Shown here one piece after another: positions 1-64,000 of a stretch of DNA of 64,000 nucleotides; the stretch's first letter is position 1, and every line of letters begins with the position of its first letter. The notes beneath the pieces are model-generated. The model was not told the origin of the DNA, searched no databases, and saw nothing but the letters and a program-made list of their open reading frames with translations. This stretch comes from Methylobacter sp. (lineage in GTDB: Bacteria > Pseudomonadota > Gammaproteobacteria > Methylococcales > Methylomonadaceae). The translations under genes and the position numbers were made by a program. The stretch is taken from positions 1 to 64,000 of the forward strand of contig SCPZ01000080.1 of assembly GCA_004299305.1 (NCBI GenBank), given 5' to 3'.

Positions 1-22
1 TTTTGCCCGTCTCCTGCGTTGC

Positions 23-58
23 AAAAATGGTTGCATAGCTCGCTATGCGCCCATTTTT
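23..58. repeat. Palindrome upstream of mfd
   Basis: Arms at 23-39 and 42-58 are nearly perfect reverse complements (AAAATGG..GCATAGC / GCTATGC..CCATTTT) with a two-base loop. It lies about 230 bases upstream of mfd in the gene-free stretch 1-284. No convincing ORF or strong promoter was seen in that stretch; the only other notable features are the dispersed repeat at 76-120 and a small GC-rich dyad near 249-263. Confidence 0.7.
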
Positions 59-75
59 ACGCCTTGTAGACGAAC

Positions 76-120
76 AAAAATCCTGCGCCATTTGGGTATA
101 TTTATTCTTGGCAATCACCT
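76..120. repeat. 45-bp dispersed repeat, copy 1
   Basis: This segment recurs at 36878-36922 in the same orientation with 43 of 45 identical bases. Both copies are intergenic and lie upstream of translation or repair genes (mfd and prfC). The function is unknown; a fragment of a REP- or MITE-type element is the simplest reading. Confidence 0.75.
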
Positions 121-284
121 TATATGGTTTTACTTATGCCCTGTCCGTTTGGCTTGGATGTTTTAAATTTATACGGCTTATAATTGGCATGATTCCGGTT
201 ATACGGACTGGCTGTGATTCGTGGCGCGGCGCGCCTTAATACATATTCCACGCGGCGTGTGGGATCGAGATATAAGATTTTTTA

Positions 285-3200
285 ATGGCTAACAATTTAA
301 TTTTCTCTGCGCAACTCCCTCAAAAGCAAGACCAATCACTTATCTGGACGGGTTTAACCGGCTGCGGTGATTCATTAGCGTTGGCTTCCGCCATTAAAAA
401 TGAAAATCGTCTGTTTGTTATTGTCACGCCGGATAACCAGACCGCTTTGCGGTTTGAGCATGAGTTGTCGTTTTTTCTACAAGATGACTGCAAGGATGCG
501 AGAGCCGTTGCCAACCAGCATCCTATTTTGCATTTTCCCGATTGGGAAACCTTGCCTTACGATGTGTTTTCACCGCTGCCGGAAATTATCTCGGAACGGC
601 TAAAAACGCTGGCCCTGTTGCCGCAGGTGAAGCGCGGTGCGCTGGTGGTTTCGGTGACGACGCTGATGCACCGATTGGCCCCGCGAGAGCATGTTTTGGC
701 CAACAGTTTTGCGGTTAAGGTCGGCGATGATTTTAATCTGGAGCTCAATCGTATCAAGTTGGAAAGCGTCGGTTATCATTGCGTTTCCCAAGTCTACCAA
801 CACGGTGAGTTTGCGGTCAGGGGGTCGATAGTCGATTTATTCCCGATGGGCAGTAAGGTGCCGTTTCGCATTGAATTATTCGATGAAGAAGTTGAGTCTA
901 TCCGCACTTTCGATCCTGAAACGCAGCGATCACTAGAAAAGATCGACCTGATTCAGTTATTCCCGGCACGGGAGTTTCCGTTTACCGATGACTCCATCAA
1001 GCATTTTCGCCAAGCGTTCAGGGAAAATTTCCCGGAAAGTTCGCCTAAAAACCATTTTTATCTGGATGTCAGCAAAGGCATTACACCCGGCGGCATCGAA
1101 TATTATTTGCCGTTGTTTGTAGAGCAAATGGCGTCATTGTTCGATTACCTGCCGGAATCCGCCGTTTTGGTGATGTCGGATAGTTTTGACGAAACATCGC
1201 GCGCTTTTTATGCCGAAGCCGAGGATAGATTCCAACAAAGGAAATATGATGTAGATAGGCCGCTACTAAAACCCGAGCAACTGTTTTTATCGGCCGATGA
1301 ATTGGTGAAAAGAACCGGCGCATTTGCCCGGATTATTCTTGGCGATATAGCTGCCGACGCCAATAGCGTTGTTTTTAACTGTCATCCGCTGCCCAATGTA
1401 ACCATCGATGCAAAATTTGAGCAGCCTGCACAGGCATTGCAACAGTTTTTAAACGCTTTTAGCGGTAAGGTTTTGTTTGTCGCGGAATCGGCGGGGCGCC
1501 GGGAAGCCTTAATGGAAAGGTTAAGGCAGTACAAAATCAGCGTGAAGCAGGTTGAAAGCTGGGATAAGTTTCTCCAGTCCGAACTATCGCCGTGTCTTCT
1601 CGTTGCGCCGATGGATCATGGCCTATGGTTAGAGAATCCATCCATAGCGATCATTACCGAAAGCCTGCTGTCCGGCGAAAAAGTACAGCAACGGCGCAGA
1701 CGGCGTAAGTCCGGGGCGCATGAGCTTGAAAATATCGTCAATAACCTGAATGAATTGACCATAGGTTCGCCGGTCGTGCATCAAGAGCATGGCGTGGGCC
1801 GCTACTTAGGCTTGCAGACTTTACAGGTTGGCGGAATCGCAGCGGAATTTTTAGCCTTGGAGTATGCGAATCAGGACAAGCTTTATGTACCGGTTTCCGC
1901 CTTGCATGTGATCGGCCGCTACACCGGTATGAGCGCGGAAAATGCGCCGTTGCATAAATTGGGCGGCGATCAATGGAGCAAGGCCAAGCAAAAAGCCATT
2001 AAGCGCATCCGGGATGTCGCTGCGGAATTGCTGGAGATTCATGCCAAAAGAGCGATCAAGCAAGGCCATGCCTTTGAGCTTGAAAATGTCGAATATGCGG
2101 CCTTTGCCGATGCGTTTCCGTTTGAAGAAACGCCGGATCAACAAACCGCCATCGAAGCGATACTGGAAGACATGGGCAGCCCTCATCCGATGGATAGGGT
2201 GATTTGCGGCGATGTCGGTTTCGGCAAAACCGAGGTGTCGATGCGCGCCGCATTTATTGCCGTGCAAAACGGCAAACAGGTGGCAGTATTGGTGCCGACT
2301 ACCTTACTGGCACAGCAGCATTACCAGAATTTTCGCGACCGCTTTGCCGATTGGCCGGTGCGTGTCGAAGTGCTGTCGCGCTTTGTCAGCCCCAAGCAGC
2401 AAAAAGAAATTAGCGATGACCTGGAGCAGGGCAAGGTCGATATAGTCATCGGTACGCATAAACTATTGTCCAAGGAAATCGGATACAAAGCATTGGGGCT
2501 GGTGGTCATTGACGAGGAACACCGTTTCGGCGTGACCCAAAAAGAGCATTTCAAAAAGCTGCGCAATGAGCTGGACATGCTGACCCTGACCGCAACGCCG
2601 ATTCCGCGAACCCTGAATATGGCGATGTCAGGCTTAAGGGATATTTCCATTATCGCCAGTCCGCCGCCTAATCGTCATGCAATCAAAACCTTTATCAGCG
2701 AATGGATAGATGCACAAATTAAGGAAGCCTGTTTACGTGAAATCAAGCGTGGCGGCCAAGTGTTCTTTTTGCATAACGATGTTAAATCGATGGAAAAAAT
2801 GGCTAGGGAGCTGGAAGCATTGGTGCCTGAAGCGCGAATTGAAATTGCGCACGGGCAAATGCCTGAGCGTGAGCTGGAGCGCATCATGCTGGATTTTTAT
2901 CACCAGCGCTTTAATTTGCTGTTGTGTTCTACGATTATTGAAAGCGGCATCGACATTCCCAGCGCCAACACCATTATTATCAATCGCGCCGATAAATTGG
3001 GACTGGCGCAGTTGCATCAGTTGCGCGGGCGGGTGGGACGTTCGCATCACCGGGCTTACGCCTATTTTGTCGTACCGCCTAAAACCTTAATGAGTAAAGA
3101 TGCGATTAAACGGCTGGAAGCGCTTGAGGCATCCGGCGATTTGGGCGCCGGCTTTATGCTGTCGTCGCATGACATGGAAATTCGCGGTGCGGGTGAGTTG

Positions 3201-3779
3201 CTCGGCGATGACCAAAGCGGGCAAATTCAGGAAATCGGCTTTACCCTGTATACCGAGTTGCTGGAACGTGCAGTCAATGCGCTAAAATCCGGCAAACAGC
3301 CGGAGCTTGAGGCCCCGATGGATAGGGGGCCGGAAGTCGATCTGCAAACTTCGGCGCTGATTCCGGAAGATTACCTGCCGGATATTCATGGCCGCTTGGT
3401 GTTGTATAAACGTATTTCCAATACCGAAACTAAGGAGGATTTACGCGAGTTGCAGGTCGAAATGATAGATCGTTTCGGCTTATTTCCTGAGCAGGTAAAA
3501 ACCTTGTTCAGCGTCGCCGAGTTGAAGCAGCAGGCCGAAAAATTGGGTATTAAAAAAATAGAAGCTAATGCAGGCGGCGGGCGCATTATTTTTTCAGCGA
3601 CGCCTACCATTAACACCGACCAGCTGATTTCTTTGATACAGACTCAGGCGCAATGTTACAAATTTGATGGTGCGGATAAGTTGAGATTTATCAAGCCCTT
3701 TGAAACCACCGAACAGAAGCTTGAATTTATAACCGAGTTGCTGGACAAATTAACCCTGAAATCGGCGGTTAAGAAATGA
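285..3779 (+). CDS. mfd: Transcription-repair coupling factor Mfd
   Basis: At 1164 residues this is a full-length Mfd, the DNA translocase that removes RNA polymerase stalled at lesions and recruits UvrA. An N-terminal UvrB-like region comes first, followed by the CarD/RNA-polymerase-binding module around residues 495-550 (motif HQEHGVGRYLG). The superfamily 2 motor follows, with Walker A GDVGFGKT at 642-649, the DEEH box at 743-746, the TATPIPRTL motif and the RGRVGRS motif VI. The C-terminal region is the TRCF domain. The ATG at 285 has only a weak purine tract (GAGA) upstream, but the sequence from MANNLIF onward fits the family start. The stop overlaps csiV by ATGA, so the two are translationally coupled. 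Identification is by direct motif recognition. Confidence 0.98.
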   Translation: MANNLIFSAQLPQKQDQSLIWTGLTGCGDSLALASAIKNENRLFVIVTPDNQTALRFEHELSFFLQDDCKDARAVANQHPILHFPDWETLPYDVFSPLPEIISERLKTLALLPQVKRGALVVSVTTLMHRLAPREHVLANSFAVKVGDDFNLELNRIKLESVGYHCVSQVYQHGEFAVRGSIVDLFPMGSKVPFRIELFDEEVESIRTFDPETQRSLEKIDLIQLFPAREFPFTDDSIKHFRQAFRENFPESSPKNHFYLDVSKGITPGGIEYYLPLFVEQMASLFDYLPESAVLVMSDSFDETSRAFYAEAEDRFQQRKYDVDRPLLKPEQLFLSADELVKRTGAFARIILGDIAADANSVVFNCHPLPNVTIDAKFEQPAQALQQFLNAFSGKVLFVAESAGRREALMERLRQYKISVKQVESWDKFLQSELSPCLLVAPMDHGLWLENPSIAIITESLLSGEKVQQRRRRRKSGAHELENIVNNLNELTIGSPVVHQEHGVGRYLGLQTLQVGGIAAEFLALEYANQDKLYVPVSALHVIGRYTGMSAENAPLHKLGGDQWSKAKQKAIKRIRDVAAELLEIHAKRAIKQGHAFELENVEYAAFADAFPFEETPDQQTAIEAILEDMGSPHPMDRVICGDVGFGKTEVSMRAAFIAVQNGKQVAVLVPTTLLAQQHYQNFRDRFADWPVRVEVLSRFVSPKQQKEISDDLEQGKVDIVIGTHKLLSKEIGYKALGLVVIDEEHRFGVTQKEHFKKLRNELDMLTLTATPIPRTLNMAMSGLRDISIIASPPPNRHAIKTFISEWIDAQIKEACLREIKRGGQVFFLHNDVKSMEKMARELEALVPEARIEIAHGQMPERELERIMLDFYHQRFNLLLCSTIIESGIDIPSANTIIINRADKLGLAQLHQLRGRVGRSHHRAYAYFVVPPKTLMSKDAIKRLEALEASGDLGAGFMLSSHDMEIRGAGELLGDDQSGQIQEIGFTLYTELLERAVNALKSGKQPELEAPMDRGPEVDLQTSALIPEDYLPDIHGRLVLYKRISNTETKEDLRELQVEMIDRFGLFPEQVKTLFSVAELKQQAEKLGIKKIEANAGGGRIIFSATPTINTDQLISLIQTQAQCYKFDGADKLRFIKPFETTEQKLEFITELLDKLTLKSAVKK

Positions 3780-4318
3780 CAATGCTTAAAATAATGCTTT
3801 GCAGTTTTACGGCGATGCTGGTTTTTTTTAGCGCTTCCGTTTTGGCTGAAAGTAGCGCCTATCAAATAGAGTTGATCCTGTTTTCTCAGGCCATGCCTAA
3901 TACCGAGGTGTTTGATCAGGCTGTGCAGCCAATACACTGGCCGTCAGGATTGATTGAGTTGTCAGCTTATGCAAAACAGGAACATACTTCGCTTGACGAT
4001 AGTTATGCTGCATTGGCAAAAGACTCGACTTACCAGCCTATCATGCATGTTGCCTGGATTCAGCCGGTTGGGGAAGGCGGTTTAAGCGCGCCTGTTCATA
4101 TTCAGGGCGTCGACGGCAAGTTGAATGGCTATCTACAGGTGCAACAGGGGCAAGGTTTGCAATTGACGGTTGATTTGGAACTCAATTCTACTCCGGGCGA
4201 TGGCACCGGAAAGCCGGTGGTTTATCGATTAAATGAAAAGCGGCCCATGAAATTTAATGAAATTTATTACCTGGACCATCCAAAGCTTGGGGCTATCGTA
4301 AAAATTAGTCCCTTATAA
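3776..4318 (+). CDS. csiV: CsiV-like periplasmic protein
   Basis: This 180-residue protein has an N-terminal signal peptide (hydrophobic core at residues 6-20, cleavage near VLA-ES). The mature part starts with YQIELILFSQ, typical of the CsiV family (peptidoglycan-binding protein of Vibrio, PF10972). It overlaps the mfd stop by four bases (ATGA). A CsiV-type gene next to mfd is a recurring arrangement in gammaproteobacteria. The family is proposed to act in the periplasm at peptidoglycan; no catalytic motif is visible. The symbol is assigned by family resemblance and context, not by residue-level proof. Confidence 0.75.
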   Translation: MTMLKIMLCSFTAMLVFFSASVLAESSAYQIELILFSQAMPNTEVFDQAVQPIHWPSGLIELSAYAKQEHTSLDDSYAALAKDSTYQPIMHVAWIQPVGEGGLSAPVHIQGVDGKLNGYLQVQQGQGLQLTVDLELNSTPGDGTGKPVVYRLNEKRPMKFNEIYYLDHPKLGAIVKISPL

Positions 4319-4706
4319 AAATATGTTTTTATCCGTAGTTGTCGTACATCTTGTAAGATAAGGGCTAAAATATAGTGTGGACTGGTTTTTTATGTTATTA
4401 AAAGAAACGGCCTTTGAAAGATCATGAACTACCCCCGCTGGTTTAAAATTGCAGCAGATTCGTAAATTATAAAGTGATGCTTTTTAAGTTTAATCTACCA
4501 ACCTGTCCTTGGCGAAGTCGAAGGATCTGTGGCGTTTTGTTTTTGCTGCCGAATAGTCACGAAAGATCTCAAATGTATTGGGATTAATCAGGTTTTTTAT
4601 GTATCTATGACTATTTACCTGACGTTTGATAAAAATAAACTGGCCAACAAATTTGCTAAAAGATCGCAATATTTTGTTAGCCAAAATAATTGACTGAGGA
4701 AGAATA
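4319..4706. other. Intergenic region before the chemotaxis block
   Basis: This 388-base gap has no convincing ORF. A short AT-only dyad (4315-4332) follows csiV. Around 4438-4545 lie words (GCAGCAGATTC and GGATCTGTGGCG) resembling the two arms of the palindrome downstream of ybeX at 13652-13690, here separated by about 80 extra bases, so it may be a diverged or interrupted copy. Promoter elements for the PAS gene could not be fixed with confidence. Confidence 0.4.
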
Positions 4707-5237
4707 ATGAAGAGAAAAGATATAGTCCCGACCAGTCGGGAGCGGGTGATGCGGGAGGATGATTTCATTGTTTCCAAAACTGATCTAACTGGACGGATTA
4801 CTTATGGAAACGAGATTTTTATCGAGTTTTCCGGGTATGAGGAGCACGAGCTTTTAGGAAGTCAGCACAATATCATTCGACATCCCGATATGCCGAGGGT
4901 GGTATTCAAGTTACTGTGGGATTATTTGGCTGAAGACAAGGAGATTTTTGCTTTTGTTAAAAACATGTCGAAAGATGGCGGGTTTTACTGGGTGTTTACT
5001 CATGTTGCACCGATGAAAGATAAAAATAAACAAAAGATAGGCTACAGCTCGGTGCGCCGTATGCCTAATCCCAAGGCCATTCCGATTGTAACGGATGTGT
5101 ATCGCGCTATGCTGGATGCCGAACGGAACGCGGGGCCGAAGGATGCTATGGCGGCCTCAGGAGCCGTGTTGGGTAATGTATTAAAAGACAAGGGCGTTAC
5201 TTACGAGGAGCTTATCAATGTATTACAGTCGCTTTAA
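4707..5237 (+). CDS. Small PAS-domain sensor (Aer-type PAS)
   Basis: This 176-residue soluble protein is essentially one PAS domain (about residues 20-125) of the Aer class. It shows [11 protein letters not shown], the [11 protein letters not shown] stretch, NIIRHPDMP and a [10 protein letters not shown] core, all typical of the FAD-binding PAS of aerotaxis receptors. A helical tail (130-176) follows. A SD-like GAGGAAGAA precedes the ATG. Its last 20 bases overlap the next gene, a chemoreceptor lacking a periplasmic sensor domain, so the two probably form one receptor with PAS and signalling parts on separate chains. FAD binding is inferred from the family. Confidence 0.85.
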
Positions 5238-6999
5238 GAATAATGAAAAACTCGCTTTGGCGGTAGTTGCTTTTTGCTGGCTCGGCTCGCTGATTTACGG
5301 TTGGCTGCTTGCCCTTAGCGGAACTGAAGGGCTTGCCGTGACCGGCGTCGGACAGATAATCATGCCGTCTTTATTGACGGTTGCTTCGGCTTTATCTGTC
5401 GCGTGGTGGCGCAAGTCAATATCGGGCGATCAACAATTGCTGGAAAAACTACTTAGCGCAAGTCAGGAATGGGCGGAAGGATCCGTAGATGTACGACTTA
5501 CTTATATTGGCGGAAAAGAACGACCGCTTCAACGGCTGGCCTGGGCGCTGAATAATTTGATGGATCAAGTGGAAACTGCGCAGGTGGATATGTATTATTC
5601 CATGGCCTATGTCACCTATGGGGATTTTACTCGAAAAAGCTATCCGGAAGGCTTGCATGGCGGCTTTGCGACAGCCCTAAAGCAGCTTAATGGTGTTGCA
5701 AAGACGCTGTCCGTCACAACTGCCGCCATCACCGAGCTTATGACCGCCATAGCCGAGGGCGACTTTGACAAAAAAGTTAATATTAATGTCGATGGCGAAT
5801 ACAGGCTTGCTGTAGACCATGCTATGCAAGCTATGCAAACTATGCAAATCATGCTGGGCGATGTAGGCAAGGTCATGGGCGGCGTTGCTCAAGGCGATAT
5901 CAGTCAGCGCGTTCAGGCCGAAGGGCGCGGCGACCTCGGCAAATTAAAAGAGGATATTAATCTTTCGCTTGATGCGCTGGGTAGCCTAAATGACATATCG
6001 CTGATTGCGAGCGCTCTGTCTGAAGGCGATCTGACCCAAACCATCAGTAAGGACTATCCCGGCACTTTTGGCGCGGTGATTACCGGCATGAACAGTACCG
6101 TGGAAAACCTCAGGGGGCTGGTAGAGGAAATCAAGGATTCCACCATCAATATCAACACCGCCGCCAAAGAAATTGCCGCAGGAAACAATGATTTGTCGCA
6201 TCGCACTGAAGAGCAGGCCGCCAGTCTGGAAGAAACTACAGCCAGCATGGGAGAGCTTACCTCTACCGTACAGATGAACGCCAAAAGCGCCCAACATGCC
6301 AACCAACTTGCTGTCGGCGCGACGGATATTGCGGGCAAGGGGGTTGCTGTGGTTGAACGAGTGGTAACAACGATGGAAGGCATCAATGAATCCTCACGCA
6401 AGATAGTGGACATTATCTCGGTGATTGACAGTATTGCTTTCCAGACTAATATTCTTGCCCTCAACGCCGCAGTAGAAGCGGCTCGTGCCGGTGAGCAAGG
6501 TCGGGGTTTTGCCGTGGTGGCCGGTGAAGTGCGCAATCTTGCTCAACGCGCTGCCGCTGCCGCAGGAGAAATAAAAAACCTGATTGGCGATTCGGTAGAA
6601 AAAGTTGAAGATGGCACTAAACTGGTCGCCCAGGCTGGAAAAACCATGGAAGAAATTGTTAGCGCCATTCGTGGTGTAACCGTCATTATGTCCGAGATAA
6701 GAACCGCCTCAATTGAACAAACTTCCGGTATTGAGCAGGTCAACCAAGCTATTGGACAAATGGATGAAGTGACTCAACAAAATGCCGCCTTGGTAGAACA
6801 GGCGGCGGCGGCAGCGGAATCGCTGGAAGAACAGGCGCAGAATTTGTCGGTTACCGTAGGGCGTTTTACTGTAGATAACGATTTTCGTAGTTCCCCAAGT
6901 TCCGCCCGTGTCGCGCCGACGGTCGGTAAAAGTCCGGCGCCGCTTAATACTAAACCGCAGTTGCAGATTGCAAGCGGCGATGACTGGGAAGAGTTTTAA
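5218..6999 (+). CDS. Methyl-accepting chemotaxis protein (Aer-like signalling half)
   Basis: This 593-residue chemoreceptor has two closely spaced membrane segments (about 12-34 and 42-62) and therefore almost no periplasmic domain. HAMP-type modules follow (about 65-290), then a coiled-coil methylation and signalling domain with the hairpin tip [20 protein letters not shown]. The C-terminus is DDWEEF, fitting the W-x-x-F CheR/CheB docking pentapeptide. The start overlaps the upstream PAS gene by 20 bases and has a GAGG/GGAG site 7-9 bases upstream, so translational coupling is likely. The signalling half is nearly identical to the next receptor at 7362. Input probably comes from the PAS protein encoded upstream. 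Confidence 0.93.
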
Positions 7000-7070
7000 T
7001 AGTGTAGCGCCCAATCGCTATAAGTCTCGAAAAATCATTTCGTCCACGAACAATACGAAAGTTTTTTACT

Positions 7071-7118
7071 CACCACGAAGGCGCGAAGAAAATAGATAAA
7101 CTTCCTGTCTTCGTGGTG
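7071..7118. repeat. Inverted repeat between receptor genes
   Basis: Ten-base arms CACCACGAAG (7071-7080) and CTTCGTGGTG (7109-7118) are perfect reverse complements. The flanking words (CGTCCACGAA and similar) resemble the CACGAAA-rich palindrome at 52260-52388. The arms lie in the 362-base gap 7000-7361, which holds no convincing ORF. Confidence 0.65.
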
Positions 7119-7154
7119 AACAATTGGCAGTATATGCTTGTCGTAATCGTCTTT

Positions 7155-7209
7155 GGATTGTAATAACCGTCATTTATACTAAGTCGGAGCCGATTCCCGG
7201 CTTTTTTAT
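7155..7209 (+). promoter_or_regulatory. Intergenic cassette with TAATAA box and terminator-like hairpin, copy 1
   Basis: A TGTAATAACCGTCATTTA stretch is followed by AAGTCGG and then AGCCG-ATTCC-CGGCT with a T run (about 7190-7208), the shape of an intrinsic terminator. Closely similar series occur after the second receptor (9701-9755) and the third (48283-48388). A common TAATAAAATCAA word lies further downstream in copies 1 and 2. It could be a promoter plus short terminated transcript, or an ancestral intergenic region duplicated with the receptor genes. Confidence 0.4.
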
Positions 7210-7361
7210 TGCCACCAGGGCAGGCGCACCCCCGCTCCGCTCTAATAAAATCAACAGATTGGCGTGTTAGGAATTTGCGTTATGGGGAACGCTCGGCTCG
7301 CGACATGGATTGTGTCGAAGTAGCAAGTTAATTTTGAATTGAAACGTTGAGGAGATGAGGT

Positions 7362-9578
7362 ATGAAAGTGGGAGCCCGTTTGGGTGTTGGGTTTGGCGTA
7401 ATCACTATGCTGATGGTCGTTGTCGGACTGATAGCATGGCAACGATTGGCAGCGGTTGAAACCCGATGGCAGGATTTCGAGAAAATCACCCTGGTGAAGA
7501 AAAATGCCGTGATGAACGGATACATCAATCTGGGCAATGGCGTACACCACTTCAAAAACTATGTCCTGCGGGGCGGCGATTACAACGTCAAATTTATGCA
7601 GGACATGGACGCACTGGATAAAATCGAGCAGATATACCATGCCACGGGCGTTGTTTCGGCTGAGGAAGAGCGTCTGCTCGGCGTCATCAAGGACGGCACC
7701 CGAATCTATCGCGAAGGGATGGCCAAACTGGTCGATTTGAAATCCCGACAAACCGGCATTACCGAACTCGATAATGCCGTAAAGGGGGCCGACAAAGCCC
7801 TTGCCGAGGCTTTAGCGCAATTCTTTCAACTGACGGAAAGTAATGTTCAAGCAGCAACGGGCGATTTTTCCGGGCTGGTATCAATGACCCAGCGAATGCT
7901 GGGGGAGGCAGGCGTTCTAACGATAATCCTGTCAATCGTGCTGGCCTTTGCCATCGCTCGTAGCCTGCTCAAACAACTGGGCGGCGAACCGGATGAGGCC
8001 GCTACGGCGTTGAACAAGATCGCAAGCGGCGACCTGTCCACGGATCTGATGCTCAAGCCGGGCGATAACAGCAGTCTGCTCTACTCGATGAAAACCATGC
8101 AAGACAGCCTGCGCTCCATCATTGCTGAGATTCATGGCGTTGTAGAAGCGGCGGTACAAGGCGACTTCAGTAAAGCGATGGACATGAGCGGCAAGGCGGG
8201 CTACACCCAAACCCTGTCCGAATTGCTCAACCAATTAAACAGCACTAATACCATCGCCGACAACCTGTTTAAGGACACTATCCGTGTGGCCGACGCTTTG
8301 GCCCAAGGCGATCTTAGCCAGAAGATCGGCAGGGACTATTCAGGTGTTTACAATCAGGTAAAAGTCGGTGTCAATACTACAGTCGACTCCCTGATTGGGA
8401 TTGTCGGCGAAATTCAGGGTATCGTCGAGGCCGCCAACCGTGGCGACTTTAGCAAGAAAATAGATATGACCGGCAAGGCAGGGTATATCAAGACTTTGTC
8501 TGATTTGCTCAATCAGCTATCCAATGTCACGGAAACCGGCATTAACGATGTAGTGCGTGTTGCTAAGGCGCTGGCCGAGGGAGACCTGACTCAAACCATC
8601 AGCAGAGACTATCCCGGCTCTTTCGGTGAAATGAAAGCCGGTGTGAACGGCTCCGTTGAGAATCTCAAGGTGCTGATCGGTGAAATCAAAGCCTCCACCG
8701 ATACCTTCAGCACTGTTGCTAAGGAAATCGCAGCAGGTAATAACGATTTGTCGCATCGCACCGAAGAGCAGGCCGCCAGTCTGGAACAAACTGCCGCCAG
8801 CATGGAAGAGCTAACTTCTACTGTGCAGCAAAATACTACGAATGCCGATTATGCCAACCAGCTTGCTGTCGGTGCGACGGATATTGCCGGTAAGGGCGTC
8901 GCGGTGGTAGAGCGGGTGGTAACGACCATGGAAGACATCAATGAATCCTCGCGCAAGATTGTGGACATTATTTCGGTGATTGACGGCATTGCTTTCCAGA
9001 CCAATATTCTCGCTCTTAATGCGGCGGTAGAGGCGTCTCGTGCCGGTGAGCAGGGCCGGGGATTTGCCGTGGTGGCCGGGGAAGTTCGCAATCTGGCTCA
9101 ACGGGCTGCCGCTGCAGCAGGAGAAATCAAACATCTGATTGGCGATTCGGTAGAAAAGGTTGAGGACGGCACCAAGTTGGTTGCCCAGGCTGGTTTAACT
9201 ATGGAAGAAATTGTTAATGCGATTCGCGGCGTTACCGCTATCATGTCTGAGATCAGGAACGCATCTGTCGAGCAAGCATCCGGTATCGAACAAGTCAATC
9301 AGGCTATTGGACAAATGGACGAAGTAACCCAACAAAATGCGGCTTTGGTCGAGCAGGCCGCTGCTGCTGCGGAATCTTTGGAAGAACAAGCGCAAAGTTT
9401 GTCGGTTACAGTAGGACGTTTTACTGTTGATAGCGGCTCGCATAGTTTCCAGCTTCCTATCCCTGTAATGCCGGCAGTCAGTAACAGGTCAATTGCTTCG
9501 GCTTTGCTCGGCACAAGACCGGCCAGGGTGGAACCCCAGTTACAGTTGGCCGGTAGTGATGAATGGGAAGAGTTTTAA
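7362..9578 (+). CDS. Methyl-accepting chemotaxis protein with tandem HAMP-like modules
   Basis: This 738-residue transmembrane chemoreceptor starts at an ATG preceded by GAGGAGATGAGGT, an excellent ribosome-binding site. TM1 is at about residues 6-27. The periplasmic helical domain (28-180) resembles four-helix-bundle sensors, and TM2 is at about 184-204. A poly-HAMP region (205-430) contains a clearly duplicated unit, with GDFSKAMDMSGKAGYTQTL and GDFSKKIDMTGKAGYIKTL about 100 residues apart. The signalling domain with tip [20 protein letters not shown] follows, and the C-terminus is DEWEEF, a CheR-docking type pentapeptide. The ligand is unknown. The last 250 residues match the neighbouring receptor almost residue for residue, suggesting duplication or gene conversion. 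Confidence 0.94.
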   Translation: MKVGARLGVGFGVITMLMVVVGLIAWQRLAAVETRWQDFEKITLVKKNAVMNGYINLGNGVHHFKNYVLRGGDYNVKFMQDMDALDKIEQIYHATGVVSAEEERLLGVIKDGTRIYREGMAKLVDLKSRQTGITELDNAVKGADKALAEALAQFFQLTESNVQAATGDFSGLVSMTQRMLGEAGVLTIILSIVLAFAIARSLLKQLGGEPDEAATALNKIASGDLSTDLMLKPGDNSSLLYSMKTMQDSLRSIIAEIHGVVEAAVQGDFSKAMDMSGKAGYTQTLSELLNQLNSTNTIADNLFKDTIRVADALAQGDLSQKIGRDYSGVYNQVKVGVNTTVDSLIGIVGEIQGIVEAANRGDFSKKIDMTGKAGYIKTLSDLLNQLSNVTETGINDVVRVAKALAEGDLTQTISRDYPGSFGEMKAGVNGSVENLKVLIGEIKASTDTFSTVAKEIAAGNNDLSHRTEEQAASLEQTAASMEELTSTVQQNTTNADYANQLAVGATDIAGKGVAVVERVVTTMEDINESSRKIVDIISVIDGIAFQTNILALNAAVEASRAGEQGRGFAVVAGEVRNLAQRAAAAAGEIKHLIGDSVEKVEDGTKLVAQAGLTMEEIVNAIRGVTAIMSEIRNASVEQASGIEQVNQAIGQMDEVTQQNAALVEQAAAAAESLEEQAQSLSVTVGRFTVDSGSHSFQLPIPVMPAVSNRSIASALLGTRPARVEPQLQLAGSDEWEEF

Positions 9579-9700
9579 GCAGATTGCCGTGTTCCATTGT
9601 CTATGCGTTGAATGTCCTGAGCTTAAGCGAAAATAGACTGCTGTACGGTAAGCAAGAAACGTCAGCTCTGCGCTACACTTTTGGTTTAAACAGTCTTCAG

Positions 9701-9755
9701 GTTATAATAATCGCCATTACTAAGTCTTGGTCAATTGTCCAGGGCTTTTTTTCAT
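9701..9755 (+). promoter_or_regulatory. Intergenic cassette with TATAAT box and T-rich end, copy 2
   Basis: A TTATAATAATCGCCATTACTAAGTC stretch, cited here only by its key words TATAAT and TAAGTC, is followed by a weak dyad (TTGGTCAATTGTCCAGGG) and a run of seven T. The layout parallels 7155-7209 and 48283-48388. TATAAT with a TTGGTT about 16 bases upstream could be a sigma-70 promoter. A perfect hairpin GGTGGC/GCCACC follows at 9764-9780. No protein gene is evident between 9579 and 9850. Confidence 0.4.
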
Positions 9756-9850
9756 TACTGTAAGGTGGCTTACTGCCACCGTTCTGTCTTAATAAAATCA
9801 AGAAACGGGGGTGTGGCCTCAGTGATTTCCAGGTGATTTAACTCAAAAAT

Positions 9851-11209
9851 ATGACTCAAAAACTTTATATTCAAACCAACGGTTGCCAAATGAACGAGTA
9901 TGATTCCGATAAAATGCGGGATGTACTTAACGCCTCACATGGATTTGAATTGATTGACGACCCAAAACAAGCTGACGTTCTGTTGCTGAATACTTGCTCG
10001 ATACGCGAAAAAGCGCAGGAAAAAGTATTTTCGGCGTTGGGTAAATGGCGCAAGATTAAAGACAAACGCCCCGACGTGATTATCGGCGTTGGCGGCTGCG
10101 TCGCCAGCCAAGAGGGTGCTGCTATTCAAAAACGGGCGCCGTTTGTGGATATAGTGTTCGGGCCGCAAACTCTGCATCGCTTGCCTCAGCTATTGGATCA
10201 AGCGCGTAGCCAGCAAAAGCCGGTGGTCGATGTTTCCTTTCCTGAAATAGAAAAATTTGATGCGCTGCCTGAACCCAGAGCCGAAGGTCCGAAAGCCTTT
10301 GTTTCGGTGATGGAAGGTTGCAGCAAGTATTGTACATTCTGCGTGGTGCCTTATACCCGCGGCGAGGAAATCAGTCGTCCTCTGGATGATGTGATTGCCG
10401 AAATTAGCTCGTTAGCCAAACAAGGCGTAAGGGAAATCAACCTGCTAGGTCAAAACGTTAATGCCTATCGCGGTGAAATGGACGATGGCGACATAGCCGA
10501 TTTTGCTTTGCTGTTGCATTATGTGGCGGCTGTGGAGGGCATAGACCGCATTCGTTTTACCACCTCGCACCCAATGGAATTTACTGATGAGCTGATTGAG
10601 GCCTTCGCCGAAATTCCGCAACTGGTCGATCACCTGCATTTGCCGGTGCAAAGCGGCAGCGACCATATCTTGAAAATGATGAAGCGCGGCCATGCGCGTG
10701 CCGACTACATTGAAATCATCCGCAAGTTGCGTGCAGTGCGGCCCAATATTTACCTGTCATCGGACTTTATTATCGGCTTTCCCGGTGAAACCGATGCCGA
10801 GTTTGAAGAGACCATGTCGTTCATCGAAGAAATCGGTTTCGATTTATCCTTCAGTTTTGTTTACAGTCAGCGTCCCGGAACGCCTGCGGCCGATTTACCG
10901 GACGATGTGCCTGCGGAAGTTAAAAAGCAGCGTTTGGAACGTTTTCAAAATCGCATTAATGAAATGACGGCGGCGATTTCCGAGAGCATGATCGGCACCG
11001 TGCAAACGGTGTTGGTTGAAGGCCAATCCAAAAAGAATCCGTTGCAAATGCAGGGCAGAACCGAGAATAACCGGGTCGTTAACTTTATCGGGCACCCCCG
11101 CTTGGCCGGACAGTTTGTCGATGTGCTGATTGCCGAGGCCCTGCCCAATTCTTTACGAGGTCGGATGATCGATATTTCCCAGCCATTAAATAGAATGGAA
11201 CACGGATGA
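9851..11209 (+). CDS. miaB: tRNA-2-methylthio-N6-dimethylallyladenosine synthase MiaB
   Basis: This 452-residue radical SAM methylthiotransferase adds the 2-methylthio group to i6A37 of tRNA. The N-terminal MTTase domain has its three cluster cysteines at C12 (TNGCQMN), C49 (NTCSIRE) and C83 (GGCVAS). The radical SAM CxxxCxxC triad is C157/C161/C164 in [21 protein letters not shown] domain occupies the last 70 or so residues. It heads the conserved order miaB-ybeZ-ybeY-ybeX. Oddly, the last codons (RMEHG and the TGA) lie inside a palindromic intergenic repeat starting near 11190, so the repeat supplies the C-terminus and stop. Confidence 0.97.
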
Positions 11210-11338
11210 CACGGATTAGACTGATAAGCACTGATTTAAAAGTGCATAACAAATTTGGTTTCTGTTTTTTAAAAATCCGCGTGAATCCGCTCAATCCGCG
11301 TCGCCTAAAGCGCCTACTGTTGGCATCCGTGTTCTATT
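11190..11338. repeat. Palindromic repeat (ACACGGATGACAC family), copy overlapping miaB end
   Basis: The left end carries GGAACACGGATGACACGGATT and the right end carries GGCATCCGTGTTCTATTA, the reverse complement of the left type. The interior repeats GGATT/AATCC words and includes the module GTCGCCTAAAGCGCCTACT, also seen near 23880 and 30480. Related copies are at 28545-28660 and 30381-30520. It overlaps the final 20 bases of miaB and ends just upstream of ybeZ. Confidence 0.75.
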
Positions 11339-11353
11339 AGTCGTAGTTAATAT

Positions 11354-12328
11354 ATGATTTCACAAGAAATTTCTCTGGTGCCTGCCGATATTGGCCGGTT
11401 ATCCAACTTTTGCGGTCAATTCGATGAGCATTTACGGCAGATTGAATCGCGTCTTCAAGTCGAGATTGCCAATCGCGGCAACCAGTTCAGGGTGACCGGT
11501 GTAGATAGCTCAGTCAAGGCCGCCTGCGCTGTCATGCAGAAATTATTTGCCAGTACACAGACAGAGCACCTGACTGCCGAACTGGTTCATTTAGCCATGC
11601 AGGATTCATCGATCGACGAGCTGTTGGATGCACCGGCAACGCCGACTCAGCAAAATGTAAGCATCAAGACCAAATGCGGGATGATCAGGGGGAGGGGGGC
11701 TAACCAGCAAGAATATCTGAGGAAGATTATGACTCATGATATAAATTTTGGCGTGGGGCCTGCCGGAACCGGCAAGACTTACTTGGCCGTCGCTTGTGCC
11801 ATTGAGGCTTTACAAAGCGAAAAGGTCAGGAAGATTATCCTGGTGCGGCCTGCGGTGGAGGCCGGTGAAAAATTGGGTTTCCTGCCGGGCGATATGGCGC
11901 AAAAAGTCGATCCTTATTTGCGGCCTTTGTATGATGCATTGTATGACATGCTTGGTTTTGAGCGGGTAGAGAAAATGATCGATAAGGGCATCATAGAGGT
12001 TGCGCCGTTAGCTTTTATGCGTGGCAGAACGCTCAATGACGCGTTTATTATCCTGGATGAAGCGCAAAATACCACCGTCGAGCAGATTAAAATGTTTTTG
12101 ACCCGCGTGGGTTTCGGATCGACGGCTGTGGTGACCGGCGATGTGACCCAGATCGATTTACCCTCGGAAAAAATGTCCGGTTTGCGGCATGTGCTTGACG
12201 TGTTGAAGAAGGTTGAAGGTATCAGCTTTACCTTTTTCGAGGCGCGTGACGTGGTCAGGCATCCCTTGGTGCAACGCATTGTTTCGGCCTATGAAGCCTA
12301 TGAGAAAGCAAACAAGGCCGAGTCGTGA
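11354..12328 (+). CDS. ybeZ: PhoH-like ATPase YbeZ
   Basis: This 324-residue PhoH-family P-loop ATPase is associated with YbeY in ribosome and RNA quality control. A KH-like N-terminal part (about 10-100) comes first. Walker A is GPAGTGKT at 135-142, and Walker B FIILDEAQ is at 231-238. Its stop overlaps the GTG start of ybeY. Its ATG lies 15 bases beyond the palindromic repeat that follows miaB, so that element sits inside this operon or marks its promoter boundary. The family assignment is certain; the cellular role is by analogy with E. coli. Confidence 0.95.
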
Positions 12329-12786
12329 ACAACATAGAAATTCAAACTGTTGTTGAATCGGCAGGTCAGCCGGATCAACAACAAATCCAGCTTTGGGTCG
12401 ATACGGCGTTGGATGGTTATGAGCATGATACTGAGATTGTGGTGCGCATTGTTGACGAACCCGAAAGCGCCGAACTGAATGAACAGTATCGCCATAAACA
12501 AGGCCCAACCAATATTCTCAGTTTTCCGGTTGATTTGCCTGAAGGCATTGAGCTGGATTTGCTGGGCGATTTAGTCATATGCGCCCCGGTGCTGGAAAAA
12601 GAAGCGCTGGAACAAAACAAGTTATTAATGCATCATTGGGCGCATATTATTGTACACGGCGTATTGCATTTGTTAGGTTATGATCACGTCGACGAAACAC
12701 AAGCCGAGCTTATGGAAAACAAAGAAATAGCCATTTTAAACAAATTAAATATAAATAATCCCTATATAGAGGCGCAGGATAAATGA
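12325..12786 (+). CDS. ybeY: Endoribonuclease YbeY
   Basis: This 153-residue zinc-dependent endoribonuclease is needed for 16S rRNA 3'-end maturation and ribosome quality control. The metal site H-x3-H-x5-H is H111/H115/H121 in [11 protein letters not shown]. It starts with GTG overlapping the ybeZ stop (GTGA), and its own stop overlaps ybeX (ATGA), so three genes are tightly coupled. The length is normal for the family. Confidence 0.96.
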
Positions 12787-13625
12787 GTGACGAACAACCC
12801 CCAAGTAGAAACTCCCCACAGAAAAGCTGGGTTGATAAAATCAGCCATTTACTGACTGGGGAGCCGCAGGATCTTGAAGATTTACTTGAAATATTAAGGG
12901 AAGCACGGGAAAAACGCTTATTGGATACGGATGCCTTATCCATGATTGAAGGCGTTTTACAAGTGTCTCAAATGCGGGTTAGGGATATTATGATCCCCCG
13001 CATTCAAATGGTTGTCCTACCCAAAGATGCCGAACTGGAGACAATTATGCCGCTGGTTACGGAATTTGGCCACTCGCGCTATCCGGTTATCGACGGCGAT
13101 CGTAGCAAGGTAGTCGGCGTGTTGTTGGCCAAAGATTTGCTGACTCGCATCCTAGAGAATAAAACTCTGAAAGTACATGAAATAATGCGGCCTTCCTGTG
13201 TGGTGCCGGAAAGCAAGCGCTTAAATGTGCTGCTTAAAGAATTGCGTACCAACGGTAATCACATGGCGATTGTCGTCGATGAGTACGGGCAATCGGCAGG
13301 CTTGGTCACCATTGAGGATGTGTTAGAGCAAATTGTTGGTGAGATCGAAGACGAACATGACGATCATGAAGACGAGGGCTATATTTTTCAGCGCAGCTCA
13401 AATGAATATATGATTAAAGCATTGACGCCTATGGATGAGTTTGACGAATACTTTTCTACGCAACTGGCAACTGATGAATACGATACCATCGGCGGTTTTA
13501 TTGTCAGCCAGCTTGAACATATGCCCAAAAAAGGCGAGAGCCTTGTCGTGGATACAATGAAATTTGAAGTTATTAGAGCAGATAGCCGCCGTGTACATCT
13601 GTTGAAACTAAAAATACTGAAGTAG
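12783..13625 (+). CDS. ybeX: CorC/YbeX CBS-domain protein
   Basis: This 280-residue cytosolic protein has two CBS domains (about 70-190; first CBS starts at [11 protein letters not shown]) and a C-terminal CorC/HlyC domain (about 205-280). YbeX/CorC has been linked to magnesium and cobalt efflux and to ribosome metabolism. It overlaps ybeY by ATGA. In many relatives lnt follows; here a hairpin follows and the next genes are on the other strand, so lnt is not adjacent. Confidence 0.94.
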
Positions 13626-13651
13626 CGGTACGCTGGTTTAAATTCAAAGCC

Positions 13652-13690
13652 GCCGCAGATTCACAGGTTAAAAATAAATGAATCTGTGGC
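13652..13690 (+). terminator. Hairpin followed by T run after ybeX
   Basis: GCCGCAGATTCA (13652-13663) pairs with TGAATCTGTGGC (13679-13690) with one G-T pair, and GATGATTTTTTT follows. It fits an intrinsic terminator between convergent genes. Similar words near 4440-4545 suggest it may also be a dispersed repeat. Confidence 0.65.
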
Positions 13691-13719
13691 GATGATTTTT
13701 TTAAATTCATTTATTCAGT

Positions 13720-14103
13720 CTAATCATATTTGATATATTTAAACCTCGGGTCATCGGGTGTGCCTACTAATGCGCCGCCTTCTTTGCCGGGTTGCCACAT
13801 GACGACCTCTTCGATTTTACGGGCCAATTCAAAATCCTTGTTGGTAATACCTTTGGCCGCATGATTCATTAATTTAACGATCACAAAGGCGTAAGAAACG
13901 GTGAGGTCAGGATGATGAAATGCCGCTTCAGCCAAGTGACCTACCGTATTAACAACCATCAGCGTGGCCTTCCAGCCGCTGGTTTTGTATTTACGCCGAA
14001 TCCAGCCGTTTTCCAGATACCAGTGGGGCAATTCTTCTTTTAAGCGCTGTTCGATGTCTGCATCGGAATACGCATCTTCATGTGCATGTTCTCTCCAACT
14101 CAT
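13720..14103 (-). CDS. Pterin-4a-carbinolamine dehydratase family protein
   Basis: This 127-residue protein is of the PCD/DCoH family, which dehydrates 4a-hydroxytetrahydrobiopterin and so recycles the pterin cofactor of aromatic amino acid hydroxylases. The signature is present: FHHPDLTVSY, then a conserved H in MNHAAKGIT and D in NKDFELARKIEE. A roughly 25-residue C-terminal extension beyond the usual length (ending FKYIKYD) is seen. No aromatic amino acid hydroxylase lies in the window, so its substrate context is open. The lipoprotein gene 37 bases upstream on the same strand may share its transcript. Confidence 0.9.
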   Translation of the reverse strand: MSWREHAHEDAYSDADIEQRLKEELPHWYLENGWIRRKYKTSGWKATLMVVNTVGHLAEAAFHHPDLTVSYAFVIVKLMNHAAKGITNKDFELARKIEEVVMWQPGKEGGALVGTPDDPRFKYIKYD

Positions 14104-14140
14104 GATGGCTCACCTCTTGCCTGGTTATAAAATGGTGTTG

Positions 14141-14740
14141 TTATCTGTTTACCGGCTCCACATGCGTAGCATCGCAGCCTTGCTGATAAAACATAAATGA
14201 AGGGGGAAATGGGACAACATCGATAGTTAAGGATGTTTCCTGTTGAAATAGATTAACGGCATTCGCTACGCTATTATGAAAATTAGCAGATACTTGTTTC
14301 ATCAACTTCTCTTGCGCTTCATCTGCACCCAGGGCAAAGGGGTCTTCATTGAGATTGCTTGCATCAATGGCTGATTGAAAAGCTGTTGTTGAAAAGGCTT
14401 GAATTTTGATTTCGAAATCACTAAAGACTTGTGGTCCTTTTTCATCTTTAATCCGATCTATATCAGCCGGATCGGCGTAGATAAGAAATGCACCTTTAGC
14501 GCCTTGAAAATCATTTTTACAGGCTCCGCCATCCATGATTCTGACCAAGTTTAATGTTTTATCATTTTTAAGCAGGGTCAGTGGTGGATTTTGAGCTGAG
14601 CTTTGCAGTGAATCTTCAGGTGTTGTCGGCAGTTTAGCAGGCGCCGAGACGATGTTTGTATCTTGTTTGACCTCTTGAGTTGAACATGCCGTCAATGCAA
14701 TAAAGGCTATGCCGATTAAAATTTGTACGCTTGCTTTCAT
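14141..14740 (-). CDS. Putative lipoprotein
   Basis: This 199-residue protein has a signal peptide ending in the lipobox LTAC (C19), so it is predicted to be lipidated and membrane-anchored facing the periplasm. The mature region begins with a Thr/Pro/Ser-rich linker to about residue 55, followed by a globular domain without a motif I recognise. Two further cysteines (near 77 and 189) could pair. Function unknown. The ATG at 14740 gives a standard lipoprotein N-terminus. Confidence 0.85.
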   Translation of the reverse strand: MKASVQILIGIAFIALTACSTQEVKQDTNIVSAPAKLPTTPEDSLQSSAQNPPLTLLKNDKTLNLVRIMDGGACKNDFQGAKGAFLIYADPADIDRIKDEKGPQVFSDFEIKIQAFSTTAFQSAIDASNLNEDPFALGADEAQEKLMKQVSANFHNSVANAVNLFQQETSLTIDVVPFPPSFMFYQQGCDATHVEPVNR

Positions 14741-15143
14741 AAATCACGCTGTGTTGTTAAGTTAGACCCGAGCATTGTAATCTTTAAAAAAATCGTAAGC
14801 TAACAAATATGACTGAGGAGAGCGCTATGACACAAAAAAATCTTGGCTAGCAATTGATGTTTTTTTTAAAAGGGATGCCTGAACTATCGCGATCTTCATG
14901 TTTTTTATGTTTTGGCTTTGAATAAGACTTATAAATCAATTTAATGTCTCTATGCGCATGTTCGGCGAATGATATGGCAGGGAAGTATTCTCTGCCCTAG
15001 CGCCGGATTAGCGGACTTTCCTGGAAGCAAAAACTAGAAATTTTCAGGGAGAATTATAGGGTTTTATTACGGTTAAATTAAAATTTCGCTTTACAAGCTT
15101 GGCATAAGTAATTAAAAAGTGAACTTTTAAAGCTATATTAATT
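14741..15143. other. Intergenic region, possible degraded short ORF
   Basis: This 403-base gap has no convincing gene. At 14815-14850 a good SD (GAGGAG) precedes an ATG whose frame closes after seven codons; one extra A in the A-run would extend it to only about 18 codons. It could be a leader peptide or debris. The rest is AT-rich and probably contains the promoter of the PA3496-type gene. Confidence 0.35.
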
Positions 15144-15398
15144 ATGACTATGAAAGTATCTAAATCTGTATCGGATAAAACCACATCTGAAGTAGGGGTC
15201 GACAAAAACAAAGATGATGTTGATCTTGATATTGAAGGCTTCGATTTGGGATTGAGCAATGACTATATAACGCTTCCTAATGAAAGTGAACGAGCCGCAA
15301 AAAAAATGGCTGCACGCAGAAAAATTGAACTGTATTGGGAGAAAAAACGCCTGCAAGAGCAGCTCGGTGATTTTTATGATGAGGATATTGATTTTTAA
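15144..15398 (+). CDS. PA3496-family small protein
   Basis: This 84-residue acidic then basic protein ends with the RRKIELYWEKKRLQEQLGD stretch characteristic of PA3496-type small proteins of gammaproteobacteria (putative envelope-integrity family). There is no signal peptide or membrane helix. A second in-frame ATG at 15150 is an alternative start; neither has a strong SD. An intrinsic terminator follows at 15410, so it is probably monocistronic and separate from pgaBCD. Confidence 0.8.
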   Translation: MTMKVSKSVSDKTTSEVGVDKNKDDVDLDIEGFDLGLSNDYITLPNESERAAKKMAARRKIELYWEKKRLQEQLGDFYDEDIDF

Positions 15399-15409
15399 TT
15401 TAGTACTAT

Positions 15410-15430
15410 AAACGGAGCAGGACTCCGTTT
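15410..15430 (+). terminator. Intrinsic terminator after PA3496-type gene
   Basis: AAACGGAG and CTCCGTTT form a perfect eight-base stem with a five-base loop, followed by an AT-rich tail (ATTTATTG), 11 bases after the stop codon. Confidence 0.75.
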
Positions 15431-15602
15431 ATTTATTGCATGGTAAAATAAGCTTTTTGTTAAGTAACAGACTGTTGGGCTGGCTTTATGGTCGAGAGTC
15501 GGCTGTATGATTATGCTCAACCGATTATTCAATCTGGTTTGCACGTTTTTCGGTTAATATTATCACCCGTTGGTGAATTTTTCTTTTTGCAATCTGGATG
15601 TC

Positions 15603-17543
15603 ATGACCATTTTTACGCCTGTTACAGCAGTCAATTACTTAAATAAAGCGTGTTTGTTGATTTTTCTTATTGTCTTTTTCGGCACGGCATCCGCCCAAGA
15701 GCATCGCTTTTTAGCTCTCAATTATCACGATATACTGAGTGCGGAAGACGCTAAACGGTCTCTTAATAAGATGGATGTTGGCATTGAACATCTTGAAGAG
15801 CACCTTGATTGGTTGAAAAAAAAGGGCTACAAGATTATCAGTGTGCAAAATATTATCGATGCGGCTGCGGGTAAGGATGTATTGCCCGATAAAGTCGCGC
15901 TGTTAACCTTTGACGACGGCTATCTAAGTTTTTATACCCGCGTCTTCCCGCTATTAAAAAAACACCATTATCCCGCTACGGTTGCGCTGGTGGGCGCCTG
16001 GATGGATGGCAATGTTACCGCCGACGAACCGGGCAAGCCATTGCTCAGTTGGGATCAGGTCAGGGAGATGGTGCAGTCCGGTTTGGTAGAGGTCGCTTCG
16101 CACAGTTATGACCTGCATAAAGGCGTGAACGCCAACCCGCAAGCCAATTCACAGGCCGCCGCAGTTACCCGGCTGTATGACGACCCGATGCTGGTTTACG
16201 AGACCGATGAACAGTACCGAGAACGTATCCATGCGGCGTTGTCGAAAAGCGCCGAGTTTATTTTTCAACACGCCGGTATTAGACCCAGAGTTATGGTTTG
16301 GCCGTATGGTGAATACAACCAAATCACCGTGCAGGCTGCGCGTGAAGCCGGAATGCCGGTGACGATGGGGCTGCTGGACGGCCTTAACACCCTGGCGGAT
16401 ATCAGCGCTTTACGCCGCTTGATTATGGTCGATAATCCCGACCTCAGCCAATTTGCGGAACTTGTTACCGGATTACGTGCCGACCCGTCTTTACGGGTAG
16501 CGCATTTGGATATGGATTATCTATACGATAAAGACCCCAAGCAAAGCGAGCATAATCTCGATGCCGTGATTCAACGCATCAAAGACATGCACATCAACAC
16601 GGTTTATCTACAAGCCTATGCCGATCCTGACGGTGACGGCAATGCCGATGCCTTATATTTCACTAATCGCCATTTGCCGGTAAAACAGGATTTGTTCAGC
16701 CGGGTTGCCTGGCAATTAAAAACTAAAGCAAGAGTCAGGGTTTATGCCTGGATGCCGATCATGGCCTATCAGGGCAAAGCGCCGGAATCCTGGTATGTCC
16801 AGGAATGGCGGGACGGCAAGGCGCAAAAAGCCAGTCATATTTATACCCGCCTGTCGCCGTTCAATCCCGAAGCGCGCCAGTATGTGGCTGAAATTTATGA
16901 AGACTTGGCCAAACATTGCAGTTTTGACGGCATTCTGTTTCATGACGACGGCATCTTATCCGATTATGAGGACGTATCGCCGTTAGCGCTAAACTTTGCG
17001 AAAGAGGTCTGGGGCCTGCCCGATCAATTTGAACGCTTGCATGACACCAGCGCCATGCGCATGGCTTGGGCGCAAGGTAAAACCGAATTGATCAATCGAT
17101 TTACCGATGAGCTGGCGAACCGGGTGCGTATTTATAGACCCGGCATAAAGACTGCGCGTAATTTTTATGCGCTGCCGCTGTTAAAGCCCTATAGCGAAGA
17201 ATGGTATGCCCAGTCGTTTAAATCCTTTTTAGCGCATTATGATTATGTTGCGATTGAAGCCATGCCGTTTATGGAAGATGCGGAAAATCCCAAACAGTGG
17301 CTTACACAATTAGTCAAAGCCGCAGCGAAGGAGCCTGAGGGCCTTAAAAAGACCGTGTTCGAGCTGCAATCGGTCAACTGGAAAAACCAACAGAAAATTC
17401 CGATGCCGGTATTTATCGAACAGTTGGAATTGTTGAAAAAACTGGGCGTCAACCACATCGGTTATTATCCTGACAATGTTTTTGAGGATCAGCCGCGCTT
17501 AAGTGATTTACAACAACATTTTTCACTTCCTATCCTGCCTTAA
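15603..17543 (+). CDS. pgaB: Poly-beta-1,6-GlcNAc N-deacetylase PgaB
   Basis: This is a 646-residue periplasmic enzyme of poly-N-acetylglucosamine export. After a signal peptide (cleavage near ASA-QE, no lipobox cysteine, unlike E. coli PgaB), a polysaccharide deacetylase domain (about 35-290) carries the TFDDGY metal motif at 102-107 and the HSYDLH motif with H167/H172. The C-terminal half (about 300-646) is the PgaB glycosyl-hydrolase-like domain with FHDDGILSDYED. The ATG at 15603 is preferred over a TTG at 15570 because it gives a cleaner signal peptide. It is followed by pgaC and pgaD; the outer-membrane porin gene pgaA is not adjacent. Confidence 0.94.
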   Translation: MTIFTPVTAVNYLNKACLLIFLIVFFGTASAQEHRFLALNYHDILSAEDAKRSLNKMDVGIEHLEEHLDWLKKKGYKIISVQNIIDAAAGKDVLPDKVALLTFDDGYLSFYTRVFPLLKKHHYPATVALVGAWMDGNVTADEPGKPLLSWDQVREMVQSGLVEVASHSYDLHKGVNANPQANSQAAAVTRLYDDPMLVYETDEQYRERIHAALSKSAEFIFQHAGIRPRVMVWPYGEYNQITVQAAREAGMPVTMGLLDGLNTLADISALRRLIMVDNPDLSQFAELVTGLRADPSLRVAHLDMDYLYDKDPKQSEHNLDAVIQRIKDMHINTVYLQAYADPDGDGNADALYFTNRHLPVKQDLFSRVAWQLKTKARVRVYAWMPIMAYQGKAPESWYVQEWRDGKAQKASHIYTRLSPFNPEARQYVAEIYEDLAKHCSFDGILFHDDGILSDYEDVSPLALNFAKEVWGLPDQFERLHDTSAMRMAWAQGKTELINRFTDELANRVRIYRPGIKTARNFYALPLLKPYSEEWYAQSFKSFLAHYDYVAIEAMPFMEDAENPKQWLTQLVKAAAKEPEGLKKTVFELQSVNWKNQQKIPMPVFIEQLELLKKLGVNHIGYYPDNVFEDQPRLSDLQQHFSLPILP

Positions 17544-17604
17544 CCATGAATTTTGTTTTAATCAACCTGAGTAGGGTGGGCTATGCTACACCCCTTGGAA
17601 AACC

Positions 17605-18933
17605 ATGAGCACTTCATTGCAGAACTGGGTCGTAACACTACAGAGCCAATGGCAGGACTTTGTGTCTGTCTGGGAGCCGCTAGATGACATCATCGAAGGA
17701 TTTATTTATTACTATCCTTTGTTTATGGCCTACATCTGGATGTTCGGCGCGATTATTTTTTATTTACGACACGAATGGCATCCGAAGGGCAATGCCGAAC
17801 ATCTGCCTGAGTTAAGGGAGTTTCCCCCGGTTTCCATATTGGTTCCCTGCTATAACGAAGCGGATAATATTTGCGAAACCGTGGAAATTTTATTGCGGCA
17901 GAAATACCCGGATTTCGAAATTATCGCCATTAATGACGGCAGCAAAGACGACACCCTGACGATATTACAGGAGTTGGCCGAACAACACAGCCAGCTTCGC
18001 GTAGTCAATTTACATACCAACCAGGGCAAAGCGATGGGTTTACGCACCGCCGCATTGCTGGCTAACAGTGAAATCCTGGTTTGCATAGACGGCGATGCGC
18101 TGCTGGCTCCCGAAGCCATCGCCTGGATGGTGCGGCATTTTCTCGATAACCCGAATGTCGGCGCGGTCACCGGCAATCCGCGGATTCGCAATCGCTCCAC
18201 ATTGTTAGGCCGGATTCAGGTCGGCGAATTTTCGGCCATCGTCGGCATGATTAAACGGGCGCAGCGCTCTTACGGGCAAGTGTTCACTGTTTCCGGCGTT
18301 ATTGCGGCATTTAGAAAATCCGCATTGCACGATGTCGGTTACTGGAGTAACGATATGGTCACCGAGGACATCGACATCAGCTGGAAACTACAGCTGGCCG
18401 GTTGGTCGATCTATTTCGAACCGAACGCCTTGTGTTGGGTGCTGATGCCGGAAACCCTGCAAGGCTTATGGAAGCAACGGGTGCGCTGGGCGCAGGGCGG
18501 AAGCGAAGTGTTGCTGCGTTATTTCCGTTCCCTGTTTCGCTGGTCGTCGCGCGGCATGTGGTTGTTATACGGCGAATGCCTGATCAGCATCTGCTGGGCG
18601 TTTTTGATACTGTTGCATGTACTCTACGCCCCTGTCGCATTGTTTAACGAGTCGACCAGTGAATCGCTGCACGATTTAAGCCCTAACTGGACCAGCATGT
18701 TGCTGAGCCTGACCTGTCTCATACAATTCGGCGTCAGCCTATTCATAGACTCGCATTACGAATCCCGTACCGGCGGCGTCGCGCGGTATTATTACTGGAT
18801 GGTCTGGTATCCGATCGTGTATTGGCTGATCAATGTCGGCACCACTATTGTCGGCTCGATTCGAGCGATAAAAAAGAAACGCGGCCAACGCGCGATATGG
18901 GTCACCGTGGACAGGGGCTTGCGCGAGAAATGA
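17605..18933 (+). CDS. pgaC: Poly-beta-1,6-GlcNAc synthase PgaC
   Basis: This 442-residue inner-membrane family 2 glycosyltransferase polymerises GlcNAc from UDP-GlcNAc. An N-terminal membrane helix is followed by the GT-A domain with NDGSKDD, CIDGDA, TEDIDIS and QRVRW motifs in order, then C-terminal membrane segments (about 315-335, 365-380, 393-412). It overlaps pgaD by ATGA, as expected for the two-protein synthase complex PgaC-PgaD. All catalytic motifs are intact. Confidence 0.96.
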   Translation: MSTSLQNWVVTLQSQWQDFVSVWEPLDDIIEGFIYYYPLFMAYIWMFGAIIFYLRHEWHPKGNAEHLPELREFPPVSILVPCYNEADNICETVEILLRQKYPDFEIIAINDGSKDDTLTILQELAEQHSQLRVVNLHTNQGKAMGLRTAALLANSEILVCIDGDALLAPEAIAWMVRHFLDNPNVGAVTGNPRIRNRSTLLGRIQVGEFSAIVGMIKRAQRSYGQVFTVSGVIAAFRKSALHDVGYWSNDMVTEDIDISWKLQLAGWSIYFEPNALCWVLMPETLQGLWKQRVRWAQGGSEVLLRYFRSLFRWSSRGMWLLYGECLISICWAFLILLHVLYAPVALFNESTSESLHDLSPNWTSMLLSLTCLIQFGVSLFIDSHYESRTGGVARYYYWMVWYPIVYWLINVGTTIVGSIRAIKKKRGQRAIWVTVDRGLREK

Positions 18934-19367
18934 AAGAATACATTATTAACGCACCGCAGCTACAAAGCCTGCGAAAACGGATAGGCGCTTTATTTGCCTG
19001 GGTCGTTTGTTGGGTGATGTGGATTTATTTGTTGATCCCCTTGGTCACCTTAAGCAGCTGGGTGCTGGGCGATAAAAAAATGATCAATGAAATGCGCTGG
19101 TTCGGCGGTTATAAAAGCCTGCTGGAACTGATGCAGATTTACTGCGTAACCTTGCTGGTTATGCTGATACTCTGGTTATGCTGGATAAGCTATCGCACTT
19201 TGCGAAGCAAACCGATACTTCCGTCGGCGCACAAAATTGTTGACGATGCGGCGTTGTGCGCGTTTTATCAAGTCAAGGCCGATGAATTGCAACAGTGCCG
19301 CAACGCAGCCATGATTACCGTTTATTTTGATGATCATGGGCATATTGTTCATCTTGATGGGTGCTGA
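18930..19367 (+). CDS. pgaD: PgaD, PNAG synthase partner
   Basis: This 145-residue protein has two membrane helices (about 17-45 and 67-90) and a cytosolic tail, the architecture of PgaD, which binds PgaC and couples PNAG synthesis to c-di-GMP. The ATG at 18930 overlaps the pgaC stop, so translation is coupled; a longer in-frame extension upstream lies within pgaC and is rejected. Sequence conservation of PgaD is low, so the call rests on topology and operon position as well as the length. Confidence 0.88.
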   Translation: MKEYIINAPQLQSLRKRIGALFAWVVCWVMWIYLLIPLVTLSSWVLGDKKMINEMRWFGGYKSLLELMQIYCVTLLVMLILWLCWISYRTLRSKPILPSAHKIVDDAALCAFYQVKADELQQCRNAAMITVYFDDHGHIVHLDGC

Positions 19368-19436
19368 TGTTTCGGGTGCATGATGTCAAGGAGAACCGTT
19401 ATGCAGTTGACGGGGCTTGGGCGATTAAAAGCAGGT

Positions 19437-19462
19437 AGGGTGGGCGGTTTTTTGCCCACCCT
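19437..19462. terminator. Hairpin between convergent genes
   Basis: AGGGTGGGC and GCCCACCCT form a perfect nine-base stem around an eight-base loop rich in T. It is placed between pgaD (plus) and the 93-residue gene (minus) and could end transcription from pgaD. Confidence 0.6.
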
Positions 19463-19470
19463 TGCCCCTC

Positions 19471-19752
19471 CTATTTATCGGGTTTCACAAGATTATAGGC
19501 GTTTTGGCTATTTTTGATTGCAGTGTCTGTTGGGTGAATCTCTGACGGCGCTCGATAATCGCCTTCAGATAAATAGGTAAGAAACATCGGCAGTAATATA
19601 AGAATGGATAAAACCAGTACTAGGCCGCCGATGGCTATTAATAGCGTCTTAAAGTTACCTACAAGGCTGTCTACAACATTCTCTGAAGTATCGTCTGAAC
19701 GGGGTGAGGGCAGGGGGGATTCGGTTTTGTTGGGTTCGTCTTGGTTTGGCAT
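19471..19752 (-). CDS. Small single-pass membrane protein
   Basis: This 93-residue protein has a Pro/Ser/Asp-rich N-terminus (1-30), one strong membrane helix (about 36-60, LLIAIGGLVLVLSILILL) and a short polar tail. A GGGAG ribosome-binding site precedes the ATG by five to seven bases. No family recognised. It is convergent with pgaD, and a role with the Pga system cannot be inferred. Confidence 0.7.
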   Translation of the reverse strand: MPNQDEPNKTESPLPSPRSDDTSENVVDSLVGNFKTLLIAIGGLVLVLSILILLPMFLTYLSEGDYRAPSEIHPTDTAIKNSQNAYNLVKPDK

Positions 19753-19916
19753 GATGATCTCCCGATAATGGACTTAAAGGAAATGCCGTCTCATATTTGA
19801 AGTCGGCAGCTGGTCATGCTAGTCTCATCATGAACTCCCTGCAACTTTAATTGTATAGTCAGGGGGTATGCAAGTTAATGATTATATAAGTGAATTGATT
19901 GTGTTTGATCACTTGG

Positions 19917-20633
19917 TCAGGGCTTTTTAAATTTCACAACCTTGTTCAATGGACTCAAATTGATTTCATCAATCACTATCTGAGTAGGTGAATTAAGCAC
20001 GTAGGACAGGGCTTCGGCGACATCTTCCGGATCGATAAAATTGCTTTGGTCATCGCCCGGCTCAAAAGGCAGTTGCTCAAAAAATGCGGTTTTGACCATG
20101 CCGGGATTAATCAGGCATACCCGCACATTGCTTTTGGCGCACTCTTCGCGCAAGGCTTGGGTAAAACCCCGTAGCGCAAACTTGGAGGCGCAATACATTG
20201 CACCTTTACGACTGCCTTTTAATGCCGCTTCCGAACCGATAAAAATCAAATCGCCATGATTTTTGCGCTTTAAAGCGGGCAGCAGCGCCTTAACTAAAAA
20301 AGCCTGGCTGGTAAAGTTTAGTGTCATCAGACTTTCAATTTGCGCATAGGAAAACTCTTCCACCGAGCCGAACTGGCCCCGCCCGGCACAAAAAACCACC
20401 GCATCGATTTCAGGAAAGGCTTGTTCCAATTCGCGGATTTTTTGCGGGATGTCGCTTAAGCGGCTTAAATCCAGTTGCACGGGGCTGAAATTATCCATCT
20501 GCCGGATAAACTTGCCGCTATCGCGGGATATGCCGATTACATGATGGCCCTGTCGCAATAAATTCCTGGCAATGGCGCGGCCTATGCCGGAACTGGCGCC
20601 GGTTACCAGAATAGTCCGTTTTATAGTGTGCAT
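19917..20633 (-). CDS. Short-chain dehydrogenase/reductase
   Basis: This 238-residue classical SDR oxidoreductase has the nucleotide-binding motif TGASSGIG at 11-18, catalytic S134, and YxxxK with Y147/K151 (YCASK). The substrate is unknown. Its 5' end overlaps by 13 bases the 3' end of the upstream radical SAM gene on the same strand, so the two are co-transcribed and translationally linked. Confidence 0.92.
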   Translation of the reverse strand: MHTIKRTILVTGASSGIGRAIARNLLRQGHHVIGISRDSGKFIRQMDNFSPVQLDLSRLSDIPQKIRELEQAFPEIDAVVFCAGRGQFGSVEEFSYAQIESLMTLNFTSQAFLVKALLPALKRKNHGDLIFIGSEAALKGSRKGAMYCASKFALRGFTQALREECAKSNVRVCLINPGMVKTAFFEQLPFEPGDDQSNFIDPEDVAEALSYVLNSPTQIVIDEINLSPLNKVVKFKKP

Positions 20634-21625
20634 GGGAAAAATTTGTCGGTTGGAATGTAAGATAAGATTTGCTCGGTGCAGTAGTGCATCATCTCCTGCT
20701 CCAATTCCTGTGTATAAGAAACCATGCCTTGCTGACTAACCTTCTGATTGATCAGGGGGCCCGCAAAGAGTTTTTCTTCAGGATAAAGTTTATGCACTTT
20801 TTTAAAAAAATTCTCCGGCAACCTGAAGACGCCAAGACTGACCGAATGCAGTCGGTTTAAATCGATACGGGAAAAAACCTGTTCGAACAATTGCCGGTAT
20901 TGCTGTTGATAGCCGGATTGATAAATCAGCGGATCGAAGCGCAGCCCGATTTGCCAGCCTTGTTCCTGTAATTTGCACAACGCCTCCAGGCGACGCTCAA
21001 TCGAGGGGGCTTTAGCTTCGACTTTTTCGGCAATTTTGTCTGGCGACAGGCTGAACGCCACAATACAGCGGGGCAAGGGCTCGCGATTTAACAGAGTCCT
21101 GACTTGGGTGCTTTTGGTTCTTAATTCTAGCCAAGCATTGGGTAGCGTTGCAAAAAACGGCAAAAACTGCTCGGCAAAACCGGTTACTGGTTCCAAAGCC
21201 AAGCTGTCGCAATCGTAGCCGGAAAAAAAATGCAGGTTTTCATCAGGCGATTCGGCACACAACTGCCGGATGTCTTGCTGGAAATCCTCGTAATTGACAA
21301 ACAGCACATAATTGGCCGATTGGTACATGCCCTGTAAAAAACAGTAACGGCAATCGTACAGGCAATTGAGCATGTGCGAAAAATAATAATTCCTTGCGGC
21401 TCCGATGCCGTAACCTAAGGGCGCGGGTAGGCTAAAATTTTTATATTTTTCCGCCAGTATCAGGGCGGGCTGTTGTTTTTGCAGGCGGAAGTTTTGCGCT
21501 TTGGGGTTAAATACTTCGCCGTAACGGCCGCAGGTTATTTTCCTGGCTTGCGGGAATCGCGTCACAATGCCCTGAACACGCGGGTGTTTCAGTATGGCTT
21601 CTTCTATATAAATGGTTTCAATCAT
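20621..21625 (-). CDS. Spore-photoproduct-lyase-like radical SAM protein
   Basis: This 334-residue protein is related to SplB/spore photoproduct lyase. The radical SAM cluster motif CLYDCRYC supplies C88/C92/C95, followed by the family's FLQGMYQSANYVLFVNYEDF region. C139 (GYDCDSL) lies roughly where B. subtilis SPL has its hydrogen-donating C141; alignment would be needed to prove equivalence. Homologues in non-sporeformers are usually annotated as DNA repair photolyase-like, and their true substrate is not settled. It is coupled to a downstream SDR gene by a 13-base overlap. The ATG at 21625 is a normal start. Confidence 0.85.
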   Translation of the reverse strand: MIETIYIEEAILKHPRVQGIVTRFPQARKITCGRYGEVFNPKAQNFRLQKQQPALILAEKYKNFSLPAPLGYGIGAARNYYFSHMLNCLYDCRYCFLQGMYQSANYVLFVNYEDFQQDIRQLCAESPDENLHFFSGYDCDSLALEPVTGFAEQFLPFFATLPNAWLELRTKSTQVRTLLNREPLPRCIVAFSLSPDKIAEKVEAKAPSIERRLEALCKLQEQGWQIGLRFDPLIYQSGYQQQYRQLFEQVFSRIDLNRLHSVSLGVFRLPENFFKKVHKLYPEEKLFAGPLINQKVSQQGMVSYTQELEQEMMHYCTEQILSYIPTDKFFPCTL

Positions 21626-21640
21626 AAGCTTTGTTTATTG

Positions 21641-21720
21641 GTAACTACTCACCCTCTTTTTTAACCGCAAAGTCGATTCTTACTGTCTAAAGCCAGTATT
21701 AGCATAGGGTGAGTGGTTAC
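21641..21720. repeat. GTAACTACTC-family palindromic element, short copy
   Basis: An 80-bp element with terminal inverted repeats GTAACTACTCACCCT and AGGGTGAGTGGTTAC. The interior AACCGCAAAG..GATTCTTACTGTC matches the 142-bp copy at 44750-44891, but lacks that copy's central palindrome, a deletion of about 60 bp. A third copy lies inverted at about 28675-28795. Confidence 0.8.
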
Positions 21721-21847
21721 GTTGATTGTTTAGTACGCCTAATGTAGCACAGCTTGTCCGATCAAAAGCCTTGTGCTTTATTGTGATTGATCAAGCTGCC
21801 CCCATATAGGGTAAAATACTTTCAACTCAACAAACACAGTAACAATC

Positions 21848-22675
21848 ATGAAAACAAACAAAATAGGTTTTATCGGCGGCGGCAACATGGCTTCAAGCCT
21901 AATTAGCGGTTTAATTGCCAGCGGCCATGCTCCGGAACAGATTTGGGTATCGGATATTAACCCGGATACGCTGACCGCTTTGGCGAAACAGCTAAACGTT
22001 AACACTGCGGTAAATAATGATGACGTCATCAATGCTGTTGATGTCGTGGTTTTGGCGGTCAAGCCGCAGACGCTGAGCGCTGTCGCGCAAAGCATTGCAG
22101 CCCTGATTCAGCAAAAACAATCGCTGGTGGTATCGATCGCCGCCGGTATTAATCAGAACAGTTTGAGCCGCTGGTTAGGTGCCGATACGGCCATAGTACG
22201 CTGTATGCCCAACACGCCGGCACTGGTTTTGACCGGCGCTACCGCATTACATGCTAACGACAAGGTGACGGCTGAGCAATGCGACTTAGCGGAAAATATT
22301 TTACGTTCGGTGGGCATTGCACTATGGGTTGAGGATGAAGCCGAGTTGGATGCGGTGACCGCCGTTTCCGGCAGCGGTCCCGCGTATTATTTTCTGCTGA
22401 TGGAAGCCATGGAAAAAGCCGCGTTGGAATTGGGCCTAAGTCAAGAAACCGCACGCTTATTGGTGCAACAAACGGCTTTGGGGGCGGCCAAAATAGCGTT
22501 GGAATCATCCGAATCGCCCGAACAGTTACGCAAACGCGTCACCTCGCCCGGCGGCACTACGCAGCAGGCGATAGAGACTTTTGAGCAAGGCGGTTTTACC
22601 GAGCTGGTTTCAAAAGCGCTACATGCGGCACGAGACCGCTCTATTGAAATGTCTAAACAAATGGAGAATTCCTGA
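21848..22675 (+). CDS. proC: Pyrroline-5-carboxylate reductase ProC
   Basis: This 275-residue NAD(P)H-dependent enzyme makes L-proline from 1-pyrroline-5-carboxylate. The N-terminal Rossmann motif is GFIGGGNMASSLI. Conserved VSIAAGI and RCMPNTPALV segments and the C-terminal P5CR signature (VSGSGPAYYF .. TSPGGTTQQAI) are present. Its stop overlaps the yggT start (TGATG). The order proC-yggT-yggU is common in gammaproteobacteria. Confidence 0.97.
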   Translation: MKTNKIGFIGGGNMASSLISGLIASGHAPEQIWVSDINPDTLTALAKQLNVNTAVNNDDVINAVDVVVLAVKPQTLSAVAQSIAALIQQKQSLVVSIAAGINQNSLSRWLGADTAIVRCMPNTPALVLTGATALHANDKVTAEQCDLAENILRSVGIALWVEDEAELDAVTAVSGSGPAYYFLLMEAMEKAALELGLSQETARLLVQQTALGAAKIALESSESPEQLRKRVTSPGGTTQQAIETFEQGGFTELVSKALHAARDRSIEMSKQMENS

Positions 22676-23250
22676 TGGATTCCAGCTACATGACCGACCC
22701 GGCTATTTTTGTAATCGATTCGCTATTTTCCCTGTATATTCTGGCCGTTTTGCTGCGCTTTTTATTGCAATGGTGTGGCGCTGATTTTTACAACCCTATC
22801 TCCCAGTTCCTGGTCAAGGCGACACACCCCCCGTTAAAATTGCTACGCCGTTTTGTGCCGTCTATCGGAAAGATTGATACATCCTCGCTGGTTCTGGTGC
22901 TCAGTCTGCAAATGTTGGCCGACTTTTCAATATTGCTATTGAAAGGCGTGGCTATCAGCATCGGTGCATTAACGATTTTATCGTTGACTCAACTGGTTTC
23001 GTTGTTGATCAATATCTTCATCTATGCGGTATTCGCCAGGGCCATACTCAGCTGGATTAATCCCGGTTCGTTTAATTCGGCATCGTCTATCTTGCACAGC
23101 CTGACCGAGCCGGTACTTAACCTCTGCCGCAGATTCATTCCCGATTTGGGTGGCATAGATTTGTCGCCATTGGCTGCATTAATGTTGTTGCAACTGGCAA
23201 AAATGGTCATACTGCCGCCGTTGCATCAACTAGCCAACTTGATCGGTTGA
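22675..23250 (+). CDS. yggT: YggT family membrane protein
   Basis: This 191-residue integral membrane protein is built of two YggT repeats (about 10-85 and 105-185), each with two hydrophobic segments and the conserved LLRRFVPSIGKID / LCRRFIPDLGGID motif. The family is linked to osmotic tolerance and possibly to cell-division or envelope processes; the exact role is unsettled. It is coupled to proC upstream and yggU downstream by overlapping stop and start codons. Confidence 0.93.
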   Translation: MDSSYMTDPAIFVIDSLFSLYILAVLLRFLLQWCGADFYNPISQFLVKATHPPLKLLRRFVPSIGKIDTSSLVLVLSLQMLADFSILLLKGVAISIGALTILSLTQLVSLLINIFIYAVFARAILSWINPGSFNSASSILHSLTEPVLNLCRRFIPDLGGIDLSPLAALMLLQLAKMVILPPLHQLANLIG

Positions 23251-23549
23251 ACTGGTATCATTGGGAACATGGGATTTTGACGCTGAATCTCCATGTTCAA
23301 CCCAAAGCCAGCAAGGATGAATGGGCGGGGCTGCACGGCGAAAGGTTGAAGTTGAGAATCAAGGCTGCGCCGATTGACGGCAAAGCCAATCAGCACCTGA
23401 TTGCATTTATAGCGGATCAGTTTGCGGTTAGTAAATCGGCCTGTAAGCTCATTTCGGGGGAATCCGGGCGGGAAAAGCGTATTGCCATTAGTTCGCCAAA
23501 GAAACTTCCACCCTTGCCCGATTCTCTGCAAATTGATATTTCTTTGTAA
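23247..23549 (+). CDS. yggU: DUF167 protein YggU
   Basis: This 100-residue protein has the DUF167 features LHVQPKASKDEWAGLHGERLK, cited here by its cores QPKAS, GLHGE, AAPIDGKAN and GESGREK. It starts at a TTG that overlaps the yggT stop (TTGA); the coupling and the E. coli alignment support this start. The family is small and cytosolic with unknown function. A paralogue is at 60178-60495. Confidence 0.92.
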   Translation: MNWYHWEHGILTLNLHVQPKASKDEWAGLHGERLKLRIKAAPIDGKANQHLIAFIADQFAVSKSACKLISGESGREKRIAISSPKKLPPLPDSLQIDISL

Positions 23550-23586
23550 CGACTGCGATTTGCATGAATATGGGAAGGTTAGTCCC

Positions 23587-23868
23587 GTTCCCACGCGTTG
23601 CGTCACTGCCATTAAGTTAAGAAAAAAGCCCCCTCTCGGCAATTGCTCCTGCATTGCTCTACTACCTACATCCATGTAGGCATCCTGCTGGACGACTGCA
23701 CGGATGCAGGAGGTAGAGTAACGCAGGAGCAGTTACCGAGAGGGTTGGGGGGAGGAGAATAAAAATAAGGCAAAAAACTTTATTTGATCCCCTCATCCTA
23801 ACCTTCTCCCTGAGGGAGAAGGGACTGTCCATCCTTAACTTAATGGCAGTGACGCACTGCGTGGGAAC
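23587..23868. repeat. Nested inverted-repeat element
   Basis: Outer arms 23587-23621 and 23834-23868 match over 33 of 35 bases when one is reversed (GTTCCCACGCG.. / ..GCGTGGGAAC). Inner arms 23631-23662 and 23713-23744 match over 28 of 32 (CCCTCTCGG.. / ..CCGAGAGGG), with a small perfect hairpin CCTACAT/ATGTAGG between. It fills most of the gap 23550-24008, which has no ORF of its own. Fragments recur at 38810-38845, 57583-57602 and 60045-60120. It looks like a composite MITE-like element. Confidence 0.8.
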
Positions 23869-24008
23869 ACAGTATCAACGCGTCGCCTAAAGCGCCTACT
23901 TTTGGTGAGAGATAGACCGCAGCGCGGACAGTATGAATTCCCACGCAGCGCGTGGGAACTAGGCGATAATATAATTTATTTTTCTCGGAAAAAACCACTT
24001 AACCAGCC

Positions 24009-25004
24009 ATGCAAACACATACTTTTTCACTCAGTATTTTTTTAGCCTGTTGCCTTCTTCTATGTAGCAGCCAATCTGCTTTTGCCAAAAAGATGTACCG
24101 CTGGGTAGATGAGCACGGGGAAACTATTTACTCCGACCAAGTGCCGCCGGAACATTCTCAATACCGCCGGGAATCGCTCAATGAAAAAGGCCAGGTTCTT
24201 GAAGTCACGGAACAGGCAAAAACAAAAGAACAGCAAGCGTTGGATGAGCGCTTGAATGCACTGAAAAAAGCCCAGGAAAAAATCATTGCTCAGCAAGCGG
24301 CTCACGACAAAGTATTGCTCAGCACCTTTCGTAATCTGGATGACATGCAAGCAAGCCTTTATGCAAAAATGCAATCCTTGGATGCGCAGCGAAATGTGGC
24401 TCAGGGCAATTTAAAACGCGTAGAAAACCAACTGGAAATGCAACAAAAGAAAGCTGCGGAACTCGAGCGTAACGGTAAAAAAGTTCCAAAAAATTTGCTG
24501 GATGAAATTAAGCAAACAGAAGCGCAGATACAAGCGGCTTATGCTGAAATAACTAAACATATCGAAAAGAAGAATCAGGTGAAGGCCGACTTTGAAGCCG
24601 ATATTGAACGCTTTAAATTTTTAACCCAGGAAAATACAGATCCGTCAAAAGCGTCTGAAAAAACGGTGGAAAATAAAGTTATCGATGAGATTGGCCTGTA
24701 TGCCTGTAAAACGGATGCAATCTGCATAAAGGCTTGGACAAGCGCACATGACTTCATTAAAACCTATGCGACAACACCCATCGATACCGATACCGACAAA
24801 TTGATTATGGGGCGGGCGCCTGCAAACGACAGCGATCTGAGCTTGTCGGTTTCAAAAATAGAGGGTGATAACAAAAAACAGCAGCTTTTTCTCGATATTC
24901 GCTGCCGGGAGTCATCGTTGGGCGCTGAACTCTGCGCCAGCCAGAAAGTCCGAGATATAAGGTCTGCATTCAAGCCGTTTATTGACGCTGCGCTGGCTAA
25001 ATAA
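24009..25004 (+). CDS. DUF4124-domain protein with coiled coil
   Basis: This 331-residue exported protein has a signal peptide (residues 1-26, ending SAFA). A DUF4124 module (about 27-65, KKMYRWVDEHGETIYSDQVPP) is typical of periplasmic proteins of gammaproteobacteria. A long Lys/Gln/Glu-rich coiled coil (about 70-205) follows, then a C-terminal domain with four cysteines (CKTDAIC and CRES..LC). Function unknown. It appears to be a single gene between the nested repeat and the PIN toxin module. Confidence 0.87.
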   Translation: MQTHTFSLSIFLACCLLLCSSQSAFAKKMYRWVDEHGETIYSDQVPPEHSQYRRESLNEKGQVLEVTEQAKTKEQQALDERLNALKKAQEKIIAQQAAHDKVLLSTFRNLDDMQASLYAKMQSLDAQRNVAQGNLKRVENQLEMQQKKAAELERNGKKVPKNLLDEIKQTEAQIQAAYAEITKHIEKKNQVKADFEADIERFKFLTQENTDPSKASEKTVENKVIDEIGLYACKTDAICIKAWTSAHDFIKTYATTPIDTDTDKLIMGRAPANDSDLSLSVSKIEGDNKKQQLFLDIRCRESSLGAELCASQKVRDIRSAFKPFIDAALAK

Positions 25005-25065
25005 CACACCTAGGGTAGGCAGAAAAGCGTTGCATGGACATTACCGTTATAAAATGGAAATAATT

Positions 25066-25284
25066 ATGTTGAGATATCAAGTTACTGAAAACACAGTGAA
25101 TTTAACCTTTTCTAAAGAATATTTAAATTCACGGGAATTATTGCGACTCATTGAAATATTGCGCATCAAAGAGTTGCTCTCGAAAAGCCAAATGACCATA
25201 GACGATGCTATAGCGCTTGATGATGAATTAAAAGAAAATTGGTGGCATAAAAACCAGGCCCGGTTTTTAGCAAAAATCCAATGA
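25066..25284 (+). CDS. Probable antitoxin partner of PIN protein
   Basis: This 72-residue protein follows a GGA purine tract eight bases upstream of the ATG at 25066. The N-terminal half (TVNLTFSKEYLNSRELLRLIE) could be a small DNA-binding or dimerising segment. The acidic, aromatic C-terminus (LDDELKENWWHKNQARFL) would suit toxin binding. Its stop overlaps the PIN gene start (ATGA), the standard antitoxin-toxin order. I do not recognise a specific antitoxin family, so the call is by context. Confidence 0.7.
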   Translation: MLRYQVTENTVNLTFSKEYLNSRELLRLIEILRIKELLSKSQMTIDDAIALDDELKENWWHKNQARFLAKIQ

Positions 25285-25730
25285 AGCCAATTATTGTCGA
25301 CACCAATATCGTATTTTCGGCATTGGTGAATAAAAATTCACCCATTGCCTCGTTTTTGTTAGAGCCCCAGCAGGCTTTGTTAACGCCAAAGTTTGGTTTT
25401 GTTGAACTTTTTAAACATAAAGAAAAAATCTGCAAAATTAGCAAGCACTCGCATGATGAAATTTTGGAAGTTCTTTATGAGCTTATCAGGCATATTGATT
25501 TTTTTGATGAGAATACAATTTCCGTTGACGCGCTACAAAAGGCTTGGGAGCTTGTAAAAGATGTTGATCCAAAAGATATGCTATTCGTTGCGCTTACTAT
25601 TGAAATGAATGGATTGCTCTGGACAGGCGATACTAAGTTGCGCTTAAGTCTTGAGGCAAAAGGATTTAATAGTTTTTTTGATGATTTTTATGCAAAATCA
25701 ACCTGCTCGCCGCGAGAGGATTTGTCTTAA
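25281..25730 (+). CDS. PIN-domain ribonuclease toxin
   Basis: This 149-residue PIN-fold protein has the conserved acidic residues in order: D8 in VDTNIVFSAL, E42 in FVELFKHKE, D96/D100 in VDPKDMLFVAL and D118 in WTGDTKL. PIN proteins of this size are usually Mg2+-dependent RNases of type II toxin-antitoxin modules. It is translationally coupled to the small upstream gene. The start ATG is fixed by the ATGA overlap. The target RNA is unknown. Confidence 0.85.
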   Translation: MKPIIVDTNIVFSALVNKNSPIASFLLEPQQALLTPKFGFVELFKHKEKICKISKHSHDEILEVLYELIRHIDFFDENTISVDALQKAWELVKDVDPKDMLFVALTIEMNGLLWTGDTKLRLSLEAKGFNSFFDDFYAKSTCSPREDLS

Positions 25731-25831
25731 TTTTTCTTCGTCTCCTTCATGGTAAAAATTAACTTTTTTCATTTGTTAAAAAGTTGTTTTTACAGCTTAT
25801 TTACCAAACCCATGCCGGTTTCAATATAACT

Positions 25832-27298
25832 ATGCTGGAAACCTCTGAAGATACGCTGGATCCGTCCGATTGGAATGCCTTTCGCCTGCAAGGCCACCGA
25901 ATGCTGGACGACATGATCGACTATCTTGAACACCAGCGCGACCGACCGGTCTGGCAGCCTATGTCCGAGACAGTGCGGCATTCATTTCGACAACCCTTGG
26001 ATGACGGACAGCATGATCTTGAACAAGCATATACCGTATTCATCAAAGACATACTCCCTTACGCCTTAGGCAATGTTCATCCCGGTTTTATGGGCTGGGT
26101 TCATGGCGGGGGAACCCCCGTCGGGATGCTGGCGGAAATGTTGGCAGCCGGGCTTAACGCCAATCTTGGCGGACGCGATCAGGCGCCCATCGAAATCGAG
26201 CGGCAGGTGCTACAGTGGGTTCGGGAATTGTTTGATTTTCCGGAAACCGCCGGTGGGCTGTTTGTAAACGGAACCTCAATGGCCAACCTGCTTGGCGTGT
26301 TGGTTGCGCGCACCGCCCAATTAGGCGACGCTGTACGCCATAAGGGCATCGCTACGCAGCAGTTGATTGCCTATACTTCGGCAGGGGCTCATATCAGCAT
26401 TAGCCAGGCCATGGATATTGCGGGCTTGGGTACTGATGCTTTACGCATGATAGCGGTTAATGAACAGCACCAAATGGATGTGCTCGCGCTTGAATATGCC
26501 ATTGCCGAGGACAAAAAAGCAGGCATGACGCCGTTTTTTATTGCCGGAACGGTGGGGACCGTCGGCGTCGGCGCTATCGATAATCTTCAGGCTATTGCCG
26601 AGCTGTGTCAGCGCGAAAACATCTGGTTTCATGTTGACGGCGCTTACGGTGCGCTGGCTATGTTGGCCCCCGATATTGCACCGCGCCTGCAAGGCATAGC
26701 GCGGGCCGATTCCATTGCCTTTGATTTCCATAAATGGGGGCAAGTTCCCTATGATGCAGGATTCATCTTAGTCCGGGACGGTGAGTTGCAGCAACGCACA
26801 TTTGCCTCGCCCGCCGCCTACCTGAAACGGGAATCCCGCGGCATGGCGGCAGGTTCTCCGTGGCCGTGCGACTTCGGTCCTGATCTTTCACGCGGTTTCA
26901 GGGCGCTTAAAACATGGTTCACTATAAAAGTTTACGGCGCGGAAAAATTAGGCAAGGTTATTTCAAATACCTGCGCATTAGCCCAGCACATGAAACGGCG
27001 TATCGAAGCCGAACCGCGACTGGAACTGCTTGCGCCGGTGGCGCTGAATATCGTCTGCTTTCGCTATCGTAGCGCCGATGCCAACCGGCTCAATGCAGAT
27101 CTGGTAGTTGCGCTGCAAGAATCCGGCATTGCCGCACCGTCAACGACTACGCTCAACGGGCAATTAGCTATTCGAGCGGCTATCGTCAATCACCGCACCA
27201 CGGTAAGCGACATTGACGCCTTGATCGATGCTACGCTTGAATTGGGCGATAATGCCGCAAAAAACTACAATTTCAGGAACAGTAATGCAATTCAATGA
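25832..27298 (+). CDS. PLP-dependent group II decarboxylase
   Basis: This 488-residue fold-type I PLP enzyme is of the aromatic-L-amino-acid/tyrosine decarboxylase type. Features are HPGFMGWVHGGGTP near 83, FVNGTSMANL near 145, the cofactor aspartate D269 in HVDGAYG, and the PLP lysine K301 in DFHKWGQVPYDAG. The N-terminal region DWNAFRLQGHRMLDDMIDYL is the usual start of this family. ATG 25832 is chosen over an upstream TTG although no clear SD is present. It overlaps the ATP-grasp gene by 14 bases. Substrate specificity (Tyr, Trp, DOPA, Glu or other) cannot be read from the sequence. Confidence 0.92.
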   Translation: MLETSEDTLDPSDWNAFRLQGHRMLDDMIDYLEHQRDRPVWQPMSETVRHSFRQPLDDGQHDLEQAYTVFIKDILPYALGNVHPGFMGWVHGGGTPVGMLAEMLAAGLNANLGGRDQAPIEIERQVLQWVRELFDFPETAGGLFVNGTSMANLLGVLVARTAQLGDAVRHKGIATQQLIAYTSAGAHISISQAMDIAGLGTDALRMIAVNEQHQMDVLALEYAIAEDKKAGMTPFFIAGTVGTVGVGAIDNLQAIAELCQRENIWFHVDGAYGALAMLAPDIAPRLQGIARADSIAFDFHKWGQVPYDAGFILVRDGELQQRTFASPAAYLKRESRGMAAGSPWPCDFGPDLSRGFRALKTWFTIKVYGAEKLGKVISNTCALAQHMKRRIEAEPRLELLAPVALNIVCFRYRSADANRLNADLVVALQESGIAAPSTTTLNGQLAIRAAIVNHRTTVSDIDALIDATLELGDNAAKNYNFRNSNAIQ

Positions 27299-28496
27299 AC
27301 ATTCCGAACCGTTGATCGGCTTAGCGAAGCTGATGCGGATGGCCTACTCCGGCTGCGATCTTGCACCGTTAGGCACTCAATTAATCGAGCGCGCCGAGAC
27401 CGAGACCGGCGGTCATGCCCTAATGGATTTATCCACGGTTTTGCAACTTCGAGGCAATCGCGATTTAGCCCTAAGCATGCAAGCCCAGGCCATAGAAACC
27501 CAGCAAATATACTCCCCGCCCACAACCGCCGGACCCGTTAATATCCGGCTGCTTGCGATTATGGGGGAGGGCGATTTGATGGCGAATACGCCCTTGGAAT
27601 TTTTGCTCGAAAACTCCGATGTCGCGCTGGATATAGTCTATGTGACTCAGGGCTTGCCTCTGCCGGACAATCTCCCTGATCACGATGTGCTATTCGTTGC
27701 GATTGCCCAATCCGACCGGAATATGCCGCTGTTAAAACAAATCGATGCCGCTGTTGCATCATGGCCGCGCCCGGTATTAAACAGGCCTGAGCGTATCGCA
27801 TTAATGTCGCGCAACGAGGCTTGTCTATTATTAAAATCCGCTCCGGGAGTTGAGATGCCGAGCACGGTGCGTGTGGCCCGGAAGGATCTGCAACAAGTCG
27901 CCGATAAAGAGCAGCCGCTTAGCGGCATTCTTGAGGACGGCGAATTCCCGATTATTGTTCGTCCGGTCGATTCGCACGCTGGAAAAGATTTGGACAAAAT
28001 AGAGGATTCGGACGCGCTGCTTAATTATCTGCAAGACATGCCTAATAATGAGTTTTATCTGTCTCGGTTTATTGATTACCGAGGGCCGGATGGCTTGTTC
28101 AGGAAATATCGCATCGTATTGATCGACGGTAGCCCCTTTGTTTGCCATGTCGGCATATCCGAACATTGGATGATCCATTACCTGAATGCCGGTATGGCCG
28201 AAAGCGCCGAAAAACGTGCCGAAGAAGAACGTTTTATGCGCGATTTCGACAGCGGCTTTGCCTGCAAACATGCCGAAGCCTTCCGCGCGATCAACGAACG
28301 GGTTGGGCTGGACTATCTGGGCATTGATTGCGGCGAGACCGCCGACGGCAAATTGCTGATTTTCGAGGTTGACAGCTGCATGATTATCCATGCTATCGAT
28401 CCGGTCGATATTTTTCCTTATAAACAACCGCAGATGAACAAGGTATTTGCCGCCTTTCGCCGGATGTTGCAGGCTGCCATGCAAGGCTTAATTTAA
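27285..28496 (+). CDS. ATP-grasp domain protein (RimK-like ligase)
   Basis: This 403-residue protein has a helical N-terminal region (about 1-75) with TPR-like character (LSTVLQLRGNRDLALSMQAQAI). A Rossmann-like preATP-grasp part (80-170) and an ATP-grasp fold (about 180-395) follow. Recognisable elements are FPIIVRPVDSHAGKDL, FIDYRGPDGLFRKYRIV, GLDYLGIDCGETADGKLLIFEVD and the ADP-forming-ligase type acidic end. It overlaps the upstream decarboxylase by 14 bases, with AGGA six bases before its ATG, so coupled expression is expected. It could ligate an amine (perhaps the decarboxylase product) to a carboxylate. The reaction is inference; no substrate motif is diagnostic. Confidence 0.82.
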   Translation: MQFNEHSEPLIGLAKLMRMAYSGCDLAPLGTQLIERAETETGGHALMDLSTVLQLRGNRDLALSMQAQAIETQQIYSPPTTAGPVNIRLLAIMGEGDLMANTPLEFLLENSDVALDIVYVTQGLPLPDNLPDHDVLFVAIAQSDRNMPLLKQIDAAVASWPRPVLNRPERIALMSRNEACLLLKSAPGVEMPSTVRVARKDLQQVADKEQPLSGILEDGEFPIIVRPVDSHAGKDLDKIEDSDALLNYLQDMPNNEFYLSRFIDYRGPDGLFRKYRIVLIDGSPFVCHVGISEHWMIHYLNAGMAESAEKRAEEERFMRDFDSGFACKHAEAFRAINERVGLDYLGIDCGETADGKLLIFEVDSCMIIHAIDPVDIFPYKQPQMNKVFAAFRRMLQAAMQGLI

Positions 28497-28498
28497 TG

Positions 28499-28660
28499 TA
28501 AGGCAACTCGCAATAAATAAAATACGCAACTTCAACAGCTAAAAAATAGCACACGGATGACACTGATTGGACAGATTTAAACGGATTTTTAACAATTTTA
28601 ATGACTTAGAGTTTTATCAGTGATTATCTGTCTAATCCGTGTCATCCGTGTTCCATTATA
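28499..28660. repeat. Palindromic repeat (ACACGGATGACAC family) with left TIR
   Basis: GCACACGGATGACACTGATT near 28548 and GTGTCATCCGTGTTCCATTA ending near 28659 are the inverted arms. The outer left sequence 28499-28525 (GGCAACTCGCAATAAATAAA) is the reverse complement of 30533-30559, on the far side of the next gene. It lies in the gap 28497-28873, which has no other ORF. Confidence 0.75.
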
Positions 28661-28674
28661 AATTAACCATACTG

Positions 28675-28795
28675 AGTTACCTACATCCATGTAGGCAAAG
28701 CCAGCTTTGGACTCCTATAGCACATTTTCTGGAGTCCAAAGCTGGCTTTGGACAGTAAGAATCGGCTTTGCGCTTAACAAGGGGCGAGTAGTTAC
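28675..28795. repeat. GTAACTACTC-family palindromic element, inverted copy
   Basis: Read on the minus strand it runs GTAACTACTCGCCCC, GCAAAGCCGATTCTTACTGTC, then the central palindrome CCAAAGCCAGCTTTGG. The last two blocks occur in the same order at 44750-44891. The left end is merged with a CCTACATCCATGTAGGC hairpin word also found near 23673 and 60080. Boundaries on the left are approximate. Confidence 0.7.
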
Positions 28796-28873
28796 GTTTA
28801 ATCAATATAATAAATTGGGTTATCTGCCTAATCCGTGTTCCATTTTTCTAACTTCCGAGTCGTTACAAATATC

Positions 28874-30319
28874 GTGCAAAACTCATCCAAAGCACTAGGC
28901 GGCCTACCGTCTACCGAGCAACTCCTGGTTGCAGGCGGCGATGCCCGCATCGCACTCGATCCGCTCAGTGGTTTGAACAAATACGCTTGCCAGCCGTTTC
29001 CCGATCCTCAATTGTTGGCATTTGCTTCCTCTACGGCATCCGTTATTTCCACGGAGGGGTTTGCTGTCGCAAATCGGCTACGCCGGAAATTATTAGAAGC
29101 CGTCAGCACAGCGCCATATTCAGCTGTTTATGCGTTCGAAATGCAGCGGATTCGCCGGGAGTGGCTACAGTTATGCGAGTTATCCGGCAGCGCCGGGTTA
29201 GAACTGGTATTCGCGCCATCGGGTACCGATATTCATGCCATTGCAGCCCAATATATAGGCAGTGAGGTATCGACACCGGCGCTGGTCATCATGGTGGAAG
29301 CCAATGAAACCGGAAGCGGCGTGGTCTCGGCGATCGACAATAATGCAGTCGAAATCGTGCAAGCGCCGATCCGGCTGAACAATGGGGAGCCCAGGCCGTT
29401 AGCGGCAATCAATGCCGAAGTGGAAGCCTTGGTCAATAAAGCCGTTGTATCAGGTCGGCGCGTCCTGTTGATTCTTGTCGACCAATCCAAAACCGGCTTA
29501 ATCGCGCCGAGTCCGGCTTGCGTTATCGCGTTACAGCGTCGTTTTCCCGATAATATCGACGTGTTGGTCGATGCCTGCCAGTTCCGTATTGCCATGCCGA
29601 CTTTGCGCGCCTATCTGGAGCAGGGCTTTATGGTCGGGTTGACCGGGTCGAAATTCCTTGGCGCGCCGTCTTTTTCAGCCGCATTATTGCTGCCGACAAC
29701 AGTAGCGGAGCGTTTCCGGCAACAGGCATTTTCTAGCGGATTGCTGTCCGGCTCGCCACAGGATCATGTCGCCAATTTTGGACTGCTGCTGCGTTGTGAA
29801 GTGGCCCTGGAAGAACTGCGTAGCTTTCGCGCCGTACCGCAAGCCTCTGTTATAGACTTCCTGCAAGCCTTTGCGCAAGCGATCCGGCAACGCCTGACAT
29901 CCGATCCTCACTTTGAACCGTTACCTGTACCCCAACTCGACCGCCGCCCGTTAATAGAGGCAAATAGCTGGGATCATCTCCAGACTCTCTTTCCTTTTCT
30001 GCTTTATGATGCTCAGCCTGGAGGGCGGATGCCGCTAAATCGCGAACAGACTCGGCATGTGTATCGGCAATTGCCGATAACGATTGACTATTCCGGCAGC
30101 GATATTGCCATGCTACGCTGTCAACTTGGACAGCCCGTTGCCTGTGGCGTCCGTAACGGTATAGCGGTCAGCGCCTTGCGTTTATGTGTTGGCTCACGGC
30201 TGATTGTCGAAGCAACAGCGAGCAATGATAAAGGCAATGCAATCATTAAAGATGCGCTGACGGTTTTGGATAAAACGGTATGGTTAATCCGGCAAGCTAA
30301 AACATGCGAGGCGTTGTAA
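28874..30319 (+). CDS. PLP-dependent class-V-like aminotransferase or lyase
   Basis: This protein of about 481 residues has fold-type I PLP features. They are FAPSGTDIHAIA near 113-124 (phosphate-binding SGT), D233 in VLVDACQF (pyridine-nitrogen aspartate), and K260 in GLTGSKFLGAP (Schiff-base lysine). This is the layout of class V aminotransferases and cysteine desulfurase relatives. The start is uncertain: an in-frame GTG at 28835 falls inside the ACACGGAT-family repeat arm, so the GTG at 28874 is preferred, without a strong SD. It is separated from the decarboxylase/ATP-grasp pair by repeat elements but lies on the same strand. Reaction unknown. Confidence 0.82.
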   Translation: MQNSSKALGGLPSTEQLLVAGGDARIALDPLSGLNKYACQPFPDPQLLAFASSTASVISTEGFAVANRLRRKLLEAVSTAPYSAVYAFEMQRIRREWLQLCELSGSAGLELVFAPSGTDIHAIAAQYIGSEVSTPALVIMVEANETGSGVVSAIDNNAVEIVQAPIRLNNGEPRPLAAINAEVEALVNKAVVSGRRVLLILVDQSKTGLIAPSPACVIALQRRFPDNIDVLVDACQFRIAMPTLRAYLEQGFMVGLTGSKFLGAPSFSAALLLPTTVAERFRQQAFSSGLLSGSPQDHVANFGLLLRCEVALEELRSFRAVPQASVIDFLQAFAQAIRQRLTSDPHFEPLPVPQLDRRPLIEANSWDHLQTLFPFLLYDAQPGGRMPLNREQTRHVYRQLPITIDYSGSDIAMLRCQLGQPVACGVRNGIAVSALRLCVGSRLIVEATASNDKGNAIIKDALTVLDKTVWLIRQAKTCEAL

Positions 30320-30559
30320 GGTAACGCGCAGAAAATAAACTACCGAGTCCTAATAATCTTGACAACTCCGCAGCTAGAAAAATGGAACACGGATGACACA
30401 GATAAGACGGATTTACACGGATTTACACGGATTTTTTAGAATATCCGCGCTTTTAATCAGTGATTATCCGTTCTATCTGTGTCGCCTAGAGGCGCCTACT
30501 TTTGGCATCCGTGTTCTATGGTATTTAACACGGTATTTTATTTATTGCGAGTTGCCTAA
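30318..30559. repeat. MITE-like element with 30-bp TIRs and nested palindromic core
   Basis: The left terminus GTAAGGTAACGCGCAGAAAA and the right terminus, whose reverse complement begins GTTAGGCAACTCGCAATAAA, match over roughly 24 of 30 bases. Nested inside is the ACACGGATGACAC palindrome (30381-30520). The element begins at the stop codon of the PLP gene, and no ORF of its own is present in 30320-30615. Confidence 0.75.
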
Positions 30560-30615
30560 CGCAACGACTGTACAATGTTTAACCTGCCATTTAAATTTAC
30601 CTTGAGTTTATTCCT

Positions 30616-31230
30616 ATGCCTAAAATCACTCAATTGTCACAATTAGATTTAAATCAAACTTACAGTTACGCTGATTATTTAACATGGCAATTTGACGAAG
30701 CCGTTGAATTGATTAGGGGCAAAATCATGTTGATGTCGCCTGCACCGAATGTTAATCATCAACGTATTTCAATGAAGTTCAGCTACTCGTTATTTAAGTT
30801 TTTCAAAGATAAGGAATGCCAGGTTTTCGCGGCGCCGTTTGATGTCCGTTTGTACAACCGGAAACAATCGGTTTTAGCCAATCAAGACATTTATACGGTG
30901 GTGCAACCTGATTTATGCGTGATTTGTGATCCCGGCAAATTAGATAGTCGAGGTTGTAACGGTGCGCCTGATTGGGTTATTGAAATCCTGTCAAAAGGGA
31001 ATTCTAAAAGGGAAATGGACGTTAAATACGCTTTATATGCGGAAAGCGGTGTAACTGAATATTGGTTGGTTTATCCCTATGAGCAAGCTATTTATCAATT
31101 TGTTTTAGACGACAATAATGTTTATCAATTGAACAAGATGTATGCAAATAACGGCATAGCCGTAGCGCATTTATTTCCTGACTTGGTAATCGATTTAAGT
31201 GAAATATTCGAATCGCTTGATGATGAGTGA
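30616..31230 (+). CDS. Uma2 family (DUF820) endonuclease-like protein
   Basis: This 204-residue protein is of the Uma2/DUF820 restriction-endonuclease-like family. It shows ELIRGKIMLMSPAPN, the catalytic aspartate region VVQPDLCVICD, and the downstream acidic motif DWVIEILSKGNSKREMDVK followed by YALYAESGVTEYWLVYP. Such genes are abundant in cyanobacteria and some proteobacteria and are often scattered as accessory genes. The biological role is unclear. Monocistronic; a large hairpin follows. Confidence 0.9.
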   Translation: MPKITQLSQLDLNQTYSYADYLTWQFDEAVELIRGKIMLMSPAPNVNHQRISMKFSYSLFKFFKDKECQVFAAPFDVRLYNRKQSVLANQDIYTVVQPDLCVICDPGKLDSRGCNGAPDWVIEILSKGNSKREMDVKYALYAESGVTEYWLVYPYEQAIYQFVLDDNNVYQLNKMYANNGIAVAHLFPDLVIDLSEIFESLDDE

Positions 31231-31329
31231 TTTGTGATTTTTAAATCGGTCCTTTATCCGGCTAAAAAATGTTAAATGACTTTTGAACGACTACTTACCA
31301 ACTAAAGCGGGACGAATTTACAAATAACC

Positions 31330-31400
31330 GGGAACGCCGAGCCCCAGCTCGGCAATGTTGATAAGTACAGATACTCGCCAAGCGGGGGCTTGGCGTTCCC
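31330..31400. repeat. 24-bp-stem hairpin between convergent genes
   Basis: GGGAACGCCGAGCCCCAGCTCGGC is cited by its ends GGGAACGCC (31330) and GGCGTTCCC (31400). Arms 31330-31353 and 31377-31400 pair with 20 of 24 matches. It sits between the Uma2 gene (plus) and the M10 gene (minus) and could act as a bidirectional terminator or be a dispersed palindrome. Confidence 0.7.
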
Positions 31401-31421
31401 AGCCACCAACATAAGTAGTTG

Positions 31422-34400
31422 TTAAACGACCGCAAAATCAGCATAGCTTAGGGCTAGATTTGTCCCTAATACTGCGATTTGCACGGCATCCCTTGCACCA
31501 TTACCATCTGCGTCATACAGCAGTGCGCCGCTGGCAGGGTTATAGATAATATAATCATTGGCGTCGTGCGCAGCGGCAGCTTTTACAAATACGCCGGGAT
31601 TTAACAGGCCTGTTGTCTTGAGTTTGGTAAAAATGCCGCTTCCTAGCTGAATCGTGTCATCGGCTACAGTAAAGTCAGTGATGCTGTCGATGTTTGCAGT
31701 CGGTGGACTGCTGAATCGAAACAGGTCTGAGCCTGTGCCGCCTGTCAATTTATCGTTCCCTGCGCCGCCGTTCAGTATATCGTTGCCCGTTCCACCGCGT
31801 AGTGTGTCATGGCCCGAACCGCCAGCCAGGACATTATTAGCCGTGTTGCCAAGCAGGGTATTGTCTAAATCGTTACCGGCGCCGTTAATCTCCGCCGTTC
31901 CGGTTAAGCTAAGATTTTCTACATTCGGCCCTAATGTGTAACTCACTGAACTATTAACGCTATCGATTTCTGTCATCAAGGTTGACGTTTCAGTCACGCT
32001 GTCCCCGGTATTATCGACAACATAAACATCATTGCCTAAACCGCCAATAAGCTTGTCAGCGCCGATGCCGCCGTTGAGTATGTTAGCCGCTGTATTGCCG
32101 GTTAAAACATTATTGAGTGTGTTGCCCGTACCATTTATAGCGGCTGATCCGCTTAGGCTAAGATTTTCTATATTCGCTGCCAATGCGTAACTCACTGAGC
32201 TGTTAACGCGGTCAATTTCAGTTGCCAAGCTTGAGGTTTCTGTCACGACATCAGCCTTGTTATCCACGATATAGGTATCATTGCCTAAACCCCCTAGCAT
32301 GGTATCTGCACCGGCTAAACCGTTGATAATGTCATTACCGGCTAGGCCATTAAATTTGTCATTAGCCGGGCCGCCGGTCAAGGTATCGTTGCCGAAGGAC
32401 TCGGTTATGCCGTTTTGTGCAATATTAATAGCCAGTGTTTTACTGCCGGTTAGTGCCCCATCCGATACGCTAACGACAAAGTTGGCGCTTGTATTAAAGG
32501 TTAATGCTTCAATAGCGGTATCGTTTGCCGTAAAGCTGTAAGCTCCGCTAGCCTTAGTCATCATTAACACGCCATAGGCGCTACTCTTGGCGATTGTGCC
32601 GTCGCCATTGTCGGTACCGCCATTAATGTCGTAAGTTAAGACGTCGCCGTCAATATCGTCGGCGACTAGCGCCCCTTTGATAGTGGTAAAGCTGTCGTTA
32701 AAAATAGTGTCGGTATAGTGAATAGCGTTCGGCGTTGTGAGAATCGGTGCGTCATTGACTGCGCTGACATTCAAGGTGATGGTGTTAGCAGGCGTGCTGT
32801 CTAAATTGCCGTCATTAACGCTGAAGTTAAAGTCGGCATAATCCACGCCGTTGGCATTAACGGCGGGCGTGAAGGTTAAGTCGGCAATCGAAGCGGCGGT
32901 AATAACTTGGTCTAAAGTAACTTCTGCGCGATTCAGCTTTAATGATCCGGCAGCGGGTAAACGGGTGATTTTGATGCCCGACATAATATTGCCGTCGACA
33001 TCCGCATAACCAAAGTCAGTCGATGAAAAGCTATAGGTGCTGTCTTCATCAACGCTGACGGTTTTATTTGTCCCGGTGGGCGCATCGTTGACTGCGCTGA
33101 CCTTCAAGGTGATAGCGTTAGCCGACACGCTGTCCAAACTGCCGTCATTCACGCTGAAATTAAACTCGGCATAATCCGACCCGTTGGCATTTACGGCGGG
33201 TGTGAAGTTTAAGTCTGGAATCGAATCGGCGGCAATCGCTTGCTCTAAGATCACCTCCGTATCGCCCAGTTTTAATGATCCGGCAGCGGGTAAGCGGGTG
33301 ATTTTGATGCTCGCCATAACATTGCCGTCGACATCCGCATAGCCAAAATCAGCCGACGAGAAGCTGTAGCTATTGTCTTCATTGATGCTAATCGTTTTAT
33401 TCGTCCCGGTGGGCGCATCATTAACGGCTGTGTCGCTAACCGTTACTTGAATAGCGGTGCTGGATTCCAAAGCATTGTTATCTTTCGCCACAACGGTAAA
33501 AGCATTGAGTATGCCGTTGGCATTGGTTTCAGGCGTCCAATAAGCATTATGAGTGGCGTCAATGGCGGCATTAGTATCGGCAGTCCAGCCAGTGGCTAAT
33601 TCCGCCGAACTGCCGATTTTTAAGACGCCGCTGCTGACGGCTTTAACTACAAAGCTATCCACTGTACCGTCAATATCCGCTTCGTTACCTTGAGCTTGTA
33701 AATCGGCAAAGGTGAGCGTCACTTCGCTGTCTTCATTGCTTACGGCAACGGGAGAGGTAAAGGTAGTCAGGCTTGGGGCGTTATTGATTGCCGTAACCGC
33801 GATTGTCGCTTGAATTGCGTTGATCGATTCTAAACCGCTATTATTTTTAACCACTGTGGTAAAAGCGTCTAAGATGCCGTTGTCATGGACAGCAGGCGTC
33901 CAATAAGCGTTGCGTGTCGCATCTACGGTGTTGTTAATTATCGCATCCCAAGGCGTTGCCGTTTTCGCTGAGGCGCCGATTTTTAAGCTGCCGTTGCGGA
34001 CAGCGGTGATCACAAAGGCGGTAACGGTATCGTCAACATCCGCTTCGTTACCCTGCGCTTGTAAATCGGCAAAGGTCACTGTCACTTCACTATCTTCATT
34101 GCCGACGGCAACGGCTGAACTAAAGGCCGTTAAGGTTGGAACATCGGTTACTGCGGTAACAGCCACCGTTGCTTGAATTGCGTTAATCGACTCCAAGCCG
34201 CCATTGTCTTTAGCCGCTACGGTAAAGGCGTTCAAAATGCCGTTGGCGTTGGCGGCGGGCGTCCAATAGGCGTTGCGTGTGGCATCTACGCTGTTGTTAA
34301 TTACCGCATCCCAAGGCGTTGCCGTTTCCGCTGAGGCGCCGATTTTTAAGCTGCCGCTGCTGACGGTTTTAATCACAAAGGCGCTAACGGCGCCGTCAAC

Positions 34401-36203
34401 ATCCGTCTCATTGCCTTGGGCTTGTAAATCGGCAAAAGTCACCGTTATTTCGCTGTCTTCATTGCCGACGGCGACGGCCGAACTGAAGGCGCTTAAGCTT
34501 GGGGCATCATTGCTGCCGGAAATGCTGACGGTTAACGCCGTTGCAGCGCTGCTTGCACCGTGGCTATCGATAATCGTGTAGCTGAAGGTATCGGTAAGCA
34601 CTTGTCCGGTTGACAAGGCATTGATTGCGGATTTGGCATTGTCCAGCATATAGATGTAGTTGCCATTGGCTGACAAGGTCAGGCTACCGTAGAGACCCGC
34701 AACCGCTACGCCGACATTGCCTAACTGATCGTTTACCTTTTGTACGTTTTTGGTTTCGCCCAGCCCTAAAGAACTATCGGCATCCGTGTCATTAGTCAAT
34801 ACATTGCCTGCAGCAATACTGTCACCGGCAACGCCGGCGCCCGCTTCAGTAACGGGATCACCGGTATTATTGTCGAGCACAGCTACAGGCGCATCATTTA
34901 CCGCTGCCTCTGTTGTCACGCTGACATTGTTAAACATTAAGTTTTCAATGTTACTAAGGCTATCGGTGCCGTTAATGCCGCTTAAGTCGGTTATTGTTGC
35001 GCTGACCGAGTTGCCGGTTATAGTGCAAGTCGACCAAGCGCCGCAAACAGCCGTGTCTGTGCCGACGCTGCCGTCGATAGTGTCATTACCGCCGCCGCCG
35101 CTTAAAACGTTGTTGCCGCTGTTGCCGACCAGGCTATCGTTACCGATGCCGCCGCTTGCCTTTTCAATCGTAGTATTAAAAGCAATCGCAATATTATTAT
35201 TTAACCCGCAAACCGATGAATAGCTTCCAGGCGTGAGATTGATAGTCTGGTTTCCGCTCCATCCTGAACAATTCAGCTCATCGCTGCCGCCCGCATCCCA
35301 AATAGTAAAAATCGGCAGGCTATTGCTGGAAAAATCAAAAATAGACTTTTCAGGATCGCCGCTTGCAAAATTGTTGCTGTAACCATAAATATTGTCGCCT
35401 GTTCGGGTAGTGGTATCGGCGCCATACAAGGACTGAATAGCGGCAATATCGTAAACCATCGGGGTTTGGGGATATTTATAGTTGGTGGTGGAATCCTGGG
35501 TCCAGGCATTGGCTGTCGTATCGTAGCCGCCGAAATACGACATGATGGTATTTTGCCGACTATCCTGGGCAAACTCCGCATTCGCATCATAAGTAATGGT
35601 AACGCCGGATGCGGCGTCGTATGCGCCGGGATGCGAAAGTCCTAAAGCATGGCCAATCTCATGTAACAGGGTTGTGAATCCATAACCGCCGTTTATCATT
35701 CCCGAATCGGCATTGGTAGCCCAATTTGACGATAACCAGATTTGATCGGCGGCTATATTCTTGGGTACTGTGTTATGCGTTAAGCTATTCGTATAGCTGC
35801 CATTGTCGGTAGTGGCGCTGGAGTAATTCAGTGTGATATTCGCACCCGCTCCGCCGCTTTCAACCAAGCTGCCGGGTATCAGTTCATCCCATATCTGGAA
35901 AGAGAGTCGCGCCGTTGCCACTTGCAGAGCGGTCATAGCGACTAAACCATTACCTTCTGATGATGCAGGTCGGCCTAAGGCGGTAAAGTTAGTCGGGTTG
36001 CTCGTGTTAATGCCAAAGCTGATAGGGGTAGCAGTCCATAAGCGTTGCGTCGTATCGCCATTACCCCAGGACGTTGTTAATTGAGTGATAATCTGGTCGA
36101 TGGTGTAGCTGGGTTTAAGCGCGGCAATAGCTTGTTTATCAATTGAAATGTAATCAGTGAGTTTAATGGGGCGTCTCCCAATACAGTGGTAAGCGTCGGA
36201 TAA
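31422..36203 (-). CDS. Giant M10 metalloprotease with cadherin-like and RTX repeats; 5' end unclear
   Basis: This is a predicted secreted serralysin-type zinc protease. The first in-frame ATG is at 35936 (1504 residues), but protease-like coding continues upstream in frame (LTDYISIDKQAIAALKPSY, then WGNGDTTQRLW) to about 36165, with no ATG, GTG or TTG before an in-frame TAA at 36204-36206. Numbering from 35936, the zinc site HEIGHALGLSH is at 92-102, with a Met-turn IMSYFGGYD. A VCBS-type domain follows, then three 121-residue repeats, two 111-residue repeats, RTX GGxGxDxL nonapeptides and a C-terminal type I secretion region. No HlyB/D/TolC genes are in the window. A one-base indel at the GGGG run 36168-36171 would join it to another frame. 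It may be a recent pseudogene. Confidence 0.8.
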   Translation of the reverse strand, partial: LSDAYHCIGRRPIKLTDYISIDKQAIAALKPSYTIDQIITQLTTSWGNGDTTQRLWTATPISFGINTSNPTNFTALGRPASSEGNGLVAMTALQVATARLSFQIWDELIPGSLVESGGAGANITLNYSSATTDNGSYTNSLTHNTVPKNIAADQIWLSSNWATNADSGMINGGYGFTTLLHEIGHALGLSHPGAYDAASGVTITYDANAEFAQDSRQNTIMSYFGGYDTTANAWTQDSTTNYKYPQTPMVYDIAAIQSLYGADTTTRTGDNIYGYSNNFASGDPEKSIFDFSSNSLPIFTIWDAGGSDELNCSGWSGNQTINLTPGSYSSVCGLNNNIAIAFNTTIEKASGGIGNDSLVGNSGNNVLSGGGGNDTIDGSVGTDTAVCGAWSTCTITGNSVSATITDLSGINGTDSLSNIENLMFNNVSVTTEAAVNDAPVAVLDNNTGDPVTEAGAGVAGDSIAAGNVLTNDTDADSSLGLGETKNVQKVNDQLGNVGVAVAGLYGSLTLSANGNYIYMLDNAKSAINALSTGQVLTDTFSYTIIDSHGASSAATALTVSISGSNDAPSLSAFSSAVAVGNEDSEITVTFADLQAQGNETDVDGAVSAFVIKTVSSGSLKIGASAETATPWDAVINNSVDATRNAYWTPAANANGILNAFTVAAKDNGGLESINAIQATVAVTAVTDVPTLTAFSSAVAVGNEDSEVTVTFADLQAQGNEADVDDTVTAFVITAVRNGSLKIGASAKTATPWDAIINNTVDATRNAYWTPAVHDNGILDAFTTVVKNNSGLESINAIQATIAVTAINNAPSLTTFTSPVAVSNEDSEVTLTFADLQAQGNEADIDGTVDSFVVKAVSSGVLKIGSSAELATGWTADTNAAIDATHNAYWTPETNANGILNAFTVVAKDNNALESSTAIQVTVSDTAVNDAPTGTNKTISINEDNSYSFSSADFGYADVDGNVMASIKITRLPAAGSLKLGDTEVILEQAIAADSIPDLNFTPAVNANGSDYAEFNFSVNDGSLDSVSANAITLKVSAVNDAPTGTNKTVSVDEDSTYSFSSTDFGYADVDGNIMSGIKITRLPAAGSLKLNRAEVTLDQVITAASIADLTFTPAVNANGVDYADFNFSVNDGNLDSTPANTITLNVSAVNDAPILTTPNAIHYTDTIFNDSFTTIKGALVADDIDGDVLTYDINGGTDNGDGTIAKSSAYGVLMMTKASGAYSFTANDTAIEALTFNTSANFVVSVSDGALTGSKTLAINIAQNGITESFGNDTLTGGPANDKFNGLAGNDIINGLAGADTMLGGLGNDTYIVDNKADVVTETSSLATEIDRVNSSVSYALAANIENLSLSGSAAINGTGNTLNNVLTGNTAANILNGGIGADKLIGGLGNDVYVVDNTGDSVTETSTLMTEIDSVNSSVSYTLGPNVENLSLTGTAEINGAGNDLDNTLLGNTANNVLAGGSGHDTLRGGTGNDILNGGAGNDKLTGGTGSDLFRFSSPPTANIDSITDFTVADDTIQLGSGIFTKLKTTGLLNPGVFVKAAAAHDANDYIIYNPASGALLYDADGNGARDAVQIAVLGTNLALSYADFAVV
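32748..33413 (-). repeat. Two 333-bp in-frame repeats in the M10 gene
   Basis: Words such as GCGCTGAC.TTCAAGGTGAT recur exactly 333 bp apart (32761 and 33094), corresponding to two 111-residue cadherin-like units beginning NDAPTGTNKT. Confidence 0.85.
33425..34513 (-). repeat. Three 363-bp in-frame repeats in the M10 gene
   Basis: The word GTCCAATA(A/G)GC begins at 33535, 33898 and 34261, a constant 363-bp period. These encode three 121-residue units, each with EDSE.T.TFADLQAQGNE and AYWTP motifs. Boundaries are approximate. Confidence 0.85.
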
Positions 36204-36272
36204 TTATCGGCTTTGCTAGTTAAGCCTAACAAAATGTAGCCTGGTTTTTCGGATGCGTAAAACAAGACCGGA

Positions 36273-36821
36273 TTACAACACCGTCAAATGATCGCTACTT
36301 TCGGTGTGAACCAGCTTTCCACGGCGTTGTAACACAAAATAGCCGCGTCTTAATGCTTCCTTTTTAGCATCGTCATTGATGTGGAATGACGCAATAGCGC
36401 CATATTGCTTGTAGTTTTGGTAAATGGGAAACAATTGCTTGAAATTCCGCATCTTGCGATCCAATTTGTCCAGATCGTTTTCATGAGCCTTGTATTTGAC
36501 TTCAACAATGCCGATGGCGTTACCGTTGGTCATAATGATGTCGTACTCTTCTTCAGTTTTGCCTCGTCGCTTGTGATTATTTTTTTCAATGTCGTCAAAG
36601 TGAATATCACCTAAATGCGTGTCATTGGCTAGGCTGTTAAAGAAAAACTCTTCCGCTACATCGCCCTGATTTTTCCCTATGTTGCCATATAACTCGCCGA
36701 GTCTGCCAAGCTTAGCGCCAATGCGATTCAAGTTCTGAGTGGTACGTTTCATTTGTTCATCAGTACGATCTTGAGAAGCGGCAAGACCCGCAACCAATGC
36801 TTTTAATTCATCATCAGTCAT
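36273..36821 (-). CDS. PD-(D/E)xK nuclease-like protein
   Basis: This 182-residue protein has a helical N-terminus (1-50, possible coiled coil) and a nuclease-type core. D94 (YDIIMTNG) and the E107-V-K109 motif in GIVEVKYK match the PD-(D/E)xK catalytic pattern, with E57/E58 as upstream acidic candidates. A strong GGAGG SD precedes the ATG at 36821. It ends just upstream of the damaged start of the M10 gene on the same strand. Related proteins are widespread hypothetical nucleases; the substrate is unknown. Confidence 0.75.
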   Translation of the reverse strand: MTDDELKALVAGLAASQDRTDEQMKRTTQNLNRIGAKLGRLGELYGNIGKNQGDVAEEFFFNSLANDTHLGDIHFDDIEKNNHKRRGKTEEEYDIIMTNGNAIGIVEVKYKAHENDLDKLDRKMRNFKQLFPIYQNYKQYGAIASFHINDDAKKEALRRGYFVLQRRGKLVHTESSDHLTVL

Positions 36822-36877
36822 CTTTTCCTCCAGCTATTTTTAATGTTTATGATTTTAACATAAGGCGATTTCCTGCG

Positions 36878-36922
36878 AAAAATCCTGCGTCATTTGGGTA
36901 TATTTATTCTTGGCAATCGCCT
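36878..36922. repeat. 45-bp dispersed repeat, copy 2
   Basis: It matches 76-120 at 43 of 45 bases. This copy is framed by AGGCGATT (36863-36870) and AATCGCCT (36915-36922), a perfect eight-base inverted repeat. It lies in the gap 36822-37202, which has no convincing gene apart from the prfC promoter region. Confidence 0.75.
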
Positions 36923-37113
36923 AACAAATCGCCAATCAATTTACACGGGCGGATTCAACATAAAACCAATTATGAGGAAAAGCCGGGGAGGGTGATGCCT
37001 TTTTGTCCACCATTCATGGCAGCGCGTGGGGACAAGAGTGTTCCTGCGCCTTGGGCCGATAGGTTATTTCCCTTTCTTGCATTTGATCTGCTTCCGTTGT
37101 TTTGCCTGGCGGT

Positions 37114-37119
37114 TATAAT
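37114..37119 (+). promoter_or_regulatory. Candidate -10 box for prfC
   Basis: A perfect TATAAT lies about 84 bases upstream of the prfC ATG. A poor -35 (TTCCGT-like) lies about 17 bases further upstream. It is the best sigma-70 type signal in this gap. Confidence 0.4.
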
Positions 37120-37202
37120 GTGTGATTTTTGCGATTGCCGCGTTACCGGATTAAGGATCAGGTAACTTTAAGATCGTGTACATCAATGAGTACATAAGAC
37201 CA

Positions 37203-38798
37203 ATGAGCGACACTTTGAATTCTATACAGGCAAGAGAAACCGCTAGGCGTAGAACTTTTGCTATTATCTCCCACCCTGACGCGGGTAAAACCACTATTAC
37301 CGAAAAACTATTGCTGTTCGGCGGCGCCATTCAGCTTGCAGGTTCGGTGAAAGGCCGTAAAGCAGCGCGTCATGCGACTTCCGATTGGATGGAAATGGAA
37401 AAGGAGCGGGGTATTTCGGTGACCACTTCGGTGATGCAGTTCGAGCATAACGAGTGCATTATTAACCTGCTCGATACGCCCGGGCATGAGGATTTTTCCG
37501 AAGATACCTACCGTACTTTGACGGCGGTCGATTCTGCGTTGATGGTGATCGACGTTGCCAAAGGTGTTGAAGACCGGACTATCAACCTGATGGAAGTGTG
37601 CCGTTTGCGCACCACGCCGATTCTGACCTTTATTAATAAGCTGGACAGGGAAGGGCGGGAACCGATTGAGTTAATGGACGAGGTCGAAACTGTCCTGAAC
37701 ATCAAATGCGCGCCGATGACTTGGCCTATCGGCATGGGTAAGCGTTTTAAGGGCGTTTATCATCTGTATAAAGATGAGATTCACTTGTTCAGCGCCCAAC
37801 ATGGCGGCAAGATTGCCCAGGCTGAAATCATCAAGGGTTTGGATAATCCAAAGCTCGATGAGTTGTTGGATGACCAAGCCCAGGAACTCAGGGATGAAAT
37901 CGATTTGGTTAAAGGCGCCAGCCATGAATTTCATCTGGAAGACTATTTGGCGGGTAAGCTGACGCCGGTATTTTTCGGCTCGGCGATCAACAATTTCGGG
38001 ATTATCGAGTTACTCGATGCGTTCGCCGAATATGCGCCGTCGCCTAGGCCCAGGGAAGCGGAACAACGCACGGTGTTGCCGGAAGAGCCTGCGTTTAGCG
38101 GCTTTGTCTTTAAAGTCCAGGCCAATATGGACCCGTCTCACCGGGATAGGATCGCTTTTTTAAGGGTGTGCTCCGGTAAATTCGACAAGGGCATGAAGAT
38201 CCATCATGTCCGTATCGGCAAAAATGTCCAGGTCGCCAATGCGATTACCTTTCAGGCCGACACCCGAAAAAGCGTCGAAGAAGCTTATCCAGGCGACATC
38301 ATCGGCCTGCATAATCACGGCACTATCCAGGTTGGCGACACTTTTACTCAGGGCGAAACGCTTAAATACGGCGGCATACCTTATTTTGCGCCGGAATTAT
38401 TCCGCCGGGTGGTGTTAAAAGACCCGTTAAGAGCCAAAGCCTTGCAAAAAGGCTTGGTGCAATTGACTGAAGAAGGCGCTACCCAGTTGTTCAGGCCGTT
38501 AAAAAACAATGACCTGATTTTGGGCGCGGTCGGTGTGTTGCAGTTTGACGTGACCGCGTTCAGGCTTAAAAGCGAATACAATGTCGAATGTGTTTATGAT
38601 GCGATACCCATTTCAGCCGTGCGTTGGGTCAGCTCGGACAAACCGGCCAAGCTCGAAGAGTTTAAGAACAAGGTGTTTGATAATCTGGCCGAAGACGGCG
38701 GCGGTTACCTGGTTTATGTCGCCAACAGCCGAGTTAACCTGCAACTGACCGAAGAGCGTTGGCCGGATATTAAATTCAGCGCGACGCGGGAATTGTAA
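37203..38798 (+). CDS. prfC: Peptide chain release factor 3
   Basis: This 531-residue translational GTPase recycles RF1/RF2 from terminated ribosomes. G1 is SHPDAGKTT near 25, then the ERGISVTTS switch, G3 DTPGHEDF and G4 NKLDRE. Domains II and III follow at normal length, and identity with E. coli RF3 is evident throughout. ATG 37203 (MSDTLNSI) is chosen over an upstream in-frame ATG at 37176, since the family start aligns here. It seems monocistronic. Confidence 0.97.
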
Positions 38799-38904
38799 TT
38801 TTGCGCTCTTTTAACTTAGTGGCAGTTACGTAGCACATGGGAACGAGGTGAATTACTGGCGTTTACATCTCCTTGCAAGGCTCCTTCAACAGACTCTTAA
38901 ATCT

Positions 38905-39939
38905 ATGCGTGTTCTCACTTTTTTTTATTTAGTTGCGATGGCGTTGTCGATGGGTGCGCTATCGGCAGCAGCGGTGGCGTCTGATACCGATAGTGCTTAT
39001 CGGCTGGGCAGTGGCTATCCTGTAGGTGAAACCGGGTTACGTCTTGGCGGCTATGCCAGTACGCAAGTAGATGTGCCTCGTACTGACCCATGGTCTTTCG
39101 ACTTTACCGATCTTAGTCTGTTCCTGACCTGGGATAATGGTTCACGGTTGCGTTTTTTTTCGGAATTGGAAGTTGGCGATGTTCTGAGTGCAGGCAAGCA
39201 TCAATCGCTGGGAACAAAGAATGCCAGTTTCGAGTTTGAAAGGTTTTATATTGATGCTCTGGTGAATGACGGTCTAACGGTTCGTGTCGGTAAGTTTCTT
39301 ACCCCTATCGGACAATGGAACCTGACTCATGCGTCGCCCTTGGTTTGGACCAGTTCTCGTCCGGTAGTGACAGAAGATTTATTTTCTACCCATGTTTCAG
39401 GGCTTATGTTGCACGGTTCTGTCTCCGTTGCTAACCGTCAGCTTGAATATCGTGTCTATGGTGATGTCACTGATAATATTGATCCGCACCGCTCAGGTGA
39501 TCCTTTTGAAAATGCATTAGGCGCTCATTTGCGGTATTTTCTCAACGACACGTTGCAGATAGGGGCTTCTTTTTCCCATTTTGCCCTAAATGAGATAGAT
39601 CCTATCCGGTATTATTTATCGGGACTTGATATTGCCTGGTCTTATCGGAAATTTGAACTTAGCAGTGAAATAGCTTACCGCACTAATAATAGCGCCAATA
39701 CACCAAACCTTTGGCAAGGTTTTGCTCAAAGTGTGATCCCTGTAAGCCAGCATTGGTTTGTTGTGGGACGTTACGAGTTTTTTGAACAGCAGCAGGATAC
39801 AACAGGGCAAGTCGGCTTGCTGGGACTTGCCTATAGACCTTTGCCGCCTGTGGTCTGGAAGTTGGAATATCGGTTGGGGACGCATAATGAAATGTTGGCT
39901 CCGGATGGTTTGTCAGCGTCTTTTGCGATACTGTTTTAA
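38905..39939 (+). CDS. Outer-membrane beta-barrel/porin-like protein
   Basis: This 344-residue protein has a signal peptide (about 1-25, ending AVA-SD) and an alternating aromatic/polar pattern characteristic of outer-membrane barrels. The C-terminus is SFAILF, a terminal phenylalanine as in porins. No ligand motif is recognised. The TAATG overlap at 39937-39941 couples it to a small periplasmic phosphate-binding-like protein, so the pair probably acts together, perhaps in uptake. An upstream ATG at 38848 is rejected because it would bury the signal peptide. Confidence 0.8.
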   Translation: MRVLTFFYLVAMALSMGALSAAAVASDTDSAYRLGSGYPVGETGLRLGGYASTQVDVPRTDPWSFDFTDLSLFLTWDNGSRLRFFSELEVGDVLSAGKHQSLGTKNASFEFERFYIDALVNDGLTVRVGKFLTPIGQWNLTHASPLVWTSSRPVVTEDLFSTHVSGLMLHGSVSVANRQLEYRVYGDVTDNIDPHRSGDPFENALGAHLRYFLNDTLQIGASFSHFALNEIDPIRYYLSGLDIAWSYRKFELSSEIAYRTNNSANTPNLWQGFAQSVIPVSQHWFVVGRYEFFEQQQDTTGQVGLLGLAYRPLPPVVWKLEYRLGTHNEMLAPDGLSASFAILF

Positions 39940-40382
39940 TGACTATGCGCATAGCTTACTTATTATTTGCCGCTATGTTGTTTGCCTGGTTTCCTGCGCA
40001 GGCTGTCGAACCTTTAGCGGTTATAACCGCTACGAGCAATCCACAAGATACGCTGTCGTTTGATAGCTTAAAACTCATTTACCAGCGTAAAAGTCAAATG
40101 GACGCGGAAGGAAACCGCTGGATCCCCTTAAATTTGCCCATTTCCGATCCCTTACGGCGCGGTTTCTCGCTTGCACTTTTCTCACTGTTGCCGGAAGAAC
40201 AGGACGACTATTGGAATGTTCAATATTTCAACGGCATCAGTCCACCTAAAGTGATGGCTTCCGAAGAAGCCATACTGCGTTTTGTGGCTTCTACAACCGG
40301 GGCTATCGGTTATGTCCGCAAACAAAAAGTGGATGACCGGGTAAAAGTGCTGCGACTCATCACGCCTCCCGCTACAAAATAA
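39939..40382 (+). CDS. Small PstS-like periplasmic binding protein
   Basis: This 147-residue exported protein has a signal peptide 1-22 (ending AQA-VE). The mature domain resembles a single lobe of phosphate ABC-transporter substrate-binding proteins, with LKLIYQRKSQMDAEGNRW and the late TTGAIGYVRKQ segment. It is far shorter than PstS (about 330 residues), but this one-domain form is a recurrent family next to barrel proteins or signalling genes. It overlaps the stop of the upstream barrel gene. Phosphate binding is not proven. Confidence 0.8.
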   Translation: MTMRIAYLLFAAMLFAWFPAQAVEPLAVITATSNPQDTLSFDSLKLIYQRKSQMDAEGNRWIPLNLPISDPLRRGFSLALFSLLPEEQDDYWNVQYFNGISPPKVMASEEAILRFVASTTGAIGYVRKQKVDDRVKVLRLITPPATK

Positions 40383-40842
40383 ATGCATGGATAAAATCAG
40401 TCTTCTTTATAAAGGGAAGGCTAAGGGGAAAAAGCCGACTTTGAACTTCTATATCGAAACTTATTTGGAGTCCAAAGCTGGCTTTGGACGCTTCAAGTCT
40501 TTAGAAAGTGGTGTGCAGTTATTCTTTTTCATACCAAAATTGCAGACATTATTTGCGTAGACTGCAAAAATAAATGCCTGGATTTTTTGTAAGGTAATAT
40601 AAAAATCAAATATAATCAGCGTGTTGAGTTATGGCATGGATAGTGCTTTATCTATTTTAAGGCGGATAAGGTATTTATCACATAACCTTAAGCTAAGAGT
40701 TATTACCGTGTTAAACGAAGATAACTAACAATTACGCCGACTTAAAATCTGCCGATTGCAACCGATTTTTCAGTTCGGTTCGATAGTAAGGTAGGCAGGG
40801 TTAATGAAGTTTATTTTTTATTTAAAATCAGAGGAAAAAATC
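40383..40842. other. Intergenic region upstream of RTX gene
   Basis: This 460-base gap has no convincing gene. Near 40470-40490 is a fragment of the GTAACTACTC element family (GGAGTCCAAAGCTGGCTTTGGAC). The final 200 bases are AT-rich and probably hold the promoter and a long leader for the RTX gene; no box could be assigned reliably. AGAGGA lies 7 bases before the ATG at 40843. Confidence 0.45.
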
Positions 40843-42963
40843 ATGGCAATTACAAAATATGCACAAACGTTCGGCATTCTTGATACTGAAGACGGCACTG
40901 ATACAGCAGATAATGGTCTAGTTAGCGACGATAATATACTCGGTGGCTTGGTCAGCGATCCCTTAAATGGTGGATTGGGAAATGAGACACTTGGTAACGA
41001 CGGCAATGACACTGAAAACGGTAGCGACGGTAATGATAGTTTGTCGGGCGGTTTAGGTCTTGATAGCTTAGTCGGTGGCCTAGGTAATGACCACATTGAC
41101 GGCGGTGACGGTAATGACACTGAAAATGGTGGTGAGGGCGACGACAATTTATTAGGCGGTCTAGGCAATGATGCTTTAAGTGGAGACCTTGGCAATGACA
41201 ATCTCGATGGCGGCGATGGCGCGGATAATCTATCGGGTGGTTTAGGTCTTGACATCTTAGGTGGCGGCTTAGGCAATGATCATCTCGACGGCGGCGAAGG
41301 TGATGACACCGAAAATGGCGGAGATGGCGACGACGATTTGTTAGGCGGTCTAGGTAATGACGCTTTAAACGGAGACCTTGGCAATGACAATCTCGATGGC
41401 GGCGATGGCGCGGATAATTTATCGGGTGGTTTAGGTCTTGACAGTTTAGGCGGCGGCTTAGGCAATGATCATCTCGACGGCGGTGACGGTGATGACACCG
41501 AAAATGGCGGAGATGGCGACGATAATTTATTAGGCGGTCTGGGCAATGACGTTTTAAGCGGAGACCTTGGCAATGACAATCTCGATGGCGGTGATGGCGC
41601 GGATAATTTATCGGGCGGTTTAGGTCTTGATAGTTTAGGCGGCGGCTTAGGCAATGATCGCATCGACGGCGGCGACGGCGACGACAAGGAAAATGGCGGC
41701 GATGGCGACGATAATTTGTTAGGGGGCCTAGGCAATGATGTTTTAAGCGGAGACCTTGGCAATGACAGTCTCGATGGCGGCGATGGCGCGGATAATTTAT
41801 CGGGCGGTTTAGGTCTTGATATTTTAGGCGGCGGCTTAGGCAATGATCGCATCGACGGCGGCGACGGCGATGACACTGAAAATGGCGGCGATGGCGACGA
41901 TAATTTGGTAGGCGGTTTGGGCAATGATTTGCTTGATGGCGGCATAGGTACTGACAGTTTAATCGGTGGTTTAGGTAACGATAATCTTAAAGGCAGCACA
42001 GGCATCGATAATCTCGATGGCGGCGACGGCAATGATTCCTTGGATGGCGGCACTGAAAACGATGTCTTGGACGGCGGTGCAGGCACTGATGGTTTAATCG
42101 GTGGCTTGGGTAACGACAGTCTCACCGGTGGCGCAGGCACTGACAATGTTAGCGGCGGCGATGGTAATGATTCATTGGATGGCGGCACTGAAAACGATGT
42201 TTTAGATGGCGGCACAGGCACTGACAGTTTAGTGGGTGGCTTGGGCGACGATAATCTTAAAGGCAGTGCAGGTACTGACAATCTTAACGGCGGTGACGGC
42301 AATGATTCGTTAGATGGCGGCACTGAAAACGATGTCTTGGACGGTGGCGCAGGCACTGATAGCTTAAACGGCGGTTTTGGTAACGATAATCTTAGCGGTA
42401 GCGCAGGCACTGATAATCTTAACGGCGGTAACGGCAATGATTCATTGAATGGTGGCACTGAAAACGATGTTTTGGACGGCGGCACAGGCAATGACGGCTT
42501 AATCGGCGGTTTGGGTGACGATAGCCTTAACGGTAGTGCGGGCATTGACAATGTTAACGGCGGTGACGGTAACGATACGCTGGCAGGTGGCACAGGAAAT
42601 GACACGCTCAATGGCGGTAATGGCGATGACCTATTAACCAGCGATTCAGGCCGGGATGTGCTAACTGGCGGTGCAGGCGCGGATATTTTCAAATTCTCTA
42701 ATGAGACAAGCTATCTGAAAGATACCATCATCGATTTTACCCAAGGGGACATCATTGACTTAACTGCGATTGATGCTAATACATCAACACCGGAAAATGA
42801 CGCATTTACCTGGGTGACCGATGCTTTCACCGGTGCAGGGCAATTGCGCTACGATGTGGCGAGTCATACCTTATATGGCAATGTGGATGCCGATAATGCA
42901 GTAGAACTTGCTATTCAACTGACTGGCGTGAACAGTCTAGCGGAGGCGGATGTATTGATGTAA
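40843..42963 (+). CDS. RTX repeat protein, type I secreted
   Basis: This 706-residue acidic protein consists almost entirely of calcium-binding RTX nonapeptides of the GGxGNDxLx type from about residue 40 to 620. A C-terminal domain (DIFKFSNETSYLKDTIIDF onward, ending EADVLM) resembles the type I secretion/serralysin C-terminal module. It has no signal peptide, as expected for ABC-type secretion. ATG 40843 has an AGAGGA SD; the 13-residue extension from 40804 is unlikely. There is no catalytic domain, so an adhesin, matrix or S-layer-like role is plausible. Many units read GDGDDTENG or GTENDVLDG rather than the consensus. No secretion genes are nearby. Confidence 0.88.
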   Translation: MAITKYAQTFGILDTEDGTDTADNGLVSDDNILGGLVSDPLNGGLGNETLGNDGNDTENGSDGNDSLSGGLGLDSLVGGLGNDHIDGGDGNDTENGGEGDDNLLGGLGNDALSGDLGNDNLDGGDGADNLSGGLGLDILGGGLGNDHLDGGEGDDTENGGDGDDDLLGGLGNDALNGDLGNDNLDGGDGADNLSGGLGLDSLGGGLGNDHLDGGDGDDTENGGDGDDNLLGGLGNDVLSGDLGNDNLDGGDGADNLSGGLGLDSLGGGLGNDRIDGGDGDDKENGGDGDDNLLGGLGNDVLSGDLGNDSLDGGDGADNLSGGLGLDILGGGLGNDRIDGGDGDDTENGGDGDDNLVGGLGNDLLDGGIGTDSLIGGLGNDNLKGSTGIDNLDGGDGNDSLDGGTENDVLDGGAGTDGLIGGLGNDSLTGGAGTDNVSGGDGNDSLDGGTENDVLDGGTGTDSLVGGLGDDNLKGSAGTDNLNGGDGNDSLDGGTENDVLDGGAGTDSLNGGFGNDNLSGSAGTDNLNGGNGNDSLNGGTENDVLDGGTGNDGLIGGLGDDSLNGSAGIDNVNGGDGNDTLAGGTGNDTLNGGNGDDLLTSDSGRDVLTGGAGADIFKFSNETSYLKDTIIDFTQGDIIDLTAIDANTSTPENDAFTWVTDAFTGAGQLRYDVASHTLYGNVDADNAVELAIQLTGVNSLAEADVLM
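41077..41930 (+). repeat. 189-bp higher-order tandem repeat (about 4.5 copies)
   Basis: Units of 63 residues (seven nonapeptides) start at 41077, 41266, 41455, 41644 and 41833, an exact 189-bp period. The last unit is partial. Confidence 0.92.
41995..42534 (+). repeat. 135-bp higher-order tandem repeat (4 copies)
   Basis: Units of 45 residues (five nonapeptides, each with GTENDVLDG at the third place) start at 41995, 42130, 42265 and 42400, an exact 135-bp period. A diverged partial unit begins at 42535. Confidence 0.92.
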
Positions 42964-43014
42964 GCGCTGGCTTTTTAAGCCGGGGATATTTTTTTTCGCG
43001 GTATAATTGCGCGG

Positions 43015-43060
43015 GGTCGAGTTAGTTTATCAGTGCAGGCTGACTCGGCCTTTTGTTTTT
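43015..43060 (+). terminator. Intrinsic terminator after RTX gene
   Basis: GGTCGAGTTAG (43015-43025) pairs with CTGACTCGGCC (43040-43050) through two G-T pairs, followed directly by TTTTGTTTTT. Confidence 0.8.
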
Positions 43061-43300
43061 AGCCTTGGCTTAACTTAAAACTTATTGGCAAATAAACGCT
43101 CTGTACAGGACATGTTTTTAACTCAACTTAGTTATGGATGTTTCCGCTAGATGTTTAAAAATATAATTATATGAATTATAAGGATACTTTTAAATTTATA
43201 GTTGCTATTTTGTTTGTCTTTGTCCTGGATTTTTCGTTTGCCATTTAACAATAACAGTGTGTTAAATCCCACAAAATTACAAAAAGAAACAGGTGGAACT

Positions 43301-44665
43301 ATGCAAAATTCTATCACTCGAACAAATGCTTCAAGCTCTTCTCTCGTATTTCTATTGGCGTCGGCAGCAAGTTTGCCGCTAATAAGCTCAAATGCCAATG
43401 CTATGCCGAGTTTCGCCAGACAAACAGGTGCTGCTTGCAGTCAATGCCATACCCAATCTTTCGGTCCTAACCTAACCCCGTTTGGACGCGACTTTAAATT
43501 GAGCGGTTATACAATGAGTAGCGGCGGTAGTGATATTAACGCTAAATTACCGCCGATCAGCGCTATGATTACCGGGTCTTTTACCAATACCAACAAAAAT
43601 CAAGACCCGGCTACGCTGCAACCGGGATTCAATAAAAATAACAACTTTACTTTCGATGAAGCCTCGTTGTTTTACGCAGGAAAAATTTATGACCGAGTCG
43701 GTGCGTTTAGTCAGTTGACTTACGACGGTTATTCCGAACGATTGGTTATGGACAAAACCGATATTCGTTTTGCCGATAGTATGGATGTTGGCGAGACACC
43801 TGTTACTTACGGTATTTCCTTGAATAATACGCCCACCGTGCAGGACTTGTGGAATACCACAACCTGGGGATTTCCTTATACGGGAAGCGGCGTACAACCG
43901 GGCGTGGGTTCCAGTGCGTTAATTGATGGCGGACTTGATGCCCAAGTGGGCGGCGCAACGGCCTACACCATGATTGATAATTTGTTGTATCTGGAAGCCG
44001 GGGCTTATGGTTCGTTTTCGTCAAATTTTCAACGGGGATTTGGTATCGCCGCCCCTGATCGGGTTTCGTTGGATGGGCCTGCGCCGTACTGGCGAGTGGC
44101 TTTGCAACAAGATTGGAAAGGACATTTTTTCTCGCTCGGTCAATACGGCATGATTGCCGATGTTGTTCCAGGGCGTGACCGCACTAATGGCGCGAACCGC
44201 TTTACCGATGTCGCTTTCGATGCGACTTACCAATACATGGCAAATCCAAAGCATATCTTTGAAGCAAAAACGACTTATATCTACGAAGACCAACGATTGT
44301 CAGCTGACCGACTTGCTGCGGGTGATCCTTCGACAGGTAAGACGTATTTGAACACCTATAAGTTGAATCTGGCCTACACCTTCGATCAAACTTACGGTGT
44401 TACTTTTGGCTATAACAGGATAACCGGTTCACATTCTCCGCTAATGGATGATACCGGCTTGATTTACGATCAAACCCGGCCTAACAGTGAGTTTTACACC
44501 GCAGAATTGGTTTATGTTCCGTTCGGAAAATCCACTTCGACGCTGAATCCATGGCTGAATTTGCGCACCAGTTTGCAGTATATCGGTTATTCACAAGCTA
44601 ACGGCACTCATACGCAGGCTCAAGATAATAATACCTTTATGGTGAATGGATGGCTGGCGTTCTAA
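43301..44665 (+). CDS. Outer-membrane barrel protein with one c-type heme motif
   Basis: This 454-residue exported protein has a signal peptide (about 1-35, ending ANA-MP). It continues FARQTGAACSQCHTQSFGPNLTPFGRDFKLSGYT, cited by its core CSQCH heme c site and TPFGR motif. The remaining 380 or so residues show beta-barrel-type alternation and end in WLAF with terminal Phe. The family is widespread in beta- and gammaproteobacteria and usually annotated only as cytochrome c-like. AGGTGG precedes the ATG at 43301 by four bases, deciding the start against 43202. A heme at the mouth of a porin suggests electron transfer across the outer membrane (inference). Confidence 0.82.
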   Translation: MQNSITRTNASSSSLVFLLASAASLPLISSNANAMPSFARQTGAACSQCHTQSFGPNLTPFGRDFKLSGYTMSSGGSDINAKLPPISAMITGSFTNTNKNQDPATLQPGFNKNNNFTFDEASLFYAGKIYDRVGAFSQLTYDGYSERLVMDKTDIRFADSMDVGETPVTYGISLNNTPTVQDLWNTTTWGFPYTGSGVQPGVGSSALIDGGLDAQVGGATAYTMIDNLLYLEAGAYGSFSSNFQRGFGIAAPDRVSLDGPAPYWRVALQQDWKGHFFSLGQYGMIADVVPGRDRTNGANRFTDVAFDATYQYMANPKHIFEAKTTYIYEDQRLSADRLAAGDPSTGKTYLNTYKLNLAYTFDQTYGVTFGYNRITGSHSPLMDDTGLIYDQTRPNSEFYTAELVYVPFGKSTSTLNPWLNLRTSLQYIGYSQANGTHTQAQDNNTFMVNGWLAF

Positions 44666-44749
44666 GCTAGGCCTAGGCCGGTAAGTCTGTTTTTGCTGTT
44701 GCTCGAACAGACTTATTCCGGCTGACTTAAGCTATCACAAACAATTACC

Positions 44750-44891
44750 GTAACTACTCCCCACTTTTTAACCGCAAAGCCGATTCTTACTGTCCAAAGC
44801 CAGCTTTGGACTCCAGAAAAATGTGCTATAGGAGTTCAAAGCTGGCTTTGAACATGACCGGAGACAGCATTAGCATAGGGTGAGTAGTTAC
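44750..44891. repeat. GTAACTACTC-family palindromic element, full copy
   Basis: This 142-bp element has ends GTAACTACTC and GAGTAGTTAC (perfect ten-base TIR). It carries an inner palindrome built from CCAAAGCCAGCTTTGGACTCC and GGAGTTCAAAGCTGGCTTTG. It occupies much of the gap 44666-44958 between the two cytochrome genes. Related copies are at 21641-21720 and 28675-28795. Confidence 0.85.
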
Positions 44892-44958
44892 CAATTACCG
44901 ATGTGATGGGTTTTTTTATTGCTCTAACCCCTACCGAACACATTGTCTGGGAATTATT

Positions 44959-45705
44959 ATGTCTGAAAATCGTTACGAAAGAAGAAGATATACCCGCTTT
45001 AAAGATATTTCCGTCAGCGAAAGAATTTTAAATACCGTATTCCTGCTTACCATAGGGCTCGGTTATCTGGCGGCTCTTGCTAATATGTATTACACCCATC
45101 AGGGCCTTGACGGCAAGGCTGGGCTCTCTATGGAAGATGTCGTCATTAGTTATCACGGATCAAGCAGTCAAACGCGATTGGGCAATGCCATTAGAGGCAT
45201 CATGGAGCCTAACCTGAAATATAAAAGCGACAAAGATGTGATCTTGCAATGGATACAACATGGCGCCGACGAGCCGGAATATAACGAAAAAATTGCCCCA
45301 ATATTAGATCGCGACTGTGTTTTGTGTCATACCCCCAGTGTTAACCCGTCTTTACCGGATTTAACTCATTACGCTACCGTATCTGAGGTTGCACATGCAG
45401 GCGGCGCAACAATACCGACTTTAATTCGCGTATCTCATATTCATTTATTTGGTATTGCTTTCATTCTATTTTTTATCGGCAAAATCTTTTTACTTTGCGA
45501 TATCAATGTTTACGTAAAAAGAGTGGCGGTAGTGATTCCTTTTGCGGCAATGTTATTGGATGTCGTTTCATGGTTTATTACCAAATCCACTCCTTCATTT
45601 GCCTATGTCGTTGTTTACAGCGGCGCGTTAATGGGACTTTCTATGGGATTGCAGATTTTACTCAGCATCTATCAAATGTGGTTTTATTCCAAGGAAAAAA
45701 GTTAA
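44959..45705 (+). CDS. Inner-membrane c-type cytochrome-like protein
   Basis: This 248-residue protein has an N-terminal membrane helix (about 23-45), a periplasmic loop with a single heme c motif CVLCH (near 115-119), and a C-terminal block of three or four membrane helices (about 150-245) starting with SHIHLFGIAFILFFIG. The histidines there (HIHLF) could be heme ligands. The ATG follows a GGGAATT purine stretch. It lies 293 bases downstream of the outer-membrane heme protein on the same strand, so a shared electron path is plausible. I do not recognise a named family. Confidence 0.8.
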   Translation: MSENRYERRRYTRFKDISVSERILNTVFLLTIGLGYLAALANMYYTHQGLDGKAGLSMEDVVISYHGSSSQTRLGNAIRGIMEPNLKYKSDKDVILQWIQHGADEPEYNEKIAPILDRDCVLCHTPSVNPSLPDLTHYATVSEVAHAGGATIPTLIRVSHIHLFGIAFILFFIGKIFLLCDINVYVKRVAVVIPFAAMLLDVVSWFITKSTPSFAYVVVYSGALMGLSMGLQILLSIYQMWFYSKEKS

Positions 45706-45925
45706 GGGCTAGGGGGCTAATACTGTTGACTTAGGTGATTTCCAATAATGAATTGTGACTCCTGTTTTTTCTACGGATTAGATTCTTGAAGGGTGCTTAT
45801 TTTGGAAAGCATCTAAGTCAAAACCGCTGAAAATTTCGATGGGATATGCCGAATTCTCGATTTTGTTTGTGATGCCAACAAAATAACAATCATTTCATAT
45901 CAATATAAAAAGGACTGTGTATCTT

Positions 45926-48208
45926 ATGTTTAAAAATGTTTTTTTAAGTTTTAAAACTCGTATTTTATTAGGATTTTGTAGTCTCATTATGATGATGGTT
46001 GTCATTATTTATATGAGCTTAGTGCAGTTTTCAAAGGTTCAGCAGAATACGGCCGAATTAAACAATACGATTATGCCTTCTGTTAAAGCGGCGGAAGGCA
46101 TGGTGGTTGATGTGTTAAATGTTCAACAGTTTTTTACCGATGTTTCAGCCACCCATGATCCGCAAGGCTATAAGGAGGCCGACTTGGCCGCCGCCGATTT
46201 TACCCGGAGAATGGTGCAAATTCTTACCGCTGAAACTACTACATCCGAGCAAGCGGCGGAATTGGCTAAACTCAATTCCGCTTTTGACTTGTACTATAAC
46301 CAAGGCAAGCGCATGGCTGCTATCTATGTCAATCAGGGTATTGAAGCCGGCAATGTCGCTATGAGAGAGTTCGATGCTACCGCCAGTCACCTGACTACGC
46401 TGATGGAAAAGTTTAAAGATAGCGTGATAAATGTGGAGCTGCAAACAACGACTGAGCTGAGTGATGGGGCAAAATATGCTTCTCGCCTTATGATGGCGAT
46501 TTCGGTTCTACTGGTCACCCTAAGTTTGGGTATTGCCTTCTATTTAACGAATTATCTCTACAAACAATTGGGTATAGATCCGTACTATGCGAAAGTCATT
46601 GCTAAAGAAATAGCCGAAGGTGATTTTAAACGGGATATCGGATTGGACAAGGGGGATGAGAACAGCCTGTTATATGCGATTAAAACCATACAAACGTCAA
46701 TTATTGCTTTTGTCGCCGCACAGGACGTTATGTCGAAAAAGCACGCGGAAGGCTGGATCTGGGAAGAAATAGATGCTACCCAATTTCCCGGTACTTACGG
46801 CAGGATGGCCCACGATATCAATGCACTGGTTAGATCCCATCTTGATGTCAATATGCAGGTAGTGAAGATTATCTCTCAATATGCCAAAGGCGACTTTAGT
46901 CTCGATATGGACAGGTTGCCCGGCGACAAAGCTAAAATTACAGAAGCGATCGATAACGTTAAAAAAACCCTTTTCGAAATCAGCAGTGAAATCGATGTGC
47001 TTGCGGCCGCCGGCGCCAAAGGTGATTTTTCCAAGCGCGCCGATACCTCCAGATTCGAGTTCATGTTCAAAGACATATTAACCGATTTCAATACACTGAT
47101 AGCGACTTGTGACGTCGGTTTTGGCGATATACTGAATGTGACTAACGCTATGGCGCAAGGCGATATGACCCAGACTATCGACAAGGATTATCCAGGCACG
47201 TTCGGCGCAGTGATTACGGGTATTAATGCAACAGGGGAGCATCTTAAAAATTTAGTGGGTGAGATTAAGGAGGCAACAGACACTATCAACACTGCGGCTA
47301 AAGAAATCGCATCAGGTAATAACAATTTGTCGCATCGCACTGAAGAACAGGCGGCCAGTTTGGAGCAAACCGCCGCCAGTATGCAAGAGCTCACTTCCAC
47401 TGTGCAAGCCAATACCGAAAATGCCAAACAAGCCGACCAGCTAGCCAGGAGTGCAGCCGAAATAGCGGGCAAAGGTGTCGCTGTAGTCGGCGAAGTGGTT
47501 ACGACGATGGAATCAATCAATGCGTCATCGCATAAAATCGTCGACATTATTTCGGTAATAGATGGCATTGCTTTCCAGACCAATATTTTAGCCCTTAATG
47601 CAGCGGTAGAGGCCGCTCGCGCCGGAGAGCAAGGGCGAGGATTTGCTGTTGTCGCCAGTGAGGTACGGAATCTTGCCCAGCGTGCTGCCGCTGCGGCAGG
47701 AGAAATCAAAGGCTTGATTGGGGATTCGGTTGAGAAAGTCGAGGACGGCAGTAAACTGGTCACTCAGGCAGGGTACACGATGAAAGACATTGTCAGTTCT
47801 ATTCAGCAGGTCACGGTTATCATGTCAGCGATTTCTGCCGCTTCTGTCGAACAAAGTTCCGGCATTGCACAAGTCAACCAAGCCATTAGCCAAATGGATG
47901 ACGTGACCCAGCAAAATGCCGCCTTGGTAGAGCAAGCTGCGGCAGCAGCGGAAGCGATGGAAGAACAAGCTCAAAATCTTTCGATTTCGGTTGCTGTTTT
48001 TAAAACGGATAACAACCTGCTCGATCTTGCTGCTATTGATCAGGGTAAAAAAGCAACGCCGGTAAAAATAGAAACTTACAAAGGCCAGCGTACGGCCTAT
48101 ATTCCAGAAAATAACAATGTCTATAAAATGAAAGAAGTCGGCATGAATCCGAATAAAGCATCGCACAAGCCTGCCGCTGCGGCTAATAGCGAATGGGAGG
48201 AGTTTTAG
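45926..48208 (+). CDS. Methyl-accepting chemotaxis protein
   Basis: This 760-residue chemoreceptor has TM1 at about 12-34, a periplasmic helical sensor (35-188), and TM2 at about 189-213. HAMP-like modules (215-440) follow, then the methylation and signalling domain with tip [20 protein letters not shown]. The C-terminus is SEWEEF, matching the CheR-docking pentapeptide pattern of the other two receptors. The ATG at 45926 follows AAGGA by about 11 bases; a GTG at 45917 is only two bases from that site and is less likely. It lies directly downstream of the cytochrome pair, so a redox or respiration-related stimulus is possible but unproven. Confidence 0.94.
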
Positions 48209-48294
48209 GTGGCGCCGGTTCAATCGCCTTAGTATTGTGCTGAGTAGCTGCTCTCATTTTTAAAAAACCTTTCGTCTCTTTGGGATTATAATAA

Positions 48295-48388
48295 GCGGCG
48301 CTGTTAAATCCGGTATTTAACAAGCGCAGTTACGGCGCGGTAAGTCATCGTTTCAAACCTGGGTTTGTTAAGATGCGCCGCGTTTTTT
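48295..48388 (+). terminator. Structured terminator / cassette copy 3 after third receptor
   Basis: GCGGCGC (48295-48301) pairs with GCGCCGC (48375-48381), enclosing a second hairpin GTTAAAT/ATTTAAC, and six T follow. It is preceded by GGGATTATAATAAGCG, resembling the TAATAA boxes of the cassettes at 7155 and 9701. Confidence 0.55.
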
Positions 48389-48414
48389 ATGAGGTTTATT
48401 ATTGATAACGTGTG

Positions 48415-49506
48415 ATGATAAAAAAACGGCAGACATGGATGGCAAAACCAAGAATTATAAAAACGACAATCGCTTTTACGCTCGGCAATCGCTCCTTGTA
48501 TTGCCTCGCTTCCTGCTTGTTTCTAGTCATGCTGGCAGGCTGTTCAAAACCGAGTATTCAAAAGCTTGAAGGCCCGGCTCAAGGCACCACTTACCATATC
48601 AGTTATTGGTCCGAAGCGCCGGTGGACGATAAAGCCATTAAAACCGGCATCGAAAACGAATTCGCAGCCATCGATAAACTACTGTCCAATTATCGCCCCG
48701 ACTCCGTCATAGAAACCTTCAACAGCGCTGAGAACACCGATAGCCAGGAAGTCGGCAGCGAAATCGTAGCCTTGGTTAAAATCGCTCAGCTTGTGAGTCA
48801 GGCTAGCCAGGGTTGCTATGATTTAACCATCAAACCCTTGTTCGATTTATGGGGCTTTCGCGGCGATGCGCTGACGATACCTAAAGATTCGGCCATTGTT
48901 ACCACGCTGAAACAAATCGGCATGGAAAAACTGGAAGTCGTGGATGACACGCATCTGCGCAAAAAACAGGCCGATTTGAAAGTCGATTTGTCGTCGATTG
49001 CCCAAGGCTATAGCGTGGAACGGATCAGCAAGGTTCTGGCGCAACAAGGCATAACTAATTACCTGGTCGAGATTGGCGGCGAACTGAAAACCAACGGCTA
49101 TAAACCGGGATTGCAGCCCTGGCGTATCGCTTTGGAAAGGCCGTTGCCGGAGGAGCGGACCATGCAAAAAGTTATTACCATGCCCAAGGACTTACCTATG
49201 GCAGTGATGACTGCCGGCACTTACCGGCATTATTTCGATGATCATGGTCAGCGCTATAGTCACATACTCGATGCCCGTAACGGCAAGCCGGTTACTCATA
49301 ACCTGGTTTCCGTCACTGTTTTGATTAGTGATCCGACGGTTGCCGATGCCTGGGATACCGCGCTGCTGTGTTTGGGCCAAAAAGACGGCATGGCTGCTGC
49401 GAACACTGCAAAAATCCCCGTGCTTTTCATCGAGCTGCAAGGCAACGAACTGATCGAATCCCGAAGTGATGTGCTGAACACTTTAAACACTCTTACCCTA
49501 CATTGA
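48415..49506 (+). CDS. apbE: FAD:protein FMN transferase ApbE
   Basis: This 363-residue lipoprotein (lipobox LAGC, about residue 43) attaches FMN to threonine of target proteins such as Nqr/Rnf subunits. Family motifs are NYRPDSVIETFN, the acidic DLSSIAQGYSVERI site, YLVEIGGELKTNG and the late MTAGTYRHYFDDHGQRYSHILDARNGKPV block (metal and FAD site). The start is uncertain among GTG 48412, ATG 48415 and ATG 48439; none has a clear SD. Seventeen bases separate it from the RND gene, implying an operon. Confidence 0.94.
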   Translation: MIKKRQTWMAKPRIIKTTIAFTLGNRSLYCLASCLFLVMLAGCSKPSIQKLEGPAQGTTYHISYWSEAPVDDKAIKTGIENEFAAIDKLLSNYRPDSVIETFNSAENTDSQEVGSEIVALVKIAQLVSQASQGCYDLTIKPLFDLWGFRGDALTIPKDSAIVTTLKQIGMEKLEVVDDTHLRKKQADLKVDLSSIAQGYSVERISKVLAQQGITNYLVEIGGELKTNGYKPGLQPWRIALERPLPEERTMQKVITMPKDLPMAVMTAGTYRHYFDDHGQRYSHILDARNGKPVTHNLVSVTVLISDPTVADAWDTALLCLGQKDGMAAANTAKIPVLFIELQGNELIESRSDVLNTLNTLTLH

Positions 49507-49523
49507 TGCCCGAATCCTGAGTT

Positions 49524-52169
49524 ATGACATTTAAAACCCGTAGTCACATAATTTTTTCTCATTGGGGAAACTTGACGCTAGGCAGACCGTTTGTGGTTCT
49601 GGCAATAGTGGTTTTGCTCGGCGTTTTGGCCTTGCAATACACTGCTGGGCATTTGAGCATTAATACCGATACCGCCGAACTGATTGCTCCCGATGCGCCT
49701 TTTCAGCAAAACCGCCGCAATTATGAAAAAGCCTTTTCACAGGATATGCATACGCTGCTGCTGGTGGTTGAATCGGATACGCCGGAACTGACCAAAGCGG
49801 CCACTAAAAGATTGCTGCGCCTGATGAGCGCCGACAAAGCGCATTTTAATTCGGCTTATATCCCTAACGACAGCGCATTTTTCCGCCAAAACGGCCTGCT
49901 TTATCTCGATGCCGACGAGTTGCAGACTTTATCCAACAACCTGTCGCTGGCCCAGCCGTTTATCGGCAGAATCGCCCAGGAACCGAATCTGACCGGCTTT
50001 TTTTCGATTTTTGAAGATGCCCTAACGTCCGCCGATAAAGCCCAGGTTGTGCCTATCGATTTAACCTCGCTGGTAGACAAGGTTGCGTCGGCCTTGCATA
50101 AAACGCTTAATGACGGGAACGCTTTGCTGTCCTGGGAGTCATTGATCAGCAACAGGAAAAATCATTCCGATAACGGCTTTATTATCGTCTCGCCCAAGTT
50201 CGATTTCTCGCAAATCCGTCCTGCCGAAACGGCGATTGACTCTATCCGCAAAGCCGTTGCCCAAGTTCAGGACCCCGATTTGCCAGCCGTTAAAGTCTGG
50301 GTCACCGGCGAAGTCGGTCTTGAAGACGACGAATTGTCGGGTATGAGCACCGGCACTTTTACCGCCAGTATTTTCTCCATTGTACTGGTGTTGTTTATTT
50401 TGTTGATTGCGTACCGCTCCGTTTTACTGACGGTAGCCACCTTGATTACACTGGCCTTGGGAATGCTGTTTTGCGGGATGTTCGCGGCCTTTTCAGTAAA
50501 AGAATTAAACCTGATTTCAGTGGCTTTTGCGGTATCCAATATCGGCTTGGGCGTGGAATATGCGATCCATTTCTGTTTACGTTACCGGGACAATTTGATT
50601 CATCATATTCATCAGGACCTGGCGCTACGCAGCACATTAATAAGCACGGCGCCTTCGCTGTTATTGTGCGCTGGCACTACCTCCATCGGGCTTTATGCTT
50701 TTATACCGACCGATTATAAAGGCGTTTCCGAACTCGGCCTGCTGGCGGGCACCAGTCTGTTTATCTGCTTGTTAATCACCTTGATTGCATTACCGGCGCT
50801 GCTAAGCGTCATCCCGGTTCCGGCAAAGTTCGAGAAGGCGGAAGTCAAAAATGGACTGGCGAAACTGTCGGAAAAACTGGCGATTTTGCCGCTTCATTAT
50901 GCCAAACCAATTTCCATTGCAACCTTGGTTATCGCCGTCATCTCCATCGTACTGACCTGTAACGTGAAGACCGATTTCAACCCGATTAACCTTCGCGACC
51001 CTAATACCGAATCGGTTATCGCGTTTAAAAATTTGATGAAGGACAAGGAAACCACGCCGATGACCTTGACTGTCCTGGCCAAGGATGAAAACAGCGCCAA
51101 AGTTCTGCAACAAAAGCTTTCGGCCTTGGCTACTGTCGATAAAACCGTCAGTCTTTTCGATTTTCAACCCGCCGATCAGGACGACAAATTGGCCGTGATT
51201 GAGGAAATGAGCTTGATGTTGGGCGCGCAGACACAAAGTTTTCCCGCGTTAAAACCCGATACCGATCCTGTTCCCGGCATTAATCGCCTGATTAAAGCCA
51301 TCGACACTATCCTGCCTCAAAAAACCGATGCTCATGAACGCACTGCGTTGAGTCATTTTAAACAAGAATTGCAGGACATTTTGATCGAGCTTGATGCGCG
51401 GCAACAAACCAGCCGGACCCTGTTTATTGATAAAGTCCAGGGTACGCTGCTCGGTACCTTACCTAATTTAATGAACGAACTCTCGGCAGGCTTTAATGCT
51501 AAAAAAGTCACCCTGGCTGATTTGCCTCCCGAGATCAAGGACAAATGGTTGAGCAAGAACGGTTCGTACCGCATCCAGATCTTTCCTAAAAAAGACTTGA
51601 GCGATTTGGCCAGTTTGGAAGAGTTTATTACCCAAGTGCAATCGGTCGCGCCTGAAACGACCGACTTGCCGATCATGTATTGGGAATCGATGAAAGAAGT
51701 CATTTCCGCGTTCCAGGAAGCCATTGTGATTGCTCTGATTACGATAGCGCTGCTGCTGTTTGCTATCCGGCGCAATATTTTCGACACTGCGCTGGTCATG
51801 ACGCCTTTGATATTGGCAGGACTGTTTACCATGGCGAGCGCGGTTATTACCGGCACGCCGATTAATTTTGCCAACATTATCGCGCTGCCGCTGTTGTTGG
51901 GGTTGGGTGTCGATAATGGTATCCACATGGTGGAAAAGCTGCACCATTCGCTTTCCGAAGAGCAGAATATCTATCAATCCAGCACCGCCAGGGCCATGTT
52001 CTACGGCGCATTGACCACCGCTTCCAGTTTTGCCGGATTGGCATTCTCTCCGCATCAAGGCATCGCCAGTATGGGTTTGATTATTACCATGGGCATATTC
52101 TGGATTATGGTTTGCACCTTTGTTATCCTTCCGGCGCTGAGTAAGTTGGTGTTAAGAGTGCAAGCTTAA
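49524..52169 (+). CDS. hpnN: RND/MMPL transporter, HpnN-like
   Basis: This 881-residue transporter has the duplicated MMPL layout: TM1 (about 23-45), a large periplasmic domain, a TM block (about 275-440), TM7 (about 460-480), a second periplasmic domain and a final TM block (about 725-875). The paired motifs GLGVEYAIHFCLRYRD and GLGVDNGIHMVEKLHH are those of the hopanoid-associated HpnN and related proton-driven exporters. Hopanoid producers include methanotrophs, but no other hpn gene is in the window. The symbol is therefore provisional and a general MMPL exporter remains possible. It is in an operon with apbE. Confidence 0.75.
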   Translation: MTFKTRSHIIFSHWGNLTLGRPFVVLAIVVLLGVLALQYTAGHLSINTDTAELIAPDAPFQQNRRNYEKAFSQDMHTLLLVVESDTPELTKAATKRLLRLMSADKAHFNSAYIPNDSAFFRQNGLLYLDADELQTLSNNLSLAQPFIGRIAQEPNLTGFFSIFEDALTSADKAQVVPIDLTSLVDKVASALHKTLNDGNALLSWESLISNRKNHSDNGFIIVSPKFDFSQIRPAETAIDSIRKAVAQVQDPDLPAVKVWVTGEVGLEDDELSGMSTGTFTASIFSIVLVLFILLIAYRSVLLTVATLITLALGMLFCGMFAAFSVKELNLISVAFAVSNIGLGVEYAIHFCLRYRDNLIHHIHQDLALRSTLISTAPSLLLCAGTTSIGLYAFIPTDYKGVSELGLLAGTSLFICLLITLIALPALLSVIPVPAKFEKAEVKNGLAKLSEKLAILPLHYAKPISIATLVIAVISIVLTCNVKTDFNPINLRDPNTESVIAFKNLMKDKETTPMTLTVLAKDENSAKVLQQKLSALATVDKTVSLFDFQPADQDDKLAVIEEMSLMLGAQTQSFPALKPDTDPVPGINRLIKAIDTILPQKTDAHERTALSHFKQELQDILIELDARQQTSRTLFIDKVQGTLLGTLPNLMNELSAGFNAKKVTLADLPPEIKDKWLSKNGSYRIQIFPKKDLSDLASLEEFITQVQSVAPETTDLPIMYWESMKEVISAFQEAIVIALITIALLLFAIRRNIFDTALVMTPLILAGLFTMASAVITGTPINFANIIALPLLLGLGVDNGIHMVEKLHHSLSEEQNIYQSSTARAMFYGALTTASSFAGLAFSPHQGIASMGLIITMGIFWIMVCTFVILPALSKLVLRVQA

Positions 52170-52218
52170 TAGGTGAAAGGCGAAAAATTGGCCTTTCGCC
52201 TCACTCTTAAAATCAGTT

Positions 52219-52527
52219 AGCCACAGATTTACACAGATAAACCTAAAAACCACAGTTTATCCACGAAAAGCACGAAAGACACTAAATAAAACAATGTGTC
52301 GTATTGATTTAGTAACTCACCCTTTGGGTAACGACCTACGGATTGATAACCCTTTGAAACTTTTCGTGCTTTTCGTGTTTTTCGTGGACGAAGTGATTTT
52401 TCTAGGATAAACGCAGATAAAACATGCTGTTACGCGAGGTTGGCGGTTAGCGGCTCACCCTAAGGGTGAAGCAGAGAATTGAGGCGCCCCGTTGCTTATC
52501 TGTGAATATCCGTGTCAATTTGTGGCT
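52219..52527. repeat. Multi-layer palindromic repeat overlapping the DHH gene end
   Basis: The outer arms AGCCACAGATTTACACAGATAA (52219) and the reverse of 52494-52527 (AGCCACAAATTGACACGGAT) match well. The inner arms TCCACGAAAAGCACGAAA (52260) and TTCGTGTTTTTCGTGGA (ending 52388) form a second layer. The right arm overlaps the last ten codons and stop of the DHH gene. The gap 52170-52495 contains no other gene. Confidence 0.75.
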
Positions 52528-53374
52528 GAATAGGCAGCAATAAAAATGGATTGTTATCCAACGCAAAACCCGCAGCGTTTTTGTGTCCTCCTCCGCCAAA
52601 ACCTAGCGCCAAATGACCTACGTCATAAGCACCGATTGAGCGGAGCGAGAAATTCCATTGCTGTTTTTTGCCGTCATAGTAATAAGTCATGCCGAACGTG
52701 CCTGATTTTTCGGCTAACACCTGACCAAGATCGCTTGAAAATAATGATGGCGCATTAACGGCGAGTCCTGCCTGACCTGCCACCGAAACGTTATGTGCGG
52801 ATTTGGCGAGCCTTCTCACCATCCCGGCAATACACTCAACCTGTATGCGGCCTACCGGTAACAGCTCAGCCAGGTCAAGCGCGCCTATTTCGGCAAAATT
52901 GACGGGCATTCTTTCATACAGCGCCGTCGTTATTTCGCGGGTGCCGTCCAGCTTAAAACGCCAAAGATCACGGTCTTCGATATGCAACAGGATTTTGGCC
53001 GGTTTCAGGTCGTGGAAGAAATACTGCCAGGTCAAGATGCAACCACTTCGTGACATATCGAAGTTAATCGACAGGTTTTCCGGGGGTTGCTGCGCCTTAA
53101 AAAAGGCATCATATTGTTCCTTGGCGGTTATATGGTGATCAATCAAGACGATCCGGCCCGCTTTTGCCGAGGCATCGACTAATACAGAAGGCGAGTAGGA
53201 AAAATCCAATATATAAAGAATAGCCCCCGGTTCAAAATCGGGAATATCGTCGCCATAGTGAGCAGGAATGTAACGACATTGATTGCCCAGCCTGCAAAAT
53301 GCGCTCCATGCTGCGCCTAAACCATCCAGGCAGTCAGCGTGATAGATAACTAAGGTTTCATTGGTTTCTGACAT
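52496..53374 (-). CDS. DHH family phosphoesterase
   Basis: This 292-residue DHH/DHHA1 phosphoesterase has HADCLDG at 12-18, D57, the signature DHH at 79-81 and the C-terminal DHHA1 glycine motif GFGGGGHKNAAGF at 258-270. The closest relatives act on short nucleic acids or phosphoanhydrides; the substrate is not known here. The final residues QPQIDTDIHR and the stop codon are encoded by the right arm of a palindromic intergenic repeat, so the native C-terminus was probably replaced. Confidence 0.9.
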   Translation of the reverse strand: MSETNETLVIYHADCLDGLGAAWSAFCRLGNQCRYIPAHYGDDIPDFEPGAILYILDFSYSPSVLVDASAKAGRIVLIDHHITAKEQYDAFFKAQQPPENLSINFDMSRSGCILTWQYFFHDLKPAKILLHIEDRDLWRFKLDGTREITTALYERMPVNFAEIGALDLAELLPVGRIQVECIAGMVRRLAKSAHNVSVAGQAGLAVNAPSLFSSDLGQVLAEKSGTFGMTYYYDGKKQQWNFSLRSIGAYDVGHLALGFGGGGHKNAAGFALDNNPFLLLPIQPQIDTDIHR

Positions 53375-53578
53375 GCTTTTTTAAAAATCCCTGCGTTGTT
53401 GAATAGGTCGATTGCTGTTGCCGCGTTATTGGGCTGCCAATAAAGGACCGCATGAATAGATTATGACATGTAGAGGAGGCAAGCGCTGCTTGCGAAAGAG
53501 CGGTGTTGAACAATCCGGCGGACTTAGGTGATAGCCAGGAATGAATAGGATGATTACGCGACAGAGGGCATTTTGTTG

Positions 53579-54076
53579 TTAACCATGTTTGTTGGTTTTA
53601 TTGCCGTTACTTAGTGGTGACAATGCTTCATTGCTGCTCAGCGGTGTGATTTCTACAGTCCCCAATCCATGAATGCCGAGTTCTTTTGCGGCAGCATAGG
53701 ATAAATCCATGTCTCTTGTTCCGTGAAAAGAACCACGGTCATTGATGCGAACAATAACGCTACGATGGTTTTTCAGGTTAGTGACTTTTGCATAAGACAA
53801 CAGCGGTAGTGATTTGTGTGCGGCGGTCATAGCATACATATCATATTTTTGACCGCTGGCCGTTTTTTTGCCGTGAAACTCGGAGCCATACCAAGAAACC
53901 ATGCTCCGATGATTATTTGAATGATGCTTGGTTTTATGGGCTTTTGCGACAGTGTGTTTGGGCGCTTTATGCGCTTTATGAGCCGGGCGATGCTCAGATG
54001 CTTCGGCGCTTTGTATTGGGTTAACAAAATAACTGCATATAAAAAAAACAGGAACTGCTAGCATGATTTTATTCAT
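53579..54076 (-). CDS. RlpA-like double-psi beta-barrel protein
   Basis: This 165-residue exported protein has a signal peptide (about 1-27), a Lys/His/Ala-rich low-complexity linker (28-58), then an RlpA DPBB domain. The domain shows SWYGSEFHGKKTASG, YAMTAAHKSLPL, VTNL and the catalytic-type VRINDRGSFHGTRDMDLSYAAA. RlpA proteins are septal lytic transglycosylases or wall-binding proteins. There is no lipobox and no SPOR domain, so this is a minimal soluble version. The His/Lys linker is unusual and could bind metal or wall polymers. Confidence 0.9.
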   Translation of the reverse strand: MNKIMLAVPVFFICSYFVNPIQSAEASEHRPAHKAHKAPKHTVAKAHKTKHHSNNHRSMVSWYGSEFHGKKTASGQKYDMYAMTAAHKSLPLLSYAKVTNLKNHRSVIVRINDRGSFHGTRDMDLSYAAAKELGIHGLGTVEITPLSSNEALSPLSNGNKTNKHG

Positions 54077-54305
54077 AGGGTAGAGCCTTTTTTATTTAAA
54101 TCTGGCCCGATTTTAACTTAACAAGTCTTAAGGGTATCTTAAATGCGCAAAATCAATGCCTTGTAAAAAAGCGTTGAGAGTAATAATACGTGGTTTTTAA
54201 GTTTCGCTTGCAACGCTGAAATATCACGGACGTCATGATTTTTTCATAAGTTGAATTGCCAAGTATTGTATGATTCCAGCTTTTTCAAGATTTCAGGAGT
54301 CGATT

Positions 54306-54455
54306 ATGAATAACTACGAGCAAGGGAAAAAAGCCAGACGTATCGTTTCCGTGGTTTATATTTTAATAATGGCGGTGGTTATGGGCGGGACTTACTTGTC
54401 GCAACAGCAAAAAGAGGCGCTTGGTCAAGCATCGCAAAGTTCAGCCAGTCATTAG
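54306..54455 (+). CDS. Small membrane protein (49 aa)
   Basis: This 49-residue protein has a basic N-terminus (NNYEQGKKARR), one membrane helix (about 12-31) and a polar Gln/Ser-rich tail. AGGAG lies seven bases before the ATG at 54306. An upstream in-frame start at 54270 lacks an SD. Function unknown; the amidase gene begins 56 bases downstream. Confidence 0.7.
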   Translation: MNNYEQGKKARRIVSVVYILIMAVVMGGTYLSQQQKEALGQASQSSASH

Positions 54456-54511
54456 ACGATAGCCTTCAAATTGTTTTGCTTGAACATAAACACTTGCCTT
54501 TTCAAGCTCTC

Positions 54512-55963
54512 ATGAGTAATTCCGCCAAAAACTTAGCTCAATCCATTCGTGAAGGCGCTGTAAAGACAACGCAGGCAGTGCAAGCCTGTCTTGATCGAAT
54601 TGACCGCCACAATCCGGCAATAAATGCCATTGTTACTCTGAACAAAGAAGCTGCGCTGAATGCAGCAAGAGTAGCTGACATTCGTGTCAGGCAAGGCGGG
54701 GATTTACCACCACTTTTCGGAGTTCCCATCTCCGTTAAAGATGCCTTTGAAACCCAAGGCATCAAGACAACCGGCAGTCATCCGTCACTCAAAGATTTTG
54801 TTCCAACAAAAGATGCAACGGTTGTTGCGCGATTAAAAGAGACCGGAGCCATCGTGCTTGGAAAGACCAATTTGCCGCAACTTGCCGCAGATATTCAGTG
54901 CTGGAGCCCGTTGTTCGGTCGCACGAATAATCCGTGGAATCCGGCATTAACCAGTGGCGGAAGTTCCGGCGGCAGCGCGGCAGCGGTAGCCATGGGTTTT
55001 TCGTTTCTGGATATTGGCAGCGACCTTGCCGGTTCAATACGCATTCCGGCTGCTTATTGTGGCGTGGCAGGTCTTAAAGCGACTGAAAACCGTGTGCCTC
55101 GCACGGGGCATATTCCTCATCTTCCCGGTGCCGAACGTTCTGTGCGCCATTTGCTGTCATTCGGCGTACTCGCCCGATGTGTCGATGATCTTCGCTTAGG
55201 GTTTGACAGTATTGCGGGGCCTGATGGCATCGATACTGAAGTTCCTTTTGTACCAATGACTACAGCCAAGCTAATGAAAACAGGGCCTTTGCGTGTCGCG
55301 TGGTGGGATGATTTTGGCGGTTTGCCGATATGCAGTCGTACAAGAACCGGCTTAGATCGCGCCGTTCAGCAATTGACTCAGGCAGGTATGAATGTTGAAC
55401 GCTGTTGCCCTGATGGTTTCGACTTCGAGGCGGCGTGGTATGCCTATGGCATTATTGCGGGAGCTGAAGTCGGCTTGGGTCTGCCCGCTATGGAGCGCTT
55501 GCCTTTAGCAATGATAGGACGATTTTTGCCTAAATCCCAAGCGCTCATCCGCTCGTTCTCCGCCGGACTGAGGTTCGATTTCCGGCAATATAACGAAGCC
55601 CTCAATATCCGGGAGCGGCTTATTTTCCAGCTAGAGCAGTTCCTTGACCAGTGGGATGTTTGGTTATGCCCAGTCACCCCGAGTGTCGCCTTTCCGCATC
55701 AACGACCCAATAGGTTTGGAAAGCCGCCAGCTATCATGGTAGACGGTCATCGGCTGTCTTATTTAGAAGGAACTATTAGCATGGCTGCTCCGTTTTCATT
55801 GACGGGAAGCCCAGTTACGACATTGCCTGTTGGCGTTGTAAATGGCTTGCCGGTCGGGGTCCAGCTTGTCGGTCAACGTTGGTGTGATGAGGCCTTATTG
55901 GATAATTGCCTGGCAATTGAGGCTGTCACCGGCGGATTTCAAGCTCCGCCGGGTTATATCTAA
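54512..55963 (+). CDS. Amidase-signature family hydrolase
   Basis: This 483-residue amidase has the full Ser-cisSer-Lys triad: K76 in VPISVKDAFE, S151 in TSGGSSGGSAAA and nucleophile S175 in DLAGSIRIPA. The family hydrolyses carboxamides (GatA, FAAH, indoleacetamide hydrolase and others). The isolated context without gatB/gatC argues against a GatA role. ATG 54512 is chosen over a TTG at 54476. The following lipoprotein hydrolase starts 19 bases after its stop. Confidence 0.93.
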   Translation: MSNSAKNLAQSIREGAVKTTQAVQACLDRIDRHNPAINAIVTLNKEAALNAARVADIRVRQGGDLPPLFGVPISVKDAFETQGIKTTGSHPSLKDFVPTKDATVVARLKETGAIVLGKTNLPQLAADIQCWSPLFGRTNNPWNPALTSGGSSGGSAAAVAMGFSFLDIGSDLAGSIRIPAAYCGVAGLKATENRVPRTGHIPHLPGAERSVRHLLSFGVLARCVDDLRLGFDSIAGPDGIDTEVPFVPMTTAKLMKTGPLRVAWWDDFGGLPICSRTRTGLDRAVQQLTQAGMNVERCCPDGFDFEAAWYAYGIIAGAEVGLGLPAMERLPLAMIGRFLPKSQALIRSFSAGLRFDFRQYNEALNIRERLIFQLEQFLDQWDVWLCPVTPSVAFPHQRPNRFGKPPAIMVDGHRLSYLEGTISMAAPFSLTGSPVTTLPVGVVNGLPVGVQLVGQRWCDEALLDNCLAIEAVTGGFQAPPGYI

Positions 55964-55982
55964 CTTAGCCCATATTGAATTC

Positions 55983-56942
55983 ATGCGTCTTCTAAAACAC
56001 CTTGTCTTTTCGGTCGCTTTTGTCGTTTTATCCGGCTGTACGCCCATTCAGCGCATAGCTCATCTGTATAGTAATGACGCGCCATCGCCACTTTTCTTCA
56101 CCTATAAAAATGGCGGATCAAGCATTTATTATACGTTTTCCGTTGGTGATACAGCTTGGTCTGACACGGTCATTTTCTTTTATGGCGGCACAGGTTGCCC
56201 CAGTTGGAAATCGGTAATGCCGGAGTATGTCGATGGTCTTTCTATTAATGCCCGCGTTTTCGCGCTCAACAAACGCTTTGTGGCGGATCGCTCAACCGGA
56301 ATGTTTGATTGCGGCAAAGAATTTCATCTGATGAACAATCCTGGTCAATGGCTAGCCGACTATTCGGAATTCATCACGGCACAAATAAACGCCTTGGCTC
56401 CCAAACCCAGAAATGTCGTTTTGCTTGGCGTTTCGGAAGGGGCCTTGACGGCAACCAAAATTGCCGGGCAGTCTTCCGAAGTTACCCATCTTGCAATCAT
56501 CGGCAGCGGCGGCTACTCAATGCGTAAATCGCTCGCCACGCTTGCGCAGAGAGGGGCGGTATGGTTTGATGTCGAATCGGGTTGGAAAAAGATTGCCGAC
56601 GATCCTCGCAGCATCGAGACAAATTGGTACGGCAACCCCTATCGCTGGTGGTCCGATGTCATGGATATTGAGCCTCTTCCTGATTTTCTCAAGCTGAATA
56701 TTCCCATCCTTGTCGGCATTGGCGAGCAAGACGAAAGTGTTCCGGTTGAGTCGGCGCGTTTTCTGGAATCGAAGTTCAACGAGGCGGGTAAGGCTAATCT
56801 CATTCTCAATGTCTATCCCGGTGCGGACCACCGTCTGAACGATAAGGGTCGGTCTTATCGCAGTGATTTTTTTGCTGAGCTGAGTCGACTGCTGCAACCG
56901 ACCCATAACTTTAAGCCAGATCAATTTAGGAGTACGAAATGA
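55983..56942 (+). CDS. Lipoprotein alpha/beta hydrolase
   Basis: This 319-residue protein has a lipoprotein signal (lipobox LSGC, about C19). An alpha/beta-hydrolase-type fold shows an oxyanion-side FFYGGTGCPSW, nucleophile elbow GVSEGALTATK (GxSxG) near 151-155, acidic GEQDESVPVE and catalytic-type His in YPGADHRL. The substrate is unknown. The ATG at 55983 gives a clean lipoprotein signal. Its stop overlaps an unlisted 59-residue gene by ATGA. Confidence 0.86.
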   Translation: MRLLKHLVFSVAFVVLSGCTPIQRIAHLYSNDAPSPLFFTYKNGGSSIYYTFSVGDTAWSDTVIFFYGGTGCPSWKSVMPEYVDGLSINARVFALNKRFVADRSTGMFDCGKEFHLMNNPGQWLADYSEFITAQINALAPKPRNVVLLGVSEGALTATKIAGQSSEVTHLAIIGSGGYSMRKSLATLAQRGAVWFDVESGWKKIADDPRSIETNWYGNPYRWWSDVMDIEPLPDFLKLNIPILVGIGEQDESVPVESARFLESKFNEAGKANLILNVYPGADHRLNDKGRSYRSDFFAELSRLLQPTHNFKPDQFRSTK

Positions 56943-57118
56943 AACATCACCTTATCACGGCGGCAATCTTGTTAGTCGCACTCACTTTTTACGGTCTCGG
57001 CTTAGTGGGCTTAGGCCTTGTGGCGTTTATTTCAGGAGGGATTTGTGAATTATGGTTTTGGGTGCGGCTTATTTCCCGGCGCTCTCCGACCGGTAAAGAG
57101 GCGATTCATCATGATTAA
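56939..57118 (+). CDS. Small hydrophobic protein (59 aa)
   Basis: An ATG at 56939 overlaps the stop of the upstream hydrolase (ATGA). It opens a 59-codon frame ending TAA at 57116-57118, inside the start of the GFA gene (8-base overlap). The translation begins MKHHLITAAILLVALTFY and has one long or two short membrane segments (about 6-40), then a basic tail RLISRRSPTGKEAIHHD. The two overlaps make it likely to be a real, translationally coupled gene. No family recognised. Confidence 0.7.
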   Translation: MKHHLITAAILLVALTFYGLGLVGLGLVAFISGGICELWFWVRLISRRSPTGKEAIHHD

Positions 57119-57515
57119 ACAGGTTGGAATGACGGTTATTAACCCGAAGCACCTGGCAAGGTGCCACTGCGGAGCCGTTGTGCTGGAGCTCGACTTGCCT
57201 GACGGCATTGTTGATCCGCGTAGATGCGATTGCTCGATCTGCCGCAGAAAGGGGGCTATAGTCGCCTCGGTGCCGCTCTCCGGCATCAAGATTATCAAAG
57301 GCCAAGAGGCATTGAAGCTCTACCAGTTTAATACCCTGACCGCGAAGCATTATTTCTGCTCAATCTGCGGCATTTACACGCACCATCAGCGCCGCTCGAA
57401 TCCAAATCAGTATGGCTACAATGTCGGCTGTCTGGACGGCGTTAATCCATTTGAAATTGGGCATGTTCCAACCAACGATGGCGTTAACCATCCGGCGGAT
57501 CGGGATGATTCATAA
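57111..57515 (+). CDS. GFA (CENP-V) family zinc protein
   Basis: This 134-residue protein is of the GFA family (glutathione-dependent formaldehyde-activating enzyme-like). The zinc cysteines are in RCHCGAV, RCDCSICRRKG and FCSICGIYTHH. Many members are not formaldehyde enzymes, so the activity is open, though C1 metabolism would fit a methylotroph. ATG 57111 (MIKQVGM) is taken because it overlaps the small upstream frame; a GTG further upstream would bury that gene. Confidence 0.88.
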   Translation: MIKQVGMTVINPKHLARCHCGAVVLELDLPDGIVDPRRCDCSICRRKGAIVASVPLSGIKIIKGQEALKLYQFNTLTAKHYFCSICGIYTHHQRRSNPNQYGYNVGCLDGVNPFEIGHVPTNDGVNHPADRDDS

Positions 57516-57669
57516 TCCAATCGGATGGCATCGGACATTTTTGTCGGCATTGTCGTTGCTTTAGTTGTGTCTAATCCACACTGTCATTAAGTTAAGAAAA
57601 AACGGCACGCCCTACAATCGCGAGAATTTTGTTCAATTGTTATAAATTACCTATCAACTGGAGCAGCCA

Positions 57670-58542
57670 TTGAAATTTAGTCAGTTCGGTTCCGATAATG
57701 GGAAAACAGTTATCTACTTTCATGGTGCGCCCGGCGCGCCGGAAGAATGCGCCATTTTTGATCTTTATGCTAAAGAACAGGATTTGAGGTTTATTTGTTT
57801 CGACCGGTTTTCCGGCGATTATTCGATCACCGGTGACGCGTATTACCAGCTCTTGGCCCAGGAAATTTCAAAGCAAGCCGCCGGGAAACAAGTAGATGTC
57901 ATCGGTTTTTCAATCGGCGCGTTCATCGCACTACAGACCTGTCGTTATTTGGGCAACGGAGTCCGTAATTTGCATTTAATCTCGGCTGCTGCGCCGCTGG
58001 ATGCGGGCGATTTTCTTGAAAGCATGGCCGGGAAGCAGGTTTTTCAGTCAGCAAAGACATTCCCGGCCTTATTTGTTTTATTATCTTACTGGCAAGGCTT
58101 ACTCGCCTCGCTTTTTCCCAATGCCTTATTTCGCTTGTTGTTTGCCAGCGCCGCCGGTGGCGATAAAGCATTGTCAGTCGACCGCGCGTTTCAATCCAGC
58201 ATCACCAAGGTATTGAGATCGTGCTTTATCGGTCGCATCCAAGGCTACGTAAGAGACGTCAAGGCTTATGTCCATCCCTGGAAAGACACGCTTTCCGGTA
58301 TCAATGCCAACACGCATATCTGGCACGGTGCGGATGACAATTGGTCTCCGGTCTCTATGGCGGAGTTTTTGCACTCGGCGCTTCCCGGTTGCAGCTCGAT
58401 AGAAATATTTAACGGTCTGTCGCACTACTCATGCCTCTATCGGGCGGCGCCTGAAATTTGTCGTCAGTTAGGCGACCAGAGTGAATATCCAATCTTAGGA
58501 AGCATTGATGCAGAAAATCGATCTCAAGAAAACCTTGCCTGA
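57670..58542 (+). CDS. Alpha/beta hydrolase
   Basis: This 290-residue cytosolic alpha/beta hydrolase has the oxyanion loop YFHGAPGAPEE near 17, nucleophile elbow GFSIGAF (near 80), an acidic residue region HGADDNWSPVS and a late NGLSHYS histidine. It begins with TTG, supported by GGAG six bases upstream. It is followed after 24 bases by an EamA transporter on the same strand, so probably one operon. Substrate unknown. Confidence 0.87.
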   Translation: MKFSQFGSDNGKTVIYFHGAPGAPEECAIFDLYAKEQDLRFICFDRFSGDYSITGDAYYQLLAQEISKQAAGKQVDVIGFSIGAFIALQTCRYLGNGVRNLHLISAAAPLDAGDFLESMAGKQVFQSAKTFPALFVLLSYWQGLLASLFPNALFRLLFASAAGGDKALSVDRAFQSSITKVLRSCFIGRIQGYVRDVKAYVHPWKDTLSGINANTHIWHGADDNWSPVSMAEFLHSALPGCSSIEIFNGLSHYSCLYRAAPEICRQLGDQSEYPILGSIDAENRSQENLA

Positions 58543-58566
58543 ACAGCACAGCTCACAGGAGTAATA

Positions 58567-59445
58567 GTGCGTTTACATCATATAAGCTTAGCGATATTGG
58601 TCGTTGCAATTTGGGGAGTCAACTTTGTGGTAATCAAAGTCGGCCTTAAAGAAATTCCGCCTATCCTGCTTTGCGCACTCAGGTTTTTTCTCGCCGCGTT
58701 TCCGGCGGTTTTTTTCATCAAGCGCCCCGCCGCGCCATTGCGTATGATTGTGGTTTTCGGGCTGGTGATGTTCGCACTCCAGTTCGCATTGCTGTTTTCC
58801 GGCATGTACGCAGGTACAACAGCGGGGCTGGCGTCTTTGGTGTTGCAGGTTCAGGTGTTTTTTACAGTCTTGCTGGCGGTCTTATTCCTGGCTGAAAAAC
58901 CATCCATCTGGCAAATCGTGGGCGCCTTGGTTTCATTTTCTGGAATCGGGCTGGTTGCGGCAAATCTTGGCGGCGAAATTTCGGTTTACGGCCTGATTTT
59001 GATCATCGCCGCCGCAGCCACCTGGGGAGTAGGCAGCCTTATTTCCAAGAAAATAGGCAAAGTCGACATGCTTGCGCTGGTCGTTTGGGGAAGTCTTGTT
59101 GCTTGGCCGCCTTTATTGGTTCTGTCGTTTTTCCTGGAACAAAACAGTTGGAATGTTGAAGTCATTTCGCATATTTCATGGCTCACTATCGGTGCAATCG
59201 CTTATATGGTATATCCGGTAACCGTGCTTGGGTTTGCCGCATGGAGTTGGTTATTGAACCACTATCCGGCTGCAACAGTAGCTCCATTTACTTTGCTGGT
59301 GCCGATATTTGGGTTTGCGGCTTCAACGCTGGCCCTGGGGGAGCCGCTTTCCCACTGGAAAATCAACGCCGCCGTGCTGGTTATTGCAGGTTTATGCATC
59401 AACCTGTTTGGGCCCCGCATTACTGTGCGCATCCGGCCTGTTTAA
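58567..59445 (+). CDS. EamA/DMT-family transporter
   Basis: This 292-residue integral membrane protein has ten predicted helices in two EamA repeats, starting AILVVAIWGVNFVVIK and, in the second half, AAAATWGVGSLISKK. It is close to the YedA/RhaT-type metabolite exporters (often O-acetylserine/cysteine). The GTG start at 58567 is supported by AGGAG six bases upstream. The substrate cannot be predicted. Confidence 0.92.
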   Translation: MRLHHISLAILVVAIWGVNFVVIKVGLKEIPPILLCALRFFLAAFPAVFFIKRPAAPLRMIVVFGLVMFALQFALLFSGMYAGTTAGLASLVLQVQVFFTVLLAVLFLAEKPSIWQIVGALVSFSGIGLVAANLGGEISVYGLILIIAAAATWGVGSLISKKIGKVDMLALVVWGSLVAWPPLLVLSFFLEQNSWNVEVISHISWLTIGAIAYMVYPVTVLGFAAWSWLLNHYPAATVAPFTLLVPIFGFAASTLALGEPLSHWKINAAVLVIAGLCINLFGPRITVRIRPV

Positions 59446-59491
59446 ACGTAAAATGCACCGTTCTTCATTACTGCAACATGAGAATAGAAAT

Positions 59492-59950
59492 ATGAGTACT
59501 ATTACCGTTCGTCAAGCCGTTCTGTCCGACCTTGAGGCGCTCGCGCCGCTTTTTGACAGCTATCGCCAATTTTACGGTCGCGTCGGCGATTTGCAGGCGG
59601 CAAGAGCGTTCTTGTCGGCACGATTCAATCATGGTGAATCCGTCTTGTTCATTGCGCATGAAGGCAATCAACCCGTTGGCTTTACCCAGCTTTATCCGAG
59701 TTTTTCATCGGTATCGATGGCCCGGATATTCGTGCTCAACGATCTGTTCGTTTATGAGCATGGACGCAGAAAAGGCGTGGCCTCAAAATTGATGTCCGCC
59801 GCCGTTGACTACGCGAACGCCCTGGGTGCAGTCCGCGTCTCGCTGTCAACCGCGACAAGCAACGAAGCAGCCCAGAGGCTTTATCAATCCGCCGGGTGGA
59901 AACGTGATGAGCAGTTTTGTGTTTATCACTTTACTATCCCGTCTAGGTAA
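59492..59950 (+). CDS. GNAT family N-acetyltransferase
   Basis: This 152-residue GNAT fold protein has the acetyl-CoA loop R-x-x-G-x-A as RRKGVASKLM near 91-100, a FVLNDLFVYEHG beta-4 before it and SLSTATSNEAAQRLYQSAGW after. ATG 59492 (MSTITVRQA) follows GAGAA; longer in-frame extensions overlap the EamA gene and are not supported. Substrate unknown. Confidence 0.92.
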   Translation: MSTITVRQAVLSDLEALAPLFDSYRQFYGRVGDLQAARAFLSARFNHGESVLFIAHEGNQPVGFTQLYPSFSSVSMARIFVLNDLFVYEHGRRKGVASKLMSAAVDYANALGAVRVSLSTATSNEAAQRLYQSAGWKRDEQFCVYHFTIPSR

Positions 59951-60044
59951 GCTGTTTAGAAAAATAAACAGCACATTTTGTCCCCTCTCCCTGAGCATAA
60001 CTATCTATACAACTATAAATACAATGGGTTGCAAGTTAACCTGG

Positions 60045-60120
60045 CTCCCTCTCGGCAATTGCTCCTTGCATTGCTCTACTACCTACATCCATGTAGGCAT
60101 CCTGTTGGAGAGGGTTGAGG
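60045..60120. repeat. Fragment of CCCTCTCGG inverted-repeat family
   Basis: The stretch CTCCCTCTCGGCAATTGCTC through CCTACATCCATGTAGGCATCC closely matches 23629-23688, here followed by a short GGAGAGGGTTG end instead of the long right arm. It lies in 59951-60177, which has no gene. Confidence 0.7.
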
Positions 60121-60177
60121 GGGATAAAAAGCCATGTTATTTAATTTTCATTCCTAAACAATCAACTACATGAATTT

Positions 60178-60495
60178 ATGAAAAACAAAGGATCGGCAAT
60201 TAATTCTTTCTGCGCCTGGGATGGTGAGACCTTAGTGCTTAATATCCTCGGCCAACCCAGTGCAAAGCAGGATGCTATCGGCAAGGTAAAAGGCAAGCAA
60301 CTCAAAGTCAGTGTCACTGCCGCGCCGGTGGCGGGTAGGGCGACCGATCATATGGTTCGGTTCCTGGCCAAAGAATTTGGCGTGACAGCCAAGGATATTG
60401 AAGTTGTGTTTGGCAGGTTCAATGTCAATAAACAACTGCGCATTAAGTCGCCTAAGAATTTACCTTCGGTAATCAACAAACATTTACTTCAATAA
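60178..60495 (+). CDS. DUF167 (YggU-like) protein, second copy
   Basis: This 105-residue protein has the DUF167 layout: LVLNILGQPSAKQDAIG, KVSVTAAPVAGRATDH, VRFLAKEFGV and KQLRIKSPKNLP. It is a diverged paralogue of YggU at 23247-23549. Here it is not beside yggT. The ATG at 60178 has no strong SD. Function unknown. Confidence 0.88.
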   Translation: MKNKGSAINSFCAWDGETLVLNILGQPSAKQDAIGKVKGKQLKVSVTAAPVAGRATDHMVRFLAKEFGVTAKDIEVVFGRFNVNKQLRIKSPKNLPSVINKHLLQ

Positions 60496-60591
60496 GTCAT
60501 GTAGGCATACGCTATGCGTACTTGGCTTCAATATCGATAAATATCGCACGATAGGAGATTGTCAAACGTAAGCCCCGTCTTTTGTGTGTAA

Positions 60592-61095
60592 TCAATCGCG
60601 AAGCCATTTTTGCATTATGGGAAAAGGCTCGACGCCTAATTCTGCGGCCTTATTGTTGGTATATGCCAGTTCGGCATCCTCAATGCCTTTAATACCGATA
60701 TAAACCCCCATCTGGAAATTAAACAACAGCCCTTGAGCCCCTCCTTTATAGCCGTTACTGTGGAAGAGTATTTCATGATCGATTCCAAGAGCAACAACTG
60801 CGGCCCAGGACCAGGCAATCGCTTCGATTTCGTAGGAATTGCCGATTTCATCGATTTGCCCGACATTACCGGTCGCGTAACATCTTAGCTGGCTTGGAAT
60901 CATTGCGATATGTCCGGCTTCGTGGAGTAAATCGCCGGGATAGAGTAATTTCTCTTCGTTAACCAGCAATTTTCCCTTTTCAATATAAATGCCGGGAATG
61001 AATGTCTCTTCATTAAATGGTTTTTCAATGACGTCGATGCCAACTTCCCGGATGAAGTCCACCATCTTTGCCGTTACCGGATTACAAAATGCCAT
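60592..61095 (-). CDS. Putative HExxH metallopeptidase-like protein
   Basis: This 167-residue protein has HEAGH (in LLHEAGHIAM, about residue 58-62), a zinc-metallopeptidase type motif. It also has a downstream glutamate-containing helix (YEIEAIAWSWAAV) that could give the third ligand, as in IrrE/ImmA-like domains. AGGAAA lies five to six bases before the ATG. No DNA-binding domain is present. I cannot name the family; activity is inferred from the motif only. Confidence 0.7.
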   Translation of the reverse strand: MAFCNPVTAKMVDFIREVGIDVIEKPFNEETFIPGIYIEKGKLLVNEEKLLYPGDLLHEAGHIAMIPSQLRCYATGNVGQIDEIGNSYEIEAIAWSWAAVVALGIDHEILFHSNGYKGGAQGLLFNFQMGVYIGIKGIEDAELAYTNNKAAELGVEPFPIMQKWLRD

Positions 61096-61204
61096 GCGTT
61101 TTCCTAAAAATGTTTAATGGCTGCAAAATGTTGTGATAGTCGTTTAAATCGTGAGGTGAGCACGGTGAACCGCATCAATCGAGAGATCTCTTACTTCAGC
61201 TTTT

Positions 61205-61267
61205 GTACGCTGTGCGTGCCATTGGCCACCGCGCAACGCCAAACATCAAAAGGTACGCACAGCGTAC
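61205..61267. repeat. GTACGC palindrome, copy 1
   Basis: GTACGCTGTGCGTGCC (61205-61220) and GGTACGCACAGCGTAC (61252-61267) are inverted repeats followed by CCTGG. A related element is at 62653-62712. A second dyad AGATTGTG/CACAATCT lies at 61292-61322. The gap 61096-61392 has no gene. Confidence 0.75.
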
Positions 61268-61392
61268 CCTGGCTTGTCCAACAACCGGTTCAGATTGTGG
61301 TTCGCTATCGCTCACACAATCTAACCTTATTCGTTAGGCTGGACTGAAACCACCAAAGTTGAACACCCGCTTAAAATATTTTTCTCGTAGGT

Positions 61393-61524
61393 GTAACCGA
61401 TATTCCGCACCCTTAAAAAATAAGCATTAAAAATCAATTAATTGAAAATCATGTTGCTATTTAGCAAAAATTAACATCGTTTAATATCAATAAGATGCTA
61501 AGGGGGTGCGGAATGTCGGTTATA
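61393..61524. mobile_element. MITE-like element truncating the adjacent ORF
   Basis: GTAACCGATATTCCGCACCC at 61393 and its inverted partner GGGTGCGGAATGTCGGTTA ending near 61522 are terminal inverted repeats of about 22 bases with one or two mismatches. They enclose about 85 bases of AT-rich, non-coding sequence. The right end lies inside the minus-strand ORF 61461-61796. No transposase is present; target duplications could not be established. Confidence 0.7.
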
Positions 61525-61796
61525 TAATTGGTTAAATCCCTACCTGCTTTTGTTTTTCTTGATTCAATATATTCAGGAATATTGTCATACCTGCTGGGAA
61601 GGGCTGGTCTTATAATGCCAAGCTCTAACAGCTCAGGATTGTTACGAAAAATTAACTCACACTTTTCTGAATACATTAAGTTTGATGGAATCACTAATTC
61701 TTCATTTATTAAAGAAAATAGTTTCAAATTTCTAATAATTTCCAGATCATCGTTTGTATTCCAACCAAATTGGGTAAAAAACAATCGTTTAGCCAT
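61461..61796 (-). pseudogene. ORF fragment ending in a MITE-like element
   Basis: From ATG 61796 a 111-codon frame runs (MAKRLFFTQFGWNTNDDLE onward). Its first 90 or so residues look like genuine protein, with an AT-rich codon style. From residues NYITDIPHPL onward the frame is translated from the terminal inverted repeat of the element at 61393-61524, so the natural C-terminus is missing. No family recognised. It may be an inactivated gene or a small protein with a new tail. Confidence 0.55.
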
Positions 61797-61864
61797 AATT
61801 GAAGAATGTATTTGTTTATATGTGCCTACCGCCCGCACAAGGCGGCACGTCCTTTTGAGAGAGG

Positions 61865-62134
61865 CTATAATTTTTGAAGTATTTTTTCATATTCTCTATG
61901 AGAACCAATCCAAAACCACAAGATTTCAGCGTCATCAACAATGCCCACCGCTCTATAGTCGATGTTGATGCGTACCGAATAAACTGGTTTGTTGGAATGA
62001 ATCCGCTTGAACTGTAAACTTGGGTGATATGGATTATTTTTAAATTGGATATATGCAATTTTTGCCTGCTTCCGAATATCCACAGACAAAGCGGAATACA
62101 ACTTCCAGAATTTTTCTGTTGTATGCGAAATCAC
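61865..62134 (-). CDS. RelE/ParE-family toxin
   Basis: This 89-residue protein has the RelE/ParE fold pattern: FWKLYSALSVDIRKQAKIAYIQFKNNP at the front (cited by its core LSVDIRKQAK), YSVRINIDYRAVGIV in the middle and WFWIGSHREYEKIL at the end. It is coupled by ATGA to the upstream small gene, the antitoxin. It is likely an mRNA interferase or gyrase inhibitor type toxin; which one cannot be told. Confidence 0.85.
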   Translation of the reverse strand: MISHTTEKFWKLYSALSVDIRKQAKIAYIQFKNNPYHPSLQFKRIHSNKPVYSVRINIDYRAVGIVDDAEILWFWIGSHREYEKILQKL

Positions 62135-62349
62135 AGCGCATCTAAGTTTAAAGGCTTAGTCTTACCTGCGCGATGTTCGCTTAAAGCCTCATCGGCAAGG
62201 CTTGCTAAAAAATCTTCAGATTCGGCAAATAACGAATCCCATTTTTTTTCTGCCAATAATTCATTCAGCAACCATCTTGCAATTATATTCTGCTGCATAT
62301 CAGGAAGTTTGGATGCTTCTTGAAATGCTTGGTCAAGTAACTGTGTCAT
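62131..62349 (-). CDS. Antitoxin of RelE/ParE pair
   Basis: This 72-residue acidic helical protein (MTQLLDQAFQEASKLPDMQQ onward) is of the kind found before ParE/RelE toxins. AGGAAA precedes the ATG at 62349 by eight bases, deciding the start over the upstream frame at 62370. It overlaps the toxin gene by ATGA in the standard antitoxin-first order. Confidence 0.82.
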   Translation of the reverse strand: MTQLLDQAFQEASKLPDMQQNIIARWLLNELLAEKKWDSLFAESEDFLASLADEALSEHRAGKTKPLNLDAL

Positions 62350-62652
62350 ATAATTTTTCCTGAAACGCACATATAAAAAAATAATCTAATGCTCGCATTC
62401 AACCACGCTTCGCCTACAAAACCCGAAAACATTAAGGAGCTGTGGCGCAGGTGTGGTGGTTCGAGTTATTAGGCAAGTATGTTAATTGAGAATGTCGGGC
62501 AATGATAGAGCCATTGGCCAGAGTCAGTCGGTTTATTCTGCTACAATCATGGCAGCATCGGCAATAACATATTTTCCAGCGGTATTTTGATAGGGGGTTA
62601 TATCAACGGTAACTAAATATCTGCTCTGCAAATAGACTCTTGTACTTAGCCG

Positions 62653-62712
62653 TGTACGCTGTGCGTACCTTATCAACCGCTACGAATTAAAATAATGGTA
62701 CGCGCAGCGTAC
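62653..62712. repeat. GTACGC palindrome, copy 2
   Basis: GTACGCTGTGCGTACC (62653-62668) and GGTACGCGCAGCGTAC (62697-62712) form a near-perfect 16-base stem. It is the same family as 61205-61267. The gap 62350-62731 has no gene. Confidence 0.75.
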
Positions 62713-62731
62713 CCTACCTGGCTTTTTGCGG

Positions 62732-63736
62732 TCAAGTGGATGCATTGGTTAGCTGGGATTTTTCATAAACCCACTTATATAAACCTGAAAATACTTCCAT
62801 TAAAGCTTCATAAAACTCAGTATCTTCCTCAATATTTAGTGTTTTTTTAATTTGCTCTAATCTCATATACCTTAAGTTTGGTTCAGGGTGAGACTCGCCT
62901 GAACTTTTGCGAATAATATTTAATATTTCAAGTAGTTTAAAAAAAATTAATGGAACACTAATAAATTGATTATTTAATTTTAAATCCTTTAAGTTTTCGT
63001 ATTCTTTTGAGATATTTGTATATAAGTGAAAACCAATCTCATCCGCTTCGAACTCTTCTTCAATACTTGTTTTATTGAAACCAATGCTTACTTCTGTATT
63101 TTCAGAAAAAATAGCTTTTTTTACTTTTCCTTTCTTTGTATGCCCTAAAATATGATGCCCTAACTCATGGCAAATTATGAAAGCATAGATTGCTGCTCCA
63201 CAATAGCTTCCAAGCATAGTCAAGTCATAATCTTTAGTAATTATTTTAACAAAATCATCTCCCTGTTCTTCAGATGATTTTTTAATCGTAAAACCTTTAA
63301 ATTGCAGAAATAAATCATAAACATGACTAAAATAAAAATCAACTTCATCATCTGAAGGATGACTATATACACATACAATACATGTAATAATCACATCATT
63401 TATAAATGTATATAACTCGGAATCAAAAACAACAACATAATCTCCATTCTTAGTTGTATTTGCATAGGCATTTAATTCTTTAGTTCTTGCTAAACAAAAG
63501 TGCACATTTTTATTCTTTAAATTATTTGCTTTTACTATATCTAAATAGTATTTTTTAAATATAAGATGAGGCTGATGAATGACATCATCTGTATCCTTTC
63601 CTCTGGAAACACCCTGTTTTTCCCATGAATCCCAAGCTGCATTAGCCAGTCTTACAGCTCTAGGGTTACTAATACCTAAGCCGGAAACACTTTCAAGTAA
63701 TTCAACGAAATATTGTCCAGTATTAGTGTCCGTCAT
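62732..63736 (-). CDS. Zinc metallopeptidase-like protein (M48/U49-like)
   Basis: This 334-residue AT-rich gene has a clear zinc motif HELGHHILGH (in AFIICHELGHH, about 190-199). A second motif EEEFEADEIGFHLY (about 225-238) has the ExxxD pattern that supplies the third ligand in M48-like and Lit-like peptidases. Further on, a HPEPNLRYMRL segment recalls the HPAAYER of phage-exclusion protease Lit (U49). No signal peptide is present. The start overlaps an upstream gene by 14 bases. Identification as a metallopeptidase is good; kinship to Lit is a weak, untested impression. Confidence 0.75.
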   Translation of the reverse strand: MTDTNTGQYFVELLESVSGLGISNPRAVRLANAAWDSWEKQGVSRGKDTDDVIHQPHLIFKKYYLDIVKANNLKNKNVHFCLARTKELNAYANTTKNGDYVVVFDSELYTFINDVIITCIVCVYSHPSDDEVDFYFSHVYDLFLQFKGFTIKKSSEEQGDDFVKIITKDYDLTMLGSYCGAAIYAFIICHELGHHILGHTKKGKVKKAIFSENTEVSIGFNKTSIEEEFEADEIGFHLYTNISKEYENLKDLKLNNQFISVPLIFFKLLEILNIIRKSSGESHPEPNLRYMRLEQIKKTLNIEEDTEFYEALMEVFSGLYKWVYEKSQLTNAST

Positions 63737-64000
63737 CTTTATCTGAGATTTTATATTTTGCTAATTCTTCTTCTATGGCAGATTTTTCCAAAGGTATTTC
63801 TTTTCCATTTATTTCAATTTTTTCTATTTTCTGTGGCTTAAGTTGGTCATAAATGTATGCCGATAATAGCCCTAAAGAAACAGAGTTGATATTTTCTAAT
63901 ATAAAACTAATTACTGATACAGTATCAATACCTTTTTCAAAACCAGATAAAAGTTTGCAGTTTGCTTCACCAGGGAGGTTAAAACTTTCTCCTAAGTGGA
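63723..64000 (-). CDS. Partial hypothetical protein, 5' end beyond window
   Basis: On the minus strand a frame open to the window edge ends at the TAA 63723-63725, giving at least 91 residues (..SGFEKGIDTVSVISFILENINSV.., ending AKYKISDKDDGH). It includes a hydrophobic stretch (ISFILENINSVSLGLLSAYIY) and a charged tail. It overlaps the metallopeptidase gene by 14 bases, so the two are in one operon. No family recognised. Confidence 0.65.
   Translation of the reverse strand, partial: HLGESFNLPGEANCKLLSGFEKGIDTVSVISFILENINSVSLGLLSAYIYDQLKPQKIEKIEINGKEIPLEKSAIEEELAKYKISDKDDGH

Follow-up and report, generated by a model that had tools for sequence, protein, structure and literature searches.

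A conserved decarboxylase, ATP-grasp ligase and PLP enzyme cassette often found with flagellar genes, a candidate system for amide-linked flagellin decoration

Introduction

What is made by a decarboxylase, an ATP-grasp ligase and a second PLP enzyme that are encoded one after another in a Methylobacter genome? The question is raised by the first 64,000 nucleotides of contig SCPZ01000080.1 (assembly GCA_004299305.1), referred to here in its entirety as the window. A sequence-only reading of this DNA had proposed a biosynthetic route that runs from amine formation through ATP-driven ligation to further PLP chemistry and had named a methanofuran-type cofactor as one candidate product. Our analysis points instead to the flagellum. 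Assembly of the filament, swimming, and recognition by phages and hosts all depend on flagellin decorations, most of the known ones being sugars. A widespread cassette whose products are a decarboxylase, a TPR-bearing ATP-grasp ligase and a PLP enzyme that Pfam does not cover, and which is associated with filament genes in several lineages of proteobacteria, predicts unrecognised chemistry. We found no description of this cassette in searches of the open-access literature; closed-access surveys of ATP-grasp enzymes may mention it.

Results

Three enzymes are encoded in tandem

The window encodes, in this order, a group II PLP decarboxylase (DEC), a ligase with TPR and RimK-like ATP-grasp parts (ATPG), and a fold-type-I PLP enzyme (PLP3).

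25832..27298, plus strand: DEC, group II PLP decarboxylase, 488 amino acids (PF00282, E 1.6e-70)
26636..26734, plus strand: PLP site of DEC, D269 (26636-26638) to K301 (26732-26734)
27285..28496, plus strand: ATPG, TPR plus RimK/LysX-like ATP-grasp ligase, 403 amino acids (start conservation, family and fold comparisons)
27321..27500, plus strand: N-terminal two-hairpin TPR region of ATPG, amino acids 13-72 (model helices; profile matches to TPR chains)
28551..28651, no strand: inverted repeat (hairpin) between ATPG and PLP3 (DNA fold z -7.2)
28874..30319, plus strand: PLP3, class-V-like fold-type-I PLP enzyme (no match in Pfam or NCBIfam)

Family matches, residue conservation and structure models confirmed the tandem of enzymes that had been read from the sequence. 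DEC starts at ATG 25832 within an open reading frame (25784-27298, plus strand) whose longer form opens at TTG 25784. The ATPG frame spans 27228-28496, and its conserved start, ATG 27285, preserves the 14-base overlap with DEC noted earlier. The PLP3 frame (28835-30319) opens at GTG 28835, and orthologues start close to the position that matches GTG 28874. The coupling of PLP3 to ATPG is loose in the window, where about 340 bases, the hairpin among them, separate the two genes; in relatives, the distance is between a few bases (L056 and L058) and a few hundred. The arm of the hairpin recurs in two further copies, at positions 11201 and 30388 of the window, and the hairpin (28551-28651) is probably an interspersed repeat outside the pathway.

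DEC belongs to PF00282 and carries the PLP aspartate and lysine of group II decarboxylases; the two residues assigned from the sequence, D269 and K301, are invariant in 36/36 aligned orthologues. Its best solved relative is 4obu (231 bits), in which the lysine of an HKW motif aligns to K301, and 35 aligned orthologues share 57-86% identity with the window protein. DEC is thus of the same sequence family, with the same PLP residues, as the aromatic, diaminobutyrate and lysine decarboxylases (4obu, AADC, DfoJ). It differs from 4obu in an invariant GGR segment (R115, 36/36), at which place 4obu has GGS.

The window ATPG has no match in Pfam and matches the RimK-family models of NCBIfam weakly, the best being TIGR00768 at 27 bits against a cut-off of 143.4. 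A profile of 45 orthologues matched TPR proteins (including the TPRs of OGT) and one RimK/LysX-type chain. In the AlphaFold model (pLDDT 94.3), four N-terminal helices (residues 13-21, 27-39, 44-55 and 59-72) precede an ATP-grasp body, which together with the profile matches bears out the TPR-like N terminus suggested previously. The nearest folds to the model include LysX/ArgX, RimK and Ddl, all of them carboxylate-amine ligases, and the known RimK and LysX/ArgX members attach amino acids to a protein acceptor. ATPG shares their fold and differs from them in its additional TPR domain, in its low identity (15-19% in the LysX/ArgX/RimK rows), and in usually being encoded with a decarboxylase.

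PLP3 has the class V fold and PLP site motif. Its model, which supports the earlier fold-type-I assignment, aligns with NifS and with alanine:glyoxylate or aminoethylphosphonate transaminases, at only 7-14% identity and over a range that begins at residue 41 or later. The proposed catalytic pair, D233 and K260 (D246 and K273 when numbered from 28835), is invariant in 52/52 sequences. The Aminotran_5 family (PF00266) is matched at an E value of 0.01 or better by 3/52 members, the window protein not among them, and the PLP3 profile found no meaningful match among solved structures. R449 lies within a possible counterpart of the carboxylate-binding arginine motif of class V enzymes. Read together, the three families are still best explained by amine formation, ATP-driven ligation and PLP chemistry, as first proposed.

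DEC and ATPG form the core of a conserved unit

DEC, ATPG and PLP3 are one conserved unit, and a neighbourhood search upheld the grouping of the three genes. An alignment-based scan for PLP3 in genomes of named species returned relatives (80/99, among the matches listed) in Methylobacter, Methylovulum, Gallionella, Sideroxydans, Sulfuricella, Sterolibacterium, Undibacterium, Janthinobacterium, Leptothrix, Glaciimonas, Caulobacteraceae and others. Both DEC and ATPG lie near PLP3 in 64/80 of these listed loci, and in 51/58 of the listed loci with at least 3.5 kb of sequence upstream of PLP3. Pairwise distance matrices of the three proteins are correlated (r 0.87-0.88 across 22 loci), a value reached in 0/2000 permutations. 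Among the genomes that we checked, mostly exceptions to this arrangement, ATPG relatives were present in 12/12 (at only 30-31% identity in G444 and G458, and partly as contig-end fragments in G459) and DEC in 6/9; it was not found in G060, G444 or G461. In G452 and G467, DEC and ATPG stay together at a site remote from PLP3. One pattern scan found PLP3 in no viral contig.

Within the genus of the window, 14/23 genomes encode ATPG and 13 of those 14 encode PLP3. The order DEC-ATPG-PLP3 is whole in 12 of the 13 and split over contig ends in the thirteenth (G016), while G013 keeps ATPG with neither DEC nor PLP3 alongside. DEC and ATPG are fused into a single 915-amino-acid frame in G015 (L036). 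The cassette adjoins ffh-rpsP-rimM-trmD-like genes (named by eye) in 11/14 genus genomes; the window genome and G001 share a second site, and the contig of G014 is too short to place. Elsewhere in the order, the ATPG of G060 is 58% identical, and G046 gave no more than a weak match. The cassette is probably mobile by horizontal transfer.

Broader samples showed that DEC and ATPG are the core and that PLP3 is often absent. Among 369 genomes of the class, PLP3 was detected by profile in two, the window genome and G388. ATPG matches were present in twenty of the 369; we kept ten strong ones (E below 1e-70) and set aside the ten weaker ones (E 1e-4 to 1e-38) as remote ATP-grasp proteins. DEC is adjacent in 8 of the ten strong-ATPG genomes, and PLP3 was not found by profile in 8/10. 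In a sample of 398 genomes of the phylum, 28 encode ATPG, and 26 neighbourhoods contain DEC (20), PLP3 (16), a paralogue of phosphoserine aminotransferase (SerC; 1) or none of these (5), several of the stretches being short (3 to 7 kb), such that neighbours may lie outside them.

This distribution also bears on the proposal that the cassette builds a methylofuran-type C1 cofactor, which we now consider very improbable. The idea draws on the placement of the window genome among relatives of methanotrophs and on the use of MfnA-type decarboxylases together with ATP-grasp ligases in methylofuran synthesis, as that pathway is described in PMC8141765. Of 14 further genera in the family, each represented by a single genome, none had ATPG; DEC resembles MfnA only distantly, scoring 91.3 bits with a model whose cut-off is 299.4; and the cassette often lies among flagellar genes. 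PLP3 occurs in many genera that are not known to be methylotrophic, and Gallionella, Undibacterium and Leptothrix, examples of such genera, have ATPG as well; PLP3 is also present in Glaciimonas. We therefore rejected the MfnA/MfnD reading because the cassette does not track C1 metabolism and DEC falls short of the MfnA cut-off.

Flagellar genes lie near the cassette at many loci

We scored the PLP3 loci for 22 flagellar families, excluding FlhF, FlhG, FliA, FliI, MotA and MotB because their HMMs also match Ffh, other ATPases and other sigma factors. At least one of the 22 families is present in 25/50 loci of 14 kb or more, and at least two in 22/50; the other 25 long loci carry no flagellar gene. 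With the same HMMs, 0/40 control stretches (19 kb, 11 genomes) contained flagellar genes. A p value for this comparison is a guide only, because the loci are not independent (several of those from Methylobacter are at a single site), the HMMs were trained on the loci that they score, and the control positions were chosen by hand.

The neighbours include flagellin, FlaG, FliD, FliS, FliT, FliK, the C-terminal domain of FlhB, YcgR and MotB, and at other loci flgMN, flgA-flgBCD or fliEFGHI; Pfam confirmed nine flagellar representatives among them. Four loci (L095, L097, L099 and L118) combine filament genes of the fliC, flaG, fliD, fliS, fliT set with TPR glycosyltransferases. The cassette abuts filament genes directly in G388, G291, G547 and G060: it is divergent and beside fliC-flaG-fliD-fliS-fliT in G388, and G547 has the order fliC-flaG-fliD-fliS-DEC-ATPG-PLP3. 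In G502, an array of flagellin genes (about 760-790 amino acids each) stops no more than about 1 kb from DEC. In Methylobacter tundripaludum SV96 (L056), PLP3 has fliS, fliD and a flagellin gene some 6-9 kb downstream of it. Such abutment was found in the class of the window and in another class of the phylum. The window copy does not abut filament genes: it is flanked by a PIN-domain gene upstream and a Uma2 gene downstream with no flagellar genes near, and the fliC-flaG-fliD-fliT-fliS locus of this genome is on a different contig.

In the class sample, flagellar genes were present in the fetched stretch of 4/10 strong-ATPG genomes (G291, G308, G388 and G067). They were also found in 8/26 ATPG neighbourhoods of the phylum sample, seven of these eight cases coming from one genus, g384, which belongs to another class, has genomes of 6-8 Mb, and has flagellar genes nearby in all seven.

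Nearly all tested genomes with the cassette also encode flagellin-domain proteins. A PF00669 gene over the cut-off was found in 50/50 PLP3 genomes tested (drawn from the 80 listed loci, minus many short contigs and all but one Methylobacter-titled locus) versus 200/369 class genomes (Fisher 6.7e-13). The same holds for 10/10 strong-ATPG class genomes (Fisher 0.002 versus the other 359) and for 25/26 ATPG genomes of the phylum sample, the sole miss being a genome that is 68% complete. At least one of the genomes whose weaker ATPG match was set aside, G088, has no PF00669 gene. PF00669 also matches the hook protein FlgL, and in 8/50 PLP3 genomes all matches are weaker than 1e-30 and may represent FlgL rather than flagellin. 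The two features expected of flagellin-modification genes, location with flagellar genes and confinement to flagellated genomes, were both observed, the window locus and the 25 long loci without flagellar genes being exceptions to the first.

Inside the genus, a PF00669 gene is present in 22/23 genomes, so a correlation between cassette and flagellum is uninformative at this level. Eight of these 22 genomes lack ATPG, indicating that the cassette is accessory and dispensable for the flagellum. The length of the flagellin open frame, compared by eye, showed no pattern between genus genomes with and without the cassette.

A sigma-28 promoter was considered as a separate tie to the flagellar regulon and rejected as inconsistent. 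Using a sigma-28 consensus, we scanned 400 bases (317 in one case) upstream of DEC in 56 regions, comprising the window and 55 loci. Seven regions (L078, L104, L105, L108, L118, L124 and L128) had a site at p 0.02 or less, with about one expected; the window and the 48 other regions fell below significance.

Partner enzymes are exchanged in other lineages

At four loci (L207, L208, L216 and L225), ATPG is directly beside a SerC paralogue, which lies 3' of ATPG in G308, G067, G778 and one Paraburkholderia plasmid; DEC is absent from these loci, as judged within the fetched stretch. Phosphoserine aminotransferase is itself a class V enzyme. The adjacent genes match the phosphoserine aminotransferase models NF009112 (PRK12462) and NF003764; for each of the four, NF009112 is the top-scoring model, and two exceed its cut-off. 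The two SerC-type genomes checked each have a second, better-scoring SerC, and this main SerC differs in its model match from the ATPG-adjacent paralogue. We rejected SerC as a sequence relative of PLP3 for want of profile similarity; ATPG against the SerC alignment also showed none. The sequence-only reading had not foreseen the SerC pairing, the flagellar association, or that DEC-ATPG pairs often lack PLP3.

Other arrangements vary further. In G060, which has no DEC match, ATPG is followed by a flagellin of 1391 amino acids, and PLP3, elsewhere in the genome, has a LysA-like fold-III decarboxylase on its 3' side. An alphaproteobacterial MAG (L092) encodes a longer TPR-ATP-grasp protein and PLP3 beside a TPR glycosyltransferase-like gene. 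A Rhizobium tumorigenes plasmid has the order ATPG, hypothetical gene, decarboxylase. These swaps suggest that the enzyme in third position provides or transforms an amino acid and that DEC is dispensable. PLP3 relatives lie 3' of giant NRPS/PKS genes on 2/3 rhizobial plasmids viewed, which shows that PLP3 chemistry has a use in non-flagellar contexts too.

A predicted amide-linked decoration of flagellin

Our preferred reading, to which we assign a probability of about 0.5, is that the cassette belongs to the flagellar system and makes and attaches an amide-linked decoration on flagellin or on its glycan precursor. PLP3, or the SerC paralogue in other lineages, would make or convert an amino acid, and DEC would decarboxylate that amino acid to an amine; the SerC pairing makes serine and phosphoserine leading candidate substrates. 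The TPR part of ATPG would dock the acceptor, and the ligase, consuming ATP, would couple the amine to a carboxylate that belongs either to flagellin or to a precursor of its glycan; where DEC is missing, ATPG would couple the amino acid itself. The step identities follow from the enzyme families; beyond these families, the co-conservation and the flagellar association, we infer the order of the steps, the formation of an amide, the substrate, and flagellin or its glycan as the target. In a narrower version, ATPG would dock flagellin through its TPR region and cap a flagellin carboxylate directly with a decarboxylated amino acid, without any sugar, PLP3 and the SerC paralogue being interchangeable suppliers of the amino acid. 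That this version holds, and holds across Alpha-, Beta- and Gammaproteobacteria, seems doubtful to us.

The cassette could instead make a diffusible small molecule, such as a signal, an osmolyte or a natural product, that is co-regulated with motility and leaves the flagellum unmodified. The long loci free of flagellar neighbours and the rhizobial PLP3 relatives that follow NRPS/PKS genes are consistent with such a product, as are an AMP-binding protein after PLP3 in L103 and a sensor kinase after PLP3 in L124. However, the most widespread neighbour families are either flagellar or belong to the Methylobacter ffh-trmD site, and no common exporter appeared among the multi-locus neighbour clusters, judged by eye and with many single neighbours unannotated. 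Only two clusters looked transporter-like: c63, an ABC ATPase present at 4 loci, and c113, a P-type-ATPase-like protein present at 3 loci. We consider a diffusible product unlikely.

A further possibility, which overlaps the preferred reading and which we consider less likely than not, is that the role of the enzymes is limited to making the amide group on a sugar of the flagellin glycan, that ATPG does not act on protein, and that its TPR region docks a glycosyltransferase. TPR glycosyltransferases flank the cassette at the four loci with filament genes named above, and genes resembling GDP-mannose dehydratase and GDP-fucose synthase (by eye) follow PLP3 in L129. Against this possibility, the TPR-glycosyltransferase HMM matches only 12/80 listed loci, some of these matches being other TPR proteins; this objection is weak, as many neighbours are unannotated.

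ATP-grasp genes are present in described flagellin-modification clusters, a point in favour of the glycan-substituent possibility. According to the operon description in PMC3765264, sfmABCDE of Shewanella oneidensis, in which deleting any one of the five genes shifts the mass of flagellin, includes neither a PLP decarboxylase nor PLP3; it encodes a TPP enzyme, a methyltransferase, a reductase, an ATP-grasp protein and a protein that is partly PseI-like. As described there, sfmABCDE resembles the cassette: it is a short operon, its enzymes are predicted to be cytoplasmic, and one of them, SfmE, is an ATP-grasp ligase. The type B flagellin-modification cluster of C. difficile, as presented in PMC5207246, likewise includes an ATP-grasp gene.

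Homologues of the cassette genes outside the cassette

Homologues of the class-V-like PLP enzyme (PLP3) are carried on Sinorhizobium and Rhizobium plasmids (L213, 8968-10503; L214, 8971-10467), where they are annotated as hypothetical. At both loci, giant NRPS/PKS genes immediately precede the homologue and a phosphopantetheinyl transferase gene lies close to it; each is a predicted PLP enzyme within a rhizobial natural-product cluster.

The ATP-grasp ligase (ATPG) has additional paralogues: a single lone copy in genome G004 (L049, 8269-9447) and a tandem pair in genome G475 (L186, 7821-10188). The fetched stretch around a further ATPG relative (L183, 8536-9789) lacks the group II decarboxylase (DEC) and PLP3, and those around the relatives at L239-L243 lack DEC, PLP3 and the phosphoserine aminotransferase SerC; the SerC profile search covered L239-L243. 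In G060, a genome of the window's order, a giant flagellin of 1391 aa (L047, 10999-15174) is encoded immediately 3' of an ATPG orthologue.

Sequence features around the cassette in the window

A long, imperfect inverted repeat (28551-28651) occupies the gap between ATPG and PLP3 and parts the two genes in the window. Related arms recur at 11201-11217 and 30388-30404, and the repeat looks like an interspersed palindromic element. Immediately 5' of the cassette, a small gene and, after it, a PIN_2-domain gene that overlaps it by 4 bases (24982-25730, plus strand) form a possible toxin-antitoxin pair.

Other window genes include the following.

31422-35936, minus strand: a protein of 1504 aa with M10 peptidase, bacterial cadherin/Ig-like and RTX calcium-binding repeat regions

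20621-21625, minus strand: a PF20903 spore photoproduct lyase-like protein, here in a Methylobacter relative; the neighbouring gene resembles one for a short-chain dehydrogenase
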